Part shown: positions 1 to 64,000 of the stretch, in pieces | Position numbering within the stretch: the first letter of the stretch is position 1 | How the letters are laid out: each line of letters begins with the position of its first letter | From: Candidatus Siliceabacter maunaloa | Lineage (GTDB): Bacteria > Actinomycetota > Thermoleophilia > Solirubrobacterales > Solirubrobacteraceae | Direction of reading: 5' to 3' | DNA: 64,000 nt | Assembly: GCA_024330185.1 (NCBI GenBank) | Contig: JANDLV010000007.1 | Span: 1-64,000 of the forward strand | Notes under the pieces: model-generated | Databases searched by the model: none | What the model was told of the DNA's origin: nothing | Seen by the model: only the letters and a program-made list of their open reading frames with translations | Translations under genes and position numbers: made by a program

Positions 1-49
1 GAGTTCTACATAACCCAGCGTATCCCTCTAGCTAATTGTTTGACACTTC

Positions 50-217
50 CTAAGGGTCCGTCCAAGAACAACTGCGGGGTTGGGACACCGTCTCGTGGCG
101 CCCGGAGCCACCCGATTCCTTGTCGATACAACCAGTATCGACGGCGGAATCGTGCGACCCCGGGCATCCACGATCCGGCACCCCAACCCGAGCACTTGTT
201 CTTGCACGGACCCTAAG
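50..217. mobile_element. Palindromic MITE-like element, 168 bp
   Basis: The two halves form one long imperfect inverted repeat. The left end begins CTAAGGGTCCGTCCAAGAAC and the right end, read on the other strand, begins CTTAGGGTCCGTGCAAGAAC. The interior halves also match (for example CGATTCC...GTCGATAC in both arms). A TAA triplet flanks the repeat on both sides (51-53 and 214-216) and could be a target duplication. There is no transposase, so it would be a non-autonomous element moved in trans. It lies in the 3' end of the methyltransferase gene and supplies that gene's last codons and stop. The parent insertion-sequence family is not identified. Confidence 0.75.
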
Positions 218-991
218 AGCCGCACGTCGAGGCGGGCGCGGCCCATCAGGGCGCCGGGCTACGACCTGCATGCGGTCGCGGAAGTCGGGCGCCCAGATGC
301 GGTCGGCCACGCCGGCGGCGCGGGCGGCGCGCACGAGGGCGCGGGCGACGGGCGGCGAATAGCCGCCGGTGCGCTCGAGGTAGTAGCCCACCGTGAAGGC
401 CTTGGGGGCCGTGGTCACCTCGAGGACCTCCCAGCCGTGGCGGCGCAGCAGCGTGATCAGCGAGCGGCGGGTGAAGTACTGGACGTGGGTGGGCAGCACC
501 GACCACCAGCGCGCCCCCATGGCGCGCGCCACGCGCGAGCCGGCGTCGGGCAGCGCGAGCCAGGCCAGGCGCGGCCCACCCGTCCGCAGGAGCGTGGCCA
601 GGCGGTCCAGGGCCTCGCCGGGCCTGGGGAGGTGCTCGATCACATCGCCCAGGATCGCGACGTCGAAGGCGCTGGCGGGCAGGTCGACGTGCAGCAGCTC
701 CTCCCGGCGCACGTCGAGACCCAGGCGCTCGCGCGCATAGGTCGAGGCGAACGCGCTGGGCTCCACGCCGATGCCCTCCCACCCACGCTCGCGCGCCTCG
801 GCGAGCAGGAAGCCGACCCAGCACCCCAGGTCGAGGAGGCGCGGAGGGCCGGGCGCCCCCGCTCCCGGCAGCCACCGCTCGATGCGTGTCAGCGCGTGGC
901 GCGCGGTCTCGCGCTGCCCCGCCTCCTCCTCGACGTAGTCCTCGCTCGCCGCCTCGCCATAGCCCTGGCCCAGCGCGGCGTCGGAGGGCAT
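50..991 (-). CDS. Class I SAM-dependent methyltransferase with MITE-extended C-terminus
   Basis: A Methyltransf_23-type protein of 313 residues, probably acting on a glycan or lipid precursor. Motif I is LLDLGCWVG at residues 52-60, the acidic loop ends in GVEPS near 75-79, and GDVIEHLPRPGEAL near 115-127 is the post-motif II region typical of sugar O- or N-methyltransferases. The fold appears to end around residue 246 (MQVVARRP). Residues 259-313 are encoded by the palindromic element at 50-217 and look like translated non-coding sequence, rich in Arg, Ser and Gly. The natural stop has therefore probably been lost to the insertion. The ATG at 991 overlaps the degraded membrane-GT reading frame upstream. 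The substrate cannot be told. Confidence 0.8.
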   Translation of the reverse strand: MPSDAALGQGYGEAASEDYVEEEAGQRETARHALTRIERWLPGAGAPGPPRLLDLGCWVGFLLAEARERGWEGIGVEPSAFASTYARERLGLDVRREELLHVDLPASAFDVAILGDVIEHLPRPGEALDRLATLLRTGGPRLAWLALPDAGSRVARAMGARWWSVLPTHVQYFTRRSLITLLRRHGWEVLEVTTAPKAFTVGYYLERTGGYSPPVARALVRAARAAGVADRIWAPDFRDRMQVVARRPDGPRPPRRAALRVRARTSARVGVPDRGCPGSHDSAVDTGCIDKESGGSGRHETVSQPRSCSWTDP

Positions 992-1345
992 CCGCTCGGG
1001 CGATCAGCGGGGTGGAGCACGCCAGCGCCACGATCAGCGGCTCCAGCGGCGCACGGTAGCGGGTCCCCGATGCGCTCGTGTACACCACCGAGGCGGCCAG
1101 CGCGACGGCCAGCACCCCCGGGACCAGCGCGCGCCGCGCACGGTGACGCCACAGCGCCCACAGGGCCAGCGCGAGCAGCGGCAGGTACATGGCCAGGCCG
1201 ACCGCGGTCACCGCCTCGGAGCGGCCCTCGAAGGGCACCTCGTCCAGCGCGCGCGCCGGGTTGCGCACGTCCCACAGCCGCGACAGGCCGTTCCAGAAGA
1301 AGGCCTGGGGCACCGAGAGCGGGTTGTCGGCGATGCAGCGCTGTG
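986..1345 (-). pseudogene. 3' remnant of a membrane glycosyltransferase (ArnT/PMT-like)
   Basis: In one minus-strand frame there is about 120 residues of credible membrane-protein sequence. It starts near NPLSVPQAFFWNGLSRLWD and runs through two hydrophobic segments (LAMYLPLLALALWALW and VLAVALAASVVYTSA) to a GTRYRAPLEP motif. That motif is common at the C-terminal end of dolichyl-phosphate-mannose-type mannosyltransferases, which use polyprenyl-phosphate sugars outside the membrane. No start, signal or catalytic N-terminal region precedes it. The sequence upstream is instead the divergent GT2 gene, and no in-frame stop separates it from the methyltransferase. It is read as a truncated relic; the borders are approximate. 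Confidence 0.65.
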
Positions 1346-1368
1346 GAGGAGGTGCGAGCGAGCGCGGG

Positions 1369-1374
1369 TAGCAT
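1369..1374 (+). promoter_or_regulatory. Leaderless-type -10 element TAGCAT
   Basis: TAGCAT ends 6 nt before the ATG at 1381, the spacing at which transcription would start on or near the start codon. No ribosome binding site is visible. The same arrangement recurs before many genes in this window. Confidence 0.5.
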
Positions 1375-1380
1375 GCCCGG

Positions 1381-2169
1381 ATGCCCGAGCGTGCGTTGCA
1401 CCTGCTCACGGTGGTCGCTCCGATGCTCGACGAGGAGGACACCGCGCGCCCGTCCCACGCCCGCGTGGCGGGGGCCCTGGACGGGTTGCCCCGGGAGCTG
1501 GTCGTCGTGGACGACGGCTCCACGGACGCCACGCCGCAGGTCCTCGACGAGCTGGCCGCCGATGATTCCCGTGTGCGCGTGATCCATCTCTCCCGCCGCT
1601 TCGGCCACCAGACCGCGCTCACCGCGGGCCTCGACCATGCCGGGGGAGACGTGGTGGTGATGCTCGACGGCGACCTGCAGGACCCGCCCGAGGTCATCCT
1701 CACCATGCTCGACCGCTGGAGTGAGGGCGCCGACGTCGTGTACGCCGCGCGCACCCACCGCGACGGCGAGACCCCGTTCAAGCTGGCCACCGCGCGCGGC
1801 TTCTACCGGCTGCTCGGGCGCCTGTCCGATTGGCCCCTGGGCAGCGAGGCGGGCGACTTCCGCCTGCTGGACCGCCGCGCGCTGGACGCGCTGCTGGGCA
1901 TGCGCGAGCGCAACCGCTACCTGCGCGGGATGACCGTGTGGGTCGGCTTCACGCAGACCGCCGTGCCCTACCGCCGCGAGGCTCGCCGGGCGGGGGCCAC
2001 GAAGTTCCCGCTGCTGGGCGGCATCCAGCTCATGGCCATCGGCCTCATCGGGGAGTACGTCGGGCGTATCTACGACGAGGTCAAGGGCCGCCCCCTCTAC
2101 GTGGTGCGCGCACGGGTCAACGTCGCAGCGCCCTCAACCGATGAGCTGGACCGCGTCGCCCTCCGTTAG
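1381..2169 (+). CDS. GT2 polyprenyl-phosphate glycosyltransferase (GtrB/DPM1-like), internally deleted
   Basis: This family moves a hexose from a nucleotide sugar to polyprenyl phosphate at the inner membrane face. Visible are VVVDDGSTD (residues 41-49), the DGDLQDPPE metal-binding region (96-104) and GDFRLLDRRA (158-167). The C-terminal GEYVGRIYDEVKGRPLYVV (223-241) is typical of GtrB-like proteins. The protein has 262 residues where about 310-330 is usual. Sequence jumps from ARRAGATKFPLL directly to GGIQLMAIGLIGEY, skipping the roughly 60 residues that normally hold the first membrane hairpin. The N-terminal motif, usually YNEEEN, is altered to LDEEDTARPS. Activity and membrane insertion are therefore doubtful. 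It overlaps the next gene by 29 nt. Confidence 0.85.
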   Translation: MPERALHLLTVVAPMLDEEDTARPSHARVAGALDGLPRELVVVDDGSTDATPQVLDELAADDSRVRVIHLSRRFGHQTALTAGLDHAGGDVVVMLDGDLQDPPEVILTMLDRWSEGADVVYAARTHRDGETPFKLATARGFYRLLGRLSDWPLGSEAGDFRLLDRRALDALLGMRERNRYLRGMTVWVGFTQTAVPYRREARRAGATKFPLLGGIQLMAIGLIGEYVGRIYDEVKGRPLYVVRARVNVAAPSTDELDRVALR

Positions 2170-3148
2170 CGGGGCCGAGGGCGAGCCCGTGCCCGCCGCA
2201 CGCGGCGGGCGCGCGGTTGCGGTCGCCGGCGTGGTCATCTCCGTGCTGGCCATCGCCGGCGTGGTGTGGTGGGCGCTGGGTCAGGAGGCGCCCGACCTGC
2301 CCTCCACGACGCGGGAGATCGTCGCGCTGGTCGGCGCCGTCGCGCTGTACTTCGTGGCCTGCGCCGTGCGCGCCGAACGCTGGCTGATCCTCATGCGCCG
2401 CAACGGCGGTCACCCCCTGCGCCGGGACATGTACGGGCTCACGGCAGTGGGTTACATGGGCAACAACGTGCTGCCCGCGCGGGCGGGCGACGCGCTGCGC
2501 GTCGTGTTCCTCCACCCGCGGGTGGACACCGACCGGCGCACGATCATCGGGACCCTCCTGGCCGAGCGTCTGCTCGACGTCGTGGTGCTGGGCACGCTGT
2601 TCGTGGTGCTGGCCTTCGGCGCCCTGCAGGGCATCGAGGTGCCCGAGGGCGGCCGGATCGCGCTGGGGCTGGCGCTGGTGGGCGGGGTCGTCGCCGTGGC
2701 CGCCGCGGGCTGGTGGCTGTTGCAGCACAGCGGGCGCGCTGAGGCGCTGCGGAGCTTCGTGGGCCCCATGCTGACCGCGCTGGCCCGCCTGCGCGGACGC
2801 CACCTGGCCGAGGTGCTCGCGCTCAGCCTGGTCATCTGGGGTATCGAGGTCGTGGGGTGGTGGACGGTGGGGATCGCCTCGGGGCTGGACGTCAACCTGC
2901 TCGAGGCCGGGTTCATCCTCGCCGTGGCGTCGATGATCGTCCTCATCCCGTCGGGCCCCGGCTACGCCGGCACCCTGGACGTGGCCATCGTGCTGGCCAC
3001 GCAGGCCCTGGGGCGCAGCGCGTCGGCGGGCCTGTCCTACCTGCTGCTGCTGCGCTTCGTGATCATGGTGCCCATCACCGCGGCGGGGTTCCTCGTGCTG
3101 CTGGTGCGCTACGGCGGGCGACGGGGGCTGGCCGAGGCCCGTTCGTGA
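2141..3148 (+). CDS. LPG-synthase-like flippase-domain membrane protein (UPF0104)
   Basis: A membrane protein of 335 residues with about eight hydrophobic segments. Diagnostic stretches are FVACAVRAERWLILMRR, GYMGNNVLPARAGDALRVVFL and LIPSGPGYAGTLDVA. These match the lysylphosphatidylglycerol-synthase transmembrane (flippase) domain family without the C-terminal synthetase domain. Stand-alone members often sit beside GtrB-like GTs and are suspected of handling lipid-linked sugars. It starts inside the 3' end of the GT2 gene, so the two are probably cotranscribed and coupled. The residues NNVLPARAGDALR are the family signature. The exact substrate is unknown. Confidence 0.85.
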   Translation: MSWTASPSVSGAEGEPVPAARGGRAVAVAGVVISVLAIAGVVWWALGQEAPDLPSTTREIVALVGAVALYFVACAVRAERWLILMRRNGGHPLRRDMYGLTAVGYMGNNVLPARAGDALRVVFLHPRVDTDRRTIIGTLLAERLLDVVVLGTLFVVLAFGALQGIEVPEGGRIALGLALVGGVVAVAAAGWWLLQHSGRAEALRSFVGPMLTALARLRGRHLAEVLALSLVIWGIEVVGWWTVGIASGLDVNLLEAGFILAVASMIVLIPSGPGYAGTLDVAIVLATQALGRSASAGLSYLLLLRFVIMVPITAAGFLVLLVRYGGRRGLAEARS

Positions 3149-3161
3149 GGGTCGCCGCGGC

Positions 3162-4136
3162 TCAGCCGGCGGTGGCGGGGGCCCGGCGGGCGGTGCTGCG
3201 GATGGGCTGGCCGGAGGTGGCAAGGGCCTCCTGGTAGACGCGCCAGGTGGCCAGCGCGGCGTCCTCCCATGTCCAGGCCGGTGGGGGCGGGGCGGGGCGG
3301 GTCGCGCGCTGGGCCGTGGCCACCAGTTGCGGCACGTCCGCTGCGTCGACGAACGTGGCGCGGTCGCCGAGCACCTCGCGCAGGACCGGGACGTCACTGG
3401 CCACCACCGGGGTCCCGCAGGCCAGCGCCTCCACCGGTGGCAGGCCGAAGCCCTCGTCGTCGGAGGGGAAGACCAGGGCGCGCGCGCCGGTGTAGAGCGC
3501 CGCGAGGTCCTCGTCGTCGATCTCGCCGGTGAGGATGACGCCCGGCAGCTCCCGCGCCCACGCGGCGGTGCGCCCGACGAGCACGAGGGGCAGCTCGCGC
3601 GGCGCGGCGGCCAGGGCGGCGACGCGCTTGCGCGGGTCGGGGTGGCGCAGCGCGCCGACCCACAGCAGGTATTCCTCGGGCAGGCCGTGACGCTCGAGCA
3701 CGGCGGCCACCGCCGCGGGGCTGCGGGGGGCGAAGCCGGGCGCGGGCGCCTCGGGCACCACGGCCACGCGCTCGGCCCCCAGGCCCAGGAGATCGACGGC
3801 GTCGGCGGCGACGGCCTGGGTGGGCACCACGACGCGCTGCGCGCGCGAGACGGCCAGGTAACGCAGGCGGAAGCGCATGCCGGTGCGCAGGTACTCCGAC
3901 CGGCGCTTGAGCGGGATGACGTCGTGCACCGTCACGACCTGCGGACAGGGCGCGCGCACCAGCGCGCCGTCGATCCAGGGGGCGTGGAAGAGGTCGGCCG
4001 TGCGCCCGGGACGGTGGCCGGCGCTGACGTCGTCGTCGCCCCCCGCGGCCTCGCGCAGCGCCGGCAGCAGGCAGCGCACGTAGCGCCCGATCCCGCGGAT
4101 GTCGGTGCCAGGCCGCGCGTCGAAGACGACCTTCAC
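3162..4136 (-). CDS. GT4-type glycosyltransferase
   Basis: GT-B fold retaining glycosyltransferase (Glycos_transf_1). The N-terminal strand VKVVFDARPGTDIRGIGRYV opens the acceptor domain. LLWVGALRHPDPRKRV starts the donor domain, and SDDEGFGLPPVEALACGTPVVASDVP carries the EX7E donor-binding motif. The GTG at 4136 was chosen because family homology starts there (324 residues). An ATG at 4220 overlaps the upstream stop (ATGA) and would add 28 residues that look unlike the family; it is the alternative. It is the last of three leftward genes (from 6180) and converges on the 2141-3148 gene. Sugar and acceptor are unknown. Confidence 0.85.
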   Translation of the reverse strand: MKVVFDARPGTDIRGIGRYVRCLLPALREAAGGDDDVSAGHRPGRTADLFHAPWIDGALVRAPCPQVVTVHDVIPLKRRSEYLRTGMRFRLRYLAVSRAQRVVVPTQAVAADAVDLLGLGAERVAVVPEAPAPGFAPRSPAAVAAVLERHGLPEEYLLWVGALRHPDPRKRVAALAAAPRELPLVLVGRTAAWARELPGVILTGEIDDEDLAALYTGARALVFPSDDEGFGLPPVEALACGTPVVASDVPVLREVLGDRATFVDAADVPQLVATAQRATRPAPPPPAWTWEDAALATWRVYQEALATSGQPIRSTARRAPATAG

Positions 4137-4216
4137 GACCTGATCGCTCTCGGGTGGGGCACGCGCGCCAAGATACCTGACGCCGTCGGTGTGGGTGATA
4201 GAAAAATCCCCCGCGC

Positions 4217-5281
4217 TCATTGCGGCGGATCGTTCGATCGTCGCGCCGCGAGGCGCGCCAGCAGCGGCTCCACGCGGTCCGCGTAGGCGTCGGCGCCGAA
4301 GCGTCGGGCCCATGCGCGGGCGGTGGCGCCCATCTCGTCGCGGCGCGACAGGACCTCGAGGACGGCGGCGGCGAGTAGGTCGGGCCGGCCGGGCTCGACG
4401 AGCAGGCCCGTACGGCCGTCGTCGACGGTGTCGGCCAGTCCGCCCACTCGCGTGGCCACCACGGGCGTGCCTGCGGCCATGGCCTCGGCCAGGACCGTGC
4501 CGAAGGGCTCCTCGCGAGAGGGGGCGACCAGGACGTCGAGATGGCCCAGCAGGGCGGGTGCGTCGGCGGCCCAGCCGTACTGCTCCACGCCCTCCCCGCG
4601 GCGCACCGCCATGAGGTAGGTGGGGTCGTTCCCATAGGGGTCGTCGCCGACGATCACGACCCGCGCGCCGGGCGCGCCGGCGCGGATGGCGGGCGCGGCG
4701 AGCACGAGGTCCAGGGGGCCCTTGCGCGGCTCGATGCGACCGACGAAGCCGACCACCGGCCCGTCGCCGGGCGGCCACGGGGGGGCGGGGGCGGGCTCGA
4801 CGTCGAGCTCGACGGGGCAGCCGACCACGTGCGCCCCCAGGCCGGGCAGCCGCTCGGCGACCGCTCGGGAGGGGACCAGCACGGTCGAGGCCAGGCGCCA
4901 GTGGGCCGGGACGCGGTCGACCATGTCGTGGGCGTGCAGCACGGTGCGCCGGCCGGCCAGCGCGTGCAGCAGGCGACCGGCCGCGGTGCCGTTGAGGTAG
5001 ACGACGTCGACGTGCCGCGCGAGCGCTCGAGCGCGGGGCCAGGCGGCCACCGCCGCCGCTCCCGCGCCTCGGGCCAGACCGCCCACGGCCAGCCTGTGCA
5101 CGGGCAGGCCCGCGTCGTCCAGCGGGCCCGCCTCGGGCGTCGCCAGCTCCACCACCCAGCCCCGGTCGACAAGCCTGCGCGCCAGGCGCATGAACGTGAT
5201 CTCGGCGCCCCCCGGAGGGCCGACCGTCTGCACGCCGAGGAGGCGGGGCGGGGCCCCCGCGCGCGGGGGGCGGCCCCTCAC
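4217..5281 (-). CDS. GT4-type glycosyltransferase
   Basis: GT-B glycosyltransferase of 354 residues. The N-terminal domain begins LLGVQTVGPPGGAEITFMRLA, with the glycine-rich loop common in GT4 enzymes. The donor domain has VVGFVGRIEPRKGPLDLVLAA and PSREEPFGTVLAEAMAAGTPVVATRVGG with the EX7E motif. The start GTG at 5281 overlaps the stop of the upstream gene (GTGA), so translation is probably coupled. It likely adds one sugar to a lipid-linked oligosaccharide at the cytoplasmic membrane face. Confidence 0.88.
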   Translation of the reverse strand: MRGRPPRAGAPPRLLGVQTVGPPGGAEITFMRLARRLVDRGWVVELATPEAGPLDDAGLPVHRLAVGGLARGAGAAAVAAWPRARALARHVDVVYLNGTAAGRLLHALAGRRTVLHAHDMVDRVPAHWRLASTVLVPSRAVAERLPGLGAHVVGCPVELDVEPAPAPPWPPGDGPVVGFVGRIEPRKGPLDLVLAAPAIRAGAPGARVVIVGDDPYGNDPTYLMAVRRGEGVEQYGWAADAPALLGHLDVLVAPSREEPFGTVLAEAMAAGTPVVATRVGGLADTVDDGRTGLLVEPGRPDLLAAAVLEVLSRRDEMGATARAWARRFGADAYADRVEPLLARLAARRSNDPPQ

Positions 5282-6180
5282 CGCGCCTCCCGACGCGCCG
5301 CGAAGAACGCCCGCAGCGCGTCCTCGTCGTGCTCGGGGTCGTTCTTGAGGCTGTGGACGAAGGCGAAGCCGCGGTCGACGAGGCGCTGGGGCGTGTCGGC
5401 CAGGCCGACGTGGCGCAGGCCGAACGGCTCGCCGTCGGCCACCATGCCGCGCAGCTCGAAGCCCAGGGCGGCCGCGTGCAGGCCGAGCATCACATCGTCG
5501 CCGATGCGGGCGTCGATCCAGCGCAGCGGGTCGTCGAACATCCCCGCGCCGGCCATGGCCGCCACCATGCGCGGCGTCACGACGCACGCTGCCGCCATGC
5601 AGTGCGTTCCGGGCGTGTAGCCCCGGCCGCGCAGGCCGGCGCGCACCTCCCGGCGCACCGCGGCGTTGCGCCCGTCGAGCGCTCGCTGCACGTGGGGCGC
5701 CGCGCGCCACAGCCACACCGGCCTGGCGTGGCGGCGCACCATGGCCGCCCACGCGCCCACGTCGCGTCGCTGCCCGTCGGGCGTGCGCCGGCAGGCCCCC
5801 AGCACGCCGGCCTTCGGGTCGCCCGCCACCGCGGCGCGCACGGACCGCGCGAACGCTCCGATGACCAGGGCGTCGGTGTCCAGGCGCAACACGGGCTCGC
5901 CGGGTGCGCGGGAGCGTGCCCAGCGCAGCCCCAGCAGCGTCGCCGCGCACACCCCGCCGAAGGTGCCCACGCCCCGTCCGTTGCGCGGATTGGGCAGCAC
6001 CTCCACCGCCAGCCCGGGCTGGGACCCCGGCCACACTCGCCGCTGCTGCGGCGCATCGTCGACCAGCAGCACCGGCCCGGCGTCGGGCTCGTGGTGGTGC
6101 AGCGAGGCCAGCAGGTCGGCCACGCGGGCCTCCTCGCGGGAGCCCGGCCCCACGGGCACGACGACGGGCAGGGCAGACAT
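5278..6180 (-). CDS. GT-A glycosyltransferase-like protein
   Basis: A protein of 300 residues with a GT2/GT-A-like layout. It has a VVVPVGPGSREEARVADLLASL opening, LLVDDAP near 45 as the nucleotide-binding region, and LRLDTDALVIG near 105-115 as a probable DXD metal site. WIDARIGDDVMLGLHAAALGFE near 235-255 resembles the late DE/DD motif region. It differs from canonical GT2 sequences by lacking a DDGSTD triplet. It heads a leftward three-gene unit and diverges from the methyltransferase at 6217 across a 36-bp gap. The sugar is unknown. Confidence 0.7.
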   Translation of the reverse strand: MSALPVVVPVGPGSREEARVADLLASLHHHEPDAGPVLLVDDAPQQRRVWPGSQPGLAVEVLPNPRNGRGVGTFGGVCAATLLGLRWARSRAPGEPVLRLDTDALVIGAFARSVRAAVAGDPKAGVLGACRRTPDGQRRDVGAWAAMVRRHARPVWLWRAAPHVQRALDGRNAAVRREVRAGLRGRGYTPGTHCMAAACVVTPRMVAAMAGAGMFDDPLRWIDARIGDDVMLGLHAAALGFELRGMVADGEPFGLRHVGLADTPQRLVDRGFAFVHSLKNDPEHDEDALRAFFAARREAR

Positions 6181-6216
6181 GGCCGTGGATCCTCGCACCC
6201 GTGCCATCCTGCCCCC

Positions 6217-6828
6217 GTGACCGCCGCCACCACGGACCCCTACCGCGAGGCGGTGTGGGAGGGCGTCCCGCCCGGTGCGCCGCCCGAGCGCTTCGAGCGC
6301 CGCCGGCGCTTCCTGCTCGATCACGTCGCTTCCGGCGCCCGCGTGCTCGACGTCGGCTGCGCCGAGGGCGACTTCGCCGCCGCGCTGCACGAGGCCGGCG
6401 CGCACCCCGTCGGCGTCGACGTCGCCCGGGAGCCCCTGCGCCGCGCAGCCCAGCGCCACCCCGGCCTCGCGCTGCGCCTGTGGCCCGCCCTCCAGCCGCT
6501 GCCCGCCGCGGACGACGAGTTCGACGCGGCGTGGGCCGGCGAGGTCATCGAGCACGTCGTCGACACGCCCGGCTGGCTGGCCGAGGTGCGTCGCGCCCTG
6601 CGTCGTGGTGGGCTCCTCCTGCTCACCACGCCCGCCCACCCGCGCGCCCTGCGCCTGCGCCTGGCCCTCAGCGACCGCGCCTTCGAGGAGCACTTCAGCG
6701 TGCGCGCCGACCACCTGCGCTTCTTCACCGCCCGCGCGCTGCGCGCGCTGCTGGCCGACCTGGGCTTCGACGACGTCCACGTGGCCCGCGACGGCCCGAC
6801 CCTGCTGGCCCGTGCGCGTCGCGGTTGA
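6217..6828 (+). CDS. Class I SAM-dependent methyltransferase
   Basis: A small Methyltransf_11/23 protein (203 residues) starting at GTG 6217. Motif I is VLDVGCAEGDF at about residues 43-53, VGVDVAREPL holds the acidic ribose-binding residue, and WAGEVIEHVVDTPGWLAEVRR is the motif II/III region. HLRFFTARALRALLADLGF is the common C-terminal signature of sugar or phenol methyltransferases in glycan loci. The stop lies inside the next gene (17-nt overlap), indicating coupling with the GT at 6812. Confidence 0.85.
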   Translation: MTAATTDPYREAVWEGVPPGAPPERFERRRRFLLDHVASGARVLDVGCAEGDFAAALHEAGAHPVGVDVAREPLRRAAQRHPGLALRLWPALQPLPAADDEFDAAWAGEVIEHVVDTPGWLAEVRRALRRGGLLLLTTPAHPRALRLRLALSDRAFEEHFSVRADHLRFFTARALRALLADLGFDDVHVARDGPTLLARARRG

Positions 6829-7885
6829 CGCCACCCACGCGCGCCGGGGGCCGGGTGGGCCGTTCTCGGGCACCGGCGTGTACCTGCAGCGGCTGATCCC
6901 CGCGCTGCGCCGGCTCGGCGTCGAGGTGGTCGAGCTGGCCCAGACGGGGCGGCGCCCGCCCGGCGGCGGCGGGCTGCGCAGCGTGCGCAACCTCCTGGCC
7001 GACGCTGCATGGACCCAGCAGGAGCTCCCGCGCCTGGCGGCGCACGCGGGCGCCGACGTGCTCCACCACCCGCTGCCCGCCCGTTCCCGCTTCCGCGGGC
7101 TGGCCCAGGTGGTCACCGTGCACGACCTGGCCTTCGCGGCGCTGCCCTGGGCCTTCGACCCGGCCTTCCGCCGCTGGGCGGCCCGGGCCCACCGCTCCGC
7201 GGCACGCGGCGCCGACGCGGTGGTCACCCCCTCGCAGGCCACCTGCGATGACGTCGTGGCGCGCTGGGCCATCTCCGCGGCGCAGGTGGTGGTCGCCCGC
7301 CACGGCCCCGGCCAGGAGCCCGATGCCACCCGGGGACCGTTGTCGCCCGCCCACTTCCTCTACGTGGGCGACACCGAGCCGCGCAAGAACCTCGGGCTGC
7401 TGCTGGAGGGCTACGCCCGCTACCGCGCCGCGACCCGGGCCGACGGCGGCACGCCTGCGCTGCCCCTCGTGCTGGCCGGGTCGGCGACCGCCGCCGGCGC
7501 GGGCATCACGGTGGAGCACCGCCCCGACGCGCAGCGCCTCGCGCGCCTGTACGCGGGCGCCGCCGCCCTCGTGCACCCCGCGCTGCACGAGGGCTTCGGC
7601 CTCACCCCGCTGGAGGCCATGAGCGCCGGCACCCCGGTCGTGGCGGTGCACAGCGCCGCGGTGGCCGAGGTCTGCGACGACGCCGCGCTCTACGTCGGCC
7701 CCCACGCCGCCGACGACCTCGCGGGCCACCTCCAGACGCTGGCCGCCGACGCGAGCGTGCGCGCCGACCTGCGCCTGCGCGGGCGCCGCCGCGCCGCCGA
7801 GTTCTCCTGGGCCCGCTGCGCCAGGGCCCACCAGCGGGCCTATACCCTCGCGCTGAGGCGACGGACGGAGCGCAGAGTCGGATGA
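6812..7885 (+). CDS. GT4-type glycosyltransferase
   Basis: Retaining GT-B enzyme of 357 residues. It opens VRVAVDATHARRGPGGPFSGTGVYLQRL, the start type of the mannosyl/rhamnosyl GT4 group. The donor domain begins at HFLYVGDTEPRKNLGLLLEG, and HEGFGLTPLEAMSAGTPVVAV carries EX7E. The GTG at 6812 lies within the preceding methyltransferase gene. The next GT follows only 4 nt downstream, so 6217-9041 is probably one transcript. Confidence 0.87.
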   Translation: MRVAVDATHARRGPGGPFSGTGVYLQRLIPALRRLGVEVVELAQTGRRPPGGGGLRSVRNLLADAAWTQQELPRLAAHAGADVLHHPLPARSRFRGLAQVVTVHDLAFAALPWAFDPAFRRWAARAHRSAARGADAVVTPSQATCDDVVARWAISAAQVVVARHGPGQEPDATRGPLSPAHFLYVGDTEPRKNLGLLLEGYARYRAATRADGGTPALPLVLAGSATAAGAGITVEHRPDAQRLARLYAGAAALVHPALHEGFGLTPLEAMSAGTPVVAVHSAAVAEVCDDAALYVGPHAADDLAGHLQTLAADASVRADLRLRGRRRAAEFSWARCARAHQRAYTLALRRRTERRVG

Positions 7886-7889
7886 AGGC

Positions 7890-9041
7890 ATGAAGGTGGC
7901 CATCCTGGGCACGCGGGGGATCCCGGCGTCCTACAGCGGGTTCGAGACGGCGGCGGAGCAGCTCGCCAGCCGCCTGTCGGCGCGCGGCCACGAGGTGGTC
8001 GTCTACTGCCGCTCGCACGTCGTCGACCCCAGCCTGCGCGAGCACAAGGGGGCGCGCCTGGTCCACCTGCCCTCGGTGCGCAACAAGTACCTGGACACCT
8101 TCGCCCACACGCTGGCGTCCTCGCTTCACGCCGCGCTGGCCACCAAGCCCGACGTCGCGCTGTTCTTCATCGCCGGCAACGCGCCGATGTGCCGTATCAC
8201 GCGTTGGGCCGGCATCCCCACGGTGATCAACGTGGACGGGCTGGACAGCGACCGCTCCAAGTGGCCGCCCGTGGCCAAGGCCTACCTGCGCTTCGCCGAG
8301 CGCAACGCCCCGCGCTGGGCCGACACCGCGCTGACGGACTCCCACGCCGTGGCCGACGTCTTCGAGCAGCGCTACGGCCAGCGCATCGGCGTGGTGCCCT
8401 ACGGGGTGGAGGATCCCGGCGAGGCCCCGGTGGGCACGCTCGAGCGCCTGGGCCTGGAGCCCCGGCGCTACATCCTGTTCGTCGGGCGCCTGGAGCCCGA
8501 GAACAACCCGCACGTCCTCGTGGAGGCCTTCTCACGCATCTCGGCGGCCTCGGCGCGCGACATGAAGCTCGTGGTGGTCGGCGGGGCGCCCTACGCCGAC
8601 GAGTACATCCGTACCGTCCACCGCCGTGGCGACCCGCGCGTGCTCTTCCCCGGCTACGTCTTCGGGCCAGGCTACTGGGAGCTGCAGCGCAACGCCTACG
8701 TGTTCTGTGCTCCCACGGAGGTCGGCGGCACGCACCCGGTGATCCTCGAGGCCATGGCCGCGGGCAACTGCGTCCTGGTCAACGACCACACCCCCAACGT
8801 GGAGACGGTGGGCGACGCCGGCGTGACCTTCTCGGGCGAGGACGGCGTGCCCTCGCTGACGGCCGAGCTCGAGCGCCTTCTCGGCGACCCCGACAGGGTG
8901 GAGGCGCTGCGCGGTCGCGCCCGCGAGCGCGCCCGGCGCTACTCGTGGGAGGCGGTCACCGACCAGTACGAGGAGCTGCTGTGCCGCGCCGTGGCCGCGC
9001 GCGGGCCGGGCGCGCTGCCGCGGGAGCTGATCGAGAGGTGA
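7890..9041 (+). CDS. Rhamnosyltransferase-like GT (DUF1972 + GT4)
   Basis: The protein (383 residues) begins MKVAILGTRGIPASYSGFET, the hallmark of the DUF1972 domain found at the N-terminus of Cps2T/WchF/RgpA-type beta-1,4-rhamnosyltransferases. That domain covers roughly residues 1-180. The GT4 donor domain follows, with YILFVGRLEPENNPHVLVEAF and CAPTEVGGTHPVILEAMAAGNCVLVND; the latter is the EX7E region in a variant form. Such enzymes usually add the second sugar to undecaprenyl-PP-linked glycans. Rhamnose specificity is inferred from family resemblance only. Confidence 0.85.
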   Translation: MKVAILGTRGIPASYSGFETAAEQLASRLSARGHEVVVYCRSHVVDPSLREHKGARLVHLPSVRNKYLDTFAHTLASSLHAALATKPDVALFFIAGNAPMCRITRWAGIPTVINVDGLDSDRSKWPPVAKAYLRFAERNAPRWADTALTDSHAVADVFEQRYGQRIGVVPYGVEDPGEAPVGTLERLGLEPRRYILFVGRLEPENNPHVLVEAFSRISAASARDMKLVVVGGAPYADEYIRTVHRRGDPRVLFPGYVFGPGYWELQRNAYVFCAPTEVGGTHPVILEAMAAGNCVLVNDHTPNVETVGDAGVTFSGEDGVPSLTAELERLLGDPDRVEALRGRARERARRYSWEAVTDQYEELLCRAVAARGPGALPRELIER

Positions 9042-9060
9042 GGAAGACAACGAGTTTCGC

Positions 9061-9092
9061 CCTCCGGTCCTCTCAAGTTCGGACCTCCGGTC
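9061..9092. repeat. Short direct repeat between convergent genes
   Basis: CCTCCGGTC occurs at 9061-9069 and again at 9084-9092, enclosing a weak GGTCC/GGACC hairpin. It lies between the ends of the 7890 and 9097 genes and could be a weak bidirectional terminator. There is no U-tract. Confidence 0.25.
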
Positions 9093-9096
9093 GACG

Positions 9097-10710
9097 TCAG
9101 TCGCGCCCGCGGCCGTCGTCGACCTCGATGTACTGGCTGCGGCTGAGGTGCTCGGCGCCGGCGGCGTCGGTCCACTTGATGCGCACCCAGCCGTCCAGCC
9201 GTGCGGTGAACTGACGGCGCAGGTAGTGGGCGGGCATGCCCGAGGTCGCGGTGGCGCGCTTGCGGTAGCTCGTGCTCGAGCCCGCGTAGGAGCGCGTGCG
9301 GAACTGGATCTCGCTGCGTACCTCGCCGCGGGTCTCGGGGCGCAGGATGCCGAAGACCGTGACCTTCTCTCCGCGATCCAGCCGCTGATCGGGGATGTGC
9401 AGGCCGACGCGGTAGGCGTCGTAGGCGGGCTTCTCGGCGCCCTGCAGGTCCATCAGGCCCGACTGGAACGTCGTGGAGACGGGCTCGCCGTCGTCGACCA
9501 GCAGGAACTGGGCGAAGCTGCGCACGTAGGGCTTGTTGAAGGTGATGTACTCCGACCAGTTCATGAACTCGGCCTGCGTCTTGGGGGAGACGCCGGTCGG
9601 GTCGGGCGGGTCGGTCTGGTAGCCGAACTCGGTGAGCCAGATGGGCACGCCGTCGTCGGAGGGCAGCGGCACGCGGTAGCGCGCGTAGATGCGCCGCAGC
9701 GAGGTCTGCAGGTCGTGCAGGTTGGCGATGGTCACCCAGTCGCGGCTGCGCGGCTCGTCGTCGGGCGCCGCGATGAGCTCGTAGGGGTGATGGGCGAAGC
9801 CGCTGGCCTCGAAGAGGCCGGGATTCTCGGCCACGAACTGCGCCGGGTCCATCTCGGCCGGGCAGCCGCGCGCCGTCGCGGTGTCGCCGCGGTAGAACTG
9901 CGCGTTGGCGTCCAGGCAGTACATGCCGCGCAGGAAGCGCAGCGCGTCGATGGAGCGCGTCTCGCCCCTGTTGTCGCGCAGGCCCTTGGGGGCGAGGTCG
10001 CCGATGAGGATCGTGTCCTGCCCGTGGCCGGTCTGCTGGAGCCCGTTCCAGGCCGCGCTGACCAGGCCGCGGTAGATGGCCGGGGCGGATTCGACGAAGA
10101 AGCTCGAGCGGCCCTCCCGCGGGTCCGCCCGCCATTGCGGGGTCAGCCAGCCGGCCTGGTTGGGCTCGTTCCAGATCGACCAGAAGTCGACGCGCGGCAG
10201 CGGCGAGCCGCCGGGGCTCTGGCTGTAGGTGCCGCTGTAGCGGGTGCCCAGCGCGCGCACGAAGGCGGCGAACTCGTCGGTGCGGGGCTCGAAGGTCTCG
10301 TCGAGGTCCTCGCGCGCGGGATCGGGTGTGGCCCACTTGGGCGCCGGGGAGGTGACGTTGAAGTTGACGTCCATCCCGCGCGCCTGCGCGCCCTGGACGA
10401 GGAGGTCATAGCGCGCCCAGTTGTCCGGCGGGTAGGCGGCCGGGTCACTGGCGTTGAAGTTCGCCGGGCGCTGCTCGGAGTCCGACACGGGGGCGACCGT
10501 GCCCCAGAACACCGATATGCGGATGCGGTCGACGCCCAGCGCGGCGAGTCGGTCCAGCGTCTCGTTGGTGCCCTGCACCGAGTTGAAGATCAGCAGGTCG
10601 TCGTCCTGGAACATCGCCTCCTGGGACTTGTCCGCCTGCGCCACGGCGGGCACGGCCAGCCCGACGGACAGGCAGGTCAGCGCGGCGGCGATCGATCGTC
10701 TGGGCGACAT
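9097..10710 (-). CDS. Secreted glycoside hydrolase (GH-A clan)
   Basis: A 537-residue exported protein. A signal peptide is visible (PRRSIAAALTCLSVGLAVPAVAQA, cleavage near residue 26). A TIM-barrel-like body follows with WSIWNEPN (Glu182 as likely acid/base, the NEP motif) and IWLTEFGYQT (Glu361 as likely nucleophile), the pair expected of GH-A clan families such as GH5 or GH39. A C-terminal beta-rich part of about 90 residues follows (from ~450). The ATG at 10710 was preferred because the signal peptide starts there; an upstream in-frame start would precede it with 28 unlikely residues. It may trim or remodel the surface glycan made by this locus. Confidence 0.85.
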   Translation of the reverse strand: MSPRRSIAAALTCLSVGLAVPAVAQADKSQEAMFQDDDLLIFNSVQGTNETLDRLAALGVDRIRISVFWGTVAPVSDSEQRPANFNASDPAAYPPDNWARYDLLVQGAQARGMDVNFNVTSPAPKWATPDPAREDLDETFEPRTDEFAAFVRALGTRYSGTYSQSPGGSPLPRVDFWSIWNEPNQAGWLTPQWRADPREGRSSFFVESAPAIYRGLVSAAWNGLQQTGHGQDTILIGDLAPKGLRDNRGETRSIDALRFLRGMYCLDANAQFYRGDTATARGCPAEMDPAQFVAENPGLFEASGFAHHPYELIAAPDDEPRSRDWVTIANLHDLQTSLRRIYARYRVPLPSDDGVPIWLTEFGYQTDPPDPTGVSPKTQAEFMNWSEYITFNKPYVRSFAQFLLVDDGEPVSTTFQSGLMDLQGAEKPAYDAYRVGLHIPDQRLDRGEKVTVFGILRPETRGEVRSEIQFRTRSYAGSSTSYRKRATATSGMPAHYLRRQFTARLDGWVRIKWTDAAGAEHLSRSQYIEVDDGRGRD

Positions 10711-10721
10711 GGCTCTCACAA

Positions 10722-10750
10722 CCCGGCGAACCCTATGGGGTTGCGCCGGG
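10722..10750. terminator. Hairpin between polymerase and hydrolase genes
   Basis: CCCGGCG-AACCC (10722-10733) pairs with GGGTT-GCGCCGGG (10738-10750), with one bulged base and a short loop. It lies just past the stop of the leftward polymerase gene and before the start of the hydrolase. It could terminate or attenuate transcription. No U-run is present. Confidence 0.4.
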
Positions 10751-10790
10751 GCGATGTCGCACTGACTCCAGGAACGGCCATCGGATCGGC

Positions 10791-12944
10791 TCAACCCTGG
10801 GACCCCAGGTCACCTTCGGCGGGCGGCGGCGCGGGCGCCGGCTCGCCCAGCGCGCCGGCTGGAGCCTGCGCCCCGGCGCGCACCGCGGCGACGAAGACCC
10901 GTGCGGCCTGGGGGGAGCGGGGGTCGAGGAAGACGGCCGTGCGCGCCGCCTCCAGGCCCTGCTGGGCGCGGTTCATCACGGTCAGCTCGTACTCGGCCAG
11001 GCGCAGCCACGGATCCGGGTTCTCCGGCTGCAGGCGCACCGCCTCGGTGAGCGCGGCGAGCCCCGCCCTCGTGTCGCGGGCACGCCGCTCGACGATCGAG
11101 CGCTGGAACAGCGGCTCCACGGCGACCGGGTTGCGGTCCCGCGCGTCGGCTACGAGCCCGCGCGCGCGCTCGACGTCGCCGTCCTGAGCGGCCTGCAGCG
11201 CCGCCTGCCCGGCGTTCTGAGCGCGCAGCGGCTGCCACGCCATCCACGCCGCGGCCATGGCGACGAGCAGGATCGCCGCGGCCGCGCCTGCACGCAATGG
11301 TTTGCGGATGCCGGTACGCAGCCGTGCGGGTATGCGACCCACCTCGCCCTGCGTGCGCGCCGGCGGGAGCTCGGTGAACGGGCCGCGGCCGGCCACCCAC
11401 GCCGCGGCGAGCAAGGCGATGACCGCCACGCCGGGGAAGACCCAGGTCCAGTCGATGGTCGACTGGACGCCGAAGGTCACCACGATGGTCAGCAGCGTTA
11501 TGAGGCCCACGCGCTCGGGGGTGAAGGCCACGGCCCGCCAGCCGCGGCGCAGGCCCACCGCGCGGGTCGCGGCCAGCAGCCAGGTGACGAACAGCCCGAC
11601 GGTCAGCAGCCCGCCGATCACCCCCAGATCGGCCAGCACCTGGAAGCTGAAGCCGTGCGCGTAGCTGGTCACGATCGGATCGGGTCCGTAGCGCGGACGG
11701 GCGGTCTGGTAGCCGCCGGCGCCCAGTCCCGCGACCGGGTTGTCGGAGAACATGCCCAGCGCCTCGGTCCAGTACAGCCCGCGCAGGCTCTCGGTCTCCA
11801 GGAAGCGGCCGGGATCGTTGGAGGGCGCGGCCACCGTGTTGGCGGTGACGCTGTCCACGGCGCTGCTCACCGCGCCGCCGATGCCACCGCTCGACACGGC
11901 CAGCGCGCCGAGCACGCCCACTGGGATCATGGCCACCAGGCAGAGGGTCACCAGGCCGGCCCGCCGGCGCAGCCGCGGCTGGGGCGGGTGGGCCGCGGCG
12001 GCGAAGCCGATGGCCATGCCCGAGATGGTCAGGGCCGCTACTCCCGCCGCGAGCAGCAGCCCGAAGGACAGGCCCGCATCGGCGCGCAGGGCGAGCTCCA
12101 CATCGTCCTGGGCCAGGCCGGCCTGGCCGAAGGTCCACAGCGCCGTGAACAGCGCGACGACGAGCCCGGTGGCCAGCACCACGGCGCCGCGCAGGCGCAG
12201 CGGCACGAGCACGAACCACAGGGCGCAGCCGACGGCCACGGCGATGAGGGCCCCGCGGGAGTAGCTGAGCAGCAGCGTGGTGAGCACGATGCCCATCGCC
12301 GGGAAGGCCAGGGCGCTGACCGCGGCGTGCCCGTGGCGGCGGGTGCCCAGCCACAGGCAGCCGGGCACGGCCATGGCGGCGGCGATGCCCACCGCGTTCC
12401 AGTAGCCGAAGGGCGCGCGCAGGCGCGCGTAGATCTCGTCCTGCGCCAGCAGGCCGGGCAGCACCTTGGTGGCCAGCGAGTAGGCGCAGATCAGGACCAT
12501 GCCCAGCAGGAGGCCGCCCAGCAGGGCCTGCCAGCGGTGGGGCGCCACGTGGGTCACGGCGACCGCGGCGGCGAAGACGGCGGCATAGGCGAAGCCGCGG
12601 TTGGCTTCCAGCCAGCTGTCGGAGGGGTTGATGGACCAGGCGATCGAGGCGGCGGTCAGCGCGGCCAGCAGGAGCAGCAACGAGAGGCTCCACACGCCCC
12701 ACAGGCGCCGGGGGCGCACCGCGACCAGCCCGGCGCCGGCGATGACCGCGCCGCCGCCGAGCAGCAGCACGATCTCGATGAGCGTCACGCGACTCAGCGA
12801 GCTGCCGCCGGCGGCGCTGAGGGCCAGCGCCGCGACCGCCAGCCCCAGCCCGACGGTGAGGAGCCTGTTGTCGACCGACGGGCGCGGGAGCGCGGGGAGC
12901 CGGCCGCTCAGGCGCCGCTCAGGCGCCGCGGTGCGTACGGACAC
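10791..12944 (-). CDS. O-antigen ligase/polymerase-like membrane protein with TPR-like tail
   Basis: A Wzy_C/O-antigen ligase family protein of 717 residues. About 12 hydrophobic segments occupy residues 30-560. The signature region DNPVAGLGAGGYQTARPRYG (about 420-439), followed by YAHGFSFQVLADLGVIGGLL, matches the periplasmic loop and following helix of this family, which joins glycan chains through undecaprenyl-PP intermediates. After the last membrane segment there is an alpha-helical TPR-like tail (for example GLAALTEAVRLQPENPDPWLRLAEYEL). The last residues are Pro/Ala-rich. The start overlaps the upstream small secreted protein by 26 nt. It is the best candidate for the polymerase that partners the 31852 flippase. 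Confidence 0.88.
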   Translation of the reverse strand: MSVRTAAPERRLSGRLPALPRPSVDNRLLTVGLGLAVAALALSAAGGSSLSRVTLIEIVLLLGGGAVIAGAGLVAVRPRRLWGVWSLSLLLLLAALTAASIAWSINPSDSWLEANRGFAYAAVFAAAVAVTHVAPHRWQALLGGLLLGMVLICAYSLATKVLPGLLAQDEIYARLRAPFGYWNAVGIAAAMAVPGCLWLGTRRHGHAAVSALAFPAMGIVLTTLLLSYSRGALIAVAVGCALWFVLVPLRLRGAVVLATGLVVALFTALWTFGQAGLAQDDVELALRADAGLSFGLLLAAGVAALTISGMAIGFAAAAHPPQPRLRRRAGLVTLCLVAMIPVGVLGALAVSSGGIGGAVSSAVDSVTANTVAAPSNDPGRFLETESLRGLYWTEALGMFSDNPVAGLGAGGYQTARPRYGPDPIVTSYAHGFSFQVLADLGVIGGLLTVGLFVTWLLAATRAVGLRRGWRAVAFTPERVGLITLLTIVVTFGVQSTIDWTWVFPGVAVIALLAAAWVAGRGPFTELPPARTQGEVGRIPARLRTGIRKPLRAGAAAAILLVAMAAAWMAWQPLRAQNAGQAALQAAQDGDVERARGLVADARDRNPVAVEPLFQRSIVERRARDTRAGLAALTEAVRLQPENPDPWLRLAEYELTVMNRAQQGLEAARTAVFLDPRSPQAARVFVAAVRAGAQAPAGALGEPAPAPPPAEGDLGSQG

Positions 12945-13548
12945 GGCGTCGCACCCGGGTCCCGCTCAGGGCGCACAACGCGCCCGCGACCAGCACCAGG
13001 AGGACCAGCACGGGGGTGGGCAGGGTGGCGAGCGAGGCGAGGTCGGGGGCGCGGCCCGCGAGCTCGGGGCGCACGACGGCACCGTCGAGACTCGAGCCGG
13101 TTCGTGCCTGCTCCAGGAGCTCGCGCTCGGGCTCGCCGACGTCGGCCAGGGCGTTCTCCAGCGAGTCGCCCGTGTTCGGGGGACCACCGGGCGTGCCGGG
13201 CAGCACGGCGGAGTCCGAGCCGCCGAAGAAGCTGTCGCCCGCGCCGCCGAAGTCGGCCCCGGCGTCGCCGCCCGAGGCGGGCAGGCCGCCGCGCGTACCG
13301 CTGCTGCCGCCGCCCGCGGCGTCGTCGCGGGCGCGGGTGATGACGTCGCGGCACGGGCTGTAGCCGTCGATGTCGGCGGGCAGCTCGTCCAGCGCCTGGT
13401 TGTACTCCTTCTGCGAGTAGTCGCTGTCGATCTGCTCGTTGTCCGAGCAGTCGTCGATGACGTCCTGGCCGCTGGCCGAGGCGGCGGCCGGAAGGAAGGC
13501 CAGCACCACGAATGCGAGCAACATGATGCGAAGCGGACTCAGACGCAT
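12919..13548 (-). CDS. Secreted, C-terminally anchored protein of unknown function
   Basis: 209 residues. It starts with a signal peptide (LRIMLLAFVVLAFLPAAASA). The mature N-terminal region has two cysteines and acidic/tyrosine-rich text around DDCSDNEQIDSDYSQKEYNQ and DIDGYSPCRDVI. A Gly/Ser/Pro-rich linker follows, then one hydrophobic helix (LPTPVLVLLVLVAGALCAL) and a basic tail, i.e. a single C-terminal anchor. I recall similar cysteine-bearing proteins from Solirubrobacterales genomes, always uncharacterised. It is coupled to the polymerase gene, which begins inside its 3' end. A TAGCGT -10 lies 7 nt upstream. Confidence 0.75.
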   Translation of the reverse strand: MRLSPLRIMLLAFVVLAFLPAAASASGQDVIDDCSDNEQIDSDYSQKEYNQALDELPADIDGYSPCRDVITRARDDAAGGGSSGTRGGLPASGGDAGADFGGAGDSFFGGSDSAVLPGTPGGPPNTGDSLENALADVGEPERELLEQARTGSSLDGAVVRPELAGRAPDLASLATLPTPVLVLLVLVAGALCALSGTRVRRRVRTHRGA

Positions 13549-13555
13549 TGAGAGC

Positions 13556-13561
13556 ACGCTA
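13556..13561 (-). promoter_or_regulatory. Leaderless-type -10 element TAGCGT
   Basis: On the minus strand TAGCGT ends 7 nt before the ATG at 13548. It overlaps the stop codon (CTAG) of the upstream GT gene, so the 13548-10791 pair can be transcribed separately. Confidence 0.4.
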
Positions 13562-14605
13562 GCGCAAGGCCTCGGCCAGGCCGGCAGCCCAGGCATCGTG
13601 GGTGAAGGGGTGCACGTCGTGCCGCGCGGCGGCGCCCAGGCGGGCCCGCAGGTGCGCATCGGCGGCCAGTTCGCGCAGGGCGCCGGCCAGCGCGGGGGCG
13701 TCCCCGGCGGGCACGACGAGCCCGTTGCGGGCGTGACGCACGAGGCCGCCGGCGGCGGCGCCGACCTCGGTGCTGGCGATGACGGGAAGGGTGCGGTGCA
13801 TGGCTTCGTTGGCCACGAGCCCCCAGGGCTCGCGGAACGTCGCCGTCCGTGTGGACGGTAGGACCAGAACGTCGGAGCCCCCCATGAGGTTGCGGACTTG
13901 CTCGGGGGAGAGCGTGCCGGTGGCGTGGACGCCGCGAGGTTCGCGCCCGAGCTCCGCCACAAGGGCCCTCCCACCCGCACGGTCGACCCCCGCGAGGACG
14001 AGCGCGGCGTCGTCGAATCCCGCTTTCGCCCAGGCCCCGCGGAGCACGTCTACGCCCTTGCCGGGCGCGTCGCGCCCGGCGAACAGGGCCTGGAAGGGTG
14101 CGCGGCGGTCGGGCGTGATGTCGTCCGCCTCCCAGAAGGGGCCGTCGACGGCCTGGGGCGCGACGTGGACGCGCCGCGCGCCGAGGCGCCCGGCGAAGGC
14201 GGCGACGTGGGGGCCGTAGGCGACCACGGCGTGCGCGGTCGCGTGGATGCGTCGCAGCAGCGGAGCCGCGGCCAGGTGCGCGGCGCTGGCGGGCTGGTGC
14301 CACAGCGCGCTCCACAGCACGAAGGGGGTGCGCGAGCGCCGGGCGCCCGCGTAGGCGCCGGGCAGCGCGCGGCGTCCGACGGTGCCGGCCACGACGAAGC
14401 TGTGCTCGTGCGAGGCGGCCAGCGCGTGCACGTCGCGCTGCGCGACGCGCTCGTGCGGGAGGTCGAGCGTGTCCAGGCCATGGGTGGCGTGCAGGCTGGA
14501 GCCGCCGAAGAGCACGAGGCGCAGCGGCACGCGCTCCGCGAGCGCGGCGAAGGCCCCCACGCGATCGGGCGGGACGTGGTTGGTCACGAAGAGGACGGGC
14601 CTCAG
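13559..14605 (-). CDS. GT4-type glycosyltransferase
   Basis: GT-B enzyme of about 348 residues. LRPVLFVTNHVPPDRVGAF is the first strand, FQALFAGRDAPGKGVDVLRGA opens the donor domain, and REPWGLVANEAMHRTLPVIASTEVG holds the EX7E equivalent. There is no ATG or GTG between the upstream stop and the first strand. The likeliest start is CTG at 14605, which overlaps the upstream TGA. The ATG at 14656 is the alternative and would add 17 residues of out-of-family sequence. It is translationally linked to the GT at 14602-15786. Confidence 0.8.
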   Translation of the reverse strand: MRPVLFVTNHVPPDRVGAFAALAERVPLRLVLFGGSSLHATHGLDTLDLPHERVAQRDVHALAASHEHSFVVAGTVGRRALPGAYAGARRSRTPFVLWSALWHQPASAAHLAAAPLLRRIHATAHAVVAYGPHVAAFAGRLGARRVHVAPQAVDGPFWEADDITPDRRAPFQALFAGRDAPGKGVDVLRGAWAKAGFDDAALVLAGVDRAGGRALVAELGREPRGVHATGTLSPEQVRNLMGGSDVLVLPSTRTATFREPWGLVANEAMHRTLPVIASTEVGAAAGGLVRHARNGLVVPAGDAPALAGALRELAADAHLRARLGAAARHDVHPFTHDAWAAGLAEALR

Positions 14606-15786
14606 GTCATCGCCTCCCCGTAGGCGGCGACGGTCGCCGCACCGCACGCCGCCCACGTGAAGTGGCGCTCGACGGTCTCGCGGGCCCGCCGGCCGGCCTC
14701 GTAGCGGTGATGGACGTCGCCCAGCAGCGCATCGAGGCGCTGGGCCAGGGCCTCGACGTCGCCCGGGGGCACGAGGCTCATTCCCTCGCCCAGCGCGGCG
14801 ATCTCCTGCGGGCCGGGCTCCCCGCGGGCGCCGATGGCCGGCAGCCCGCCGGCCATGGCCTCCACGAAGGCGACGCCGAAGGCCTCGTCGACGGAGGGCA
14901 TGGCGAAGACGTGGCCGCGGCGGGCCAGCGCCAGGGCCTGTGCGTGGGGGAGCTGGCCGGCCAGCTCGAGTCGGTCGGCCAGCCCGAGCTCTCGCGCGAG
15001 GGTCTCCAGCGCGCCGCGCTGGGGCCCGTCGCCGATGACGAGGTACCGCGCGCGGGGATGGCGCTCACGCAGGGTCCACAGCGCGCGCAGGACGTCGGTG
15101 TGGCGCTTGCGCGGGTCGAGGTGGGCGACGGTGACGATCGTCGGGCGGTCGAAGGGGTCGCCGCCGCTCTTTGGGAGGTCCGTGCCCAGGCGCACCACCC
15201 GCTGCTCTCGTGCGCCGAGGGCCCGCGCGTGGGCGGCGGTGCCGGCGCTGTTGGCCAGCACCAGGCGCGCACGGGTCAGCGCGTGGCGCACCGCGCGCTC
15301 CCCGGCGGCGCAGCGCGGGGCGGTGTAGAAGACGTCGCCGCCGTGGACGGAGACGACCAGCGGCGCCGCGCGGCCGGCGGCGGTGCGCAGGACGGCGTCG
15401 GCGGCGGGCACGGCGTTGTGGGCGTGCACGACGTCGTAGGGGAAGTCGCGGCGCAGCGCGCGCAGGGCGGCGCCCAGCGAGGGCGCCGCCCAGCGTCCCC
15501 ACGCGGCGTAGGCGCGCGAGCGCGGCGGGCTGAAGAAGGGCACGTAGCGGACCTCGAGGTCGTCGAGCGTCGCCCGTCGCGGCTGGGCGGCCAGCGCTCG
15601 CGCCGCGGCGACCAGCGCTCCCGGCCCGGCGCGCAGCGCCGCCCGCGGGGGCACGAGCCGGTGCAGGACCAGCACGCGCACGTCCGCGCCGGCGTCCCGC
15701 GCGGCGAGCGCCTGGCGGTGGGCCCACACACCCAGCACCGGGTCGGCGGCGCGCGGATAGAACTCGGCGACGACGGCGACCTTCAT
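14602..15786 (-). CDS. GT4-type glycosyltransferase
   Basis: 394 residues. MKVAVVAEFYPRAADPVLGVWAHRQ is the typical first strand and loop, YDVVHAHNAVPAAD the acceptor-side motif, and TIVTVAHLDPRKRHTDVLRAL the donor-domain opening. MPSVDEAFGVAFVEAMAGGLPAIGARGEPG is the EX7E region. It starts at ATG 15786, about 60 nt after the preceding fusion GT, and shares its stop with the next gene's start. It probably adds one sugar of the repeat unit. Confidence 0.87.
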   Translation of the reverse strand: MKVAVVAEFYPRAADPVLGVWAHRQALAARDAGADVRVLVLHRLVPPRAALRAGPGALVAAARALAAQPRRATLDDLEVRYVPFFSPPRSRAYAAWGRWAAPSLGAALRALRRDFPYDVVHAHNAVPAADAVLRTAAGRAAPLVVSVHGGDVFYTAPRCAAGERAVRHALTRARLVLANSAGTAAHARALGAREQRVVRLGTDLPKSGGDPFDRPTIVTVAHLDPRKRHTDVLRALWTLRERHPRARYLVIGDGPQRGALETLARELGLADRLELAGQLPHAQALALARRGHVFAMPSVDEAFGVAFVEAMAGGLPAIGARGEPGPQEIAALGEGMSLVPPGDVEALAQRLDALLGDVHHRYEAGRRARETVERHFTWAACGAATVAAYGEAMT

Positions 15787-15847
15787 CGCCGTCTCGCGTG
15801 CGGCACGCCGGCACGGTGCGCGGCGGCCACCAGCGCGACCGTGGCCC

Positions 15848-17560
15848 TCACCGCACCCTCCGCGACCACGCCGCCTCCTCGCGGGTCACGTACGGCCGGT
15901 CGGCGAGGAAGGCGCGGGCCTCGGCCACCGCCGCCTCGCGGGAGTAGCCCTGCGCGGCGGGGGCGAGCGTGTGGCCGACGGGCGTCGCGTCGACGATGCC
16001 CAGCGGCCAGCTCTCCTCGCGCGCCACCGCGCTCCAGTGGGCGTCCAGGCCCCAGCCCATGACCAGGTCGGGGAAGGGCAGCAGGGCATCGAAGGCGGTG
16101 GCGTGGAAGGCGGTCACCGGGCCGATCTCCACGAACGCGCTGCGGCGCACCAGGCTGCGCGCGCGCCGGCGGGTGACCGGCCAGGCGGCGTGGGAGAACA
16201 GGCGGTGGGCCGGCTGGGCGAGAAGGAGCCCTGCCTCCTCGGCCAGCGCGAGGAAGGCGTCGAGGAAGCCGCGGGGCAGGACGACGTCGTCGTCGACGAC
16301 CAGCAGCCAGTCGTGCGCACCCGGGTCGTGCTCGCCCAGCAGCGCGTTGAGGTTGGCGAACTTGCCCTGCGTCCCGGGCGACCGGGTGCGCACGATGACG
16401 TCGTGGCGGCTGCGCCGCAGCTCGGCGCGCGCGGCGTCCATGAGCAGTCCCGGGCGCTCCACGCCGAGCACGAGCACGCTGCGCCGCGGGAGCGAGCGAG
16501 CCCGTCGCACCGTCGCGGCGCGCCGCGGCACGACGACCGCGTCCAGCGCGAGGTCGGCCGCGCGGCGCAGCGCGCCGCGCTTTCCGCCGACCGTGCCCGA
16601 GGTACCCGAGAGGAAGTCGTCCTCGAGGAGCGCGGTGGAGCCCGTCTGAGCGCGAACCGTCCTGCTTGACTGTTGCGGGGGAGCACCAGGGCAGGATGCT
16701 TGCGGTGCTGCGCCCTCGCCCGCCCGCTCGAGCGCCGCCTCGAGTCGCCCCGCGCTGTGGGCGGCCAGCACGAGGCCGTTCGCGCAGCGCCGGCGCCCGG
16801 CGTGCACGAGGCAGCCGGCCAGCACGCGGCCCTCGCGGACCAGGCCGGGCGCCTCGGCGCGGCGCTCGTCGAAGCGCCTGGCCTCCCGGCCACGGACGCG
16901 GGCTGCCCGGGCCAGGGAGCGCAGGCGCGCGTCGTCGCCCGCGCGGCGGTGGTCGACCCCCGCCGCGGCGACGTAGCGGATGCGCCCGCCCGCGGCCAGC
17001 AGGCGCCGCTGCCACGCCTCCTCGTCGCCCGCTCCCGTGTAGCCGGCGTCGAAGCGCCCCGCGCGCTCCAGCGCCCGGCGCAGCACGGTCATGTTCGCGC
17101 CCCACGCGTGGCGGGCGTCGGTGTCGTGGCGCCCGAGGTCCTGCCACGTGATGGGGGGGCCCTCGCGGCCGCAGGCGCGCAGCGGGTGGTCCTCGAAGCG
17201 CGCCCGGATGGGTCCCGTGAGCACGCCGACATCGGGCCCGGCCTGCGCGGCCGCGTCGACCAGCGCCCGCAGCCAGCCGGGGTGAACCGCCACGTCGTCG
17301 TCCACGAAGGCCAGGACGTCGGAGCGAGCGGCGTCGATCCCCGTGTTGCGCGCGTCGTTGAGGCCCAGCGGCCGATCGTGAGGCACGTAGCGCGCGCCGT
17401 GGCGCGCCGCCACGGCGCGGGTCGCCACGTCGGGCCCGTCGTCGACGACGAGCACCTCGGCGCCGGCCGCGCGAGCCTGGGGGAGGATCGAGGCCAGCGC
17501 GACGTCGAGGTAGCCCGGCCGCGCGCGGGTGGGAACGATGACGCTGGCGAGGGGCTCCAT
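15848..17560 (-). CDS. Two-domain fusion: GT2 plus a second GT-A-like domain
   Basis: 570 residues. The N-terminal domain (about 1-250) is a GT2: MEPLASVIVPTRARPGYL, VLVVDDGPDVATR, a FVDDDVAVHPGWL DXD site and the AGDEEAWQRRLLAAGG catalytic region. A Pro/Ala/Ser-rich linker near 275-310 leads to a second domain (about 320-570) with GKFANLNALLGEHD, WLLVVDDDVVLPRGF, LLAQPAHRLFSH and VEIGPVTAFHATA. That second domain is clearly related to the whole protein at 47196-48059. The fusion suggests two consecutive sugar additions by one polypeptide. The ATG at 17560 was chosen because GT2 homology begins there. Confidence 0.82.
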   Translation of the reverse strand: MEPLASVIVPTRARPGYLDVALASILPQARAAGAEVLVVDDGPDVATRAVAARHGARYVPHDRPLGLNDARNTGIDAARSDVLAFVDDDVAVHPGWLRALVDAAAQAGPDVGVLTGPIRARFEDHPLRACGREGPPITWQDLGRHDTDARHAWGANMTVLRRALERAGRFDAGYTGAGDEEAWQRRLLAAGGRIRYVAAAGVDHRRAGDDARLRSLARAARVRGREARRFDERRAEAPGLVREGRVLAGCLVHAGRRRCANGLVLAAHSAGRLEAALERAGEGAAPQASCPGAPPQQSSRTVRAQTGSTALLEDDFLSGTSGTVGGKRGALRRAADLALDAVVVPRRAATVRRARSLPRRSVLVLGVERPGLLMDAARAELRRSRHDVIVRTRSPGTQGKFANLNALLGEHDPGAHDWLLVVDDDVVLPRGFLDAFLALAEEAGLLLAQPAHRLFSHAAWPVTRRRARSLVRRSAFVEIGPVTAFHATAFDALLPFPDLVMGWGLDAHWSAVAREESWPLGIVDATPVGHTLAPAAQGYSREAAVAEARAFLADRPYVTREEAAWSRRVR

Positions 17561-17711
17561 GCGCACATTCTCGCGGCGCGGCCAGCCGCACCGTCCCGCC
17601 GCTGCCCGTCGCACCCAGACGGGCGCCGCCCTTTGCCGCCCGTCGCACCCGCGCGGCGCCGCCCGTCGCGCCGCCGGTGGAAGCCCCGCCGCGGTCTGCG
17701 AGCCTGCGTGC

Positions 17712-18866
17712 GTGATCCTCTTCCTCCACCATCGCTACCGCACCCTCGGTGGAGAGGAGCGGGTCGTGGACGACCAGCGCTGGCTCGTGCGCGAGCGCCT
17801 GGGCGAGGACGCAGAGCTGCTCACGCGCGACTCCGCCGCACTGGGGGCCGGCCGCGCCACGGCGGGCCTGCTGGCCGGGGGCCTGGCGCCCACGGAGGTC
17901 GCGGCGTCGGTGCGGCGCACGGGTGCGCGGGTGGTGCACGCGCACAACCTGCTGCCCACGCTGGGCTGGCGCGCGCTGGCCGCCGCGCGCGAGGCCGGCG
18001 CGCGGGTGGTCCTCCAACTGCACAACTTCCGTGTCGTGTGCGCGGTGGGCACGTGCTTCACCGAGGGCGCCGACTGCACGCGCTGCCACGGCCGCGACAC
18101 CCGGCCGGGCGTGCGCCATCGCTGCCGGGGCTCGCAGGCCGAGGCAGCGGTCTACGCCGCCGGGCTGTCGCTGTGGCAGCGGCGGTTGCTCGCGCAGGCC
18201 GACACTGTCGTGGTGCCCAGCGCGGCGGCGCTCGAGCGCCTGCGCGAGCTCGGCGCCCCGCTGGGCGACGACGTGCGCGTGGTGCCCCACGTCGTGCGCT
18301 CCTTCGCGAATGGCAGCACCGCCGCGCGCGGGGAGCACGTCCTGGTGGCCTCGCGCCTGGCGCCGGAGAAGGGCATCGCGGTGGCCGCACGGGCCTGTGC
18401 GGCCGCGGGCCTGCCCCTCGTCGTGGCCGGCGACGGTCCGCTGGCCGCGGAGCTGCGCAGCCTGGTCGCCGGCGCGCCGGCCGGCGGCGTGGACGGGGAG
18501 CCGCGTGGCCTGGTCGCGGGTGCGCCGGTGCGCTTAGTGGGTCGGGTGGCGCCCGATGAGCTGGCCGAGCTGCGCGCCAGGGCCGCGGTGGCCGTCGTGC
18601 CCAGCCTCAGCGCCGAGACCTTCGGCCTGGCCGCTGCCGAGGCCATGGCGGCGGGCCTGCCCGTGGTGGCCAGCGCCATCGGTGCGCTGCCCGACCTCGT
18701 CGACGAGCCCGGGCTCGTCCCCCCGGGCGATCCTGCCGCGCTGGCCGGCGCGCTGGAGCGCCGGTGGGGCGACGAGGAGGCGGGCCGTGCCGGGCTCGCC
18801 CGGGTGCGCGAGCTGTGCGCGCCCGAGGTCGTCGCCGCGCGGTTGGCCGAGGTCTACGAGGGCTGA
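17712..18866 (+). CDS. GT4-type glycosyltransferase with cysteine cluster
   Basis: 384 residues, start GTG 17712. It opens VILFLHHRYRTLGGEERVVDD. A cysteine-rich loop (CAVGTCFTEGADCTRCHG, with another Cys shortly after) is typical of one GT4 subfamily and may bind a metal. The donor domain has VLVASRLAPEKGIAVAARA and PSLSAETFGLAAAEAMAAGLPVVASAIGALPDLVD with EX7E. A short duplication (LVAGAP twice, about 22 residues apart) lies just before the donor-side glycine loop. It diverges from the fusion GT at 17560 and converges on the 19028 gene. Confidence 0.85.
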   Translation: MILFLHHRYRTLGGEERVVDDQRWLVRERLGEDAELLTRDSAALGAGRATAGLLAGGLAPTEVAASVRRTGARVVHAHNLLPTLGWRALAAAREAGARVVLQLHNFRVVCAVGTCFTEGADCTRCHGRDTRPGVRHRCRGSQAEAAVYAAGLSLWQRRLLAQADTVVVPSAAALERLRELGAPLGDDVRVVPHVVRSFANGSTAARGEHVLVASRLAPEKGIAVAARACAAAGLPLVVAGDGPLAAELRSLVAGAPAGGVDGEPRGLVAGAPVRLVGRVAPDELAELRARAAVAVVPSLSAETFGLAAAEAMAAGLPVVASAIGALPDLVDEPGLVPPGDPAALAGALERRWGDEEAGRAGLARVRELCAPEVVAARLAEVYEG

Positions 18867-18958
18867 CCGGTCGACGTGCCCGCGGCTGGGGCGGATCGGG
18901 GTCCGTCACGCGCCGGGATGCGCCCCGGGCCTCAGCGGTGGCGAGTCCCGCAAAGAGC

Positions 18959-18987
18959 GACGGGGCGGCCTGCTCGGCCGCCCCGTC
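18959..18987. terminator. Strong perfect hairpin between convergent genes
   Basis: GACGGGGCGGCC (18959-18970) pairs perfectly with GGCCGCCCCGTC (18976-18987) across a 5-nt loop. It lies between the ends of the 17712 (+) and 19028 (-) genes and can act in both directions. A U-tract is absent, as is common in high-GC actinobacteria. Confidence 0.7.
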
Positions 18988-19027
18988 AACTCCAGAGTCC
19001 CCGGTTGGCCGGGTGCTCTGCGGCCGT

Positions 19028-19657
19028 CTAGCGCCGGCTGGCCTCCTCTTGGGCCGCCTCCGGCGTAAGGCCGGTCGCGCCCCCGTTGGGCGCGTCCTCC
19101 CGCAGCGTGGCGGGGTCGGCCGCATCGGTGGGCGCGCCGGCGGTGGGCACGGGGGCCACGGTGCCGGGGGCGGTGGCGCCGCCGGCGACGGTGGCGCCGC
19201 CCGCGGGAACGTCCGGGGAAGTCCAGGTCGGCGCCTGATCGTCCGCCCGGCCCTTGCGCGCCTTCAGCGCGATCGCCACGGCGCCGGCCGCACCGCCCAG
19301 GAAGAGCAGCTTGCGCCCGCGACGGCTCTCACCACGGCGCCGCCTGGCCGCGCCCTTGGCCGCCTTGCCGGCCAGGGCGGCCCCGAGCACCTTGCGCCCG
19401 GCGTCGCGCCCGGTCTGCGAGCCGGCGAGGGTCTTGCCGATCGCGGCGCGACGGCCGCTCTTGGACCCTACGACGGCCTTTCCGACCGCGGCACGGCGGC
19501 CGGTCCTCGTGCTGCCTACGGCCTTGAGCTTGGCCGCCTTGCGCCCGGCACGCGCGGTGCCCTTGGTGAGCTTGGCGCCTGCCCAGAGCTTGGCCAGGTC
19601 GCTGGTGGCGTCGATCGCCCGCTCGGTCTTGCTCCTACGTCTCGGTGCGAGCTTCAT
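19028..19657 (-). CDS. Basic repeat protein with one membrane segment, unknown function
   Basis: 209 residues. The N-terminal 110 residues are strongly basic and hold a 15-residue tandem repeat of the form AVGSxxxGRRAAxGK, with two clear copies at 46-60 and 61-75 and a decayed third at 76-89. An RRRRGESRRGRK stretch and one hydrophobic helix (LLFLGGAAGAVAIAL, near 117-131) follow. The C-terminal third is Pro/Ala/Gly/Thr-rich and acidic. The layout suggests a DNA-, wall- or polyanion-binding domain tethered to the membrane; this is speculation. A clear ribosome site (AGAGGA, 19666-19671) precedes the ATG, unlike most genes here. Confidence 0.65.
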   Translation of the reverse strand: MKLAPRRRSKTERAIDATSDLAKLWAGAKLTKGTARAGRKAAKLKAVGSTRTGRRAAVGKAVVGSKSGRRAAIGKTLAGSQTGRDAGRKVLGAALAGKAAKGAARRRRGESRRGRKLLFLGGAAGAVAIALKARKGRADDQAPTWTSPDVPAGGATVAGGATAPGTVAPVPTAGAPTDAADPATLREDAPNGGATGLTPEAAQEEASRR

Positions 19658-19665
19658 TGCGTTTG

Positions 19666-19671
19666 TCCTCT
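19666..19671 (-). promoter_or_regulatory. Ribosome binding site AGAGGA
   Basis: AGAGGA on the minus strand, 8 nt before the ATG at 19657, fixes that start. It is notable because most genes in the window lack a Shine-Dalgarno site. Confidence 0.6.
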
Positions 19672-19740
19672 TTCGGAGTCCCCCTCGCGCTACCCGGGCG
19701 CCTTCGCGGCGAAAACGCGCCTGGTACCGAGCACCGGCAC

Positions 19741-19746
19741 TAGCCT
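19741..19746 (+). promoter_or_regulatory. -10 element TAGCCT
   Basis: TAGCCT ends 9 nt before the ATG at 19756 and fits the recurrent leaderless-type promoter pattern of the window. Confidence 0.45.
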
Positions 19747-19755
19747 TCCCGGGCG

Positions 19756-20721
19756 ATGCGCGCCCTCGTCACCGGCATCGGCGGACAGGACGGCAGCTAC
19801 CTGGCCGAGCAGCTCCTGACCGACGGGCACGAGGTGGTGGGCATGGTGCGCGGCGACGCCCACCGAGCGCTCCCGGGCCCGGCGGCCGTGCGCGAGCGCG
19901 TGACGCTCGTTACCGGGGACCTGCTCGACCCGTCCTCCCTCACCGCCGCCCTGGAGACCGCCCGCCCGCAGGTCGTCTTCCACCTCGCCGCCCCCAGCTT
20001 CGTCCCCGCCTCCTGGGAGGACCCGGCGCAGGCCGTGGCTGCCATCGCCGGCGCAACCGGCGCGTTGCTGGAGGCCGCGCGCAGGCAGGACCCTTCCATC
20101 CGCATCGTCATCGCCTCCTCGGCAGCCATCTTCGGCGACGCCGACGAGACGCCCCAGCGCGAGGCCACCCGCCCGCGCCCGGCGACCCCTTACGCGATCG
20201 CCAAGCTCGCCGCCCACCAGCTCGTCGGTGCGATGCGCGAGCGCCACGGCCTGCACGCCTCGTCGGCCATCGCCTACAACCACGAGTCGGTGCGCCGTCC
20301 CGAGCGCTTCGTCACCCGCAAGGTCACCCGCGGCGCCGCGCGCATCGCTGCCGGCCTGGAGGAAGAGCTGGCGCTCGGTGACCTCGATGCCGTGCGCGAC
20401 TGGAGCGACGCCCGCGACATCGTGGCGGGCCTGCGCCTCATGGCTGCCGCCGACGACCCGGGCGACTACGTGCTGGCCAGCGGCGTGGGACGTACCGTGG
20501 GCGACCTGGTCGCCGCCGCCTTCGCCGTGGTCGGCCTCGACCCGGCCGAGCACGTTCGCACCGACCCGCGGTTCGTACGCGGCCCCGAGACGACCCCCAG
20601 CGTCGGCGACCCCACCAAGGCCCGCGAGCGGCTCGGCTGGCGCCCCGAGCACAGCTTCGAGGACCTGATCCGCACCATGGTCGAGGCGGACCTCGCCGCG
20701 ACTCGTGCGGCAGCGCGCTGA
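19756..20721 (+). CDS. rmd: GDP-6-deoxy-D-lyxo-4-hexulose reductase-like SDR (Rmd-like)
   Basis: 321 residues, extended SDR. TGIGGQDGSYLAEQLL (6-21) is the NAD(P) glycine motif in the form used by the Gmd/Rmd family. The catalytic pair is Tyr146 and Lys150 (TPYAIAK). Where Gmd has SSSEMFG, this protein reads SSAAIFG (121-127), so the dehydratase's catalytic Glu is Ala. That fits a 4-reductase rather than a dehydratase. The motif NHESVRRPERFVTRK (175-189) aligns with the site of the intein in the neighbouring Gmd but is uninterrupted. With Gmd it would give GDP-D-rhamnose. Its convergent position next to gmd supports the pairing. The reductase assignment is an inference. Confidence 0.75.
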   Translation: MRALVTGIGGQDGSYLAEQLLTDGHEVVGMVRGDAHRALPGPAAVRERVTLVTGDLLDPSSLTAALETARPQVVFHLAAPSFVPASWEDPAQAVAAIAGATGALLEAARRQDPSIRIVIASSAAIFGDADETPQREATRPRPATPYAIAKLAAHQLVGAMRERHGLHASSAIAYNHESVRRPERFVTRKVTRGAARIAAGLEEELALGDLDAVRDWSDARDIVAGLRLMAAADDPGDYVLASGVGRTVGDLVAAAFAVVGLDPAEHVRTDPRFVRGPETTPSVGDPTKARERLGWRPEHSFEDLIRTMVEADLAATRAAAR

Positions 20722-20731
20722 TCGGTCGCCG

Positions 20732-22711
20732 CTACCGCGACAGCAGCTTCACGTCCGCCTCGGTCATGAGGCGGATGAGCTCCTCGAAGGTCGTCGTCGG
20801 CTCCCAGCCCAGCAGCCGCTTGGCCTTGGCCGGGTCGCCCTGGAGCTGGTCGACCTCGGCGGGGCGCTTGAACGCGGGGTCGATCTCCACGTGGGGCTCC
20901 CATTGCACCCCGACGTGGTCGAAGGCGATCTGGACGCAGTCGCGCACCGTGTTGATCCTGTTCGTCGCGATCACGAAGTCCTCGGGCTCGTCGCGCTGGA
21001 GCATCAGCCACATCGCCTCGACGTAGTCCTTGGCATAGCCCCAGTCGCGCTCGGCGTCCAGATTTCCCAGCGCAAGCGTGTCCCGAAGCCCGAGCTTGAT
21101 CGCCGCCGCGTGCCAGGTGATCTTGCGGGTCACGAACTCCAGCCCCCTGCGGGGGGAATTGTGGACGACCACTCGTCCAACCCCGGCATTGAACACGCCA
21201 CTCTCGGTCTCGAGGTCGAAGACCCACTCCTCGTCGGCGACCGTCGCCGTTCGGATCCTTCGGATCTCCGCCGGGTCCCGGCGCAGGTGAGCGCCTTTTG
21301 CGCCGATAGGCACGGCAGTAGGAAGGTTGAGCTGGTAGTAACGCTTGTCCGCGCGATGCTCGACGTAGACCGAGGCAGGGCGCTCGGTCTGGGCGTAGAG
21401 CCAGAAGAGGCCTTGGGCGAGCACCGACGAGTTCGTCTTGACCGACTCTCCGTTACCCCGCTTGAGCCCGTCGCCCTTGTAGTGACCAGCGAGGAACGCG
21501 TCCTGGACTTCGGGCTCTGCGTTGAGCACGACTGGTGGCACCTGCTTGAAGCCAGTCGAGGTGTAGAGCTGCTCCCGCAGCCATGCGCAGGCGAGCGGTG
21601 CCCCGGTGAGCGCGAGTTGTCCCACTTCGGTGTCCGCCACGAACCCTGATGCGCTCATCCACCCGCGCGAATGGCCCATGAAGCAGCGGGACCAAAGCTC
21701 GGCCACGCGGCCACGCAGTACCGGGTCGCAGTTCGTGAACTGGGCTTGGCGGTCGTTCACGTAGCCGTCCGCGGCGAGAAGGCCGAGCAACTCCCCGAGC
21801 TGCGGACTGATCGCAGTCCACGACGGGTTGGGCGGAATCTCCCCGCCGAGCGCGACGCGGTCGCCCGTTTCCAGCGCGTCGGCTCGGACGACCTCGCGGT
21901 CGGCGTCGAGCATGTGGTGGTGGGCGGTGACATCAACGACCCCTGCACGCGACTCGATGCTGAGCAGCCGGTGGTCGGCATCTTGGGTACGCCGACGCAC
22001 CGCCGTGATCGCCTGCACCCCGGTCCAATCGTCGCCGTCCCAGACCTCCAAGCGCTCAGGCGTGAAGCTCTGCACGCTCGCTCCCTTGCGTCGCAGCGGG
22101 ATGAGGTCGGGCGTCGTGACGACCGAGATCAGGCCGTCACGCCGCACAACGAGCGGGCTCGTGGCGGAGACGCACTCGTGGTTGAACAAAATACCGCTCA
22201 CCGCATGCAGGTCGTACGACTCGCGGTAGTTGACCGTGATGAAGTGCCCGTATGCCTTAGCCACGCCATACGGCGACCGCGGGTAGAACGGTGTCGACTC
22301 GGTCTGCGGGACCTCCAGCACCTTCCCGAACATCTCCGACGACGACGCCTGGTAGAAGCGCGCCTCGGGGCACGCCTCACGCATGGCCTCGAGCATCCGG
22401 GTGACGCCGACGCCGGTGAACTCCGCGGTCAGCGTGGGCTGGATCCAAGACACGGCCACGTACGACATGGCCGCGAGGTTGTAGATCTCCTGCGGCCGGC
22501 TGGCCCGCAGGGAGTCCACCAGGGAGCGCTGGTCGAGCAGGTCGCCCTGGTGCAGCGTGATGCGCTCGCGCAGGTGCTCGATGCGCTCGAACTTCTCGGT
22601 CGAGGCGCGGCGCACGAGGCCGTGGACCTCGTAGCCCTTGTCGAGCAGCAGCTCGGCGAGGTAGGAGCCGTCCTGGCCGGTGATGCCGGTGATGAGGGCG
22701 CGCGTGGCCAT
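20732..22711 (-). CDS. gmd: GDP-mannose 4,6-dehydratase precursor interrupted by an intein
   Basis: 659-residue precursor; removing the intein leaves a standard 320-residue Gmd. The N-extein (1-179) has TGITGQDGSYLAELLL (8-23), SSSEMFG with Glu126, and SPYGVAK with Tyr148 and Lys152. It ends GILFNHE. The C-extein (519-659) resumes SPRRGLEFVTRKITWHAAAI and carries RDWGYAKDYVEAMWLMLQ and GDPAKAKRLLGWEP. Gmd makes GDP-4-keto-6-deoxymannose, precursor of GDP-rhamnose, -fucose or -perosamine. The break falls exactly inside the conserved NHESPRRG motif, so the enzyme should be inactive until splicing. It follows a coupled minus-strand unit (25443 to 22731). Confidence 0.95.
   Translation of the reverse strand: MATRALITGITGQDGSYLAELLLDKGYEVHGLVRRASTEKFERIEHLRERITLHQGDLLDQRSLVDSLRASRPQEIYNLAAMSYVAVSWIQPTLTAEFTGVGVTRMLEAMREACPEARFYQASSSEMFGKVLEVPQTESTPFYPRSPYGVAKAYGHFITVNYRESYDLHAVSGILFNHECVSATSPLVVRRDGLISVVTTPDLIPLRRKGASVQSFTPERLEVWDGDDWTGVQAITAVRRRTQDADHRLLSIESRAGVVDVTAHHHMLDADREVVRADALETGDRVALGGEIPPNPSWTAISPQLGELLGLLAADGYVNDRQAQFTNCDPVLRGRVAELWSRCFMGHSRGWMSASGFVADTEVGQLALTGAPLACAWLREQLYTSTGFKQVPPVVLNAEPEVQDAFLAGHYKGDGLKRGNGESVKTNSSVLAQGLFWLYAQTERPASVYVEHRADKRYYQLNLPTAVPIGAKGAHLRRDPAEIRRIRTATVADEEWVFDLETESGVFNAGVGRVVVHNSPRRGLEFVTRKITWHAAAIKLGLRDTLALGNLDAERDWGYAKDYVEAMWLMLQRDEPEDFVIATNRINTVRDCVQIAFDHVGVQWEPHVEIDPAFKRPAEVDQLQGDPAKAKRLLGWEPTTTFEELIRLMTEADVKLLSR
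21158..22174 (-). mobile_element. Intein with LAGLIDADG homing endonuclease in Gmd
   Basis: 339 codons in frame inside gmd. Intein residue 1 is Cys (CVSATSPLVV, block A). Block B is LLSIESRAGVVDVTAHHHML with Thr83 and His86. Endonuclease motifs are LGELLGLLAADGYV (near 126-139) and AFLAGHYKGDG (226-236). Block F is EEWVFDLETESGVF. Block G is GRVVVHN, ending His338-Asn339, followed by the extein nucleophile Ser. All residues needed for class-1 protein splicing and two dodecapeptide motifs with acidic residues are present, so it could both splice and home. Base composition is visibly less GC-rich than the exteins (for example 21301-21360 has 24 A/T of 60), suggesting transfer. Confidence 0.93.
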
Positions 22712-22730
22712 CGCAGCGGCGGGAGCCTAC

Positions 22731-23213
22731 TCAGACCTCGTCGGCGGTCGTGTCCGCGTCGCCGCGCCGGCGCCCCGGCCCCAGCTCTCCCGCCGGCGCA
22801 CGCCAGGAGGCGAGGTCGGGGTAGCGCTCCATAACGGCGCGGCCCGTGTCGACGAGGGCGCCGGCGACGATGAGCACCACGCCCGCCAGGGCGATCCACG
22901 GACCCAGCAGCACGGAGAGGTCCTCGATGTCGGGCGGGAAGACGATGCGCCGCAGCACGAGCAGGCCGACAGCGAGGCCGACGACCGCGCGACCGAGGAC
23001 GACAGGTCGTCTCTGGGGCACAAGCGCTGCGGCCAGGACGAGCACCGAGCCGCCCAGGATCACCCAGCGCAGCCGAAAGAAGGTCTGCCAGCCGGTCGTC
23101 TGGTCCACGGCGCCGCCGCGCCGGACGATCTCGTACCAGAACAGGAACGGCGCAACGGCGAGGATCGCCGCGCCCACGGCGGTCAGGACCCTGCCGACGG
23201 CGGGGCTCATCAT
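22731..23213 (-). CDS. Small four-helix membrane protein, unknown function
   Basis: 160 residues with four hydrophobic segments (AVGAAILAVAPFLFW, WVILGGSVLVLAAALV, AVVGLAVGLLVL, WIALAGVVLIVAGALV) and a charged C-terminal tail ending DADTTADEV. The start ATG at 23213 overlaps the upstream epimerase stop (ATGA); a second ATG follows at 23210. It lies between an epimerase and gmd in a coupled unit. A role in glycan handling is suggested only by position. Confidence 0.75.
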   Translation of the reverse strand: MMSPAVGRVLTAVGAAILAVAPFLFWYEIVRRGGAVDQTTGWQTFFRLRWVILGGSVLVLAAALVPQRRPVVLGRAVVGLAVGLLVLRRIVFPPDIEDLSVLLGPWIALAGVVLIVAGALVDTGRAVMERYPDLASWRAPAGELGPGRRRGDADTTADEV

Positions 23214-24184
23214 GGGGTGCTCACCGCCAGCTCGGGGCGCTCGCGCAGCCACGCCACGGTCTGTGCGATGCCCTCCGCGACGCCGATGCGAGCCTCCCAG
23301 CCCAGCAGCGTCCGGGCCTTCTCCACCGACGGCCAGCGGCGCTGTACGTCCACCTCGAATGATGCCTCGTGCGAGAGCTCGAACGCCTCGGGATCGCGCC
23401 CGCAGGCCTCCCAGACCACCCGCGCGATCTCCGCCACCGTCAGCTCGTCGGAGGCGGAGATGTTGAAGTCCTCGTTCAACCCGGCGGGCGAGGCCATCGC
23501 GGTGACGATGCCGTCGGCGATGTCGTCGACGTGGGTCAGCGTGCGGGTCTGCTCGCCCGAGCCGAAGATGGGCAGGGGGTCCATGCCGGCCAGGCACTTG
23601 CGGATGAGGTCGGGCACCGCGTGGGCGATGCCGGGCTCGTCGTCGGGCAGCTCGCCCGGCCCGTAGGCGTTGAACGGCCGGCAGATGGTGAAGGGCAGCC
23701 CATGCTCGTCGTGCGCCGCGCGGCAGTAGACCTCGCCGGTCAGCTTGGAGAACCCGTAGGCCGACAGGGGTACCGGGCAGTCGGGCAGGTGGGACTCGGG
23801 CGTGGGGAACTCCTGCGCACGCTCGAAGACCATCGAGGACGAGACGTAGGCGAAGCGCTCGACCGCCTGGTCCAGGGCCGCGCGCAGCACGGCGTTGTAC
23901 AGAGCGTTGTTGACCTCGGTCAGCGTGTGGGGAAGCTTGTGGAAGTTGGCGATCCCGCCGACGATGGCCGCCAGGTGCACGACGTGCGTGCAGCCCACGA
24001 TCGCGCGGCGCGCCTCGTCCAGGGAGCGCAGGTCGCCCGTGTGCACCTCGCACCCCTCGCGCATCCACGTCGGCGCCGGGCGCTGATCGGACACGCGCAC
24101 CTCGAAGCCCGGGTCGGCGAGCAGGCGGCGCACGACCGCGGAGCCGATCGTGCCCGCACCGCCGGTGACCAGGACGCGGCTCAT
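23210..24184 (-). CDS. NAD-dependent nucleotide-sugar epimerase/dehydratase (extended SDR)
   Basis: 324 residues. VLVTGGAGTIGSAVVRRLL is the Rossmann glycine motif, YVSSSMVFERA the catalytic Ser region and YGFSKLTGE the YxxxK pair. RPFNAYGPGELPDDEPG and FGSGEQTRTLTHVDDIADGI are the substrate-binding stretches of UDP-glucose-4-epimerase-like SDRs. The GGIANFHKLPH insert is reminiscent of GDP-mannose 3,5-epimerase-like proteins, but I would not fix the substrate. It is coupled by ATGA overlaps on both sides (24181-24184 and 23210-23213). Confidence 0.85.
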   Translation of the reverse strand: MSRVLVTGGAGTIGSAVVRRLLADPGFEVRVSDQRPAPTWMREGCEVHTGDLRSLDEARRAIVGCTHVVHLAAIVGGIANFHKLPHTLTEVNNALYNAVLRAALDQAVERFAYVSSSMVFERAQEFPTPESHLPDCPVPLSAYGFSKLTGEVYCRAAHDEHGLPFTICRPFNAYGPGELPDDEPGIAHAVPDLIRKCLAGMDPLPIFGSGEQTRTLTHVDDIADGIVTAMASPAGLNEDFNISASDELTVAEIARVVWEACGRDPEAFELSHEASFEVDVQRRWPSVEKARTLLGWEARIGVAEGIAQTVAWLRERPELAVSTP

Positions 24185-25443
24185 CGGGGCTGCAGCAGCG
24201 CAAGCTCGGTGGCGTAGCCGAACACCTGACCGCCGCCGAAGGCGTTCCAGGGGTCGACGACAAGGCAGTCCTCGCCGGCCAGCTCCGCGATGGCCCGCAG
24301 GGTCTCGGGGCGCGCGTAGGCCGAGTGGTTGGTGGCCACCACGACGGCGCGGGCGCCCGCGAGAGCGTCCTGGAGCTCCTGCGTGGGCGTGGCCACGATC
24401 GGGTCGTGGATCGCGACATCGGCCAGCTCGCGCTCCAGCAGGCGCACGAGCTTGTGCGAAAGCGAGTCGCGCTCATCGTCGGTGTCGGCCTTGAAGGCCA
24501 GGCCCAGCACGGCGACCTTGTGCCCGTTCAGGCCACCGGCCAGGCGGCGCTTCATGCCCCGCACCAGGAAGTTGGGCACCGACTCGTTGACGCGGGAGAC
24601 GGCCAACAGCATGCCCGGCGCGTTGGAGCGCTCCTCCGAGAAGGCGAAGTCCTTGCGCAGGCACGTACCCGCCGTGAAGCCCGGCGCCGCGATGCCACCG
24701 CGCGGGTAGCCGCGGTTGATCAGGTCGATGACCTCGAAGACGTTGGCCTCGTACTGGTCGCAGTCCATCATCAGGAGGTTGGGCAGGGCGAACTGCGTGT
24801 AGCGCACGATGTTGGACCAGATCTTGGCTAGCTCGGCCTGCACCGGGCTGGTGCGCACGACGGGCGCCCGGAAGGTGGAGAACAGCGCCTCGGCGCGCTC
24901 GCCGGAGGCCTCGCCGAGGCCGCCCACGATGCAGGGCAGGCTGTCGATCTCCTCCAGGAAGCGCCCGGCGGCGATGCGCTCGGGGACGTGGGCGACGAAG
25001 AGGTCCTCCCCCACCGTGAAGCCCCGGTGCTTGGCCAGGTAGCCGGCGACGAACTCGGTCGTGCCCGGGGCGATGGTCGAGCGCAGCACGAGCCCGTGGT
25101 CGGCGCGCAGCACCGGCAGGAGGGCGTCGAGGACCGAGCGGATGTCGCGCATGTCGATCTCGATGTGCGAGAAGGAGGGCGTGCCGAGCGTCAGCACGAC
25201 GTCGCGGGCTGCCGCCGCGTCGGCGACCACGTCGCTGAGCTCGAGCCGGTCGGTCTCGCGCACGCGGTCCAGCACCTGCTGCATCCCCTCCTCCTCGAAG
25301 GGCAGCACGCCGGCGCGTAGGGCCGCGAGACGCTCCGGGTCCTTGTCCACGCCCACGACCGCCAGGCCGCGGTCGGCGAACAGGAGCGCGAGGGGGAGGC
25401 CGATGCGGCCAAGCCCTATGACGGAGACGTCGGCGGACACCAC
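24181..25443 (-). CDS. UDP-sugar 6-dehydrogenase (UDP-ManNAc/UDP-Glc dehydrogenase family)
   Basis: 420 residues. The NAD motif is VSVIGLGRIGLPLALLFADRG. VLTLGTPSF, STIAPGTTE and VAHVPERIAAGRFLEEI are standard family stretches. PGFTAGTCLRKDFAF carries the catalytic Cys in the GxCxxKD form. VAVLGLAFKADTDDERDS starts the C-terminal UDP-binding domain. It oxidises a UDP-hexose C6 hydroxyl to a uronic acid using two NAD+. The Cys context is closer to WecC/WbpA-type than to plain UDP-Glc dehydrogenase. Two consecutive GTG codons (25443 and 25440) are possible; the first is 8 nt from a TACCCT -10. Likely feeds a ManNAc(3NAc)-uronate type pathway (inference). Confidence 0.85.
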   Translation of the reverse strand: MVSADVSVIGLGRIGLPLALLFADRGLAVVGVDKDPERLAALRAGVLPFEEEGMQQVLDRVRETDRLELSDVVADAAAARDVVLTLGTPSFSHIEIDMRDIRSVLDALLPVLRADHGLVLRSTIAPGTTEFVAGYLAKHRGFTVGEDLFVAHVPERIAAGRFLEEIDSLPCIVGGLGEASGERAEALFSTFRAPVVRTSPVQAELAKIWSNIVRYTQFALPNLLMMDCDQYEANVFEVIDLINRGYPRGGIAAPGFTAGTCLRKDFAFSEERSNAPGMLLAVSRVNESVPNFLVRGMKRRLAGGLNGHKVAVLGLAFKADTDDERDSLSHKLVRLLERELADVAIHDPIVATPTQELQDALAGARAVVVATNHSAYARPETLRAIAELAGEDCLVVDPWNAFGGGQVFGYATELALLQPR

Positions 25444-25451
25444 GCGAGGGG

Positions 25452-25457
25452 AGGGTA
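25452..25457 (-). promoter_or_regulatory. -10 element TACCCT
   Basis: On the minus strand TACCCT ends 8 nt before the GTG at 25443, supporting that start and leaderless-type transcription of the 25443-20732 gene set. Confidence 0.4.
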
Positions 25458-25486
25458 GTGGGCGCTGTGGCGCTGCGGCGGGTCGC

Positions 25487-26302
25487 TCAGCGCCCTGCGC
25501 GCTGGGCCGCGAGCTGGCGCGCGAAGCCCGCCACGAAGCGGGGGTTGTAGCGCGCGTAGCGCCGCCACAGGCGCCGCGGCTCCTGGACGAGGCGGAAGGC
25601 CCACTCCAGCCCGATGGCCTGCATCCAGCCGGGCGCCTGGGGCACAAGGCCTGCGTGGAAGTCGAAGGCCGCGCCGACGCCGACCAGCACGGGCGCATCG
25701 ATGAGCTCGCGCATGTCCTCCATCCAGTGCTCCTGCTTGGGCTGGCCGATGCCCACCCACACCACGTCGGCCTTGGAGCGGTTGATCTCCGCGGCCACCG
25801 CGTGGCGCTCCTCGTGGTCCAGCGGGCGGAAGGGCGGCGAGTAGCCGCCGACGATCTTGGTGCCCGGGAAGCGGCGGCGCAGGTTGAGCACGAGCTGCAC
25901 CAGGGCGCCCTGGTCGCGCCCCCCGTAGAGGTACATCCGCGTGCCCGTCTGAGCCGAGCGCTCGCAGAAGCGGGCCATCAGCTCGGGGCCGTAGACGCGG
26001 GAGGCCTGCCGGTGGCCCAGCGCGCGCAGCGCCCAGACCAGCGGCTGGCCGTCGGGGACCGTCATGGAGTGCAGCACCGCGGCGCGGGTCGGCGCGTCCT
26101 CCCGGGCGACCATCACGAGGTGCACCGCCGCCGCGCTCAGGCACGCCTGATGGCCCGAGGCGATCGTCGAGTCCATCCAGTCCATCGTGCCCTCGTAGTC
26201 GGTGAGGGCGAGCGGGATGCCCAGCACGTCGGCGCACGGGAGGTCCGGCGCGGGGGCGGCGGCGGGGGACGGCGGGGTGTGGGTATGGGTCTCGACGCGC
26301 AT
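25487..26302 (-). CDS. WecG/TagA/CpsF family glycosyltransferase (GT26)
   Basis: 271 residues. Typical family text includes VLGIPLALTDYEGTMDWM, SAAAVHLVMVAREDAPTR (the conserved asparagine/valine region in variant form), VPDGQPLVWALRALG, YGPELMARF and the WVGIGQPKQEHWM motif. The latter is diagnostic for GT26 enzymes that add ManNAc or ManNAc-uronate to undecaprenyl-PP-GlcNAc. The Thr/Pro-rich N-terminus is atypical. The adjacent UDP-sugar dehydrogenase fits a uronate donor. The membrane-associated C-terminal part has LEWAFRLVQEPRRLWRRY. Confidence 0.9.
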   Translation of the reverse strand: MRVETHTHTPPSPAAAPAPDLPCADVLGIPLALTDYEGTMDWMDSTIASGHQACLSAAAVHLVMVAREDAPTRAAVLHSMTVPDGQPLVWALRALGHRQASRVYGPELMARFCERSAQTGTRMYLYGGRDQGALVQLVLNLRRRFPGTKIVGGYSPPFRPLDHEERHAVAAEINRSKADVVWVGIGQPKQEHWMEDMRELIDAPVLVGVGAAFDFHAGLVPQAPGWMQAIGLEWAFRLVQEPRRLWRRYARYNPRFVAGFARQLAAQRAGR

Positions 26303-26404
26303 GGCGGTCGCGGATCCTCCTGCGGTGTCCGAGGGGGTCCGATGACTCCCGACCCCGGTAGAACGGTGCTGGGGCGGGAAAGTCGCGAAGTCGGCGTTGG
26401 GAGG

Positions 26405-26410
26405 TAGCCT
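26405..26410 (+). promoter_or_regulatory. -10 element TAGCCT
   Basis: TAGCCT lies 11 nt upstream of the GTG at 26422. It probably drives the rightward unit 26422-28457 and beyond. Confidence 0.4.
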
Positions 26411-26421
26411 TCCCGATTCTC

Positions 26422-27366
26422 GTGGCCCGCATGCTCGTCACCGGTGGCGCAGGCTTCATCGGCTCGCACGTCGTCGACGCCCTACAGGAGCGCGGTCACG
26501 AGGTGACCGTGCTGGACGACCTGTCCACGGGCCGGCGGGACAACCTCTCCGGGGCGCTGGAGCGCGGCGTGACGCTGCACGAGGTCGACCTGCGCGACGG
26601 CGCCGCCGTCCTCGGACTCGTGCGCGCGGTGGAGCCGCGGGCCATCTTCCACCTCGGCGCCCAGATCGACGTGCGCAGGTCGATCGCCGATCCCGGCTTC
26701 GACGCCCGGGTCAACGTGGAGGGGACGGTCAACGTGCTGGAGGCCGCCCGAGCGACGGCCGTCCCCCGCGTGGTCAACACCTCGTCGGGGGGTGCGATCT
26801 ACGGGAACGCAGAGGTGCTGCCCACGCCCGAGGCCACCTTCCCGGCGCCCATGGCGCCCTACGGCCAGAGCAAGTTCGCCGGCGAGGGCTACTGCGACCT
26901 CTACACGCGCCTGCACGGGCTCTCGACCGCCTCCCTGCGCTACGGCAACGTCTTCGGCCCCCGGCAGGACCCGCTGGGCGAGGCGGGCGTGATCGCGATC
27001 TTCTGCGGGCGCCTGCAGGAGGGCATGTCTCCCACCGTCTTCGGCGACGGGCGCCAGACGCGCGACTACGTCTACGTCGGCGATGTCGTGGCCGCGAACC
27101 TCGCGGCGGCTGACAGCGCCGCCACCGGCCCGTTCAACATCGGCCGCGGCGAGGAGATCAGCGTGCTCGACCTCGTGGAGGCACTGCGCGAGATCGCCGG
27201 TGACCCCGGCTTCTTCGCGCCCGGGTTCGAGCCGGCCCGTCTGGGCGAGCTGGAGCGCTCCTGCGTCGACCCGTCGCGCGCCCGCACCGAGCTGGACTGG
27301 GAGGCGCGCACCGGCCTGGTCGAGGGCCTGCGCACGACGCTGGCCTCGCTCGGAGCACCGACGTGA
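26422..27366 (+). CDS. UDP-glucose 4-epimerase-like SDR
   Basis: 314 residues, start GTG. MLVTGGAGFIGSHVVDAL is the NAD motif, LDDLSTGRRDNL the GalE-like adenosine region and VVNTSSGGAIYGN the Ser region. YGQSKFAGEGYC holds YxxxK, and LRYGNVFGPRQDPLGEAGVI is substrate binding. It matches the GalE-like group in glycan clusters that interconvert UDP-hexoses or UDP-HexNAc at C4. A source of UDP-galactose for the Glf mutase at 57515 is possible but unproven. Its stop overlaps the next start (GTGA). Confidence 0.87.
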   Translation: MARMLVTGGAGFIGSHVVDALQERGHEVTVLDDLSTGRRDNLSGALERGVTLHEVDLRDGAAVLGLVRAVEPRAIFHLGAQIDVRRSIADPGFDARVNVEGTVNVLEAARATAVPRVVNTSSGGAIYGNAEVLPTPEATFPAPMAPYGQSKFAGEGYCDLYTRLHGLSTASLRYGNVFGPRQDPLGEAGVIAIFCGRLQEGMSPTVFGDGRQTRDYVYVGDVVAANLAAADSAATGPFNIGRGEEISVLDLVEALREIAGDPGFFAPGFEPARLGELERSCVDPSRARTELDWEARTGLVEGLRTTLASLGAPT

Positions 27367-28457
27367 CGCCCGACGCCAACTTCTGGGATGGACGCCGGGT
27401 GCTGGTCACCGGGCACTCCGGGTTCAAGGGGGCGTGGCTGAGTCTCTGGCTCGAGCACCTCGGCGCACGGGTGACCGGCTTGTCGACCCGCCCGCCCCCC
27501 GCGGCCTCCATGCACGCGCTGACGCGTGTCGCCGACGGGCTCGAGGAGATCAGCGCCGATGTGCGCTCCTTCGCTGCGGTGCACGCCGCGGTCGAGGGCG
27601 CCCGCCCCGAGGTGGTCCTCCATCTCGCCGCCCAGCCCTTCGTGCGCCGCTCCCTGCACGATCCGCGCACGACCTACGAGGTCAACGTCATGGGCACGGT
27701 CAACGTGCTCGAGGCGGTGCGCGGCGCCGACGGCGTGCGCGCCGTGGTCGCGGTGACCTCCGACAAGGCCTACGACAACCGCGGCACCGGCCGGCCCTTC
27801 GTGGAGGACGACCCCAAGGGGGGCGCGGACCCCTACTCGAGCTCCAAGGGCTGCGCCGAGCTGGTGGTCGACGCCTACCTGCGCTCCTACTTCGCCCCCG
27901 GCGCCCCCGCCGCACCTCGCGTGGGCGCAGCACGTGCCGGCAACGTGATCGGCGGGGGGGACTGGGGCGAGGACCGCCTGGTGCCCGACCTGGTGCGCGC
28001 CGCGCAGGCCGGCGAGCCGCTGCGCATCCGCAACCCCGACGCCGTGCGCCCCTGGCAGCACGTGCTCGAGCCGCTGAGCGGCTACCTGACCCTCGCGCAG
28101 GCGCTGGTCGCCGACCCCCAGACGCAGGGCGGGTGGAACTTCGGCCCTCCGGCCGGGGCCGCGCCGACGGTCGGGGAGCTGGCCGCCCGCCTGGCCGCGC
28201 TGTGGCCCGGCGATGTCGAGGTGATCCACGAGCGCGAGGCTCGCAGCCGGGAGGCGGCCGCGCTCGCCCTGGACTCCACCAAGGCACGCGAGCAACTGGG
28301 CTGGACGCCGCGCTGGGACCTCGACGAGACCCTGCGCGCCGTCGTGGCCTGGCACGCCGCCCACGCCGCCGGGGATGACCTGCGCGCCGTCACGCTGGCG
28401 CAGATCGAGGCGTACGAGCGATCGCGCCCGGAGCGTCGCCGCAAGCATCCTGCATAG
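27363..28457 (+). CDS. rfbG: CDP-glucose 4,6-dehydratase-like
   Basis: 364 residues. FWDGRRVLVTGHSGFKGAWLSLWL is the RfbG-type NAD motif. VTSDKAYDN, DPYSSSKGCAELV (catalytic YxxxK) and ARAGNVIGGGDWGEDRLVPDLVRA are diagnostic, as is RNPDAVRPWQHVLEPLSGYL. The enzyme makes CDP-4-keto-6-deoxyglucose, the start of 3,6-dideoxyhexose or related branched sugars. RfbF (cytidylyltransferase) and RfbH are not in the window, so the donor must be completed elsewhere. It is coupled to the preceding epimerase. Confidence 0.88.
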   Translation: MTPDANFWDGRRVLVTGHSGFKGAWLSLWLEHLGARVTGLSTRPPPAASMHALTRVADGLEEISADVRSFAAVHAAVEGARPEVVLHLAAQPFVRRSLHDPRTTYEVNVMGTVNVLEAVRGADGVRAVVAVTSDKAYDNRGTGRPFVEDDPKGGADPYSSSKGCAELVVDAYLRSYFAPGAPAAPRVGAARAGNVIGGGDWGEDRLVPDLVRAAQAGEPLRIRNPDAVRPWQHVLEPLSGYLTLAQALVADPQTQGGWNFGPPAGAAPTVGELAARLAALWPGDVEVIHEREARSREAAALALDSTKAREQLGWTPRWDLDETLRAVVAWHAAHAAGDDLRAVTLAQIEAYERSRPERRRKHPA

Positions 28458-28461
28458 CTGT

Positions 28462-28481
28462 TGCCCTACGACACCAGGGCA
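28462..28481. terminator. Weak hairpin after rfbG-like gene
   Basis: TGCCCT pairs with AGGGCA across an 8-nt loop, a few bases past the stop at 28457. It could mark the end of the upstream unit, since the next gene has its own -10. The stem is short. Confidence 0.25.
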
Positions 28482-28520
28482 GGACGGTTGCCCCGAGAAC
28501 AGCTCACGGTCGTCGTTGTC

Positions 28521-28526
28521 TAGGGT
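28521..28526 (+). promoter_or_regulatory. -10 element TAGGGT
   Basis: TAGGGT ends 7 nt before the ATG at 28534, the leaderless spacing. Confidence 0.4.
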
Positions 28527-28533
28527 CGCGCCC

Positions 28534-29550
28534 ATGACCCCCGACGACACCGGCGCTCGGCGCCCCCCTGTGCGGGTCGGGGTGGTCGGCCTGGGCTACT
28601 GGGGCCCCAACCTCGCGCGCAACTTCGCCGGCCTCCCGGGGGCGGAGCTGCGCTGGTGCTGCGACGGGCGCCAGGAGGTCCGCGAGCGCCTGGCCGCGGT
28701 GCACCGCCAGGCACGCTTCACCGGTGACCTCGACGACCTGCTCGGCGACCCGGAGCTGGACGCCGTGGTGCTGGCCACCCCGGTTCCATCGCACGCTGCG
28801 CTGGCCGTGGCGGTACTGGAGGCGGGCAAGCACTGCTTCGTGGAGAAGCCGCTGGCCCAGTCGGTGGCCGACGCACGGCGCGCGGTGGAGGCGGCACAGC
28901 GCGCCGGCAAGGTGCTCATGGTCGGCCACCTGCTCCAGTACCACCCGGGTGTGGTCAAGCTCAAGGAGCTGGCCATGTCCGGCGAGCTGGGTGACGTGCA
29001 GTACATCTACGGCAACCGGCTGAACCTCGGCCAGCTTCGGGCCGACGAGAACGCCCTGTGGAGCCTGGGCGCCCACGACGTGTCGGTGGTCCTGCACCTG
29101 GCCGGCGAGGAGCCCTCCGAGCTGTCGGCCCACGGTGAGTGCTACGTGCGCCCCGGCGTCGAGGACGTGGTCTTCGGCTTCATGCGCTTCCCCTCCGGCC
29201 TCGCCGCCCACCTGCACCTCTCCTGGCTTGACCCCCACAAGGAGCGGCGGTTCACCGTGGTGGGCACGAAGAAGATGGCCACCTTCGACGACATGGCCCT
29301 CGAGCAGAAGATCACCGTCTACGACAAGGGCTTCGACGAGAAGGCCGACACCTACGGCGAGTACATCACCCGCAGCGGGGACATCTACAGCCCCCGCCTG
29401 CCCAACGCCGAGCCGCTGCGCTTGGAGTGCGAGCACTTCCTCGCCTGCGTCAGGGAGGGTGCCACGCCGCTGTCGGACGGCCACAGCGGCCTGCGCGTCG
29501 TGCGCGTGCTGGAGGGTCTGCAGCGCGAGCTCGAAGCCTCGCGGCGGTAG
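28534..29550 (+). CDS. Gfo/Idh/MocA oxidoreductase (WlbA/WbpB-like)
   Basis: 338 residues. VRVGVVGLGYWGPNLARNF is the NAD motif, DAVVLATPVPSHAALAVAVLEAGKHCFVEKPLA the family core with EKP, and VGHLLQYHPGV the substrate His region. The YGNRLNLGQLRADENALWSLGAHDVSV block is typical of the WlbA/WbpB group, which oxidises UDP-GlcNAc-uronate at C3. With the 2-epimerase (29566), aminotransferase (30656) and dehydrogenase (24181) it would form most of a UDP-diacetamido-uronate pathway. The ATG at 28534 was selected; the frame is open further upstream but without homology. Confidence 0.87.
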   Translation: MTPDDTGARRPPVRVGVVGLGYWGPNLARNFAGLPGAELRWCCDGRQEVRERLAAVHRQARFTGDLDDLLGDPELDAVVLATPVPSHAALAVAVLEAGKHCFVEKPLAQSVADARRAVEAAQRAGKVLMVGHLLQYHPGVVKLKELAMSGELGDVQYIYGNRLNLGQLRADENALWSLGAHDVSVVLHLAGEEPSELSAHGECYVRPGVEDVVFGFMRFPSGLAAHLHLSWLDPHKERRFTVVGTKKMATFDDMALEQKITVYDKGFDEKADTYGEYITRSGDIYSPRLPNAEPLRLECEHFLACVREGATPLSDGHSGLRVVRVLEGLQRELEASRR

Positions 29551-29565
29551 GCGGCTGCTCCGCCC

Positions 29566-30636
29566 GTGCGCCTGCTGACCGTCGTGGGCAACCGCCCGCA
29601 GTTCGTCAAGGCGGCGGCGGTGTCGGGCCCGCTGCGCGAGCGCCACGAGGAGGTGCTCGTCCACACCGGCCAGCACTACGACCGCGAGCTCTCGCAGGTT
29701 TTCTTCGACGAGCTCGGCCTGCCCAAGCCCGACCATCACCTGGCCCTGGGCACGGGTAGCAACACCGCGCAGACCGCGCGGATGCTCGAGGCGCTGGAGC
29801 CCTTGCTGGGCTCCGTGGCACCCGACGCGGTGCTGGTCTACGGCGACACGAACTCCACCCTGGCCGGGGGGCTGGCCGCAGCGCAGCGCGGCGTGCCCGT
29901 GGCCCACGTCGAGGCGGGGATGCGCTCCTTCGACCGCTCGATGCCCGAGGAGCTCAACCGGGTGCTGACCGACCACCTCAGCGCGCTGCTGCTGTGCCCG
30001 ACACAGGCAGCGAGCCAGAACCTCGAGCGGGAGGGGGCGGCCGGTGAGGTCGTCGTGGTGGGCGACGTCATGGTCGACGTAGCACAGCTCGTCCAGCCCC
30101 GGGCCCGCGTGCGCACCGATCTGATCGAGGCCCACGGCCTGCGCCCCGGCGAGTACGCCCTGGTCACCGCCCACCGTGCGGGCAACGTCGACGACTCCGT
30201 GCGCCTCGGGCGACTCGTGGAACTGCTGGAGCGCCTGGACCGCCCGGTCCTCTTCCCGGTCCACCCGCGCACCCGCGCCCGCCTGGACGCCGCGGGCCTC
30301 GCCGACCGCCTCGCGTCGGCGGAGGGCGTCCACGTCACGCACCCGCTGGGCTACCTGGAGTTCACGGCGCTGTTGTGCCACGCCGACGTGGTGCTGACCG
30401 ACTCCGGCGGGGTGCAGAAGGAGGCCTATCTGGCCGGCGTGCCCTGCGTGACCTTACGGGCCAACACGGAGTGGATGGAGACGGTGCAGACGGGCTGGAA
30501 CGCACTCGCCGACCTCGACGTCGAGCGCGCGCTGGCAGCCGCGGCGCGCGATGTCCCGGTGCAGCGGCCCCAGCTATACGGCGACGGGAAGGCGGGCGAG
30601 CGGGTGGTGGCGGCGATCGAGTCGCTGAGCTACTAA
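29566..30636 (+). CDS. UDP-GlcNAc 2-epimerase family (WecB/WbpI-like)
   Basis: 356 residues, start GTG. VVGNRPQFVKAAAVSGPL, LVHTGQHYDRELSQVFFDEL, VYGDTNSTLAGGLAA and HVEAGMRSFDRSMPEELNR are the conserved blocks. HRAGNVDD takes the place of the usual HREN. LTDSGGVQKEAYLAGVPCVTLR is the C-terminal signature. The enzyme inverts C2 of UDP-GlcNAc or a 3-acetamido-uronate analogue. The variant HRAGN and VVGNRPQF (not GTRPE) are features I associate with the WbpI/WlbD-like branch. It follows the oxidoreductase by 15 nt. Confidence 0.87.
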   Translation: MRLLTVVGNRPQFVKAAAVSGPLRERHEEVLVHTGQHYDRELSQVFFDELGLPKPDHHLALGTGSNTAQTARMLEALEPLLGSVAPDAVLVYGDTNSTLAGGLAAAQRGVPVAHVEAGMRSFDRSMPEELNRVLTDHLSALLLCPTQAASQNLEREGAAGEVVVVGDVMVDVAQLVQPRARVRTDLIEAHGLRPGEYALVTAHRAGNVDDSVRLGRLVELLERLDRPVLFPVHPRTRARLDAAGLADRLASAEGVHVTHPLGYLEFTALLCHADVVLTDSGGVQKEAYLAGVPCVTLRANTEWMETVQTGWNALADLDVERALAAAARDVPVQRPQLYGDGKAGERVVAAIESLSY

Positions 30637-30655
30637 TAGAGGGTGCCGCCGGCCG

Positions 30656-31777
30656 TCAGGTGGCTGCTCGGCGGCGGGCCCCTCCCGTTCTCCCGCCCAG
30701 CGCCTCGCCCACGGCCCCGACGACCTCGCCCACCTGCCCGGCGTCGAGCACGGGGCTCATCGGGATGGCCAGGTGCGTGCGGGCCACCTCGTCGGTGGCG
30801 GGCAGGTCGACACCCGCGCCGTACTCCGCCATCGCCGGCTGGCGGTGGACCGGCGTGCGGTAGTAGGCCTTGTGGCCGATCGCGCGCTCGCCCAGCCCGG
30901 CGGCCAGCTCGCCGGCGCGCTCGCTGCGCACCACGTAGAGGTGCCAGGCAGGCCGGCAGCCGTCCACCGCGCGGGGCAGCGCGACGAGCTCGGCCAGCCC
31001 CGCCTCGCGGTAGTGCTCGCCCGCCGCGCGGCGCCCGTCGGCCCACCCGTCGAGGTGGGGGAGCTGGACGCGCAGGATCGCCGCCTGCAGGTCGTCCAGG
31101 CGCGAGTTGTAGCCCACGTGCTCGTAGGTGACCTTGTCCCACGAGCCGTGGAATCGCAGCATGCGCGCCCGGTCCGCGACCGCGGCGTCGCGCGTGGTGA
31201 TGGCGCCCCCGTCGCCGAACGCACCCAGGTTCTTGGAGGGGAAGAAGCTGAACGTGGCCGCGGTGCCCAGGGCGCCGGGGCGGCCGGCGTCGGTCATCGA
31301 GCCGGCGGCCTGCGCAGCGTCCTCGAGCACGGGCACCCCGAGCGCCTCGATCGCGGCCACCGGGGCCACGTTGCCGAAGAGGTGCACGACCATGACGGCC
31401 TTCGTGCGGGGCGTCAGCGCGGCCCGCACGGTGTCCGGGGTGACGCAGCAGGTCTCGCGATCCACGTCGCAGAACACCGGCCGCGCGCCGGTCGGCGGGA
31501 TGGCCTCGGCGCTGGCGTAGAAGGTGAACGAGGGCACGACCACGTCGTCGCCCGGGCCCACGCCCATGGCCCGCAGGGCGATGGTCAGCGCGTCGGTGCC
31601 GTTGGCCACCCCGATCGTGTGCTCGGCGCCGCAGTGCGCCGCGAACTCCTCCTCGAAGGCCGCGACGTTGGGCCCCAGGATGAAGCGCCCGTCGTCCACG
31701 GCGGCCTTGATGGCCCCATCGATCTCCGCGCGCAGCGGCGCGAGCGGCGTCCTGGTGTCGAAGAGGGGCACTGACAT
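30656..31777 (-). CDS. DegT/DnrJ/EryC1 PLP-dependent sugar aminotransferase
   Basis: 373 residues. Family blocks are GRFILGPNVAAFEEEFAAHCG, GVANGTDALTIALRAMGVGPGD, VVPSFTFYASAEAI, VLEDAAQAAGS (PLP-binding Asp) and SFFPSKNLGAFGDGGAI (PLP-lysine). The sequence is closest in style to WbpE/WlbC-type enzymes that aminate C3 of a UDP-keto-uronate. It faces the 2-epimerase tail to tail with a 19-nt gap. The start ATG at 31777 begins the recognised family sequence. Confidence 0.88.
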   Translation of the reverse strand: MSVPLFDTRTPLAPLRAEIDGAIKAAVDDGRFILGPNVAAFEEEFAAHCGAEHTIGVANGTDALTIALRAMGVGPGDDVVVPSFTFYASAEAIPPTGARPVFCDVDRETCCVTPDTVRAALTPRTKAVMVVHLFGNVAPVAAIEALGVPVLEDAAQAAGSMTDAGRPGALGTAATFSFFPSKNLGAFGDGGAITTRDAAVADRARMLRFHGSWDKVTYEHVGYNSRLDDLQAAILRVQLPHLDGWADGRRAAGEHYREAGLAELVALPRAVDGCRPAWHLYVVRSERAGELAAGLGERAIGHKAYYRTPVHRQPAMAEYGAGVDLPATDEVARTHLAIPMSPVLDAGQVGEVVGAVGEALGGRTGGARRRAAT

Positions 31778-31851
31778 GGGCGGCGGCCAGCGTACGCGAG
31801 CCACCGCGACGCCGGCACCTGCTGGAATGGCCCGCGGCAGCACGCCGCCCG

Positions 31852-33213
31852 ATGGAACCCGCCGCCGACCCACCCCTGCGCCCGGTCACCGCAGGCGCCG
31901 CGATGTCGGCCACCAGCCGGGGGCTCGTCGCGGTCACCGGCGCGGTCACGACCGTCGTCGTGGCCCGCCTGCTGGGGCCCGAGGGGGCCGGAGCCTTCGC
32001 CATCGCGATCACCCTGGTGGTGATGCTCACCACGTTCGCGACGCTCGGGGTCGAGCACGGCGTGGCCTACCACGTGTCCTCGGGGCGCTGGGCCGCCCGC
32101 GCGGCGCTGGCCACGGTGACGCGCGTCGCGCTGGTCACCGGCACGACCGCCGCGCTGGTCGGGCTCGCCGCGCAGATCCTGGTCCCGTCGGCCTTCGCGG
32201 GGCTGTCGACCGCCTCCGTCGCGGTCGTGGTCGCGGCGATGCCCTTCGTGCTGCTGTGGCTCTACCGCTCCTACCTCGCCCTGGCCACCGACCGCTACGA
32301 GGGCTTCGTGATGCCCCCCGCGGTGCAGTCGACCGTCGCCCTGGTGCTCGTGCTGGGCTGCGCGGTGGCGTTCGGGCTGACCGGGGCGCTCGTCGCCCTC
32401 ACCGTGTCCCATGCGGCGGGGGCGCTGGCCACGCTTCGGGCCGTCCGGGGGTTCCCGCAGCGCGCCGAGGACGGCGGGCCCGGCGGCGACGGCGAGCCGC
32501 GCCAGCTCGCACGGGCCGTGCGCTTCGGCATCAAGGGCTACGCGGGCAACGTGCTCCAGCTCCTCAACCTGCGCCTGGACGTCTTCGTGCTCTCCGCGGC
32601 CGTCGGCGCGGCAGCGGTGGGCCAGCTCTCCGTCGCGCTCGCGGTCACCGGGGTCATCTGGCTCCTGCCCCACGCCCTCAGCGAGGTCATCTTCCCCCGG
32701 GTGGCCACCCTCAGCGCGCGGGCCGACGCGCAGGCCGAGCGCGAGATGGTGGAGACCAAGGGCCTGCGTCACGCCGTGGCGATGATCGCGGGTGGAGGGG
32801 CCTGCATCGCGGCTGCGCTCCTCCTGCTCGTGACCCCGGTGTTCGGGGAGGCCTTTCGCCCGGCCATCGAGCTGGGGCTGATCCTCCTGCCCGGCGTGGC
32901 CCTCCTCGGCGTCAGCCAGGTGCTCGGCGCGATCATCGTGGGGCGTGGACGGCCGGAGTACCTGCTCTACGCGGCGCTGATCGTGACCCCGCTGACGGTG
33001 ATGGGGTACGTGCTGCTCGTTCCCGCCCTGGGCGCCACCGGGGCGGCCCTGGTCAAGAGCGCGTCGTTCACGCTGTCCTTCGTGCTCAGCGTCGTCTTCC
33101 ACCGGCTGGCCACCGGGGACACATCCCTGCGGGTGTTCGTGCCGACCCGCGACGAGCTGCACGACCTGGTCAGGCTCCCGTCCCAGATCCGCGCTTGGGC
33201 GAGGGGTCGCTAG
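31852..33213 (+). CDS. Wzx-type oligosaccharide flippase
   Basis: 453 residues with about 12-14 membrane segments. The N-terminal polysaccharide-synthesis/MATE fold reads VARLLGPEGAGAFAIAITLVVML, and AVRFGIKGYAGNVLQLLNLRLDVFVLS starts the second half. It should flip undecaprenyl-PP-linked repeat units outward. The TAG stop (33211-33213) is the left end of the 168-bp palindromic element at 33210-33377. It pairs functionally with the Wzy-like protein at 10791. The start is GTG or ATG near 31852, after a 74-bp gap from the divergent aminotransferase. Confidence 0.88.
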   Translation: MEPAADPPLRPVTAGAAMSATSRGLVAVTGAVTTVVVARLLGPEGAGAFAIAITLVVMLTTFATLGVEHGVAYHVSSGRWAARAALATVTRVALVTGTTAALVGLAAQILVPSAFAGLSTASVAVVVAAMPFVLLWLYRSYLALATDRYEGFVMPPAVQSTVALVLVLGCAVAFGLTGALVALTVSHAAGALATLRAVRGFPQRAEDGGPGGDGEPRQLARAVRFGIKGYAGNVLQLLNLRLDVFVLSAAVGAAAVGQLSVALAVTGVIWLLPHALSEVIFPRVATLSARADAQAEREMVETKGLRHAVAMIAGGGACIAAALLLLVTPVFGEAFRPAIELGLILLPGVALLGVSQVLGAIIVGRGRPEYLLYAALIVTPLTVMGYVLLVPALGATGAALVKSASFTLSFVLSVVFHRLATGDTSLRVFVPTRDELHDLVRLPSQIRAWARGR

Positions 33214-33377
33214 TGGTCCCTCCGGCAAGTACCGCACCGCTTCGCCGGGCGACAACCGTCGCATGGCGGCGTCCTCATTCGGGGCCAGGCCGCCGGCCTT
33301 GTCCCCTCACTGCGTCCTTGCCCTGCTCGATTCTCGCCACGACGAATCGGCACGCTACTTACCGGATGAACCACTAG
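33210..33377. mobile_element. Palindromic MITE-like element, 168 bp (CTAGTGGT ends)
   Basis: The left end reads CTAGTGGTCCCTCCGGCAAG. The right end, on the other strand, reads CTAGTGGTTCATCCGGTAAG. Imperfect matching continues inward. TA inside CTAG at both ends is the expected target duplication of IS630/Tc1-type transposition. A second element with the same ends and the same length lies at 62660-62827. No transposase is present. The element supplies the stop codon of the flippase on one side and the last seven codons and stop of the methyltransferase on the other. Confidence 0.8.
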
Positions 33378-34284
33378 GCCGACGCGCCGTAGCGTGCAGC
33401 AGGTCGCCGCCGCCGCCCAGGCGGTCGGCCAGGCGGGCGAGGGGGAGGGCGAGCGCGCAGAGGCCGGCGGCGACGCGCAGCGCGAGGCCGTGCGGGAACA
33501 GGCAGCGGCCCCAGAGGCGGTACTGGATGCTCGCCAACAGCCCGACCGCGCTCGTGGAGGTCGAGGTGCGCACGTCGGTGAACCCGGCCTCGTCCAGGGC
33601 GCGGGCCAGCGACGACGCCGTGAAGTGCACCCGGTGGCGGGGGAGGTCGAGGTGGTACCAGCGCCCGCCGAAGCGCCGGGCCTGCCAGCCGCCGGCGTTG
33701 GGGACCGACACGGCGATCACCGCGTCGGGACGCAGCGCGGCGTGGGTGCGGCGCAGGTCGCCCACCGGGTCGTCGGTGTGCTCGAGGGACTGCTGGAAGA
33801 TGGCGGCGTCGTAGGCGCCCGGGTCGAGGGCCACGGTGGCCAGCACCCCGTGGCGCGCGTTCACGCCGCGCTCGCGCGCCACCACGCAGGCCACGTCCGA
33901 CGGCTCCACGCCGGTCATGCGCCAACCGTCGCCTACGAGGCCGGCGGCCACGTCGCCGCGCCCGCACCCTACGTCCAAGCCGCGGCCCGGCGGGAGGGCG
34001 GCGATGGCGTCCAGCGGCGGGCGGCGGCGGGCGGCCCGCCGCTGCGCGGCCTGGATGACCGAGGAGATCGCGCGCACGTGGGGGTGGGGCCGCGCCTCGT
34101 AGGCGCCGTAGCCCGTCGGGTAGTAGCTCGCGAGGTCGTGGAAGGTGGCGGGCGGCAGCGTCATACCGGTGCCACAGCGCGGGCAGCGCGCGACCACGAA
34201 GCGGCCGGGCGTCCCGTGCAACCGATCCGGCGAGACGACCCGGGGCGGGTCGGGCGCGGCGGCGCAGACGGGACAGGCGACCAT
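33355..34284 (-). CDS. SAM-dependent methyltransferase with N-terminal zinc site
   Basis: 309 residues. The N-terminus has CPVCAAAP and CPRCGTG, a zinc-ribbon-like pair, followed by YYPTGYGAYE. Motif I is GLDVGCGRGDVAAGL, GVEPSDVA holds the ribose-binding acid, and IFQQSLEHTDDPVGDLRRTHAAL is the following motif. The layout matches Methyltransf_23-type sugar methyltransferases with a metal-binding head; the gene at 51285 has the same plan. The last residues (PSGSSGK) and the stop are encoded by the palindromic element at 33210-33377. Confidence 0.85.
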   Translation of the reverse strand: MVACPVCAAAPDPPRVVSPDRLHGTPGRFVVARCPRCGTGMTLPPATFHDLASYYPTGYGAYEARPHPHVRAISSVIQAAQRRAARRRPPLDAIAALPPGRGLDVGCGRGDVAAGLVGDGWRMTGVEPSDVACVVARERGVNARHGVLATVALDPGAYDAAIFQQSLEHTDDPVGDLRRTHAALRPDAVIAVSVPNAGGWQARRFGGRWYHLDLPRHRVHFTASSLARALDEAGFTDVRTSTSTSAVGLLASIQYRLWGRCLFPHGLALRVAAGLCALALPLARLADRLGGGGDLLHATARRPSGSSGK

Positions 34285-34288
34285 GCGC

Positions 34289-34310
34289 GCGGGCAGGCTA
34301 CCCTGCCCGC
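34289..34310. promoter_or_regulatory. Palindromic divergent promoter
   Basis: GCGGGCAGG-CTAC-CCTGCCCGC is a perfect inverted repeat with 9-bp arms. It contains TACCCT on the plus strand (34299-34304, 9 nt before GTG 34314). It also contains TAGCCT on the minus strand (34295-34300, 10 nt before ATG 34284). One palindrome therefore carries -10-like elements for both divergent genes. Confidence 0.5.
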
Positions 34311-34313
34311 CCC

Positions 34314-35366
34314 GTGCCCACCGTGCTGCACGTCCTTCCCCACGCCGGCGGGGGAGGCCAGACGTACGTCGATCTCCTCGAGGGCTGCTCGTCCTTCGTC
34401 CACGAGCGCCTCACGCTGTCGACAGGGCGCACGCCCGCGCAGGCCGTCGTCAGCCTCCCGGCGCGCTGGCCGGCCGTGGCCCGGGCCGCCCGGCGTGCCG
34501 ACCTCGTGCACGTCCACGGCGACACCGCGGCGCTGCTCGCGCTTGCGCTGCTGCGGGCCCGCCCGTCCGTGGTCACCACGCACGGGCTGCACCTGCTGCG
34601 CAGGGTGAGGGGACCGATGCGCGCGGGCGTCGTGCTCGGCCTGCGCGCGGCCGCGCAGGCCGCCGACCGCGTGATCTGCACGAGCCACGCCGAGCGCGAC
34701 GAGCTGGCCGGCCTCCTCCCGGCGCCCGCGCGCCGCCGACTCGTGGTGGTGCACAACGGGATCGCGCTCCCTTCGCCGGCCGACCCCGCGCAGCGCAGCG
34801 CGGCACGCGGCGCACTCGGCCTGGCCAACGGGGACGTCGCCGTCCTGTTCCTGGGCGAGCTGCACGAGCGCAAGGCGCCCCTCGACGCGGTGGCCGCCGC
34901 ACAGGCCGCCCGCACCCGCGGAGCGCGGGTGGTGCTCCTCGTGGCCGGCGACGGCCCCCAGGCCTCCGCGGTGCGCGAGCGCGCGGGCCCCGCGGTGCGA
35001 CCGCTGGGCTTCCGCGGGGACGTCGACCGCCTCCTGACCGCGGCCGACCTGCTCGTCATGCCCTCCGCACGTGAGGGCCTGTCCTTCGCCGTCCTGGAGG
35101 CCATGGGCCGCGGCCTGGCCCTGGTCGTATCCGACGCCCCCGGCAACCCCGAGGCGGTCGGCGACGCGGGCGTGGTCGTGCCCGTGGGGGACCGTGCGGC
35201 GCTGGCGACGGCGCTCACGCGCCTGGCCACCGACCACGACGAGCGGGCTCGCCTGGGCGCCGCCGCCCGCGAGCGCGTACGCACCACCTTCACACTCGAC
35301 CGCCTGCGCGAGGAGGTGAGCGCCACGTATCACGACGCGCTCAGCCGTTCCCACCAGTCCGCTTGA
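34314..35366 (+). CDS. GT4-type glycosyltransferase
   Basis: 350 residues, start GTG. VLHVLPHAGGGGQTYVDLLEG is the opening strand and glycine loop, HVHGDTAALLALALLRARPSVVTTHG the acceptor-side motif, and VAVLFLGELHERKAPLDAVAAA the donor-domain opening. MPSAREGLSFAVLEAMGRGLALVVSDAPGNPEAV is the EX7E region. It is a single-gene unit facing the accessory island to its right. Confidence 0.86.
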   Translation: MPTVLHVLPHAGGGGQTYVDLLEGCSSFVHERLTLSTGRTPAQAVVSLPARWPAVARAARRADLVHVHGDTAALLALALLRARPSVVTTHGLHLLRRVRGPMRAGVVLGLRAAAQAADRVICTSHAERDELAGLLPAPARRRLVVVHNGIALPSPADPAQRSAARGALGLANGDVAVLFLGELHERKAPLDAVAAAQAARTRGARVVLLVAGDGPQASAVRERAGPAVRPLGFRGDVDRLLTAADLLVMPSAREGLSFAVLEAMGRGLALVVSDAPGNPEAVGDAGVVVPVGDRAALATALTRLATDHDERARLGAAARERVRTTFTLDRLREEVSATYHDALSRSHQSA

Positions 35367-35485
35367 CCCGCTCACGGCGTCGGTTCGCCGGCGCGCCGCC
35401 CCGTTCTGCCCGCTGCAGAGGCAATATCATGCCCTCTGCAAGGACGATATTGCGCCCGCTAGGTTATCGATAATCTGCCCTCTGA
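35367..35485 (+). promoter_or_regulatory. Repeat-rich operator region of the ATPase gene
   Basis: An AT-rich patch in an otherwise GC-rich region. GCAATATC (35421-35428) and GATATTGC (35446-35453) form an inverted repeat 17 nt apart. TTATCGATAA (35464-35473) is a perfect 10-bp palindrome. TGCCCTCTG occurs at 35430-35438 and 35476-35484, and a related TGCAGAGGCA lies inverted at 35414-35423. The ATG follows 1 nt after the second repeat. This looks like an operator for autoregulation or an outside regulator. Confidence 0.5.
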
Positions 35486-36742
35486 ATGCTCGAGCGCTAT
35501 CAACCGAGAATCGTGGACAACGAGCTGCTCGCCCGCCTCGGTGCCTCGGGTGCTGTGGTCATCGAGGGCCCGAGGGCGTGCGGGAAGACAGCGACTGCGC
35601 GGCAGGTAGCGGCGAGCGAGGTGCTGCTCGATGTCGACGCCGAGGCCCGGCGTGCCATCGCGGTCGAGCCATCGCTCATCCTCGAAGGCCCGGTACCTCG
35701 TCTGATCGACGAGTGGCAGACCGAGCCTGCGATCTGGAATCACGTTCGCCGGGCGGTCGATGACCGAGCATCACCTGGCCAGTTCATCCTGACCGGGTCG
35801 GCGAGCCCCGCCGACGACATCACTCGACACACCGGTGCCGGACGGATCAGCCGGCTTCGTATGCGGCCGATGAGCCTCTTCGAGTCGGGCGGCAGTACCG
35901 GCGAGATCTCGCTCGTGGAGCTGCTGGCGGGCGAGGCTCCCCGCAGCGGGGATCCCGGCCTGGGTCTCGCCCAGCTCGCGGGCGAGCTGGCGGTCGGCGG
36001 CTGGCCTGGCTCTCGGGACCTGCGGCTTGACGGCGCTCTGCGTGCCGTCCGCGACTACCTGGAGGAGATCCGTCGAACGGACATCGGTCGCGTGGACGGC
36101 ACGAGACGGGACCCCGACAGGGTGGGGCGGCTACTGCGAAGCCTCGCGCGCAACGTCGCCACCCCGGCGGCCATCGCCACACTGGCGGGTGATACCGCTG
36201 GAGCGAACGGGCCGTTGAAGCGGGACACGGTCAGTGACTACCTCACCGTGCTGGACCGACTGATGATCGTCGAGGACCAGCCGGCGTGGGCGCCTCATCT
36301 GCGCTCCAAGTACGTGCTGCGAGGTACGGCGAAGCGTCACTTCGTCGACCCCTCCCTCGCGGTCGCGGCGCTGCGGGCCACGCCCGACCATCTTCTGCGC
36401 GATCTCGAGCTGTTCGGGCTCCTGTTCGAGTCGCTGGTGGTGCGCGATCTGCGGATCTATGCTCAGGCGGCGGACGCCCAGGTGCTGCACTACCGCGACA
36501 GCAACGGCCTCGAGGTCGATGCCATCGTCCAGGCTGCGGACGGGAGGTGGGCTGCGTTCGAGGTCAAGCTCGGAGCAGGACAGGCCGACGAGGGCGCGGC
36601 CAGCCTCGCTCGCTTCGTCCGGCAGGTGGACACCGAGAGGTGTGGCAGGCCCGCCGCGCTGGGCGTCATCACCGGCGGCGGCTACGGGTACCTGCGCGAA
36701 GACGGCGTCGCGATCGTCCCGATCGGCGCCTTGCGACCGTGA
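35486..36742 (+). CDS. DUF4143-type AAA ATPase
   Basis: 418 residues. VVIEGPRACGKTATARQVAAS is the Walker A region (GPRACGKT), ILEGPVPRLIDEWQTEPAIW the Walker B/DEWQ motif and GQFILTGSASP the sensor. The C-terminal half has LLFESLVVRDLRIYA and a DUF4143 nuclease-like motif (GLEVDAIVQ followed by WAAFEVKLG), i.e. the D...ExK arrangement of PD-(D/E)XK folds. The family is widespread, mobile and of unclear role. It has no glycan link and sits with toxin-antitoxin genes, so it looks like an acquired cassette. Confidence 0.88.
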   Translation: MLERYQPRIVDNELLARLGASGAVVIEGPRACGKTATARQVAASEVLLDVDAEARRAIAVEPSLILEGPVPRLIDEWQTEPAIWNHVRRAVDDRASPGQFILTGSASPADDITRHTGAGRISRLRMRPMSLFESGGSTGEISLVELLAGEAPRSGDPGLGLAQLAGELAVGGWPGSRDLRLDGALRAVRDYLEEIRRTDIGRVDGTRRDPDRVGRLLRSLARNVATPAAIATLAGDTAGANGPLKRDTVSDYLTVLDRLMIVEDQPAWAPHLRSKYVLRGTAKRHFVDPSLAVAALRATPDHLLRDLELFGLLFESLVVRDLRIYAQAADAQVLHYRDSNGLEVDAIVQAADGRWAAFEVKLGAGQADEGAASLARFVRQVDTERCGRPAALGVITGGGYGYLREDGVAIVPIGALRP

Positions 36743-36763
36743 GCGGTTTGACCTCGGCGATGG

Positions 36764-37564
36764 CTATGGCGCCTGCCCCAGCGCCCGGCGTCGCGCGCGC
36801 TTGAGCGGAAGCGGCGTGAGCCAGGCCAGGGCGGGCACGGCGAGGCCGCTCGCCCCGCGCAGGGTGCGCCGCCGCGCCAGCGTCCGTGCGCGGATGGCCA
36901 GCGCCTCGGCGATCTGGGCGCGCTCGGCGCGGGCGGCGACGTTGGCGGTGCCCATCACCCGTGTGGACAGCGCCTCGTCCAGCGCCACCACACGGTGGTG
37001 CTCGGCGACGCGCAGCCATAGGTCGTACTCCATCGCGTAGCGGTAGCGCGGGTCGTAGCCGCCCAGGGCGAGCACCAGGTCACGGCGGAAGGCCGCCGAG
37101 GTGTTGGGGATCGGGTTGAAGCGCGGCAGGACCGCGTTGACCTCGCCGGCGGCGAAGGTGGTGCGCGCGGCCAGCGGCCGCCGGGCCTCGTCGACCTCGT
37201 GCATGCGGGTGCCCACCACGGCCACCTCGGGCCGCGCGTCGAGCACCGCGAGCTGGCGCTCCAGGCGCTGGGGCGCCGAGAAGTCGTCGGCGTCCTGCAC
37301 CGCGATCACGGGCGCCCGCGCCGCGCGCAGGCCCGCGTTGAGGCTGCGCGCGATGCCCACGTTGCGCCCCATGGGCAGCGCGCGCACCCGAGCGTCGCGC
37401 CGCGCGGCGTGGGCGATGACCTTCGGCGTGGCGTCGGTGGAGCCGTCGTCGATGGCCAGCAGCTCCAGGTTCTCGACGGTCTGCGCCAGCATCGACCCGA
37501 TGGCCTGCGCCAGCGTGCCGGCGTTGTCGTAGGCGCCGACGAGCACGCTGACCCGCGGGGTCAC
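36764..37564 (-). CDS. GT2 glycosyltransferase
   Basis: 266 residues, start GTG overlapping the upstream stop (GTGA). VSVLVGAYDNAGTLAQAI and LLAIDDGSTDATP are the nucleotide-binding part. VIAVQDADDFSAPQRLERQL has the DXD motif (DADD), and YRYAMEYDLWLRVAEHH is the catalytic ED-like region. It lies in a two-gene minus-strand unit with the GT at 37561-38712, converging on the ATPase. Confidence 0.87.
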   Translation of the reverse strand: MTPRVSVLVGAYDNAGTLAQAIGSMLAQTVENLELLAIDDGSTDATPKVIAHAARRDARVRALPMGRNVGIARSLNAGLRAARAPVIAVQDADDFSAPQRLERQLAVLDARPEVAVVGTRMHEVDEARRPLAARTTFAAGEVNAVLPRFNPIPNTSAAFRRDLVLALGGYDPRYRYAMEYDLWLRVAEHHRVVALDEALSTRVMGTANVAARAERAQIAEALAIRARTLARRRTLRGASGLAVPALAWLTPLPLKRARRRALGQAP

Positions 37565-38712
37565 GCGAGCTCCCCGCGGTAGGCGGCCGACACGCGGTCC
37601 AGCGAGCCCTCCAGCGAGAGCCGCCACGCGTTGCGCAGGTACCAGTCGTGCGTCGCTGAGCGCAGCCCGTCGCCGCCGGCGTGCACGCGCTCGATGGCGG
37701 CGGCCAGCGCCTGGGGCGAGGCGTCAGGAGCGACGGTGCCGTTGACGCCCTCCTCCACGAGCTCGACCGCCGCGTTGTCGGGCGCCGCGCAGACCACGCT
37801 GGGCGTCCCCGCCGCCGCGGCCTCCACGACGACCATGCCGTAGCCCTCCCGTTCGGAGGGCAGTACCAGGCACAGGGCGCGGCGCAGGGTGTCGTGGAGC
37901 CGCGGGGCGTCCACGAACCCGGGGACGTCGACCACATCGGCGAGGCCCAACTCGTCCACCAGACGCAGCACCGCCTCGCGTTGCGGGCCGTCGCCGAGGA
38001 TGGCGCCACGCAGCTCCGGCAGGCGCTCACGTGCGCGCGCCAGCGCCGGCACCAGGGCGGGCACGCGCTTCTCGGGGATGTGACGCCCGGCGAACATCAC
38101 GAGCGGCTCGGCGCGCGCCGGCGCCTGCGCGACCGGCAGCCCGGCCACCATCCCCTCCAGCACGGTCACCGGCCCGCCGACGCCCTCCTCGCGCAGCCGG
38201 CCCGCGGTCAGGCGGGCGAAGCAGAAGGCCTGCTGGCGCAGGCGCACGCAGTGACGCTGCACGGCCCAGCCGACCCGGCCGCCGGTACGCCCGAGATAGG
38301 CGGTCCAGTACGCCCGCGACCACAGCTCGAACCAGTCCACGACGAGCCGATAGCCGCGCGTACGGCGCAGCAGGCCCGCCGCCAGCAACGGGAAGTACGG
38401 GAAGGACGCGGTGTGCACGACGTCGTAGCGCCGCCCGTGGAGCAGCAGGTGCCACAGCACCCCGGCGCCGAAGACCAGCGGCGGCCCGATCCGCCGCCGT
38501 GCGCCGGTGTAGAGCGCCATGCGCGGCCCCGCCGCACGGACCGCCACCCCCGCCGGCGCATCGGGCGCGCTGCCCCGCGGCCACTGGCGCAACGTGAGGT
38601 AGGTGACCTCGTGCCCCTCGGCGGCCAGGCGCTCCGAGAGGGAGCGGTACCACCGCTCCCCACCGCCGATCGTGTGGGGGAACAGGCAGTCGTAGACGAC
38701 GCAGACGCGCAT
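37561..38712 (-). CDS. GT4-type glycosyltransferase
   Basis: 383 residues. VVYDCLFPHTIGGGERWYRSL opens the protein, and YDVVHTASFPYFPLLAAGLL is the acceptor-domain motif. PLVMFAGRHIPEKRVPALVPAL begins the donor domain. LPSEREGYGMVVVEAAAAGTPSVVCAAPDNA carries EX7E. It lies immediately upstream of the GT2 with a 4-nt overlap. Confidence 0.87.
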   Translation of the reverse strand: MRVCVVYDCLFPHTIGGGERWYRSLSERLAAEGHEVTYLTLRQWPRGSAPDAPAGVAVRAAGPRMALYTGARRRIGPPLVFGAGVLWHLLLHGRRYDVVHTASFPYFPLLAAGLLRRTRGYRLVVDWFELWSRAYWTAYLGRTGGRVGWAVQRHCVRLRQQAFCFARLTAGRLREEGVGGPVTVLEGMVAGLPVAQAPARAEPLVMFAGRHIPEKRVPALVPALARARERLPELRGAILGDGPQREAVLRLVDELGLADVVDVPGFVDAPRLHDTLRRALCLVLPSEREGYGMVVVEAAAAGTPSVVCAAPDNAAVELVEEGVNGTVAPDASPQALAAAIERVHAGGDGLRSATHDWYLRNAWRLSLEGSLDRVSAAYRGELA

Positions 38713-39060
38713 TCAGCGCAACGACAGCGCGCGCCGCAGGCCGTCGTCGACCTGCTGCATCAGCCAGTCGGGTAGGGCGGCGATCCGCTCCTCGAGGCGC
38801 GCGCGGTTCAATGTGTACAGCTGCGTCACGTTGACGATCGACTCCCGCGGCAATCCGCTCAGATCGCTCCCGAGCGTCACGTTTCCGGGTCGAGACGCCA
38901 ATCGCGTCGCGCCGGTGACCACGGCGATGATCACCGTCGAAAGCCTTGAGGCGTTGTACTGATCGCCGCTGATGACGAGCACTGGCCGGCGGTAGCCGGG
39001 CTCTGAGCCGTCGGGAATGCCTAGGTCACTCCACCACAGCTCGCCCCGGGCGATCACCAT
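38713..39060 (-). CDS. MazF/PemK-family toxin (endoribonuclease)
   Basis: 115 residues. VIARGELWWSDLG and RRPVLVISGDQYNASRLSTVIIAVVT are the conserved MazF core, followed by NVTLGSDLSGLPRESIVNVTQLYTLNRARL. The family cuts mRNA at short sequences when its antitoxin is lost. It starts 7 nt inside the antitoxin gene's end, the usual antitoxin-first order. Its stop abuts the GT gene at 38712. Confidence 0.9.
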   Translation of the reverse strand: MVIARGELWWSDLGIPDGSEPGYRRPVLVISGDQYNASRLSTVIIAVVTGATRLASRPGNVTLGSDLSGLPRESIVNVTQLYTLNRARLEERIAALPDWLMQQVDDGLRRALSLR

Positions 39061-39308
39061 TGCCACTCGTCGGACTGCGCGAGGTCGTACGCAGCGGCGC
39101 GGGCGAACGCCGTCTGCTCTTCGAGCTCCTTCTCGTCGATCCCTTCGAGGCTGCGGTTGATCTGCTCGGTGAGGTCCTTGTCCTCCAGCTCTGCAAGCCA
39201 GCGCTCGGCGGCTCGCGCGAAGAACTCGCTGCGCGACACACCGAGCTTTCGCGCCGCCTCGTCGGCGCGTGCGAACGTCGTGTCGGGAAGGGAGATCGCG
39301 GTCTTCAT
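39054..39308 (-). CDS. Ribbon-helix-helix antitoxin
   Basis: 84 residues. MKTAISLPDTTFARADEAARKLGVSRSEFFARAAERWL is a ribbon-helix-helix DNA-binding domain (beta strand, two helices). The acidic C-terminal region (DLTEQINRSLEGIDEKELEEQ) would bind and block the MazF-like toxin encoded just downstream. It is the first gene of the pair and should repress their promoter. The -10 lies 7 nt from its ATG. Confidence 0.88.
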   Translation of the reverse strand: MKTAISLPDTTFARADEAARKLGVSRSEFFARAAERWLAELEDKDLTEQINRSLEGIDEKELEEQTAFARAAAYDLAQSDEWQW

Positions 39309-39315
39309 CCGCGCG

Positions 39316-39321
39316 AGTATA
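39316..39321 (-). promoter_or_regulatory. -10 element TATACT of the toxin-antitoxin operon
   Basis: TATACT on the minus strand is the best consensus -10 in the window. It ends 7 nt before the antitoxin ATG at 39308, so the mRNA is probably leaderless. The surrounding DNA is AT-rich relative to the window. Confidence 0.55.
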
Positions 39322-39361
39322 ACCAGGGCATACCGACTTCGCGGGTCGGACGCCGAGATGA

Positions 39362-39383
39362 TGACCAGGTAAGGTGACCAGGT
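39362..39383 (+). promoter_or_regulatory. Direct-repeat operator before the Phd/VapC pair
   Basis: TGACCAGGT at 39362-39370 is repeated at 39375-39383, a 13-bp period. The second copy ends 1 nt before the antitoxin ATG. Short repeats at this position are typical binding sites of Phd-type antitoxins. Confidence 0.5.
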
Positions 39384-39384
39384 C

Positions 39385-39615
39385 ATGATCGAGCGCACGA
39401 TCACCGCCACCCGCTTCAAGGCCGAGTGCCTCGGCCTCCTTGACGACGTCGCCCGTACGCATCGGGAGCTCGTAGTCACCAAGCACGGCAAGCCGGTCGC
39501 GAGGGTGGTCCCCGCGCAGCCGCCGATCGACCTGCGTGGCAGCGTGACCTTCCTGGTCGACGACGATGAGCTGATCGCGCCACTGGACGTCCAGTGGGAC
39601 GCCGAGCACGAGTGA
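39385..39615 (+). CDS. Phd/YefM-family antitoxin
   Basis: 76 residues. MIERTITATRFKAECLGLLDDVARTHRELVVTKHGKPVARVVP is the Phd fold (first strand, helix, then the TKHGKPVA motif). The C-terminal acidic tail would neutralise the PIN-domain toxin. It overlaps the toxin gene by 4 nt (GTGA). It lies back to back with the MazF-type pair, 76 nt apart. Confidence 0.9.
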   Translation: MIERTITATRFKAECLGLLDDVARTHRELVVTKHGKPVARVVPAQPPIDLRGSVTFLVDDDELIAPLDVQWDAEHE

Positions 39616-40001
39616 TCGTAGTCGACACCCATGTCTGGCTGTGGCTGCTCGCCGCGCCCGAGCGCCTCTCGGCCGATGCCGCCGCGGCGATCGAGGATGC
39701 CGACGCGATCGGTGTGAGCGCGATGAGCTGCTGGGAGATCGGGATGCTCGCGACACGTGGCCGCATTCGGCTCGCCGTGCCGCCGCTGGAATGGATCCGC
39801 GCCGCCGTCGCCCGGGAGCACACCACCGGCCTGCCCGTCCACGCCGAGATCGCCGCCGCCGCCGCGCTCTTCCCCCGGGACGAGCTGGGCGGCGACCCTG
39901 CCGACCGCATCATCTACGCGACCGCGCTCGCCCACGACGCGACGCTGGTCACCAAGGATGCCGCTCTGCGCGCCTACGATCCCGGCGGAACGCTCTGGTG
40001 A
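39612..40001 (+). CDS. VapC-family PIN-domain toxin (ribonuclease)
   Basis: 129 residues, start GTG inside the antitoxin stop. IVVDTHVWLWLL holds the first catalytic Asp, SAMSCWEIGMLATRGRI the conserved Glu, and DPADRIIYATALAHDATLVTKDAAL the later Asp residues. VapC enzymes are Mg-dependent RNases cutting tRNA or rRNA. Completes a two-gene toxin-antitoxin module. Confidence 0.92.
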   Translation: MIVVDTHVWLWLLAAPERLSADAAAAIEDADAIGVSAMSCWEIGMLATRGRIRLAVPPLEWIRAAVAREHTTGLPVHAEIAAAAALFPRDELGGDPADRIIYATALAHDATLVTKDAALRAYDPGGTLW

Positions 40002-40094
40002 CCTCGCTACCCTCGCCGCGGCGGGCGCAACTCCCCCGTTGCCGCCGCGTCTGTCCGTTATAGGGACCGCAGGCCGCGGCCGATTCCGCTGTAG

Positions 40095-41303
40095 ATGAGC
40101 TCCGTCAAGATCGTCAAGACCGTCAAGACCGTCAAGAGCATCCCCGCGCTCGACCAGCCCGACGTCGCCGTCGAGCGTCCCGAGGTCTCGGTGGTCATTC
40201 CCTGCCTCGACGAGGCCGACAGCATCGAGGAGTGCGTCCGCCGTTCGCGCGCGGCGCTGGACCAGGCGGACATCCGCGGCGAGGTGGTCGTGGCCGACAA
40301 CGGCTCCCGGGACGGCAGCGCCGAGCTGGCCGCCGGCGCCGGCGCGCACGTCGTCCATGTGTCGCGCCGTGGCTACGGGAGCGCCTATCTTGGGGGCTTC
40401 GAGCACGCGCGCGGCGAGTACGTGGTGATGCTCGACGCCGACCTGACCTATCCCTTCGAGCGCATCCCCGCCTTCGTGCAATCGCTGCGCGACGGCGCCG
40501 ACCTCGTCATGGGCGACCGCATGGACAACATCCAGCCCGGCGCCATGTCGTGGCTGCACCGCTACGTCGGCAACCCGGTGCTCAGCGGCACCCTCAACCT
40601 CTTCTTCCGCACCGGCGTGCGCGACGCGCACTGCGGCATGCGCGCCCTTCGTCGCGAGGTGCTGCCCCGGCTGGATCTGCGAACGACGGGCATGGAGTTC
40701 GCCTCGGAGATGGTCATCCGCGCCTCCAAGGAGCAGCTCGACATCCGCGAGTTCCCGATCGAGTATCACCCCCGCGGCGGGCAGTCCAAGTTGTCGAGCT
40801 TCCGCGACGGCTGGCGCCACCTGCGCTTCCTGCTGGTGCACTCGCCCACGCACCTGTTCGTGATCCCGGGCCTGGCCCTGGCGGCGCTCGGCGCCCTGGT
40901 CGCCGTCGTCTCGCTGGCCCAGATCCCCGTCTTCGGCCGCGAGTGGCAGCTGCACTCGATGGTGGGCGGGGCGCTGTTCATGATCGTCGGCACGCAGGTG
41001 CTCGCCCTCGGGCTGTGCGCCCACGCCTACGGGACGTACTTCATGGGCGAGAAGGACGCGTGGTTCGACCGCATGCGCGCGCGCCTCCGCCTGGAGCACG
41101 GGCTCCTGCTGGGCGGAGCGGTCATCGCCGTCGGGTTGGCCATGGCTGCTGTCATCGTGGCCGTGTGGATCGACCGCGGCTTCGGGGCGCTCTCGGAGGA
41201 GCGCCTCGCGATCATGGCCGCGACGCTGCTCATCGTCGGCATCCAGATCTTCTTCTCGAGCTTCCTGCTCTCCATCCTCGGGCTGCGCCGCCGGCCCTCC
41301 TAG
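40095..41303 (+). CDS. GT2 polyprenyl-phosphate-type glycosyltransferase with membrane tail
   Basis: 402 residues. EVSVVIPCLDEADSIEECVRR, VVVADNGSRDGSAELA and YVVMLDADLTYPFERIPAF (DXD) form the GT-A domain. GDRMDNIQPGAMSWLHRYVGNPVLSG and FRTGVRDAHCGMRALRREVL are typical of membrane-bound Pmt/DPM-like GT2s. About four hydrophobic helices follow from residue 255. The N-terminus contains a tandem-repeat stretch (VKIVKTVKTVKS). The next gene follows within 6 nt, so they are cotranscribed. Confidence 0.87.
   Translation: MSSVKIVKTVKTVKSIPALDQPDVAVERPEVSVVIPCLDEADSIEECVRRSRAALDQADIRGEVVVADNGSRDGSAELAAGAGAHVVHVSRRGYGSAYLGGFEHARGEYVVMLDADLTYPFERIPAFVQSLRDGADLVMGDRMDNIQPGAMSWLHRYVGNPVLSGTLNLFFRTGVRDAHCGMRALRREVLPRLDLRTTGMEFASEMVIRASKEQLDIREFPIEYHPRGGQSKLSSFRDGWRHLRFLLVHSPTHLFVIPGLALAALGALVAVVSLAQIPVFGREWQLHSMVGGALFMIVGTQVLALGLCAHAYGTYFMGEKDAWFDRMRARLRLEHGLLLGGAVIAVGLAMAAVIVAVWIDRGFGALSEERLAIMAATLLIVGIQIFFSSFLLSILGLRRRPS
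40104..40139 (+). repeat. 9-bp tandem repeat in the N-terminal codons
   Basis: GTCAAGACC-type units are repeated about four times in frame (encoding VKI-VKT-VKT-VKS). They sit in the flexible N-terminus of the 40095 GT. Such a repeat could vary in copy number without a frameshift. Confidence 0.6.
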
Positions 41304-41309
41304 TGGTCC

Positions 41310-43778
41310 GTGCTGGAGCTGCTCGCCGCGTGGGCGCTGTTCCCTGCCGTCCTGGGCGTGCTCGGCCTGGGCCTGGGCCTGGCCGTCGAGCGCCTGGGCG
41401 GCTGGAGGCTTCCCGGCGCGCTGCTGCTGCCCGTGGGCATCGCGGCCCTCATCGCGCTGGCCCGGCTGCTGACCGCCACGGGGCCGACGGCCGCCCTCGC
41501 GCTGCCCGCGATCCTCGTCCTGGGCCTCGCCGGGCTGGTGGTGGGCCGCGCCCGCCTGCGCGCCATGGCGCCCGACCGCTGGCTCGCGCTGGCCGCGGTC
41601 GGCGTCTTCGCCGTGTTCGCGGCGCCCCTGGTGCTCTCGGGCGCCCCGACCTTCACGGGCTACCTGTCGCTGCCCGACACCTCCCACCAGCTCACCCTCT
41701 CGTGGCTGTACGCGCAGCACGGCGGGGACTGGGAGGCACTGCCCCAGAGCGCCGCGCGCATCTCGAGCGAGGGCTACGTCGAGAGCGCCTACCCAGTGGG
41801 GGCGCAGGCCGCGCTGGGCGTCACCGCGCCCCTGGGCATCGTGTCGGCGGCGTGGCTGTATCAGCCGTTGCTGGCCGTCCTGGCGGTGGTGGCGGCGCTC
41901 GCGCTGGCTGCGCTGGCCGCGCCGTGGCTGCGCGGTCCGCGGGCTACCGCCCTGGTCGCCTTCCTGGCCGCCCAGCCCGCGCTGGTCATGGGCTACGCGA
42001 TGCAGGGCTCAATCAAGGAGATCGCCGCCATGGCGATGCTGATGACCGCCGCGGCGGTGGCCGCCCGGGCGCTGACCGAGTGGCGCAGCGCGCGCGCCGG
42101 GCTGGTCCTGGCGGTGCCCGGGGGGGCGATGCTCGCGGCGCTGGGGCCTGCGGCCCTCGCCTATCTGGCCCCGCTCGCGCTGGTGGCCGCCGGGCTGTGG
42201 GCCTGGCGCGGCATGCGCGCGCGCCGGTGGGGAGAGCTCGGCTGGCTGGCGGCGGCGCTCGGGCTGGCGCTCCTGCTCGCCCTGCCGGTGCTCGCGACGC
42301 TCGCGTCGGCGATCAACGTGCAGAGCACGGTCCTCGACGCGAGCACCCAGAGCGGGGCGGCGCCCGGCGACTCGATCGGCAACCTGGCGAGGCCCCTGCC
42401 GCTGAGCCAGACGCTCGGGGTGTGGCTCAGCGGCGACTACCGGCTGGCCTCCGAGTGGGTCGATCTCCAGCGCGTTCTCTCCGTGGCGGTGGCGGCCGCC
42501 GTGGCGGTCGGCGCGCTGTGGACGCTGCGCCGCCGTGCCTGGGGTCCGCTGCTGCTGGCGGGCGTCGTCGGTCCCGTGAGCCTCTACCTCGTGACGCGGG
42601 GCACCCCCTACGCCGACGCCAAGGTGCTCATGATCGCCTCGCCCGCGGTGGCGCTGCTCGCGCTCCTCGGCGGCCTCGCTCTGAGCTCTGGGCGCCTGCG
42701 CTGGGTCGGGCGCGGAGTCCTCGGCGTGCTCGCCACGGGCGTCCTGGCCTCCAACGCGCTGGCCTACCACGAAGTCTCCCTCGCGCCCCACGACCGCTAT
42801 GCGGAGCTGCTGGAGATCAACGACCGCCTGGCCGGCCGCGGGCCCGTGATCTTCAACGAGTACGACGAGTTCGCGAAGTACTTCCTGCGCGACACCGAGC
42901 TGCGCGCGCAGCCGGAATGGCCCCACGAAGTGCGCGGCGAGCCCTTCGCCTCGCCCAACGCCTTCGGCGACCCCGACCGCCGGCCATCCATCAAGGCGCC
43001 GTTCGACCTCGATGACTTCGAGGAGGACTACCTCGCCTCCGCGACGTACCTCGTGACCCGGCGCAGTCCGATGGCCAGCCGGCCGCCGAGCGGGTGGCGC
43101 CCGGCGTGGGAAGGTGACCACTACAGCGTGTGGGAGAACGTGGACGACGTCGAGGTCATCGATCACATCCCCCTGGGACCGACCGTGCTGGAGCCCGCCG
43201 CCCAGCCGGCGTGCGGCACGATCACCCGGCTGGCCGAGCGGGCCGAGGCCCGCGACGCACGACTGGCCTACGTCGAGCGCTCGCTGGGCCCCGTCCTCCT
43301 CCCCGCGCGGGTCGAGCGCAGCACCGACTGGGCGCCCTACCCCGACTTCCCGGGCGCCGTGAGCCTCGCCGGCGGCGGCGAGGCCCGCGCGACCATCGAG
43401 ATCGACCGCCCGCAGCGCTTCCGCGTGTGGATCGAGGCCTCCGTCTCCCGAGAGGTCGTCGTAACGGTCGACGGTCGGGAGGTCGGCGGCGTGGCCGACC
43501 ACCTCAACAACCCCGGCGCCTACCTCCCGGTCGGCGAGGTGGCGCTCGAGCCCGGCTCCCACGACGTGCGCATCTCGATGGCCGGCGGCACGCTGGCCCC
43601 GGGCGACGGCTCCCGCTCGGGGTTCCGCCAGATCGGCCCGCTCGTCTTCAGCCCGCCCGCCAACGAGCGGCGGGTCGTGCGCACCCTCGAGCCGGTCGAC
43701 CACCGCGAGCTGTGCGACCGGCAACTCGACTGGGTGGAGATCGTGCGTCCCGCGGGCAGGGGTGAGGGGGAACTATGA
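41310..43778 (+). CDS. Large polytopic membrane protein with extracellular C-terminal region
   Basis: 822 residues, start GTG. About 14 hydrophobic segments cover residues 1-480. A sequence around TFTGYLSLPDTSHQLTLSWLY and ESAYPVGAQAALGV resembles the extracytoplasmic loop of GT-C-type or DUF6541-like enzymes. From about 490 there is a soluble region of roughly 330 residues, including a beta-rich stretch (RFRVWIEASVSREVVVTVDGREVGG) like a carbohydrate-binding fold. It lies directly after the polyprenyl-phosphate GT2, the usual donor-maker for GT-C enzymes. A GT-C glycosyltransferase is likely, but the catalytic Asp was not pinned down. Confidence 0.7.
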   Translation: MLELLAAWALFPAVLGVLGLGLGLAVERLGGWRLPGALLLPVGIAALIALARLLTATGPTAALALPAILVLGLAGLVVGRARLRAMAPDRWLALAAVGVFAVFAAPLVLSGAPTFTGYLSLPDTSHQLTLSWLYAQHGGDWEALPQSAARISSEGYVESAYPVGAQAALGVTAPLGIVSAAWLYQPLLAVLAVVAALALAALAAPWLRGPRATALVAFLAAQPALVMGYAMQGSIKEIAAMAMLMTAAAVAARALTEWRSARAGLVLAVPGGAMLAALGPAALAYLAPLALVAAGLWAWRGMRARRWGELGWLAAALGLALLLALPVLATLASAINVQSTVLDASTQSGAAPGDSIGNLARPLPLSQTLGVWLSGDYRLASEWVDLQRVLSVAVAAAVAVGALWTLRRRAWGPLLLAGVVGPVSLYLVTRGTPYADAKVLMIASPAVALLALLGGLALSSGRLRWVGRGVLGVLATGVLASNALAYHEVSLAPHDRYAELLEINDRLAGRGPVIFNEYDEFAKYFLRDTELRAQPEWPHEVRGEPFASPNAFGDPDRRPSIKAPFDLDDFEEDYLASATYLVTRRSPMASRPPSGWRPAWEGDHYSVWENVDDVEVIDHIPLGPTVLEPAAQPACGTITRLAERAEARDARLAYVERSLGPVLLPARVERSTDWAPYPDFPGAVSLAGGGEARATIEIDRPQRFRVWIEASVSREVVVTVDGREVGGVADHLNNPGAYLPVGEVALEPGSHDVRISMAGGTLAPGDGSRSGFRQIGPLVFSPPANERRVVRTLEPVDHRELCDRQLDWVEIVRPAGRGEGEL

Positions 43779-43869
43779 GCGCCGGAAGGTCGGGCTACGC
43801 TCTGCTCACCGTGCCCTGTGTCAGCACCGCGTCAAGCTGCCGCGCCTCGCCTCCCGGGGAAGCGTGGGT

Positions 43870-44742
43870 GTGAGTTCCGTCGCCCCGCCGCCCGTCGCGG
43901 CTCCGCAGGAGAGCGCCGTCGCGTACGGGGAGGCCGCCCCGCTGGTCATCGAAGCCTCGCGGCGTGTCTCTCTCGGCCTCGGTGAGCTCTGGAGCTACCG
44001 CGAGCTCCTGTACTTCCTCGTCTGGCGCAACCTCAAGATCCGCTACAAGCAGGCGGCGATCGGCGTCGCCTGGGTCGTGCTGCAGCCCGTCCTCACCGCA
44101 ACGCTGTTCACCCTCATCTTCGGGGTCCTCCTCGACGCGCCGTCCGGGGGGGTGCCCTACCCGGTCTTCTTCCTGGCAGGGCTCGTCCTCTGGCAGCTCT
44201 TCGCCGCTTCTCTGATGGAGGCCGGCAACAGCCTCGTCTCCAACGAGCAACTCGTCACGAAGATCTACTTTCCGCGACTGCTGCTGCCTATGGCCGCCGT
44301 GTTCGCGAGCCTGGTGGACTTCGCCATCGCGCTGGTCCTCCTCGCCGTCCTCGCGGTCGCCTACGGGGTCGTCCCTCCCATCGCGGTGGTGACCATGCCG
44401 CTGTTCGTGACGCTGACGCTCGCCGCCGCCCTCGGCGCGGGCTTCTGGCTGTCGGCTCTCAACGTCCGCTACCGCGACGTGCAGGCCGCGATCCCGTTCC
44501 TGACGCAGTTCCTGTTCTTCGCGACGCCGCTCGTCTACGCGACGACGCTGATCCCCGAGCCATGGCGCATCTTCATGGGGCTGAACCCCATGGCGGGTGC
44601 GGTCGAGGGCTTCCGCTGGGCGCTGTTCGGGGTGGACCTTCCCCTGCTGACCGCGGTTTCGGCCGTCGTGGCCGTCATGCTGTTCGCGACCGGCCTCGTC
44701 TACTTCCGGCGGACGGAGCGCACGTTCGCCGACGTGGTCTGA
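43870..44742 (+). CDS. wzm: ABC transporter permease, polysaccharide export (Wzm-like)
   Basis: 290 residues, ABC2_membrane family with six hydrophobic segments. ELLYFLVWRNLKIRYKQAAIGVAWVVLQPVLTATLFTLIFG is the family start, and NSLVSNEQLVTKIYFPRLLLP and SALNVRYRDVQAAIPFLTQFLFF are diagnostic loops. It exports completed glycans together with the ATPase at 44746. The start is GTG 43870 (GTG 43864 possible); the frame is open from 43762 but without homology. It opens a six-gene tight operon running to 50215. Confidence 0.9.
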   Translation: MSSVAPPPVAAPQESAVAYGEAAPLVIEASRRVSLGLGELWSYRELLYFLVWRNLKIRYKQAAIGVAWVVLQPVLTATLFTLIFGVLLDAPSGGVPYPVFFLAGLVLWQLFAASLMEAGNSLVSNEQLVTKIYFPRLLLPMAAVFASLVDFAIALVLLAVLAVAYGVVPPIAVVTMPLFVTLTLAAALGAGFWLSALNVRYRDVQAAIPFLTQFLFFATPLVYATTLIPEPWRIFMGLNPMAGAVEGFRWALFGVDLPLLTAVSAVVAVMLFATGLVYFRRTERTFADVV

Positions 44743-44745
44743 CGT

Positions 44746-45999
44746 ATGGCGGCTGTCGCGATCAGGGCCGAGGGCCTGGGCAAGCGCTACGAGCTGGGTG
44801 AGCGTGAGAGCTACGGCACCCTGCGCGACACCCTCGCCCGGGCCGTCCGGGCGCCGCTGCGCCGCACCACCGGTTCGCCGGAGTCCCGCCAGTTCTGGGC
44901 GCTGCGCGACGTCTCGTTCGAGCTGCCCCACGGCGAGGTCCTCGCCGTCATCGGGCGCAACGGGGCAGGGAAGTCGACGCTGCTCAAGGTGGTCTCGCGC
45001 ATCACCCACCCCACCACCGGCCGGGTCGAGATCCAAGGGCGCGTCGGCAGCCTGCTCGAGGTGGGCACCGGCTTCAGCCCGGAGCTGACCGGGCGCGAGA
45101 ACGTCTTCCTCAACGGCGCGATCCTCGGGATGCGCAAGGCTGAGATCAAGCGCAAGTTCGACGAGATCGTCGCCTTCGCCGAGGTCGATCGGTTCCTCGA
45201 CACGCCGGTCAAGCGCTACTCGAGCGGCATGTACGTCCGCTTGGCCTTCGCCGTCGCGGCCCACCTCGAGCCCGAGATCCTGCTCGTCGACGAGGTGCTC
45301 GCCGTCGGTGACGTCGCCTTCCAGCGCAAGTGCCTGGGAAAGATGCAGGAGGTCACAAAGAGCGGCAGGACCGTGCTGTTCGTCAGCCACAACATGGCCG
45401 CCGTCCAGCAGCTGTGCCGGCGGTCGCTGCTCGTCAGCGCGGGGACCGTCGAGGCCTTCGGGCCGACGGAGGACGTCGTCGCGACCTACCTCAGCGATGC
45501 CGTGACGTCGGCCGACGGCGAGTTCGACCTGAGCGGCCATCCGGCCCGGCCGCCCCGGTTGGCCCCGGTGATCCGCCACCTGACGCTGCGCGACGACGAC
45601 GGCGCCACGACCGCGCGGTTCGGCCCGCAGGACGCGATGGTCGTCGACGTGCTCGTCGATCCCACCAAGCCGCTGCGCGCGCCGAGGATGGTGCTCGGGA
45701 TCTCTGACAGCATGGGTCGGCGGATCACCAGCGTGGCCAACTTCTTCCAGCGCGAGGAGCTGGGCGAGATCGATGGCCGCCGGCGCGTGCGCGTCCGGAT
45801 CCCGGCGTTGCGCCTGGGTACCGGCCGCTACCTGCTCAGCGTGCTGCTGCACGATCACTACGACGGCGAGATCGACCAGCTCGACGACGTCGCGGCATTC
45901 GAGGTCGTGTGGCAGAATAACTTCGGCACCGGCGAGTCGCACTACCCGCACTACGGTCCCACGCTCACCGGGTCGACCTGGTGCCAGCAGGAGGCATGA
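44746..45999 (+). CDS. wzt: ABC transporter ATPase, polysaccharide export (Wzt-like)
   Basis: 417 residues. Walker A is GRNGAGKST (70-78), the signature is YSSGMYVRLAFA and Walker B ILLVDEVLAVGD, with SHNM as the switch. The first 50 residues carry the RYELGERESYGTLRDTLAR extension of the export class. Residues from about 265 form a separate Wzt_C-like domain (FGPQDAMVVDVLVD ... GTGRYLLSVLLHDHY), which in well-studied systems recognises the finished glycan's end group. It overlaps the next gene by 4 nt. Confidence 0.93.
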   Translation: MAAVAIRAEGLGKRYELGERESYGTLRDTLARAVRAPLRRTTGSPESRQFWALRDVSFELPHGEVLAVIGRNGAGKSTLLKVVSRITHPTTGRVEIQGRVGSLLEVGTGFSPELTGRENVFLNGAILGMRKAEIKRKFDEIVAFAEVDRFLDTPVKRYSSGMYVRLAFAVAAHLEPEILLVDEVLAVGDVAFQRKCLGKMQEVTKSGRTVLFVSHNMAAVQQLCRRSLLVSAGTVEAFGPTEDVVATYLSDAVTSADGEFDLSGHPARPPRLAPVIRHLTLRDDDGATTARFGPQDAMVVDVLVDPTKPLRAPRMVLGISDSMGRRITSVANFFQREELGEIDGRRRVRVRIPALRLGTGRYLLSVLLHDHYDGEIDQLDDVAAFEVVWQNNFGTGESHYPHYGPTLTGSTWCQQEA

Positions 46000-47192
46000 G
46001 CGCACCCGGCCCCGGGGCGCCTCAGGCAGATGCGACCGCGGGGATCGGCGTCGTCTTCGAGACCGACCCCCGTGACCCGCGGGCCTGGTCGGGGGTGCCC
46101 GCGAGCCTGTCCGCCGCCCTCGGGGCGGTGGGAGCGACCGTCGAGCACATCAGCGTGCAGCCGCCGCGCGTGGTCTACCCCCTGACGCGCGACGTGCTCG
46201 CGCTCCTGCGGCTGCGCCGGACGCGGCAGGCCGATCTCGGGACGACGGTCGCGTTCAGCCGCCTGGTCGCCGACATCAGCCCGGAGATGGCGGCTGTCCG
46301 TACCCGGGTGCTCGCGCGCCGGCTGCGACGCCTCCCACGCCCCGACGGGCTCGTCCAGATCGGCAGCAACGTCTCCCCTCCGCCGAGCGCGCCGCCGTTC
46401 GTCACTTTCGAGGACATGACCATCGCGCAGGTCACGCAGCACCCATATGCGGGCTGGGCGGCGCTGTCGCCGGATTCCCTGGACCGGCGGCGGCGACGCC
46501 AGAGCGGACTCTTCCACCGGGCTCGCGCGTGCTGCGTGGCGAGCCCCTGGGCGGCGCGGTCGGTGGTCTCGGACTACGGCGTCGCTCCCGGCAAGGTGCA
46601 CGTGGTCGGCATGGGGCGCAACCACGAGCTCGGTCGGGACTCCCGCGACTGGCGCGAGCCGCGCTTCCTCTTCGTCGGCCTCGACTGGGAGCGCAAGAAC
46701 GGCGAAGGGGTGCTCCGCGGGTTCGCGCGCCTGCGTCGCAGCAATCCGGCGGTCCGGCTCGACGTCGTCAGCAGGCATCCCCCCATCGATGTCGACGGCG
46801 TCACCGGCCACGGCCCGCTCGATCGCCCGTCGGAACGGGCTACGTACGAAGGGCTGTTCGGGACGGCGACGTGCTTCGTGCTGCCGTCGCACTACGAGCC
46901 CTTCGGCATCGTCCACGCCGAGGCGGCCGCGGCGGGCATTCCCAGCATCGGCACAAGCGTCGGGGGAGCGTCGTTCGTCATCGGCGAGGGAGGTCGCGCG
47001 GTCTATCCGGGCGACGACGAGGCGCTCTTCGCGGCGCTCGTCCAGCTCTCCGAGCCCGACGTCGCACGTCGGCTCGGTGCCGTGGCCGCGGAGCGCTCCG
47101 CCCTGTTCACCTGGCGCGCCGTGGCTGAACGCGTCCTGCGCGCACTCAGTCCGCCGGGCGTCGCCACTGACGGCCTGGCCCGGTTCCTCTAG
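45996..47192 (+). CDS. GT4-type glycosyltransferase
   Basis: 398 residues, ATG overlapping the Wzt stop. GIGVVFETDPRDPRAWSGVP opens the N-terminal domain. RFLFVGLDWERKNGEGVLRGFARL begins the donor domain and LPSHYEPFGIVHAEAAAAGIPSIGTSVGG holds EX7E. A GSNVSPPPSAPPFVTFEDMTIAQV stretch is characteristic of a GT4 subgroup in ABC-exporter loci. It probably extends the exported glycan. Confidence 0.85.
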   Translation: MSAPGPGAPQADATAGIGVVFETDPRDPRAWSGVPASLSAALGAVGATVEHISVQPPRVVYPLTRDVLALLRLRRTRQADLGTTVAFSRLVADISPEMAAVRTRVLARRLRRLPRPDGLVQIGSNVSPPPSAPPFVTFEDMTIAQVTQHPYAGWAALSPDSLDRRRRRQSGLFHRARACCVASPWAARSVVSDYGVAPGKVHVVGMGRNHELGRDSRDWREPRFLFVGLDWERKNGEGVLRGFARLRRSNPAVRLDVVSRHPPIDVDGVTGHGPLDRPSERATYEGLFGTATCFVLPSHYEPFGIVHAEAAAAGIPSIGTSVGGASFVIGEGGRAVYPGDDEALFAALVQLSEPDVARRLGAVAAERSALFTWRAVAERVLRALSPPGVATDGLARFL

Positions 47193-47195
47193 CTC

Positions 47196-48059
47196 GTGAT
47201 CGAGCACGTCCGTCATGCCGCCCGCAGGGGCCTCAACGCCTCGATGCCGGTGCTGCTGTCGCGCTACCGGGCGTCGGTGATCGCGAGGAAGACCCGTGCC
47301 ACCGGCGCTCGTCCCCGGAACCCGGGGCCGGGCTTTCCCGCGACCGTGCTCTCGATCTACCGCTACGAGAACGCGCCGATCCTGGGTGCGTTCCTCGGCA
47401 AGCAGCCGCTCGAGCCGCGGCAGCTGCGTCTGTGGGCCCTGGACCGACCCCACCCGGAGCTCGAGCGCTGTACGCTCGGAGTGGGCCAGGGGGGCAAGTT
47501 CGACCTGCTCAACCAGATGCTCGAGAGCGAACCCGTCCCCGACGACCACCACGTCGTCGTCGCCGACGACGACGTCCTGTTCATGCGCGGCGACCTGCGG
47601 CGTCTGGTCGGCCTCGCGCAGGATGCCTCGCTCGGCCTCACCCAACCGGCGCATGCGATCGGTAGTCACTGGAACCACCCGATCACGCGCCGGCGCCTGT
47701 TGTCCGTCGCGCGGCTGACGACGTACGTGGAGATCGGCCCCGTCTTCGTCGTCGGTCCCGAGTGGCGGTCGCGGATCCTCCCGTTCCCGTCGGGGATCGG
47801 GCTCGGCTTCACGCTCGACATGGTGCAGTGGGCGCAGCTGCGCCACGAGGGATGCCGTCTTGGCGTCGCCGACGCCGTCCGCGTCCTGCACTGCCACCCG
47901 GCCGGACGCTCGTACGACTGGGAGGCGGAGATGCAGCCACTCCGGGACCACCTGGCGTCCGTCGGCGCCGAGACGCCGTGGGAGCTGCAACGCGACCTCG
48001 CAACCTGGAGGCCGTGGGCGCACCGGCCGCCCTGGCTCCGGACGCGCGGCGGGCAATGA
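47196..48059 (+). CDS. GT-A-like glycosyltransferase, homologue of the 15848 C-terminal domain
   Basis: 287 residues, start GTG. GQGGKFDLLNQMLESEPVPDDHHVVVADDDVLFMRGDLRRL has the ADDDV metal site. GLTQPAHAIGSHWNHPITRRRLLSVARLTTYVEIGPVFVVG and GIGLGFTLDMVQWAQLRHEG follow. The order and spacing (KF, VDDDV, QPAH, VEIGP, MGWGLD/GLGFTLD) match the second half of the fusion protein at 15848-17560, so both belong to one GT-A-like family. Here it stands alone. Coupled to the next GT2 by 4 nt. Confidence 0.75.
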   Translation: MIEHVRHAARRGLNASMPVLLSRYRASVIARKTRATGARPRNPGPGFPATVLSIYRYENAPILGAFLGKQPLEPRQLRLWALDRPHPELERCTLGVGQGGKFDLLNQMLESEPVPDDHHVVVADDDVLFMRGDLRRLVGLAQDASLGLTQPAHAIGSHWNHPITRRRLLSVARLTTYVEIGPVFVVGPEWRSRILPFPSGIGLGFTLDMVQWAQLRHEGCRLGVADAVRVLHCHPAGRSYDWEAEMQPLRDHLASVGAETPWELQRDLATWRPWAHRPPWLRTRGGQ

Positions 48060-49045
48060 GCGAGAGCGGCCACGCGCCCACCGTCTCGGTGATCACCCCG
48101 CTGTACAACTCCGCGCGGCACATCGCCGCGACGCTCGAGAGCCTCATGGCCCAGACTCACGGGGACTGGGAGTGCGTGCTGGTCGACGACGGGTCGACCG
48201 ACGCGACACATGAGGCGATCGCGCCGTTCCTCGCCGCTCCGCGCTTCAGCTACATCCGGCAGCCCAACCAGGGCATCGCGGGCGCGCGCAACACCGCGAT
48301 CCAGGCGGCGCGGGGGACGTGGATCGCGTTCCTCGACCACGACGACCGCTGGCTGCCCACAAAGCTCGAGAGCCAGCTGGGGCTGGCGCGGGCCGCCGGC
48401 TCGGACCTGGTCGCGACGGACGCGACGATAGTGCGCGGCGGCGAGCGAATCCTCTACAGCGAGTGCTTCCCGGAACACGTGCGGGCGCGCCTCGAGCGGC
48501 TCGGCGACAGCGACGTCGACGTGCTCGAGTTCCTGCTCGAGGCGAATCCCCTCTGCGCCTCCTCGGTGATGCTCCGCCGCGCGCTCTTCGAGCGGCACGG
48601 ACTCCTCGACGTCGCGGCCAGCTCCGCGGACGACTACGACATGTGGCTGCGCTGCGCGCCCGACGCCCGGTTCGGCTTTGTTCTCGAGCCGCTCGTCGAG
48701 TACTTCGTACACGATGCCAACGTCTCCGCAGACATGGCGAAGCTGCGCAAGACGATCATCTACGTGCTGTTCAAGACGCTGCCGCGCTACGAAGGCGACC
48801 GCGCCCGGATGCGGCAGTTCCGCGCGGCCCTCGCGGTGCACTACGCCGCGCTGTTCGACGAGCTGCTGCGTCGCGGCAGGTACCATGCCGCCGTTCGTGA
48901 GGGGGTCTCGCTTCTCACGCGGGGCCGCCAGGGCATCGCCGTCCTCGCGAGGACGGCGAGGCTCGACCGCAGGGTGCGGTCTCTCGCCGGTCGGGCGCTC
49001 GGGCGCCGGGGCACACCTCGACCGCGATCGCTGTCCGGGCGCTGA
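48056..49045 (+). CDS. GT2 glycosyltransferase
   Basis: 329 residues. TVSVITPLYNSARHIAATLESLMAQTHGDWECVLVDDGSTDAT, NQGIAGARNTAIQAARGTWIAFLDHDDRWLPTKLE (DXD as DHDD) and SADDYDMWLRCAPDARF form a complete GT2. The C-terminal ~80 residues are basic and helical. The ATG at 48056 overlaps the previous stop. Part of the exporter operon. Confidence 0.88.
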   Translation: MSESGHAPTVSVITPLYNSARHIAATLESLMAQTHGDWECVLVDDGSTDATHEAIAPFLAAPRFSYIRQPNQGIAGARNTAIQAARGTWIAFLDHDDRWLPTKLESQLGLARAAGSDLVATDATIVRGGERILYSECFPEHVRARLERLGDSDVDVLEFLLEANPLCASSVMLRRALFERHGLLDVAASSADDYDMWLRCAPDARFGFVLEPLVEYFVHDANVSADMAKLRKTIIYVLFKTLPRYEGDRARMRQFRAALAVHYAALFDELLRRGRYHAAVREGVSLLTRGRQGIAVLARTARLDRRVRSLAGRALGRRGTPRPRSLSGR

Positions 49046-49057
49046 CCGCTCGAAGTC

Positions 49058-50215
49058 GTGCGGATCCTCTTCGTGGCCATGCCGCAGAGCGTGCACACCG
49101 CGCGCTGGATCAACCAGCTCGCAGGCAGGGGATGGGACATCCACCTCTTCCCGTCGATGCTCGAGCCTCTGCACGAGGATCTGCGCGACGTCACCGCCTA
49201 CGGCGTGTCCGCGCGGCGGCCGGCGACCGCACATCGCAGCGTCCGCTGGAGGGGACTGTGGCCGCTGCGAGCGGGCTCGTCGATCATCGGCCACCAGGCC
49301 CAGCCCCTGCTCCCCCGCGCCCTCGCCGCCCTCGTCAGGCATCTGCGGCCCGACCTGGTGCACTCACTCGAGATGCAGAAGGCCGGGTATCTGACGCTCG
49401 CCGCGAAGGAGCACCTCGGCGGTCGCTTCCCGCCCTGGGCGGTGACGAACTGGGGCAGCGACATCTACGTCTACGGCCGGCTCGCCGCGCACCGCGAGAG
49501 GATTCGGGCGGTGCTCGCCGCCTGCGACTACTACGGGTGCGAGTGCCGGCGCGACGTCGAGCTCGGGCGGGCGTTCGGCTTCACCGGCACGACGCTGCCG
49601 CTCGTTCCGAACTCAGGCGGCCTCCGGCTCGACCAGATCCAGCGCCTGCGCCGCCCAGAGCCGACCTCGAGCCGGCGGCTCGTCCTGCTCAAGGGCTACT
49701 CGGGCTGGGCCGGGAGGGGCAAGGTCGGCCTGCGGGCGATCGAGCTGTGCGCCCCGTACCTGAAGGGCTACCGGGTGGGCGTCTACCTCGCGAGCCCTGA
49801 GGTCGCGCTCGCCGCGGAACTGGTCGCCGACGCCACCGGCATCCCGATCGAGATCATCCCCCACGGCTCGCACGAGGACATCCTGCGGCTGCACGGCCGT
49901 GCCCGCGTGTCGATCGGCTTGAGCATCGGCGACGCCATCAGCACCTCCGGGCTCGAGGCGATGTCGATGGGTTCGTTTCCGATCCAGTCCGCCACGAGCT
50001 GCATCGACGAGTGGATCTGCGACGGCGAGACGGGTGCGCTGGTCCATCCCGACGACCCCGAGGACACCGCTGCCGCGCTGCGTCGCGCGGTGACCGACGA
50101 CCGCCTCGTCGACGACGCGGCGGCGGCGAACGCCGCGGTTACGGCGCAGCGACTGGAGTACCGGCTGATCCAGGCCGAGGTGGTCGCCGCCTACGAGTGG
50201 ATCGACGCCCGTTGA
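49058..50215 (+). CDS. GT4-like glycosyltransferase
   Basis: 385 residues, start GTG. ILFVAMPQSVHTARWINQLAGRGWDIHLFPS is the family opening. WAVTNWGSDIYVYGRLAAHRERIRAVLAACDYYGCECRRD and LVLLKGYSGWAGRGKVGLRAIEL are mid-protein motifs, and GDAISTSGLEAMSMGSFPIQSATSCIDEWICDGETG is the donor region with a variant EX7E. It is a divergent GT4 subgroup that I see as glycan-locus specific. Last gene of the exporter operon. Confidence 0.8.
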   Translation: MRILFVAMPQSVHTARWINQLAGRGWDIHLFPSMLEPLHEDLRDVTAYGVSARRPATAHRSVRWRGLWPLRAGSSIIGHQAQPLLPRALAALVRHLRPDLVHSLEMQKAGYLTLAAKEHLGGRFPPWAVTNWGSDIYVYGRLAAHRERIRAVLAACDYYGCECRRDVELGRAFGFTGTTLPLVPNSGGLRLDQIQRLRRPEPTSSRRLVLLKGYSGWAGRGKVGLRAIELCAPYLKGYRVGVYLASPEVALAAELVADATGIPIEIIPHGSHEDILRLHGRARVSIGLSIGDAISTSGLEAMSMGSFPIQSATSCIDEWICDGETGALVHPDDPEDTAAALRRAVTDDRLVDDAAAANAAVTAQRLEYRLIQAEVVAAYEWIDAR

Positions 50216-50260
50216 TCTCCGTCGTCATTCCGATTCGAAGAACGTGCGGCTGGCACGCGC

Positions 50261-50266
50261 TAGCTT
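50261..50266 (+). promoter_or_regulatory. -10 element TAGCTT
   Basis: TAGCTT lies 10 nt before the ATG at 50277 in the leaderless-type arrangement. Confidence 0.35.
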
Positions 50267-50276
50267 GCGGGGTAGG

Positions 50277-51281
50277 ATGCCTTCCTCCGTCAGGCGCCGT
50301 GTCGCGCTTCCCGTGGCCCGGGCGCTAGTCCGCGGCCTGTCCGAGGTAACCGCGCGATCGCTGGCCCGGTACTCCCCCGACGAGGCCATCGGGTTCGACG
50401 TCCCGCACCGCGTCTTCTCGCGGCACGGCTTCAACCTGCTCGAGAGGAGCTTCTTCCTCCCCATCCCCGACGAGGAGGATCTCGACGAGGCCTTCTGGCG
50501 CCGGCGGTCGGACCTGGTGGGCGTCGACCTGAACGAACGCGCTGCCCTCGCCCTGCTCGACGACGTCCTGCCACGCTACGCGCGCGAGTTCGGCGAGGCG
50601 GTGCCGGTGCACCAGAAGGATCCGGCGTCGAACGTCTTCCTGGTCAACAGCAGCTTCATGGCGGTCGACGCGGAGGTCTACTACGCCCTCATCCGCCACC
50701 TGCGCCCGCGCCGCATCGTCGAGGTCGGCGCCGGCTGGTCGACCCTCTTCGCCGCCGAAGCAGTGCGCGCCGGCGAGCGCGAGGACGGCCGCCCAACCGA
50801 GCTGCTGGCGGTCGATCCGTACCCGCTGTCCTTCCTCAAGCAGCCGGTCGACGGCCTCTCCCGCCTGGTAGAACGCAAGGTGCAGGATCTCGACCTTGAT
50901 CTGTTCACGTCGCTCGAGGCGGGCGACATCCTGTTCATCGACTCCACGCACGCCCTGCGCTCCGGAGGCGACGTACAGTTCGAGTACTGCGAGATCCTCC
51001 CGCGCCTGCAGCCGGGAGTCGTGGTGCACGTCCACGACATCAACCTCCCGCTGGAGTATCCCCGTCGCTACGTCGAGTGCTACCGCTACTTCTTCAACGA
51101 GCAGTACCTGCTCCAGGCGTTCCTGGCCTTCAACAGCCGCTTCGAGGTGCTCTGGCCCGCTCGCCACATGCTGCTCAGCCACCCGCAGCGCGTCCGGGCG
51201 CTGTCGGCCGGCTACGACGCGATGAAGCGAAAGTATCCGCACCTCGAGCCTTCGAGCTTCTGGATGCGGGTCAGGCCCTAG
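50277..51281 (+). CDS. Class I SAM methyltransferase (Methyltransf_24-like)
   Basis: 334 residues. A basic N-terminal helix precedes HLRPRRIVEVGAGWSTLFAAEAV (motif I EVGAGWST), LLAVDPYP and GDILFIDSTHALRSGGDVQFEYCEILPRLQPGVVVHVHDI. The last two match the cephalosporin-hydroxylase/Methyltransf_24 group in glycan clusters. The ATG at 50277 was selected; an upstream GTG at 50244 is possible. It converges with the 51285 gene, 3 nt apart. Confidence 0.82.
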   Translation: MPSSVRRRVALPVARALVRGLSEVTARSLARYSPDEAIGFDVPHRVFSRHGFNLLERSFFLPIPDEEDLDEAFWRRRSDLVGVDLNERAALALLDDVLPRYAREFGEAVPVHQKDPASNVFLVNSSFMAVDAEVYYALIRHLRPRRIVEVGAGWSTLFAAEAVRAGEREDGRPTELLAVDPYPLSFLKQPVDGLSRLVERKVQDLDLDLFTSLEAGDILFIDSTHALRSGGDVQFEYCEILPRLQPGVVVHVHDINLPLEYPRRYVECYRYFFNEQYLLQAFLAFNSRFEVLWPARHMLLSHPQRVRALSAGYDAMKRKYPHLEPSSFWMRVRP

Positions 51282-51284
51282 CCG

Positions 51285-52292
51285 TCATTGTCGTCGCTGC
51301 AGGAGGAATCCGGCGTCGTCGCCCTCGCCGCGGGCGTTGAGCTCCCGCGAGCGCTCCTCCCAGGCGTCGAGTTCTTCCCGGGCGAACACCAGCTCGGGAC
51401 GCTCGCAGGCCGGTCGCAGGGGGATGCCGCGCCGGTACAGCTCGCTGCCCCAGAACTGCAGGGGCCACGAGTCGTGGAAGACGCGCCGGACGACCAGGCC
51501 GGCCCGATCGGCCAGCAGGGCGATCGAGCGCTTGGTGTGGACATGCAGGTGTCGGGGCGGGTCGAGACCGACCCAGTCGGTGCCGTACTCGCCCCAGGCG
51601 AAGCTGTCGGCCACGGGGACGCGGATGAGGATCGCCCCCCGCGGTGCCAGCAGCTTCCCCAGACTCCCCAGCACGACTCCGGGCGCGGCCATGTGCTCGA
51701 AGCTGTGGTGCAGCATGACCAGGTCGAAGCGCCCGCGCAGCGCGCTGAATTCGAGCCGCAGCACCGTGACCGGGCCGTAGCGACGGTCCTGCGGCAGGTA
51801 GGGATCGGTGCCGAGCAGGTGGACGAAGCCCTCATCGGCCAGCTCGAGCAGGATCCGCCCCGACCCGCTACCGATGTCCACGATCCTCGACGTGGTCGAC
51901 ACGCTCAACCCCTCCATCCAGTTGACGAAGGCGGGTGCTGGCCGGCGCGTCGCCCGTTCTAACAGCGGCCTTCCCCCGTGTAGCAGCAGCTCGGTCCGAA
52001 GGCGCCTGACGAGGCGCCCCAGGCTGCGCGCTGGGGGTCGGTGCTCCTCGAAGGAATAGTAGCCCGAGGGGTAGTACGGCGAGAGGTCATCGGGCGGGTC
52101 GCGCAGGCTCAGCGCCCCGCAGGCGCCGCACTCCAGGTAGCTGAACGGCTCGCGGGTGCCGAACATCATCTCGACCGTGCGGTGCTCGCGGTTGTCGCGG
52201 CGGTTGCCGCAGATCGGGCAGGTGTCGATCACGGCGGTGTGCGCGGTCCAGGGACCCTTTAGGACCCAGCGGTCAGGCATGATGTCACGCAT
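51285..52292 (-). CDS. SAM-dependent methyltransferase with N-terminal zinc site
   Basis: 335 residues. CPICGNRR and CGACGALSL form the N-terminal zinc-binding pair, then YYPSGYYSFEEHRPP. Motif I is RIVDIGSGSGRILLELAD, and VMLHHSFEHMAAPGVVLGSLGKLLAPRG is the later motif. Same plan as the 33355 protein. The start may be ATG 52292 or ATG 52280. It diverges from the FucNAc-type operon at 52332 across about 40 nt. Confidence 0.85.
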   Translation of the reverse strand: MRDIMPDRWVLKGPWTAHTAVIDTCPICGNRRDNREHRTVEMMFGTREPFSYLECGACGALSLRDPPDDLSPYYPSGYYSFEEHRPPARSLGRLVRRLRTELLLHGGRPLLERATRRPAPAFVNWMEGLSVSTTSRIVDIGSGSGRILLELADEGFVHLLGTDPYLPQDRRYGPVTVLRLEFSALRGRFDLVMLHHSFEHMAAPGVVLGSLGKLLAPRGAILIRVPVADSFAWGEYGTDWVGLDPPRHLHVHTKRSIALLADRAGLVVRRVFHDSWPLQFWGSELYRRGIPLRPACERPELVFAREELDAWEERSRELNARGEGDDAGFLLQRRQ

Positions 52293-52331
52293 GTACACCG
52301 ACGAGCCGATCACCACCACTGAGCGCCGCCG

Positions 52332-53228
52332 ATGAAGGTCCTCGTCCTGGGCGGCTCGGGCATGCTCGGCCACAAGGCCTGCCAGGTCCTCCACGACCGC
52401 TTCGAGACCTACGCCACTCTTCGCCGCCCCCTGGCGCCGGCCGTCGTCGGCGCTCTGTTCGAGCCGGGGCGCGTGCTGGGGGGCGTGGCGGCCGAGGACT
52501 ACGACAGCGTCGTCCGCGCGGTCGGAGCAGCCAGGCCGTCGGTGGTCGTCAACTGCGTGGGGATCGTCAAGCAGGCGTCGGCCGCGAAGGACCCGCTGCC
52601 CAGCATCGCGATCAACGCCCACTTCCCGCACCGCCTCGCCGCCCTCTGCGAGGCGACCGGGGCCCGGCTGATCCACGTGAGCACCGACTGCGTGTTCAGC
52701 GGCGCCGCCGGCGGTTACAGCGAGGACGACCCCCCCGACCCCGTCGACCTCTACGGCCGCTCGAAGCTGCTCGGGGAGGTCGACGACCCGCACGCGCTGA
52801 CCCTGCGCACGTCGATCATCGGGCGCGAACTCAGCGGAGCGTACGGCCTCGTCGAGTGGTTCCTCGGTCAGCACGGAGGCACGGCGCGCGGCTTCACCCG
52901 CGCCCTCTTCAGCGGCCTGACCACCCTCGAGCTGTCCGCGATCATCGCGCACGTCATCGCCGATCACCCCGATCTGAGCGGCCTGTGGCACGTGGCAGCC
53001 GACCCCATCAACAAGTTCGACCTGCTCTCCCTCGTGGCAGACGCCTACGGCCTCGACGTCCGCCTCGAGCCCGTCGACGAGCCGGTGATCGACCGCAGCC
53101 TCGACGGCAGCCGGTTTCGCTCGGCGACCGGCCTGGTCGCGCCGGGCTGGCCGACTATGCTGAAACGGATGGCCACGGACTCCACTCCCTACGACGAGCT
53201 GCGCAGGGCGACCGGTGTTCACGGGTAA
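52332..53228 (+). CDS. fnlB: UDP-2-acetamido-2,6-dideoxy-hexose 4-reductase-like SDR (FnlB/WbjC)
   Basis: 298 residues. MKVLVLGGSGMLGHKACQVL is the RmlD-type NADPH motif, VVNCVGIVKQASAAKDPLPSIAINAHFPHRLA the substrate part, and HVSTDCVFSGAAGGYSEDD plus DLYGRSKLLGE the catalytic region. RTSIIGRELSGAYGLVEWFL is typical of the WbjC/CapF N-terminal domain. The C-terminal cupin domain of CapF is absent, giving the short form. The following genes encode the dehydratase and 2-epimerase of the same UDP-L-FucNAc route. Confidence 0.82.
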   Translation: MKVLVLGGSGMLGHKACQVLHDRFETYATLRRPLAPAVVGALFEPGRVLGGVAAEDYDSVVRAVGAARPSVVVNCVGIVKQASAAKDPLPSIAINAHFPHRLAALCEATGARLIHVSTDCVFSGAAGGYSEDDPPDPVDLYGRSKLLGEVDDPHALTLRTSIIGRELSGAYGLVEWFLGQHGGTARGFTRALFSGLTTLELSAIIAHVIADHPDLSGLWHVAADPINKFDLLSLVADAYGLDVRLEPVDEPVIDRSLDGSRFRSATGLVAPGWPTMLKRMATDSTPYDELRRATGVHG

Positions 53229-54264
53229 GCGGATCGTCGTCACCGGCGGCACGGGCTCGCTCGGGACGGTGCTCGTGCGGCGCCTGCTGTCCGGTGCGGT
53301 GGGCCGGCCCGAGCGCATCACCGTCTTCTCGCGCGACGAGGGCAAGCAGCACGCGATGCGCCTGTCCTACCAGCACCGGTCGACCGCGACCGACGAGGTG
53401 ATCTTCAACAGCTTCGAGGAGCTGCTGCGCTTCCACATCGGCGACGTGCGTGACCCCGCCGGCCTGAGCGCCGTGCTGCGCGACGCCGACGTGGTGTTCA
53501 ACGCCGCGGCGCTCAAGCAGGTCCCGACCTGCGAGTACTTCCCGTACGAGGCGGTGCAGACCAACGTCTCGGGGGCCGAGAACATCGTGCGCGTCATCCG
53601 CGACAACCGCCTACCGGTCGAGACCGTCGTCGGCATCTCGACCGACAAGGCGGCCAAGCCGGTCAACGTCATGGGCATGACCAAGGCGATCCAGGAGCGC
53701 ATCTTCGTGCGGGCGAACCTCGACTGCCCGGACACGCGGTTCGTATGCGCCCGCTACGGCAACGTGCTCGCCTCGCGCGGTTCGGTCATCCCGCTGTTCC
53801 ACGCCCAGATCCGCCATGGCGGGCCGGTGACCATCACCTCGCCCGAGATGACGCGCTTCCTGCTCAGCCTCGAGGACGCCGTCGACACCATCCTCGCCGC
53901 CGTCGCGGAGGGCCAGCCGGGGGAGACGTACATCCCGCGCGTGCCGTCGGCTCGCGTCGACGATCTCGCCGCCGTCCTGATCGGCGACCGCGCGATCGAG
54001 ACGATCGTGACCGGCATCCGTCCGGGGGAGAAGCTGCACGAGATCCTCGTGACCGAGGAGGAGGGCCACCGCACGCTCGCGCGCGGCGACTACTACGTGA
54101 TCGCCCCGATGCTCCCCGAGCTGCAGGCGGGTGTGCCAGACGAGCGCCTCGAGCGCGAGTACAGCTCCAGCCACGACGTGATGGATCGCTCCGAGCTGGG
54201 CGAGCTGCTGCGAGGCAACCGGCTGCTCATCGACGACGAGCGTGCAGGCGAGCTGATCGTCTGA
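53215..54264 (+). CDS. fnlA: UDP-GlcNAc 4,6-dehydratase/5-epimerase-like (FnlA/CapE/WbjB)
   Basis: 349 residues, start GTG overlapping the previous gene by 14 nt. KRIVVTGGTGSLGTVLVRRLL is the NAD motif, FNAAALKQVPTCEYFPYEAVQTNVSG the CapD-type signature, and STDKAAKPVNVMGMTKAIQE the catalytic region. There the usual Tyr is Met153 with Lys157 (MxxxK), the atypical form known from CapE-type enzymes. FVCARYGNVLASRGSVIPLF and PEMTRFLLSLEDAVDTIL complete it. Soluble, cytoplasmic. Confidence 0.9.
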   Translation: MFTGKRIVVTGGTGSLGTVLVRRLLSGAVGRPERITVFSRDEGKQHAMRLSYQHRSTATDEVIFNSFEELLRFHIGDVRDPAGLSAVLRDADVVFNAAALKQVPTCEYFPYEAVQTNVSGAENIVRVIRDNRLPVETVVGISTDKAAKPVNVMGMTKAIQERIFVRANLDCPDTRFVCARYGNVLASRGSVIPLFHAQIRHGGPVTITSPEMTRFLLSLEDAVDTILAAVAEGQPGETYIPRVPSARVDDLAAVLIGDRAIETIVTGIRPGEKLHEILVTEEEGHRTLARGDYYVIAPMLPELQAGVPDERLEREYSSSHDVMDRSELGELLRGNRLLIDDERAGELIV

Positions 54265-54283
54265 CCGGGCTGCGCCGCCGCCC

Positions 54284-55375
54284 GTGAAGGTGCTGACGGT
54301 CCTCGGGACGCGTCCCGAGATCATCCGCCTCAGTCGCATCGTCGACAAGCTCGACCGCCTCTGCGACCACGTCCTCGTCCACACCGGGCAGAACTACGAC
54401 CGGGGGCTCTCCGACGTCTTCTTCGAGCAGCTGGGCGTGCGGGCGCCGGACCATCACCTGGGGGTCGAGGCGGCCAGCTTCGGCGAGCAGATCGGGAACA
54501 TCATCGCGGCGAGCGAGCGCATCCTGCGTGCAGAGCGCCCGGATCGCCTGCTGCTGCTCGGCGACACCAACAGCGCGCTGTCGGCGATCGTCGCCAAGCG
54601 TCTCGGCGTGCCGGTCTTCCACATGGAGGCCGGCAACCGCTGCTACGACGATCGCGTGCCCGAGGAGGTCAACCGGCGCATCATCGACCACTCCAGCGAC
54701 GTGCTTCTGCCCTACACCGAGCGCAGCCGGGCCAACCTCCTGCGCGAGGGCATCGCCGGCGAGCGCATCTTCGTGACCGGGAACCCCATCCACGAGGTGC
54801 TGCGCGCGCACAGCGCCGAGATCGAGGCCTCCGACGTGCTCGAGCGCCTCGGGCTCGAGCACGGACGCTACTTCCTCGTCACCATGCACCGCGAGGAGAA
54901 CGTCGACGTGGAGGAGCGCCTGCGCGCGCTCGTCGGCGCGCTGCGCCGGCTGCGCCGCGACTACGACGCGCCGGTGATCTGCAGCGTGCACCCGCGCACG
55001 CGCAAGATGATGGAGCGCTACGACCTCGAGGCCGGGGACGAGGGCATCGTCTTCGCCGCGCCGTTCGGGTTCTTCGATTTCGTCGCCCTCGAGCGCGCCG
55101 CGCTGTGCGTGCTCAGCGACAGCGGCACGGTGCAGGAGGAGTGCTGCATCTTCCGTGTGGCCAACGTGACGCTGCGCGACGTCACCGAGCGTCCGGAGAC
55201 GCTCGAGGCGGGAAGCAACATGCTCAGCGGGGCCGAGGAGGAGACGATCGTCCGCTGCGTGCGGATGGTGCTCGACGGCGCAGCGAACTGGCGGGTGCCG
55301 GCCGAGTACCTCGTGGAGGACGTCACCTCGACGGTGGCCCGGATCGTGCTGGGCTTCCGTCGTTCGACACGATGA
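54284..55375 (+). CDS. fnlC: UDP-sugar 2-epimerase (FnlC/CapG/WbjD-like)
   Basis: 363 residues, start GTG. VLTVLGTRPEIIRLSRIVDKL, LVHTGQNYDRGLSDVFFEQL, LLGDTNSALSAIVAKRLGVPVFHMEAGNRCYDDRVPEEVNRRIIDH and TMHREENVD are the 2-epimerase core. HMEAGNRC (not HVEAGLRS) together with LSDSGTVQEECCIF marks the WbjD/CapG branch. It would complete UDP-L-FucNAc with the two preceding genes. Its stop overlaps the start of the next GT. Confidence 0.9.
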   Translation: MKVLTVLGTRPEIIRLSRIVDKLDRLCDHVLVHTGQNYDRGLSDVFFEQLGVRAPDHHLGVEAASFGEQIGNIIAASERILRAERPDRLLLLGDTNSALSAIVAKRLGVPVFHMEAGNRCYDDRVPEEVNRRIIDHSSDVLLPYTERSRANLLREGIAGERIFVTGNPIHEVLRAHSAEIEASDVLERLGLEHGRYFLVTMHREENVDVEERLRALVGALRRLRRDYDAPVICSVHPRTRKMMERYDLEAGDEGIVFAAPFGFFDFVALERAALCVLSDSGTVQEECCIFRVANVTLRDVTERPETLEAGSNMLSGAEEETIVRCVRMVLDGAANWRVPAEYLVEDVTSTVARIVLGFRRSTR

Positions 55376-56562
55376 AGTTCGCGTTCGTCGCCGAGCACCT
55401 GCCGCCCTCGACCCAGTGGGCGGGCCAGACCTCGGTCATTCGCCGGCTGCTCGAGCCCCTCGATCCCGGCTCGTACTGCCTCGTCTCGCGCGTCGACTAC
55501 AACGCCGAGCCCTACGCGAGCGCGCCGGACCGTCTGCCCGCGCGCTATCACCACGTCCGCGAGCCCTTCGCGCGCCGTCCCGTCGCGAGCCCCCAGGACG
55601 CCGCACTGGCGTGGGGCGGAGCAGTGGGCAACCTGGCGGCGGCCGTCGCGGGCACCGCCGCGGCCGCGCGCCGCGAGCGCTGCGAAGCGATCGTCGCCTC
55701 CACCGACACAGCGCCGGACCTGCCGATCGGCTACGCGGTCAGCCGCATCCTGCGCGTCCCGTACTACGCATACCTGTTCGACGACTACCTGACCAAGTGG
55801 CACGACCGCACCAGGTCGATGCGCGCGGTCGCCCAGCGCATGGAACCCGCGCTCCTGCGTGGCGCCGCCGGCGTGATCGTCGCCAACGACGACCTCCGCG
55901 CCGAGCTCGTACGCCGCTACGGCGTGCGCGCGACGGTGATCCGCAACTCGGTGGACCTCACGCCGTACGAGCGCGAGGACGCCGATCCGCCGCCGTTCGG
56001 GGGCGAGGAGGTCCGGTTGGTCTTCACCGGTGCGGTGTACTGGGCGCAGTACGACGCGATGCGCAACCTGGTGGCCGCGCTCGAGTCGCTGCCCGGGGTG
56101 AACGCTCGTCTGCACGTGTACACGCCCTCTCCGCCGCGAGAGCTCGCCGAGGAGGGGGTGGGCGGCCCGATCGTCCTGCACGCCCAACAGCCGTCGTCCG
56201 CGATGCCCAGCCTCCAGCGCCAGGCCCACGTCCTGTTCCTGCCGCTCGCCTTCGAGCGGCCCTACTCGGACTTCATCCGGACCGCCGCGCCCGCGAAGAT
56301 GGGCGAGTTCCTCGCCGCCCGACGGCCGATCCTCGTCCACGCTCCGGCCGACTCCTTCGTGAGCTCCTACTTCCGCGAGCACGAGTGCGGCCTGGTGGTC
56401 GACGAGCCCGACCCGGCGAAGCTCGCGGCGGCGGTCCGGCGCCTGGCCACGGACGCCGGCCTGCGTGAGCGTCTGGCCGAGCGGGCGTGGGAGCGAGCGC
56501 GGGTCGACTACGACCTCGCCGGCGCGCGAGCGACCTTTGGCGGCGTCCTGGGCTTGAGCTAG
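55372..56562 (+). CDS. GT4-like glycosyltransferase
   Basis: 396 residues, ATG overlapping the 2-epimerase stop. It opens MKFAFVAEHLPPSTQWAGQT. YYAYLFDDYLTKWHDRTRSM resembles WbjE/FnlD-neighbour transferases. VIRNSVDLTPYE precedes the donor domain (VRLVFTGAVYWAQYDAMRNLVAAL), and APAKMGEFLAARRPILVHAPADSFVSSYF is the donor loop. Being last in the UDP-FucNAc operon, it is the natural candidate FucNAc transferase (inference). Its TAG stop shares a CTAG with the opposite gene. Confidence 0.8.
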   Translation: MKFAFVAEHLPPSTQWAGQTSVIRRLLEPLDPGSYCLVSRVDYNAEPYASAPDRLPARYHHVREPFARRPVASPQDAALAWGGAVGNLAAAVAGTAAAARRERCEAIVASTDTAPDLPIGYAVSRILRVPYYAYLFDDYLTKWHDRTRSMRAVAQRMEPALLRGAAGVIVANDDLRAELVRRYGVRATVIRNSVDLTPYEREDADPPPFGGEEVRLVFTGAVYWAQYDAMRNLVAALESLPGVNARLHVYTPSPPRELAEEGVGGPIVLHAQQPSSAMPSLQRQAHVLFLPLAFERPYSDFIRTAAPAKMGEFLAARRPILVHAPADSFVSSYFREHECGLVVDEPDPAKLAAAVRRLATDAGLRERLAERAWERARVDYDLAGARATFGGVLGLS

Positions 56563-57461
56563 AGTTCGGTGCCCCGGTTCAGGAGCCCGTCCCTCAGCCC
56601 GCGCGCGACGATGCCCAGGCTCCGCGGGCTGAACCGCTCGTTGAGGAGGTAACGGCGCGTCTGCTCGGCGACGACGAGGCCGTGGCTGACCCGCTCCTTC
56701 GGCCGGTAGGAGCTCGAACGCAGGAAGAACAGGCCGTTGCGGACCGCATAGTAGAAGCGGTCGCCGCAGTCCCACGGCGCGTGCGGCGTCGGCGACTTGT
56801 GGCACGCGACACTAGAGGGGACGAAGTAGCCGTGGTCGTCGCGCAGGATGCGCGCGGTGTACTCCGTGTCGTCGCTCCACATGAAGTAATGCTTGAGCGG
56901 CAGGCCGTGCTTGGCGATCGCCTCGCGCTTGAACAGAACGGAGGCGAACGTGGCGACGCGCAGCGGCGGCAGTCCTCGCTCCAACCCGGCGGTGAACAGG
57001 TCGATCCCGCCCTCGATCTTGAAGGCCGGGATGTTCTGCGGGTGCATTCCGTTCACGGTCGTGCCGTCGGTCCACAGGACCTTGCTCGCAAGCATCACGG
57101 GCGCGGGGAGGCCGTCGAGCCGGCCGAGGGCATCGAGCAGTCGCTCGAGCGCCGTGGACGTCGGTATGCAGTCGCCATCCATCACCCACACCCAGTCGTA
57201 GCCCCGCTCGAGCCCCCACTTCAGGCCCTCGTGAAATCCGCCGGCGCTGCCCTCGTTGCGCTCGAGAGCCATGAGCTCGGCCTGCGGGAACTCCTCGCGT
57301 ACGAGGTCGGCCGACCCGTCGCTGCTCGCGTTGTCGACGACGAGCAGCGCGTCCGCCCGGCGGGTTTGGGCCTGGATCGCCTGCAGGCACTCGCGCAGCA
57401 GCGGCCGGCGGTCGTGGGTGATGACGACGGCGCAGACGGTGAGTTCGGCGGCAGCGGACAT
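56559..57461 (-). CDS. GT2 glycosyltransferase (galactofuranosyl/rhamnosyl-type)
   Basis: 300 residues. VCAVVITHDRRPLLRECLQAI, LLVVDNASSDGSADLVREEF and RNEGSAGGFHEGLKWGL are followed by WVWVMDGDCIPT, the WxWxxD-type metal site. HYFMWSDDTEYTARILRDD is the catalytic acidic region. This style is shared by GlfT-type and rhamnosyl GT2s. It sits beside the Glf mutase, diverging from it. The ATG at 57461 is preferred over GTG 57467. Confidence 0.86.
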   Translation of the reverse strand: MSAAAELTVCAVVITHDRRPLLRECLQAIQAQTRRADALLVVDNASSDGSADLVREEFPQAELMALERNEGSAGGFHEGLKWGLERGYDWVWVMDGDCIPTSTALERLLDALGRLDGLPAPVMLASKVLWTDGTTVNGMHPQNIPAFKIEGGIDLFTAGLERGLPPLRVATFASVLFKREAIAKHGLPLKHYFMWSDDTEYTARILRDDHGYFVPSSVACHKSPTPHAPWDCGDRFYYAVRNGLFFLRSSSYRPKERVSHGLVVAEQTRRYLLNERFSPRSLGIVARGLRDGLLNRGTEL

Positions 57462-57500
57462 GAGCACCCGATGCTATAGCCACCCCTCGGAAGGCTCCGC

Positions 57501-57506
57501 TAGCAT
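57501..57506 (+). promoter_or_regulatory. -10 element TAGCAT
   Basis: TAGCAT lies 8 nt before the ATG of glf at 57515, fitting leaderless transcription. Confidence 0.45.
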
Positions 57507-57514
57507 CGCCCGCC

Positions 57515-58654
57515 ATGCCCACCGTGCTCATCGTCGGCGCCGGACTGACAGGCTGCACGCTCGCCTACCGCCTGGCTCATCAGGGCGTCGGTTCGGTGCT
57601 GCTCGAGCGCGGCGACGTGCCCGGCGGGCTGATCCGCTCCGAGCACATGGGCGGCGTGCTCTACGAGCCTCACGGCTCGCACATCTTCCACACCGAGGAC
57701 CGGGAGGTGTGGGACCTGGCCAACGCCATGACGCCGTTCAACGACTACCGCCACCGCGTCGACATCAACGTCGAGGGTCGGATCCACAACTGGCCCATCC
57801 TGCTCTCGGACATCGACCGCCAGTCGCGCGGGGACGAGATCAAGGCCGAGCTCGAGGAGCGTCGCGACGTGGACGCCGCGGCACGGGCGGAGGCGTCGAA
57901 CTTCGAGGAGTGGTGCCTGGAGCTGATGGGCCCGATCCTCTACGAGCGCTACATCAAGCCCTACACCGAGAAGCAGTGGGGTCGGCCCGCGAGCACGCTC
58001 TCGGCGCAGTGGGCGCCGCGCCGCGTGTCGGTGCGCTGGGACAACGATCCCTACCTGTTCCCCGATCCCTTCCAGGGCTGGCCGGCGGGCCCCAACGGCT
58101 ACACCGACATCATCGACGGGCTGCTGGACCACGAGCTGATCGCCCTGCGCACCGGCGTCGACGTCACGCTGGACGATCTCGAGGCCCGCGCGCGCGAGGT
58201 CGAGGCCGACAGCATCGTGCTGACGTGCCCGCTCGACGTGTTCGCCGGCGAGCGCTTCGGCCGCCTGGACTGGCGGGGGATCATCGTGCGCAACGTCCAC
58301 ATCCCCCACGTCGAGCACGCCCAAGGCGCGATGGTCGTCAACTACCCCGGCCTGGAGTTCCCCTTCATCCGCATCCACGAGACCAAGCACGCCTCGCGCC
58401 AGCAGTGCGAGGGCACGGTGCTGGGCTTCGAGTTCACCAACGCGCCGACGCGCTACTACCCCATCGAGTTGCCCGAGAACAGGGCGCTCAACGACCGCTA
58501 CCAGGACTTCCTGCGCGGGGAGATCGGCCGCGACCGCGTGCACTTCGCGGGCCGCCTGGCCAACTATCTCTACATCGACATGGACGACTGCATGCGCCAG
58601 GCCCTCGACGCGTCGGTCGAGGTGCTCGACGGCTTGCCCGCGCCGCGCCTCTAG
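57515..58654 (+). CDS. glf: UDP-galactopyranose mutase
   Basis: 379 residues. VLIVGAGLTGCTLAYRLAHQG is the FAD motif. GSHIFHTEDREVWDLANAMTPFNDYRHRV, YIKPYTEKQWGRP, LSAQWAPRRVSVRWDNDPYLFPDPFQGWPAGPNGYTDII and ETKHASRQ are characteristic of UGM. It converts UDP-Galp to UDP-Galf with reduced FAD. The neighbouring GT2 genes (56559, 59919, 60812) have the galactofuranosyl-transferase style, so a galactan module is likely. A -10 TAGCAT precedes the ATG. Confidence 0.95.
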   Translation: MPTVLIVGAGLTGCTLAYRLAHQGVGSVLLERGDVPGGLIRSEHMGGVLYEPHGSHIFHTEDREVWDLANAMTPFNDYRHRVDINVEGRIHNWPILLSDIDRQSRGDEIKAELEERRDVDAAARAEASNFEEWCLELMGPILYERYIKPYTEKQWGRPASTLSAQWAPRRVSVRWDNDPYLFPDPFQGWPAGPNGYTDIIDGLLDHELIALRTGVDVTLDDLEARAREVEADSIVLTCPLDVFAGERFGRLDWRGIIVRNVHIPHVEHAQGAMVVNYPGLEFPFIRIHETKHASRQQCEGTVLGFEFTNAPTRYYPIELPENRALNDRYQDFLRGEIGRDRVHFAGRLANYLYIDMDDCMRQALDASVEVLDGLPAPRL

Positions 58655-58721
58655 CGTGAGCGGACGGTCAGCCGACCAACGGGTCGGCACAGCGCCAGAG
58701 CTCGGGCAGAAACAGCCCCGC

Positions 58722-58727
58722 TAGAAT
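58722..58727 (+). promoter_or_regulatory. -10 element TAGAAT
   Basis: TAGAAT lies 9 nt before the GTG at 58737. It is close to the sigma-70-type consensus and fits the leaderless pattern. Confidence 0.45.
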
Positions 58728-58736
58728 CGAAGCTGC

Positions 58737-59177
58737 GTGTCCCGCGTCCAGATCTTCTCCATTCTGGCCATGGCCCTGCTGTTCGTGCTCGTCTTCGAGC
58801 TCGTGCGCCGCCGGCGGCTCATGGAGCGCTACGCCCTTCTGTGGCTGTTCAGCGCGGCGACGCTGCTCATGCTCGCCGTCTGGCGTGACGCGCTTGAGCT
58901 GTTCGCGAGCGCCGTGGGGATCTTCTACGCGCCGTCAGCGCTGTTCGCCATCGCGCTGGGCTTCATCCTGATGCTGCTTCTGCACTTCTCGCTGGTCATC
59001 TCACGGCTGGCCGATCAGAGCAAGGTCCTGGCCCAGCGGGTGGGGTTGCTCGAACGCGAGATCGACGTCCTGCGCATGGCACGCTCGCTGGACGAGATCG
59101 AGCGCGGCGCCCCGAACGCCGAACGCGTCGGCGATCGCGAGACGGCGACGCTGCCCGCCGGCGATCCGCCTCGCTGA
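58737..59177 (+). CDS. DUF2304 membrane protein
   Basis: 146 residues, start GTG. Three hydrophobic segments (IFSILAMALLFVLVFELV, YALLWLFSAATLLMLAVW, ALFAIALGFILMLLLHFSLVI) precede a coiled-coil-like stretch (LADQSKVLAQRVGLLEREIDVLR) and a disordered tail. The family occurs beside DPM1-type GT2 genes and may anchor or assist them. In this window the DPM1-like gene is at 61902. Confidence 0.85.
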   Translation: MSRVQIFSILAMALLFVLVFELVRRRRLMERYALLWLFSAATLLMLAVWRDALELFASAVGIFYAPSALFAIALGFILMLLLHFSLVISRLADQSKVLAQRVGLLEREIDVLRMARSLDEIERGAPNAERVGDRETATLPAGDPPR

Positions 59178-59187
59178 GGCAGGCGGC

Positions 59188-59922
59188 GTGCCCGAGTCCT
59201 CGGTCAGCGTCTGCGCCGTCGCCCCTGCCGAGGTCCGGCTGGACGCCCAGACCCGCGCGCCCGACGAGACGGTCGAGGTCGGTCACGGTCGCGCCGGGCT
59301 CGCCGAGGCCGTGCGCGCCGCCGCGGCCACGGGAGCGACCTGGCTGTGGCTCGTCGATGGCCGCCTGCGCCCCGACCCCGCGGCCCTGGAGGAGCTGCTT
59401 GCCCCGCTGCCCCACCTCGCCGCGCTGGGCGACCCGGTGCTGTTCGCCGGCAAGGTCGTCGGCGCGGACGGCCGCCTGGACCGCGACACGCCGCCCTGGC
59501 CGCGGCTGCTGGCGCGCGAGCTGGCGATGATCGGCGCCGACCATCGTCTCGCCGCCCTGCGCGCGGCGCGCCACGGCTCGCTGCTGGTGCACCGCCGGGC
59601 GGTCGAGCAGCACGGCCGCCCGCGCCCGGAGTTCGCGGGCGCCGGCGACGACCTCGAGTGGACCGGGCGCGTGCTGCGCGATGAGCCCGGCTATCTGGCC
59701 CCGCGCAGCGTCGCGGTGCGCGAGCGCGACGGGGAACCCGATCCGCTGGCCTTCGCCGCCAATCGCGTGCGTATCCTGCGCGGCGACGGCTGGCGCGGCC
59801 AGGAGAAAGCGTGGTTCGGGTTCCTGTTCGCCCAGGATCTGACCCAGCGGCTCTCGGCGCACCCGAGCGAGGCGCCCGGCCTGGTGCGCGCGCTGGGGCG
59901 GGGCATGCGCGGGGCTGCCTAG
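59188..59922 (+). CDS. Degenerate GT2-like protein
   Basis: 244 residues, start GTG. It aligns with its GT2 neighbours in ATWLWLVDGRLRPDPAALEELLAPL (where they have WIWLMDDD), DPVLFAGKVV and DDLEWTGRVLRDEPGYLAPRSVAV. The N-terminal nucleotide-binding motif (TYNR ... VVDNASTDG) is missing, and the DXD is replaced by VDGRL. The catalytic DDLEWTGR region remains. It could be inactive, or a helper. It sits 11 nt after the DUF2304 gene and shares a CTAG stop with the next, opposite gene. Confidence 0.65.
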   Translation: MPESSVSVCAVAPAEVRLDAQTRAPDETVEVGHGRAGLAEAVRAAAATGATWLWLVDGRLRPDPAALEELLAPLPHLAALGDPVLFAGKVVGADGRLDRDTPPWPRLLARELAMIGADHRLAALRAARHGSLLVHRRAVEQHGRPRPEFAGAGDDLEWTGRVLRDEPGYLAPRSVAVRERDGEPDPLAFAANRVRILRGDGWRGQEKAWFGFLFAQDLTQRLSAHPSEAPGLVRALGRGMRGAA

Positions 59923-60788
59923 GCGATCCTCGGCGCCGGCCTGGCGCCGTCGCGCAGCCCCCGTGCCACGGTGGCGACGCTCTCGCGGCTGAAGCGGTTG
60001 TTGTGCAGGTAGGCGTTCGTCGTGAAGCCCAGGAACCAGAGCACGGAGAGCTTCTCGCGCTTGGACCAGGCCTGGCCGCGCAGCATGTAGAGGCTGTTGC
60101 GCACGTGGTAGTAGAAGCGCCCGCCGGTGTCGGTCACCGCGGTGTAGGCGGTCTTGGTCTTGTGCAGCACCACGCTGTCGGGCACCAGGTAGCCCGCCCG
60201 GTGGCGGGTGATGCGCGCCGTGTACTCGAGGTCGTCACTCCAGATGAAGAAGTGCTTGTGGGGTAGGCCGTGGTCGTCGATCGCGCTGCGGTGAACGAGC
60301 AGGGATACGAACGTCGCGGCGCGCATCGGCAGCACGCCCTGCTCGCAGCTGGCCACGAAGAGCTCCGGGTCGTCGCGGCGAAAACCCGGATGGTTCATGG
60401 GGTGCAGAGAGCCATCCGTCCACACCACCTTGCTGGCCAGCAGCGCGGGGGAGGGGAGGCCGTCCATCGCGGCGGGCGCGCGCAGGAGCTGCGCCAGCGC
60501 GTCGGGGGCCGGGATGGTGTCGTCGTCCATCAGCCAGATCCACTCCGCGCCGGAGGCATGAGCGGCCTTCAACCCCTCGTGGAAGCCGCCCGCGCCGCCC
60601 TGGTTCTCGCGCATCGCGAGCAGCTCCGCCTCGGGGTGCTCGTCACGGACGAGATCGGCGGTGCCGTCGGTGCTCGCGTTGTCGACGACGATGATCCGAT
60701 CGGGGGCGTGCGTCTGCGCGCCGAGCGCGGCCAGGCACTCCTGCAGCAGCACCTTGCGGTTGTACGTGACGACGATCGCGAAAACCAC
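59919..60788 (-). CDS. GT2 glycosyltransferase (galactofuranosyl/rhamnosyl-type)
   Basis: 289 residues. VFAIVVTYNRKVLLQECLAAL, IIVVDNASTDGTADLVRDEH, NQGGAGGFHEGLKAA, WIWLMDDDTIPAP (metal site) and HFFIWSDDLEYTARI form a complete GT2 of the GlfT-like style. The GTG at 60788 lies 6 nt from a TACGTT -10. It is closely related in layout to the proteins at 56559 and 60812. Confidence 0.87.
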   Translation of the reverse strand: MVFAIVVTYNRKVLLQECLAALGAQTHAPDRIIVVDNASTDGTADLVRDEHPEAELLAMRENQGGAGGFHEGLKAAHASGAEWIWLMDDDTIPAPDALAQLLRAPAAMDGLPSPALLASKVVWTDGSLHPMNHPGFRRDDPELFVASCEQGVLPMRAATFVSLLVHRSAIDDHGLPHKHFFIWSDDLEYTARITRHRAGYLVPDSVVLHKTKTAYTAVTDTGGRFYYHVRNSLYMLRGQAWSKREKLSVLWFLGFTTNAYLHNNRFSRESVATVARGLRDGARPAPRIA

Positions 60789-60794
60789 GCGGCT

Positions 60795-60800
60795 AACGTA
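60795..60800 (-). promoter_or_regulatory. -10 element TACGTT
   Basis: Minus-strand TACGTT ends 6 nt before GTG 60788 and helps to fix that start. Confidence 0.4.
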
Positions 60801-60811
60801 CCGGGATCGCC

Positions 60812-61822
60812 ATGACCGGCCACCTGCCCGCCCGCGAGACGGCGGCGCGGACACGGGTCTGCGCCGCCGTGGTGACCTACAACCGCCGGGAGCTGCTGGT
60901 CGAGTGCCTCGACGCGCTGCTGGCCCAGACGCACTCGCTGCAGAGCATCGTGGTGGTGGACAATGCCTCGACCGACGGCACCACCGAGCTGCTGCGCGAG
61001 CGCGGCATGCTCGACCGCGACGACGTGCGCCACCTGCGCCTGGAGGACAACCGCGGCGGAGCGGGAGGCTTCGCTGCGGCCGTGGCGGCCACCCGGGCCC
61101 GGGACTGCGACTGGATCTGGCTCATGGACGACGACGCAGAGCCGGCGCTCGATGCGCTGGAGCGCCTGCTTCAGGCGCCGCCGGCCGCGGAGTCGCGAAC
61201 GGTCGCGGTGTGTCCCAAGGTCGTCTACGCGGCGGGGGGCATCGACGCCAACCAGCGCGGCCACTTCCGTCGTCGCCTGCGCCCCCTGCCCGCCGGCGAG
61301 TACCGCGACGGCCACCACCCCGCGTTGGGGTTCCTGTCCTTCGTGGGCGCGCTGATCCGCACCTCGGCCGCGCGCGCCGCCGACCTTCCGCGTGCGGACT
61401 TCTTCGTCTGGGGCGACGACGTGGAGTACTCGTTCCGTCTGCGGCGCCTGGGCGACCTGCGCCTGGTCAACGAGAGCGTGATGGTGCACAAGCGCGTCAC
61501 CCACTCCTACGAGAACCGCCGCTCGCGCTTCTGGAACGCCGTCCTGCCCGCGCAGTTCTGGCCCACGCCGCTCGAGCGCTTCTGGCAGAACCTCTGCGGC
61601 CTGCGCAACTACCTGTGGACCAAGCGCGAGTACGAGGGGCAGGGCACCCTGTCAGCCGCCGGCACGACCGCACAGTTCATGATCAAGGCGCTGCTCTACG
61701 ACGAGCAGCCGCTGCGTCGCCTGCCGTGGATCGTGCGCTTCGCGCGCCAGGGCCGGCGCGGCGAGTTCCACACCATCCCGCCCGCGCGTTGGGTGGAGAT
61801 GGTGCGCGCGGGCGACGTGTGA
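60812..61822 (+). CDS. GT2 glycosyltransferase (galactofuranosyl/rhamnosyl-type)
   Basis: 336 residues. VCAAVVTYNRRELLVECLDALL, IVVVDNASTDGTTELLRERG, NRGGAGGFAAAVAATRA, WIWLMDDDAEPALDALE and FFVWGDDVEYSFRLRRLG are the full GT2 set. The C-terminal region (LRNYLWTKREYEGQGTLSAAG) is typical of the same group. It diverges from the 59919 gene by a 23-bp gap. Confidence 0.87.
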   Translation: MTGHLPARETAARTRVCAAVVTYNRRELLVECLDALLAQTHSLQSIVVVDNASTDGTTELLRERGMLDRDDVRHLRLEDNRGGAGGFAAAVAATRARDCDWIWLMDDDAEPALDALERLLQAPPAAESRTVAVCPKVVYAAGGIDANQRGHFRRRLRPLPAGEYRDGHHPALGFLSFVGALIRTSAARAADLPRADFFVWGDDVEYSFRLRRLGDLRLVNESVMVHKRVTHSYENRRSRFWNAVLPAQFWPTPLERFWQNLCGLRNYLWTKREYEGQGTLSAAGTTAQFMIKALLYDEQPLRRLPWIVRFARQGRRGEFHTIPPARWVEMVRAGDV

Positions 61823-61901
61823 GGCGCCGGATCCGGTCGGGTAGCCTCGACGGCGGCCGCTCTGAAGCGCAGCTTTTCCCTGCCGGCTGCGTTCTAGCCC
61901 C

Positions 61902-62663
61902 GTGATCATGCCCGGCAAGCTCGCCATCGTCCCCGCCTACAACGAGGAAGCCAGCGTCGGCTTCGTCGTGGACGAACTGCACGCGCACGCCCCGGACTTC
62001 GACGTCCTGGTCGTGGACGACGGCTCGACCGACGCGACGAGCCGCGCCGCGCGCGATGCCGGAGCGGCGGTGCTGCGGATGCCGTTCAACCTGGGTATCG
62101 GGGGTACCGTTCAGGCCGGCTACCAGTACGCGCTCGAGCGCGACTACGACGTGGCGGTGCAGGTCGACGGCGATGGCCAGCACGAGGCCGGTGAGGTCTT
62201 CACGCTGCTGGAGCACCTGCGCTCCAACCCCGACGTGGACATGGTCACGGGCTCGCGCTTCCTGAGCATCGACGAGGACTCCCACCGCAGCACGCGCTCG
62301 CGCCGCCTGGGCATCGCCATCTTCTCCCGGGTCCTCTCCCTGGTCACCGGCCAGGCGGTCACCGATCCCACGTCGGGCTTTCGCATGACCAACCGCCGCG
62401 GCATCGCCCTCTTCGCGCGCGACTATCCCCACGACTACCCCGAGGTCGAGGCGGTGCTCATGATCCACGCCCACCGGCTGCGTAGCGCCGAGGTGCCGGT
62501 AAGCATGCGCCCGCGCACGACCGGGGTCTCCTCGATCAACGCCTCACGGTCGGTCTACTACATGATCAAGGTGCTTCTGGCCGTCCTCGTCGGCCTGTGC
62601 CGCGCCCGGCCGGTGGTCGAGCCGGGCGACCGCTCGCCGGTGGTCGCCGAGTCATCGATCTAG
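61902..62663 (+). CDS. GT2 polyprenyl-phosphate mannosyltransferase-like (DPM1-type)
   Basis: 253 residues. KLAIVPAYNEEASVGFVVDEL, VLVVDDGSTDATSRAARDAG, FNLGIGGTVQAGYQYALERDYDVAVQVDGDGQHEAGEV and DPTSGFRMTNRRGI form the DPM1-like core. The short C-terminal hydrophobic stretch (YYMIKVLLAVLVGL) is followed by a disordered tail. GTG 61902 or ATG 61908 are possible starts. The TAG stop (62661-62663) is formed at the left end of the palindromic element at 62660. DUF2304 proteins usually accompany this type, and one lies at 58737. Confidence 0.88.
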   Translation: MIMPGKLAIVPAYNEEASVGFVVDELHAHAPDFDVLVVDDGSTDATSRAARDAGAAVLRMPFNLGIGGTVQAGYQYALERDYDVAVQVDGDGQHEAGEVFTLLEHLRSNPDVDMVTGSRFLSIDEDSHRSTRSRRLGIAIFSRVLSLVTGQAVTDPTSGFRMTNRRGIALFARDYPHDYPEVEAVLMIHAHRLRSAEVPVSMRPRTTGVSSINASRSVYYMIKVLLAVLVGLCRARPVVEPGDRSPVVAESSI

Positions 62664-62827
62664 TGGTCGCCCCCGCAAATACGTCCCGTTCCGGCGGCCG
62701 CCGATCACCGCCTGGAGCCACCCGGCGACCGGTCATGTGCCAGAGGCACACTCCCGGATCACCGTGCGGCCCCAGCCGGCGCCGGCGACCCCCGGCGACG
62801 GAACGTATTTCCGTGGACAACCACTAG
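62660..62827. mobile_element. Palindromic MITE-like element, 168 bp (CTAGTGGT ends)
   Basis: Left end CTAGTGGTCGCCCCCGCAAA; right end, on the other strand, CTAGTGGTTGTCCACGGAAA. Further inverted similarity runs inward. TA within CTAG at both ends fits an IS630-type target duplication. It has the same length and ends as the element at 33210-33377. No coding capacity for a transposase. It lies exactly between two GT genes and supplies the stop of the first. Its last base is the first of a GTG that is the best start for the second. Confidence 0.8.
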
Positions 62828-63912
62828 TGGCCGCCCATGGTGCGCCGACCCCGCGGGCGGCCGGCGGGGCGCTCGCCGCGAGCCCTCCGCGGGTCAGCGT
62901 CACCGCGGTGATCGTCACCTACCGCGAGGTCGAGCTCACCCTCGAGGCGGTGGCGAGCCTCAAGGCGCAGTCGATGGCCGTGGACCAGATCGTCGTGGTC
63001 GACAACGACCCCGACCACTCGGTGCGCGAGCCGATGGAGGCCGCCCACCCCGAGGTGCGCCTGCTCAACGAGGACAACATCGGCTACGCGCCCGCATGCA
63101 ACCGCGGGGCGGCGGTGAGCACGGGGGAGTGGCTGTTCTTCCTCAACCCCGACGCCGCGGCGGCGCCGGACTGCCTGCAGCGGCTGCTCGCCGTGGCCGA
63201 CGAGCACCCCGGCGCGGGCATCGTCACCCCGCAGATCCTGTTCCCCGACGGCAAGACGATCAACGCCGGTGAGAACCAGCTCCACCTCACGGGCATCGCC
63301 TGGTGCGGGCGCTACGAGGAGCCCGCCGAGGACGCGCCGCCGCGCCCGGTGCTCATCACGACGGGGGCGGCGATGCTCGTGCGCAGCTCCCTGTACCGCC
63401 GGCTCGACGGCTACTGCGAGGAGTTCTTCCTGTTCTACGAGGACCCAGACATCTGCTGGCGCGCCTGGGTGGTGGGCAGCGAGGTCTGGTACGTACCCCG
63501 CGCCACGGTGCTCCACCACTACAGCTGGGGGGCCAGCGGGCGCAAGTGGTTCTTCCTCGAGCGCCACCGCGCGCTGTCCGTGCTGACCAACTTCCGCTGG
63601 TCGACCCTGGTGGTGCTGGCACCGCTGCTGCTGGCCACGGAGGCGGCGCTGCTCGCGGTGGCCACCCGGGAGGGCTGGCACGCCGAGAAGCTGCGCGCGT
63701 ACGCCTCGGTGTGGGCGATGCGGGGCTGGATGCGCACGCGTCGCCGCCGGCTGGGCGCGCTGCGCCGCCGCCCGGATGCGGAGCTGATCGGCCGCTTTCG
63801 CACGACCGTCGACAGCCCCCAGATCGCCAGCCCGGTGGCGCGACGCGTCGCCCCGCTGCTGCGGGCCTACGGGACGGTGGCGGTCGCCCTCGTGCGAGCC
63901 ATCGGCCGCTGA
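62827..63912 (+). CDS. GT2 rhamnosyltransferase-like
   Basis: 361 residues from GTG 62827. VSVTAVIVTYREVELTLEAVASL, IVVVDNDPDHSVREPMEAAHPEVRLLNEDNIGYAPACNRGAAV, FFLNPDAAAAPDCLQRL and YCEEFFLFYEDPDICWRAWVVG match the wbbL-like rhamnosyltransferase GT2 set (IDGR-like metal site replaced by NPDA). A C-terminal hydrophobic stretch (VVLAPLLLATEAALLAVA) may bind the membrane. An earlier ATG at 62737 lies inside the palindromic element and would add 30 residues of element sequence, so GTG 62827 is preferred. Confidence 0.87.
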   Translation: MAAHGAPTPRAAGGALAASPPRVSVTAVIVTYREVELTLEAVASLKAQSMAVDQIVVVDNDPDHSVREPMEAAHPEVRLLNEDNIGYAPACNRGAAVSTGEWLFFLNPDAAAAPDCLQRLLAVADEHPGAGIVTPQILFPDGKTINAGENQLHLTGIAWCGRYEEPAEDAPPRPVLITTGAAMLVRSSLYRRLDGYCEEFFLFYEDPDICWRAWVVGSEVWYVPRATVLHHYSWGASGRKWFFLERHRALSVLTNFRWSTLVVLAPLLLATEAALLAVATREGWHAEKLRAYASVWAMRGWMRTRRRRLGALRRRPDAELIGRFRTTVDSPQIASPVARRVAPLLRAYGTVAVALVRAIGR

Positions 63913-64000
63913 GAGGCTGGGGCTACAGTGGGAGACGGTGCTGCGGCACGGCTGACCTGCGCGCGACGTCGGCCACCCGCGGGCGTTCCAACGGTCGCCT
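63913..64000. other. No gene seen at right edge
   Basis: 88 bases without a credible ORF or RNA. A TACAGT hexamer near 63925 could be a -10 of a gene beyond the window, but nothing supports it. Confidence 0.3.

Follow-up and report, generated by a model that had tools for sequence, protein, structure and literature searches.

A mobile 162-bp hairpin element at gene junctions in Solirubrobacterales, probably an IS630-type MITE

The element and its neighbours in the window

The window, a 64,000-nucleotide stretch of contig JANDLV010000007.1 from Candidatus Siliceabacter maunaloa, contains a palindromic element between two convergent genes. A flippase-like polysaccharide biosynthesis gene (31852–33213, plus strand; PF01943, PF13440) meets its left end, and a SAM-dependent methyltransferase gene (33355–34284, minus strand; PF13489) enters its right end. 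A sequence-only reading of this DNA had described a repeated palindromic insertion placed exactly on gene ends, with both neighbours stopping at or inside it, and this description held. The CTAG at 33210–33213 includes the TAG (33211–33213, plus strand) that closes the flippase frame of 31852–33213, and the methyltransferase frame (34284–33355) runs seven codons into the element before a TAG in the right arm (33355–33357, minus strand), its minus-strand end being CCT AGT GGT TCA TCC GGT AAG TAG. The natural unit, GTGG...CCAC, is 162 bp (33213–33374, minus strand, as delimited by the lengths and folds of full-length copies) and lies between two TAs. It replaces the earlier estimate of 168 bp, which included CTAG, because the uninterrupted copies of the two main subfamilies in this genome all run GTG...CAC over 162 bp. 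Sequence and flank counts over 139 copies identify the TA at 33211–33212, within CTAG, and the TA at 33375–33376, within a second CTAG (33374–33377), as the target-site duplication. The flippase stop consists of the target TA and the first base of the element, a G, and it overlaps, as TAGTG, the GTG of a plus-strand frame of 54 codons (162 = 3 × 54) that can be translated across the element to the right-junction TAG (33213–33377).

The same reading had taken the element to supply the flippase stop. When the flanks were joined with the element removed, the flippase kept the same TAG; the CTAG target held it already, and the G of the element only rebuilds it. The methyltransferase with joined flanks would have 316 residues, running on to RRPSDPSPKRGSGTGA, and its homologues in two other genomes (G005 and G033), where the element is absent, stop at roughly the same residue. 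Since the joined flanks keep the TAG and the homologues stop nearby without the element, the insertion restored one stop and shortened a variable tail. At this convergent site stop-rebuilding alone matters, together with a new seven-residue methyltransferase tail.

A second full-length copy, of another subfamily, lies at 62663–62824 (minus strand), bordered by a stop TAG at 62661–62663 to the left and by TAGTG to the right. It sits in CTAG (62660–62827) and is flanked by two glycosyltransferase-like genes. Its subfamily keeps the fold described below, though the core motif is replaced by GCACGGTGATCCGGG.

Copies, CTAG target and IS630 ends

A search of the same genome (G000), suggested by the sequence-only reading, did find further copies with the inverted repeat. 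BLAST and pattern searches returned seven copies at 84–100% identity and seven of a second subfamily near 73%, and a covariance model trained on 13 copies located the element at about 25 places. With the covariance model, matches were found in 55 of 101 genomes of relatives, representing 34 of 48 genera; elsewhere in Actinomycetota, full-length matches in other families were sporadic. When 84,980 species genomes were scanned for the motif, the matches listed came almost only from Thermoleophilia and Solirubrobacterales. The curated set comprises 139 copies, 138 of them full-length, and most of the source genomes are MAGs; the copies are related by descent, so that their counts are not independent. 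The curated element is short, repeated and free of a transposase gene, 162 bp long in 83/139 copies and 159–165 bp in nearly all. The element had no match among the curated covariance models of Rfam, and a search for partial copies in the copy-rich genome G081 turned up no autonomous element that had long arms in common with it. Some candidates were set aside: a pattern match in Catenulispora (L088) has no hairpin fold and looks like chance, and readings of the element as the attC site of an integron or as a HEARO-like RNA were rejected on ends unlike attC ends and on the lack of an Rfam match.

Several other arrangements were seen along the way. G081 carries about 38 near-identical copies (L339–L368), many of them ending contigs, which looks like a recent burst that broke the assembly. 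Internally deleted copies occur at L015/L032 (G000 C73:16545–16578) and L079 (72 bp), and the first of these, 34 bp long, still reads TAG...ATG between its neighbour genes. In two pairs of loci (L036/L041 and L039/L042), different subfamilies precede the same apparent gene across genera (MQAVI... and MQIGF...), so that one junction seems to have received several insertions or to have had one element replaced by another.

The element is mobile, and its target is CTAG. Empty sites were found in the congener G001 at rimP-nusA, lysC-asd, rpoA-rplQ and a SufB-like gene (names read from sequences), and the rpoA-rplQ insertion was present only in G000 among the 30 genomes read there. The empty alleles of G001 have their own stop codons and stop through their own sequence, not through the element, which tells against a stop-supplying role. 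Empty-site alignments at four loci (L003, L009, L011 and L013) had junctions too diverged to read. TA flanks the element on both sides in 54/139 copies; in these, C lies outside the left TA in 44/54 and G outside the right TA in 51/54, giving CTAG as the target, for which a 2-bp duplication of TA and a 4-bp duplication of CTAG are indistinguishable. Two copies in G081 stand in tandem with a linker of exactly TA. The window has fewer CTAG tetramers than expected (24 vs. 78), and a preference of IS630 for TA in CTAG was already known (Tenzen and Ohtsubo 1991, as cited in PMC2170065).

IS630 transposases (NF033545, PF13358) were found in element-bearing genomes, and 17/17 IS630 copies were flanked by cta...tag and had GTG ends. 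These ends matched the element ends at 24–27/30 in several subfamilies, compared with a peak of 20–22 in shuffled controls, where run. The IS630 ends of G000 matched the window subfamily at 16/30, within the control range. IS630 ends are present in sister subfamilies, and the element would presumably be mobilised in trans. IS630 was not found in the element-rich genomes G059, G081 and G097; MAGs lose repeats. One IS630 copy (L333, 1324–2511, in G004) interrupts an NAD-glutamate-dehydrogenase-like gene, named by reading its sequence.

A strand-specific hairpin with a conserved core

The minus strand of the window element folds into a single hairpin at −108 kcal/mol (z −9.5), and none of 200 shuffles was as stable; the plus strand folds less well (−79.4 kcal/mol, z −5.7). 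The inverted repeat is imperfect and spans the whole element; for its pair of terminal 22-mers, 100 shuffles of the window gave an expected count of 0. The same strand folded better in 138/138 full-length copies, by a mean difference of −30 kcal/mol. In the arms, G.U was far more frequent than A.C (887 vs. 146). This bias is missing from the IS630 ends (26 vs. 22), so it is a property of the hairpin element, and the tolerance of G.U suggests that the folding molecule is RNA rather than single-stranded DNA. The arms also covary. Among 72 distinct arm types, each of the outer 18 pairs was canonical in 65–72, with several pair types per position, and arm pairing was 95% within elements, 59% when arms were swapped between elements and 41–49% when the register was moved by one or two bases.

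Within the hairpin lies a conserved core, with its 5' half GGCAAGGACGCAGTGAGGG at 33304–33322 and its 3' half CCGAATGAGGACGCCGCC at 33265–33282 of the window (minus strand). The motif GGACRCAG was present in 124/138 copies and GAGGAC in 128/138, the two standing opposed in 122/138, an arrangement that we read as tandem G.A internal loops. The core stays conserved where the arms differ, and in other actinobacterial families it takes the covarying form AAGGCCGCAG/CGAGAACGCC. One subfamily (L080–L084, L086) keeps the fold without the core motif.

Shorter, core-only hairpins of about 85–110 nt with the AAGGACGCAG/GAGGAC core were also seen, at L089, L093, L097, L099, L109, L125, L126, L136, L153 and L157. 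Some are placed on the stop codon of a gene. L089 and L135 have similar flanks in different genomes, and L064 (1501–1883, G073) holds three core hairpins 100–200 bp apart.

A functional structured RNA, or a protein-binding hairpin, could produce this pattern if it spread as a MITE and its minus-strand tandem-GA core bound a factor or was processed, so that the fold was maintained. The preference for one strand in every full-length copy and the excess of G.U argue for it, as do a core kept despite arm divergence, found in core-only hairpins and covarying in other families; the missing Rfam family and the subfamily that folds without a core argue against it. So does orientation, the structured strand being more often antisense to the neighbouring operons. 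We consider such a role possible though somewhat doubtful, and it is compatible with the explanation that we prefer below.

Stop/start junctions and the internal frame

Genes next to the copies were called from codon statistics, with confidence for part of the flanks only. In callable frames, a gene ended exactly at the junction TAG in 24/54 cases on the left and 20/34 on the right, and the upstream stop often overlapped the GTG of the element as TAGTG. Downstream, 22 of 45 right-hand genes started exactly 2 nt past the element. At the opposite end the same offset held a start in 2/24, giving an orientation bias of 22 vs. 2 (p = 0.0006). The length of these 22 junction copies was divisible by 3 in every case, compared with 93/139 of all curated copies, and the frame of the first codon (GTG) was open in 22/22, as against 71/115 of the others (Fisher p = 1e-4). 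This openness is confined to one frame, the other two being near chance. In 18/22 junction copies the frame runs from its start codon to a right-junction stop that overlaps the next start (TGATG or TAGTG).

The last bases of the element pair as a Shine-Dalgarno sequence at −7.8 kcal/mol on average, compared with −3.7 kcal/mol when shuffled (for example GGAGG-AACCACTG-ATG). The opposite end pairs equally well with the anti-Shine-Dalgarno sequence (−8.8 kcal/mol), and the match therefore has no power to explain the orientation bias. Closure was regular in the junction frame alone (93/137 and 89/137); on the gene strand, early stops in the remaining frames were rarer than in mononucleotide shuffles, even outside operons, so that the element is no general stop module. 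A convergent context like that of the window copy was found in 5/130 scored copies, stop/start junctions inside operons being commoner, and many copies lie at gene ends without a downstream start.

The element is more than an ordinary MITE in two respects: the strand-specific fold with its conserved core, and the open frame at stop/start junctions. Our best explanation, to which we give a probability of about 0.8, is that the element is a non-autonomous IS630-type MITE whose retained operon copies act as a spacer cistron. An IS630-family transposase supplied in trans would cut the element at GTG...CAC and insert it into the TA of CTAG, a rare tetramer that holds the stop codon TAG, which would be rebuilt from the target TA and the first G of the element. 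In co-directional operons, the upstream stop would overlap the GTG as TAGTG, the 54-codon frame would run through the hairpin, and its stop would overlap the next start (TGATG, TAGTG or TAATG). Stop, start and coupling would be re-created on either side, the element ending in a Shine-Dalgarno-like run. On the simplest reading, insertion would swap one coupled stop/start junction for two, as has been proposed for MIRUs. Copies within operons seem to bring a very short frame and a ribosome site with them, which would let the flanking genes go on functioning. The 54-codon frame may be translated, and selection may act on a transcript.

A plain selfish IS630 MITE, with a placement that followed from the rarity of CTAG in genes and its stop content while other insertions were purged, would leave the open frame, the Shine-Dalgarno match and the fold without a role. 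Although the known IS630 target preference, the depletion of CTAG in the window and the many gene-end copies lacking a downstream start are what it predicts, we regard it as unlikely given that junction copies are without exception open and divisible by 3, in one frame only, that their orientation is 22:2, and that IS630 ends lack the strand-specific pairing. A larger proposal would make these elements a phylum-wide family under three superimposed constraints, namely transposon ends, a strand-specific RNA structure whose conserved tandem-GA core would be bound by a host factor, and a 54-codon coupling frame translated from the other strand; they would then amount to a domesticated operon-internal regulator. 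We put this forward as speculation with low odds.

The sequence-only reading had favoured a ready-made gene-end module for both strands, perhaps a hairpin terminator, between convergent genes. Both neighbours do stop at or in the element and the hairpin is very stable, but the flippase stop pre-exists in the joined flanks, the methyltransferase stop is peculiar to the window copy, and few scored copies are convergent; non-junction frames are moreover poor in stops, and the hairpin has no T-tract, with 0 terminator-like sites found. We regard this role as very improbable. A single-strand hairpin of the REP/RAYT or IS200/IS605 type, moved by a Y1 transposase, would suit the strand-specific fold, but PF01797 was detected in 0/10 element-bearing genomes (positive controls were detected) and the TA duplication and inverted ends suit IS630, leaving this idea hardly credible.

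Among the closest known systems is the MIRU of Mycobacterium. It is described as a mobile-looking repeat inserted in intergenic positions at start codons, and its internal frame is coupled to the gene downstream (PMC12548453). The present element likewise inserts at stop/start junctions (22/45) and has frame ends that overlap its neighbours (22/22 open). MIRUs are 40–100 bp (PMC2734929) and often tandem, whereas the element is 162 bp with IS630-like ends; IS630 ends, a CTAG target and a full-length hairpin do not figure in the MIRU descriptions consulted. The element works like a MIRU but is not classed as one, since size and sequence differ. RUP of Streptococcus pneumoniae is also short and non-coding, with ends resembling IS630-Spn1, terminal TA and a predicted RNA fold (PMC2229807, PMC3049150). 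However, it is 107 bp and AT-rich, carries stop codons in each of the six frames, and lacks both a reported stop/start placement and a core common across a phylum. YPAL/RU-2 of Yersinia, at about 168 bp, is palindromic, intergenic and mobile with a strong RNA stem-loop score, but it has no terminal TA, makes duplications of 3–26 bp and occupies other hosts (PMC2229807). Correia/NEMIS and ERIC are TA-flanked inverted-repeat mini-elements that can form RNA stem-loops with their neighbours, and RNase III cleavage has been proposed for NEMIS RNA; their hosts and sequences are different.

The hairpin motif is absent from Rfam, and its covariation is sufficient to define a family. The copies also offer extensive natural material for studying how genes are translationally coupled in Actinomycetota. 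They suggest a route by which a transposon may enter tightly coupled essential operons such as rpoA-rplQ and rimP-nusA without breaking them: the stop is rebuilt, an in-frame mini-cistron is carried, and a ribosome site is presented.
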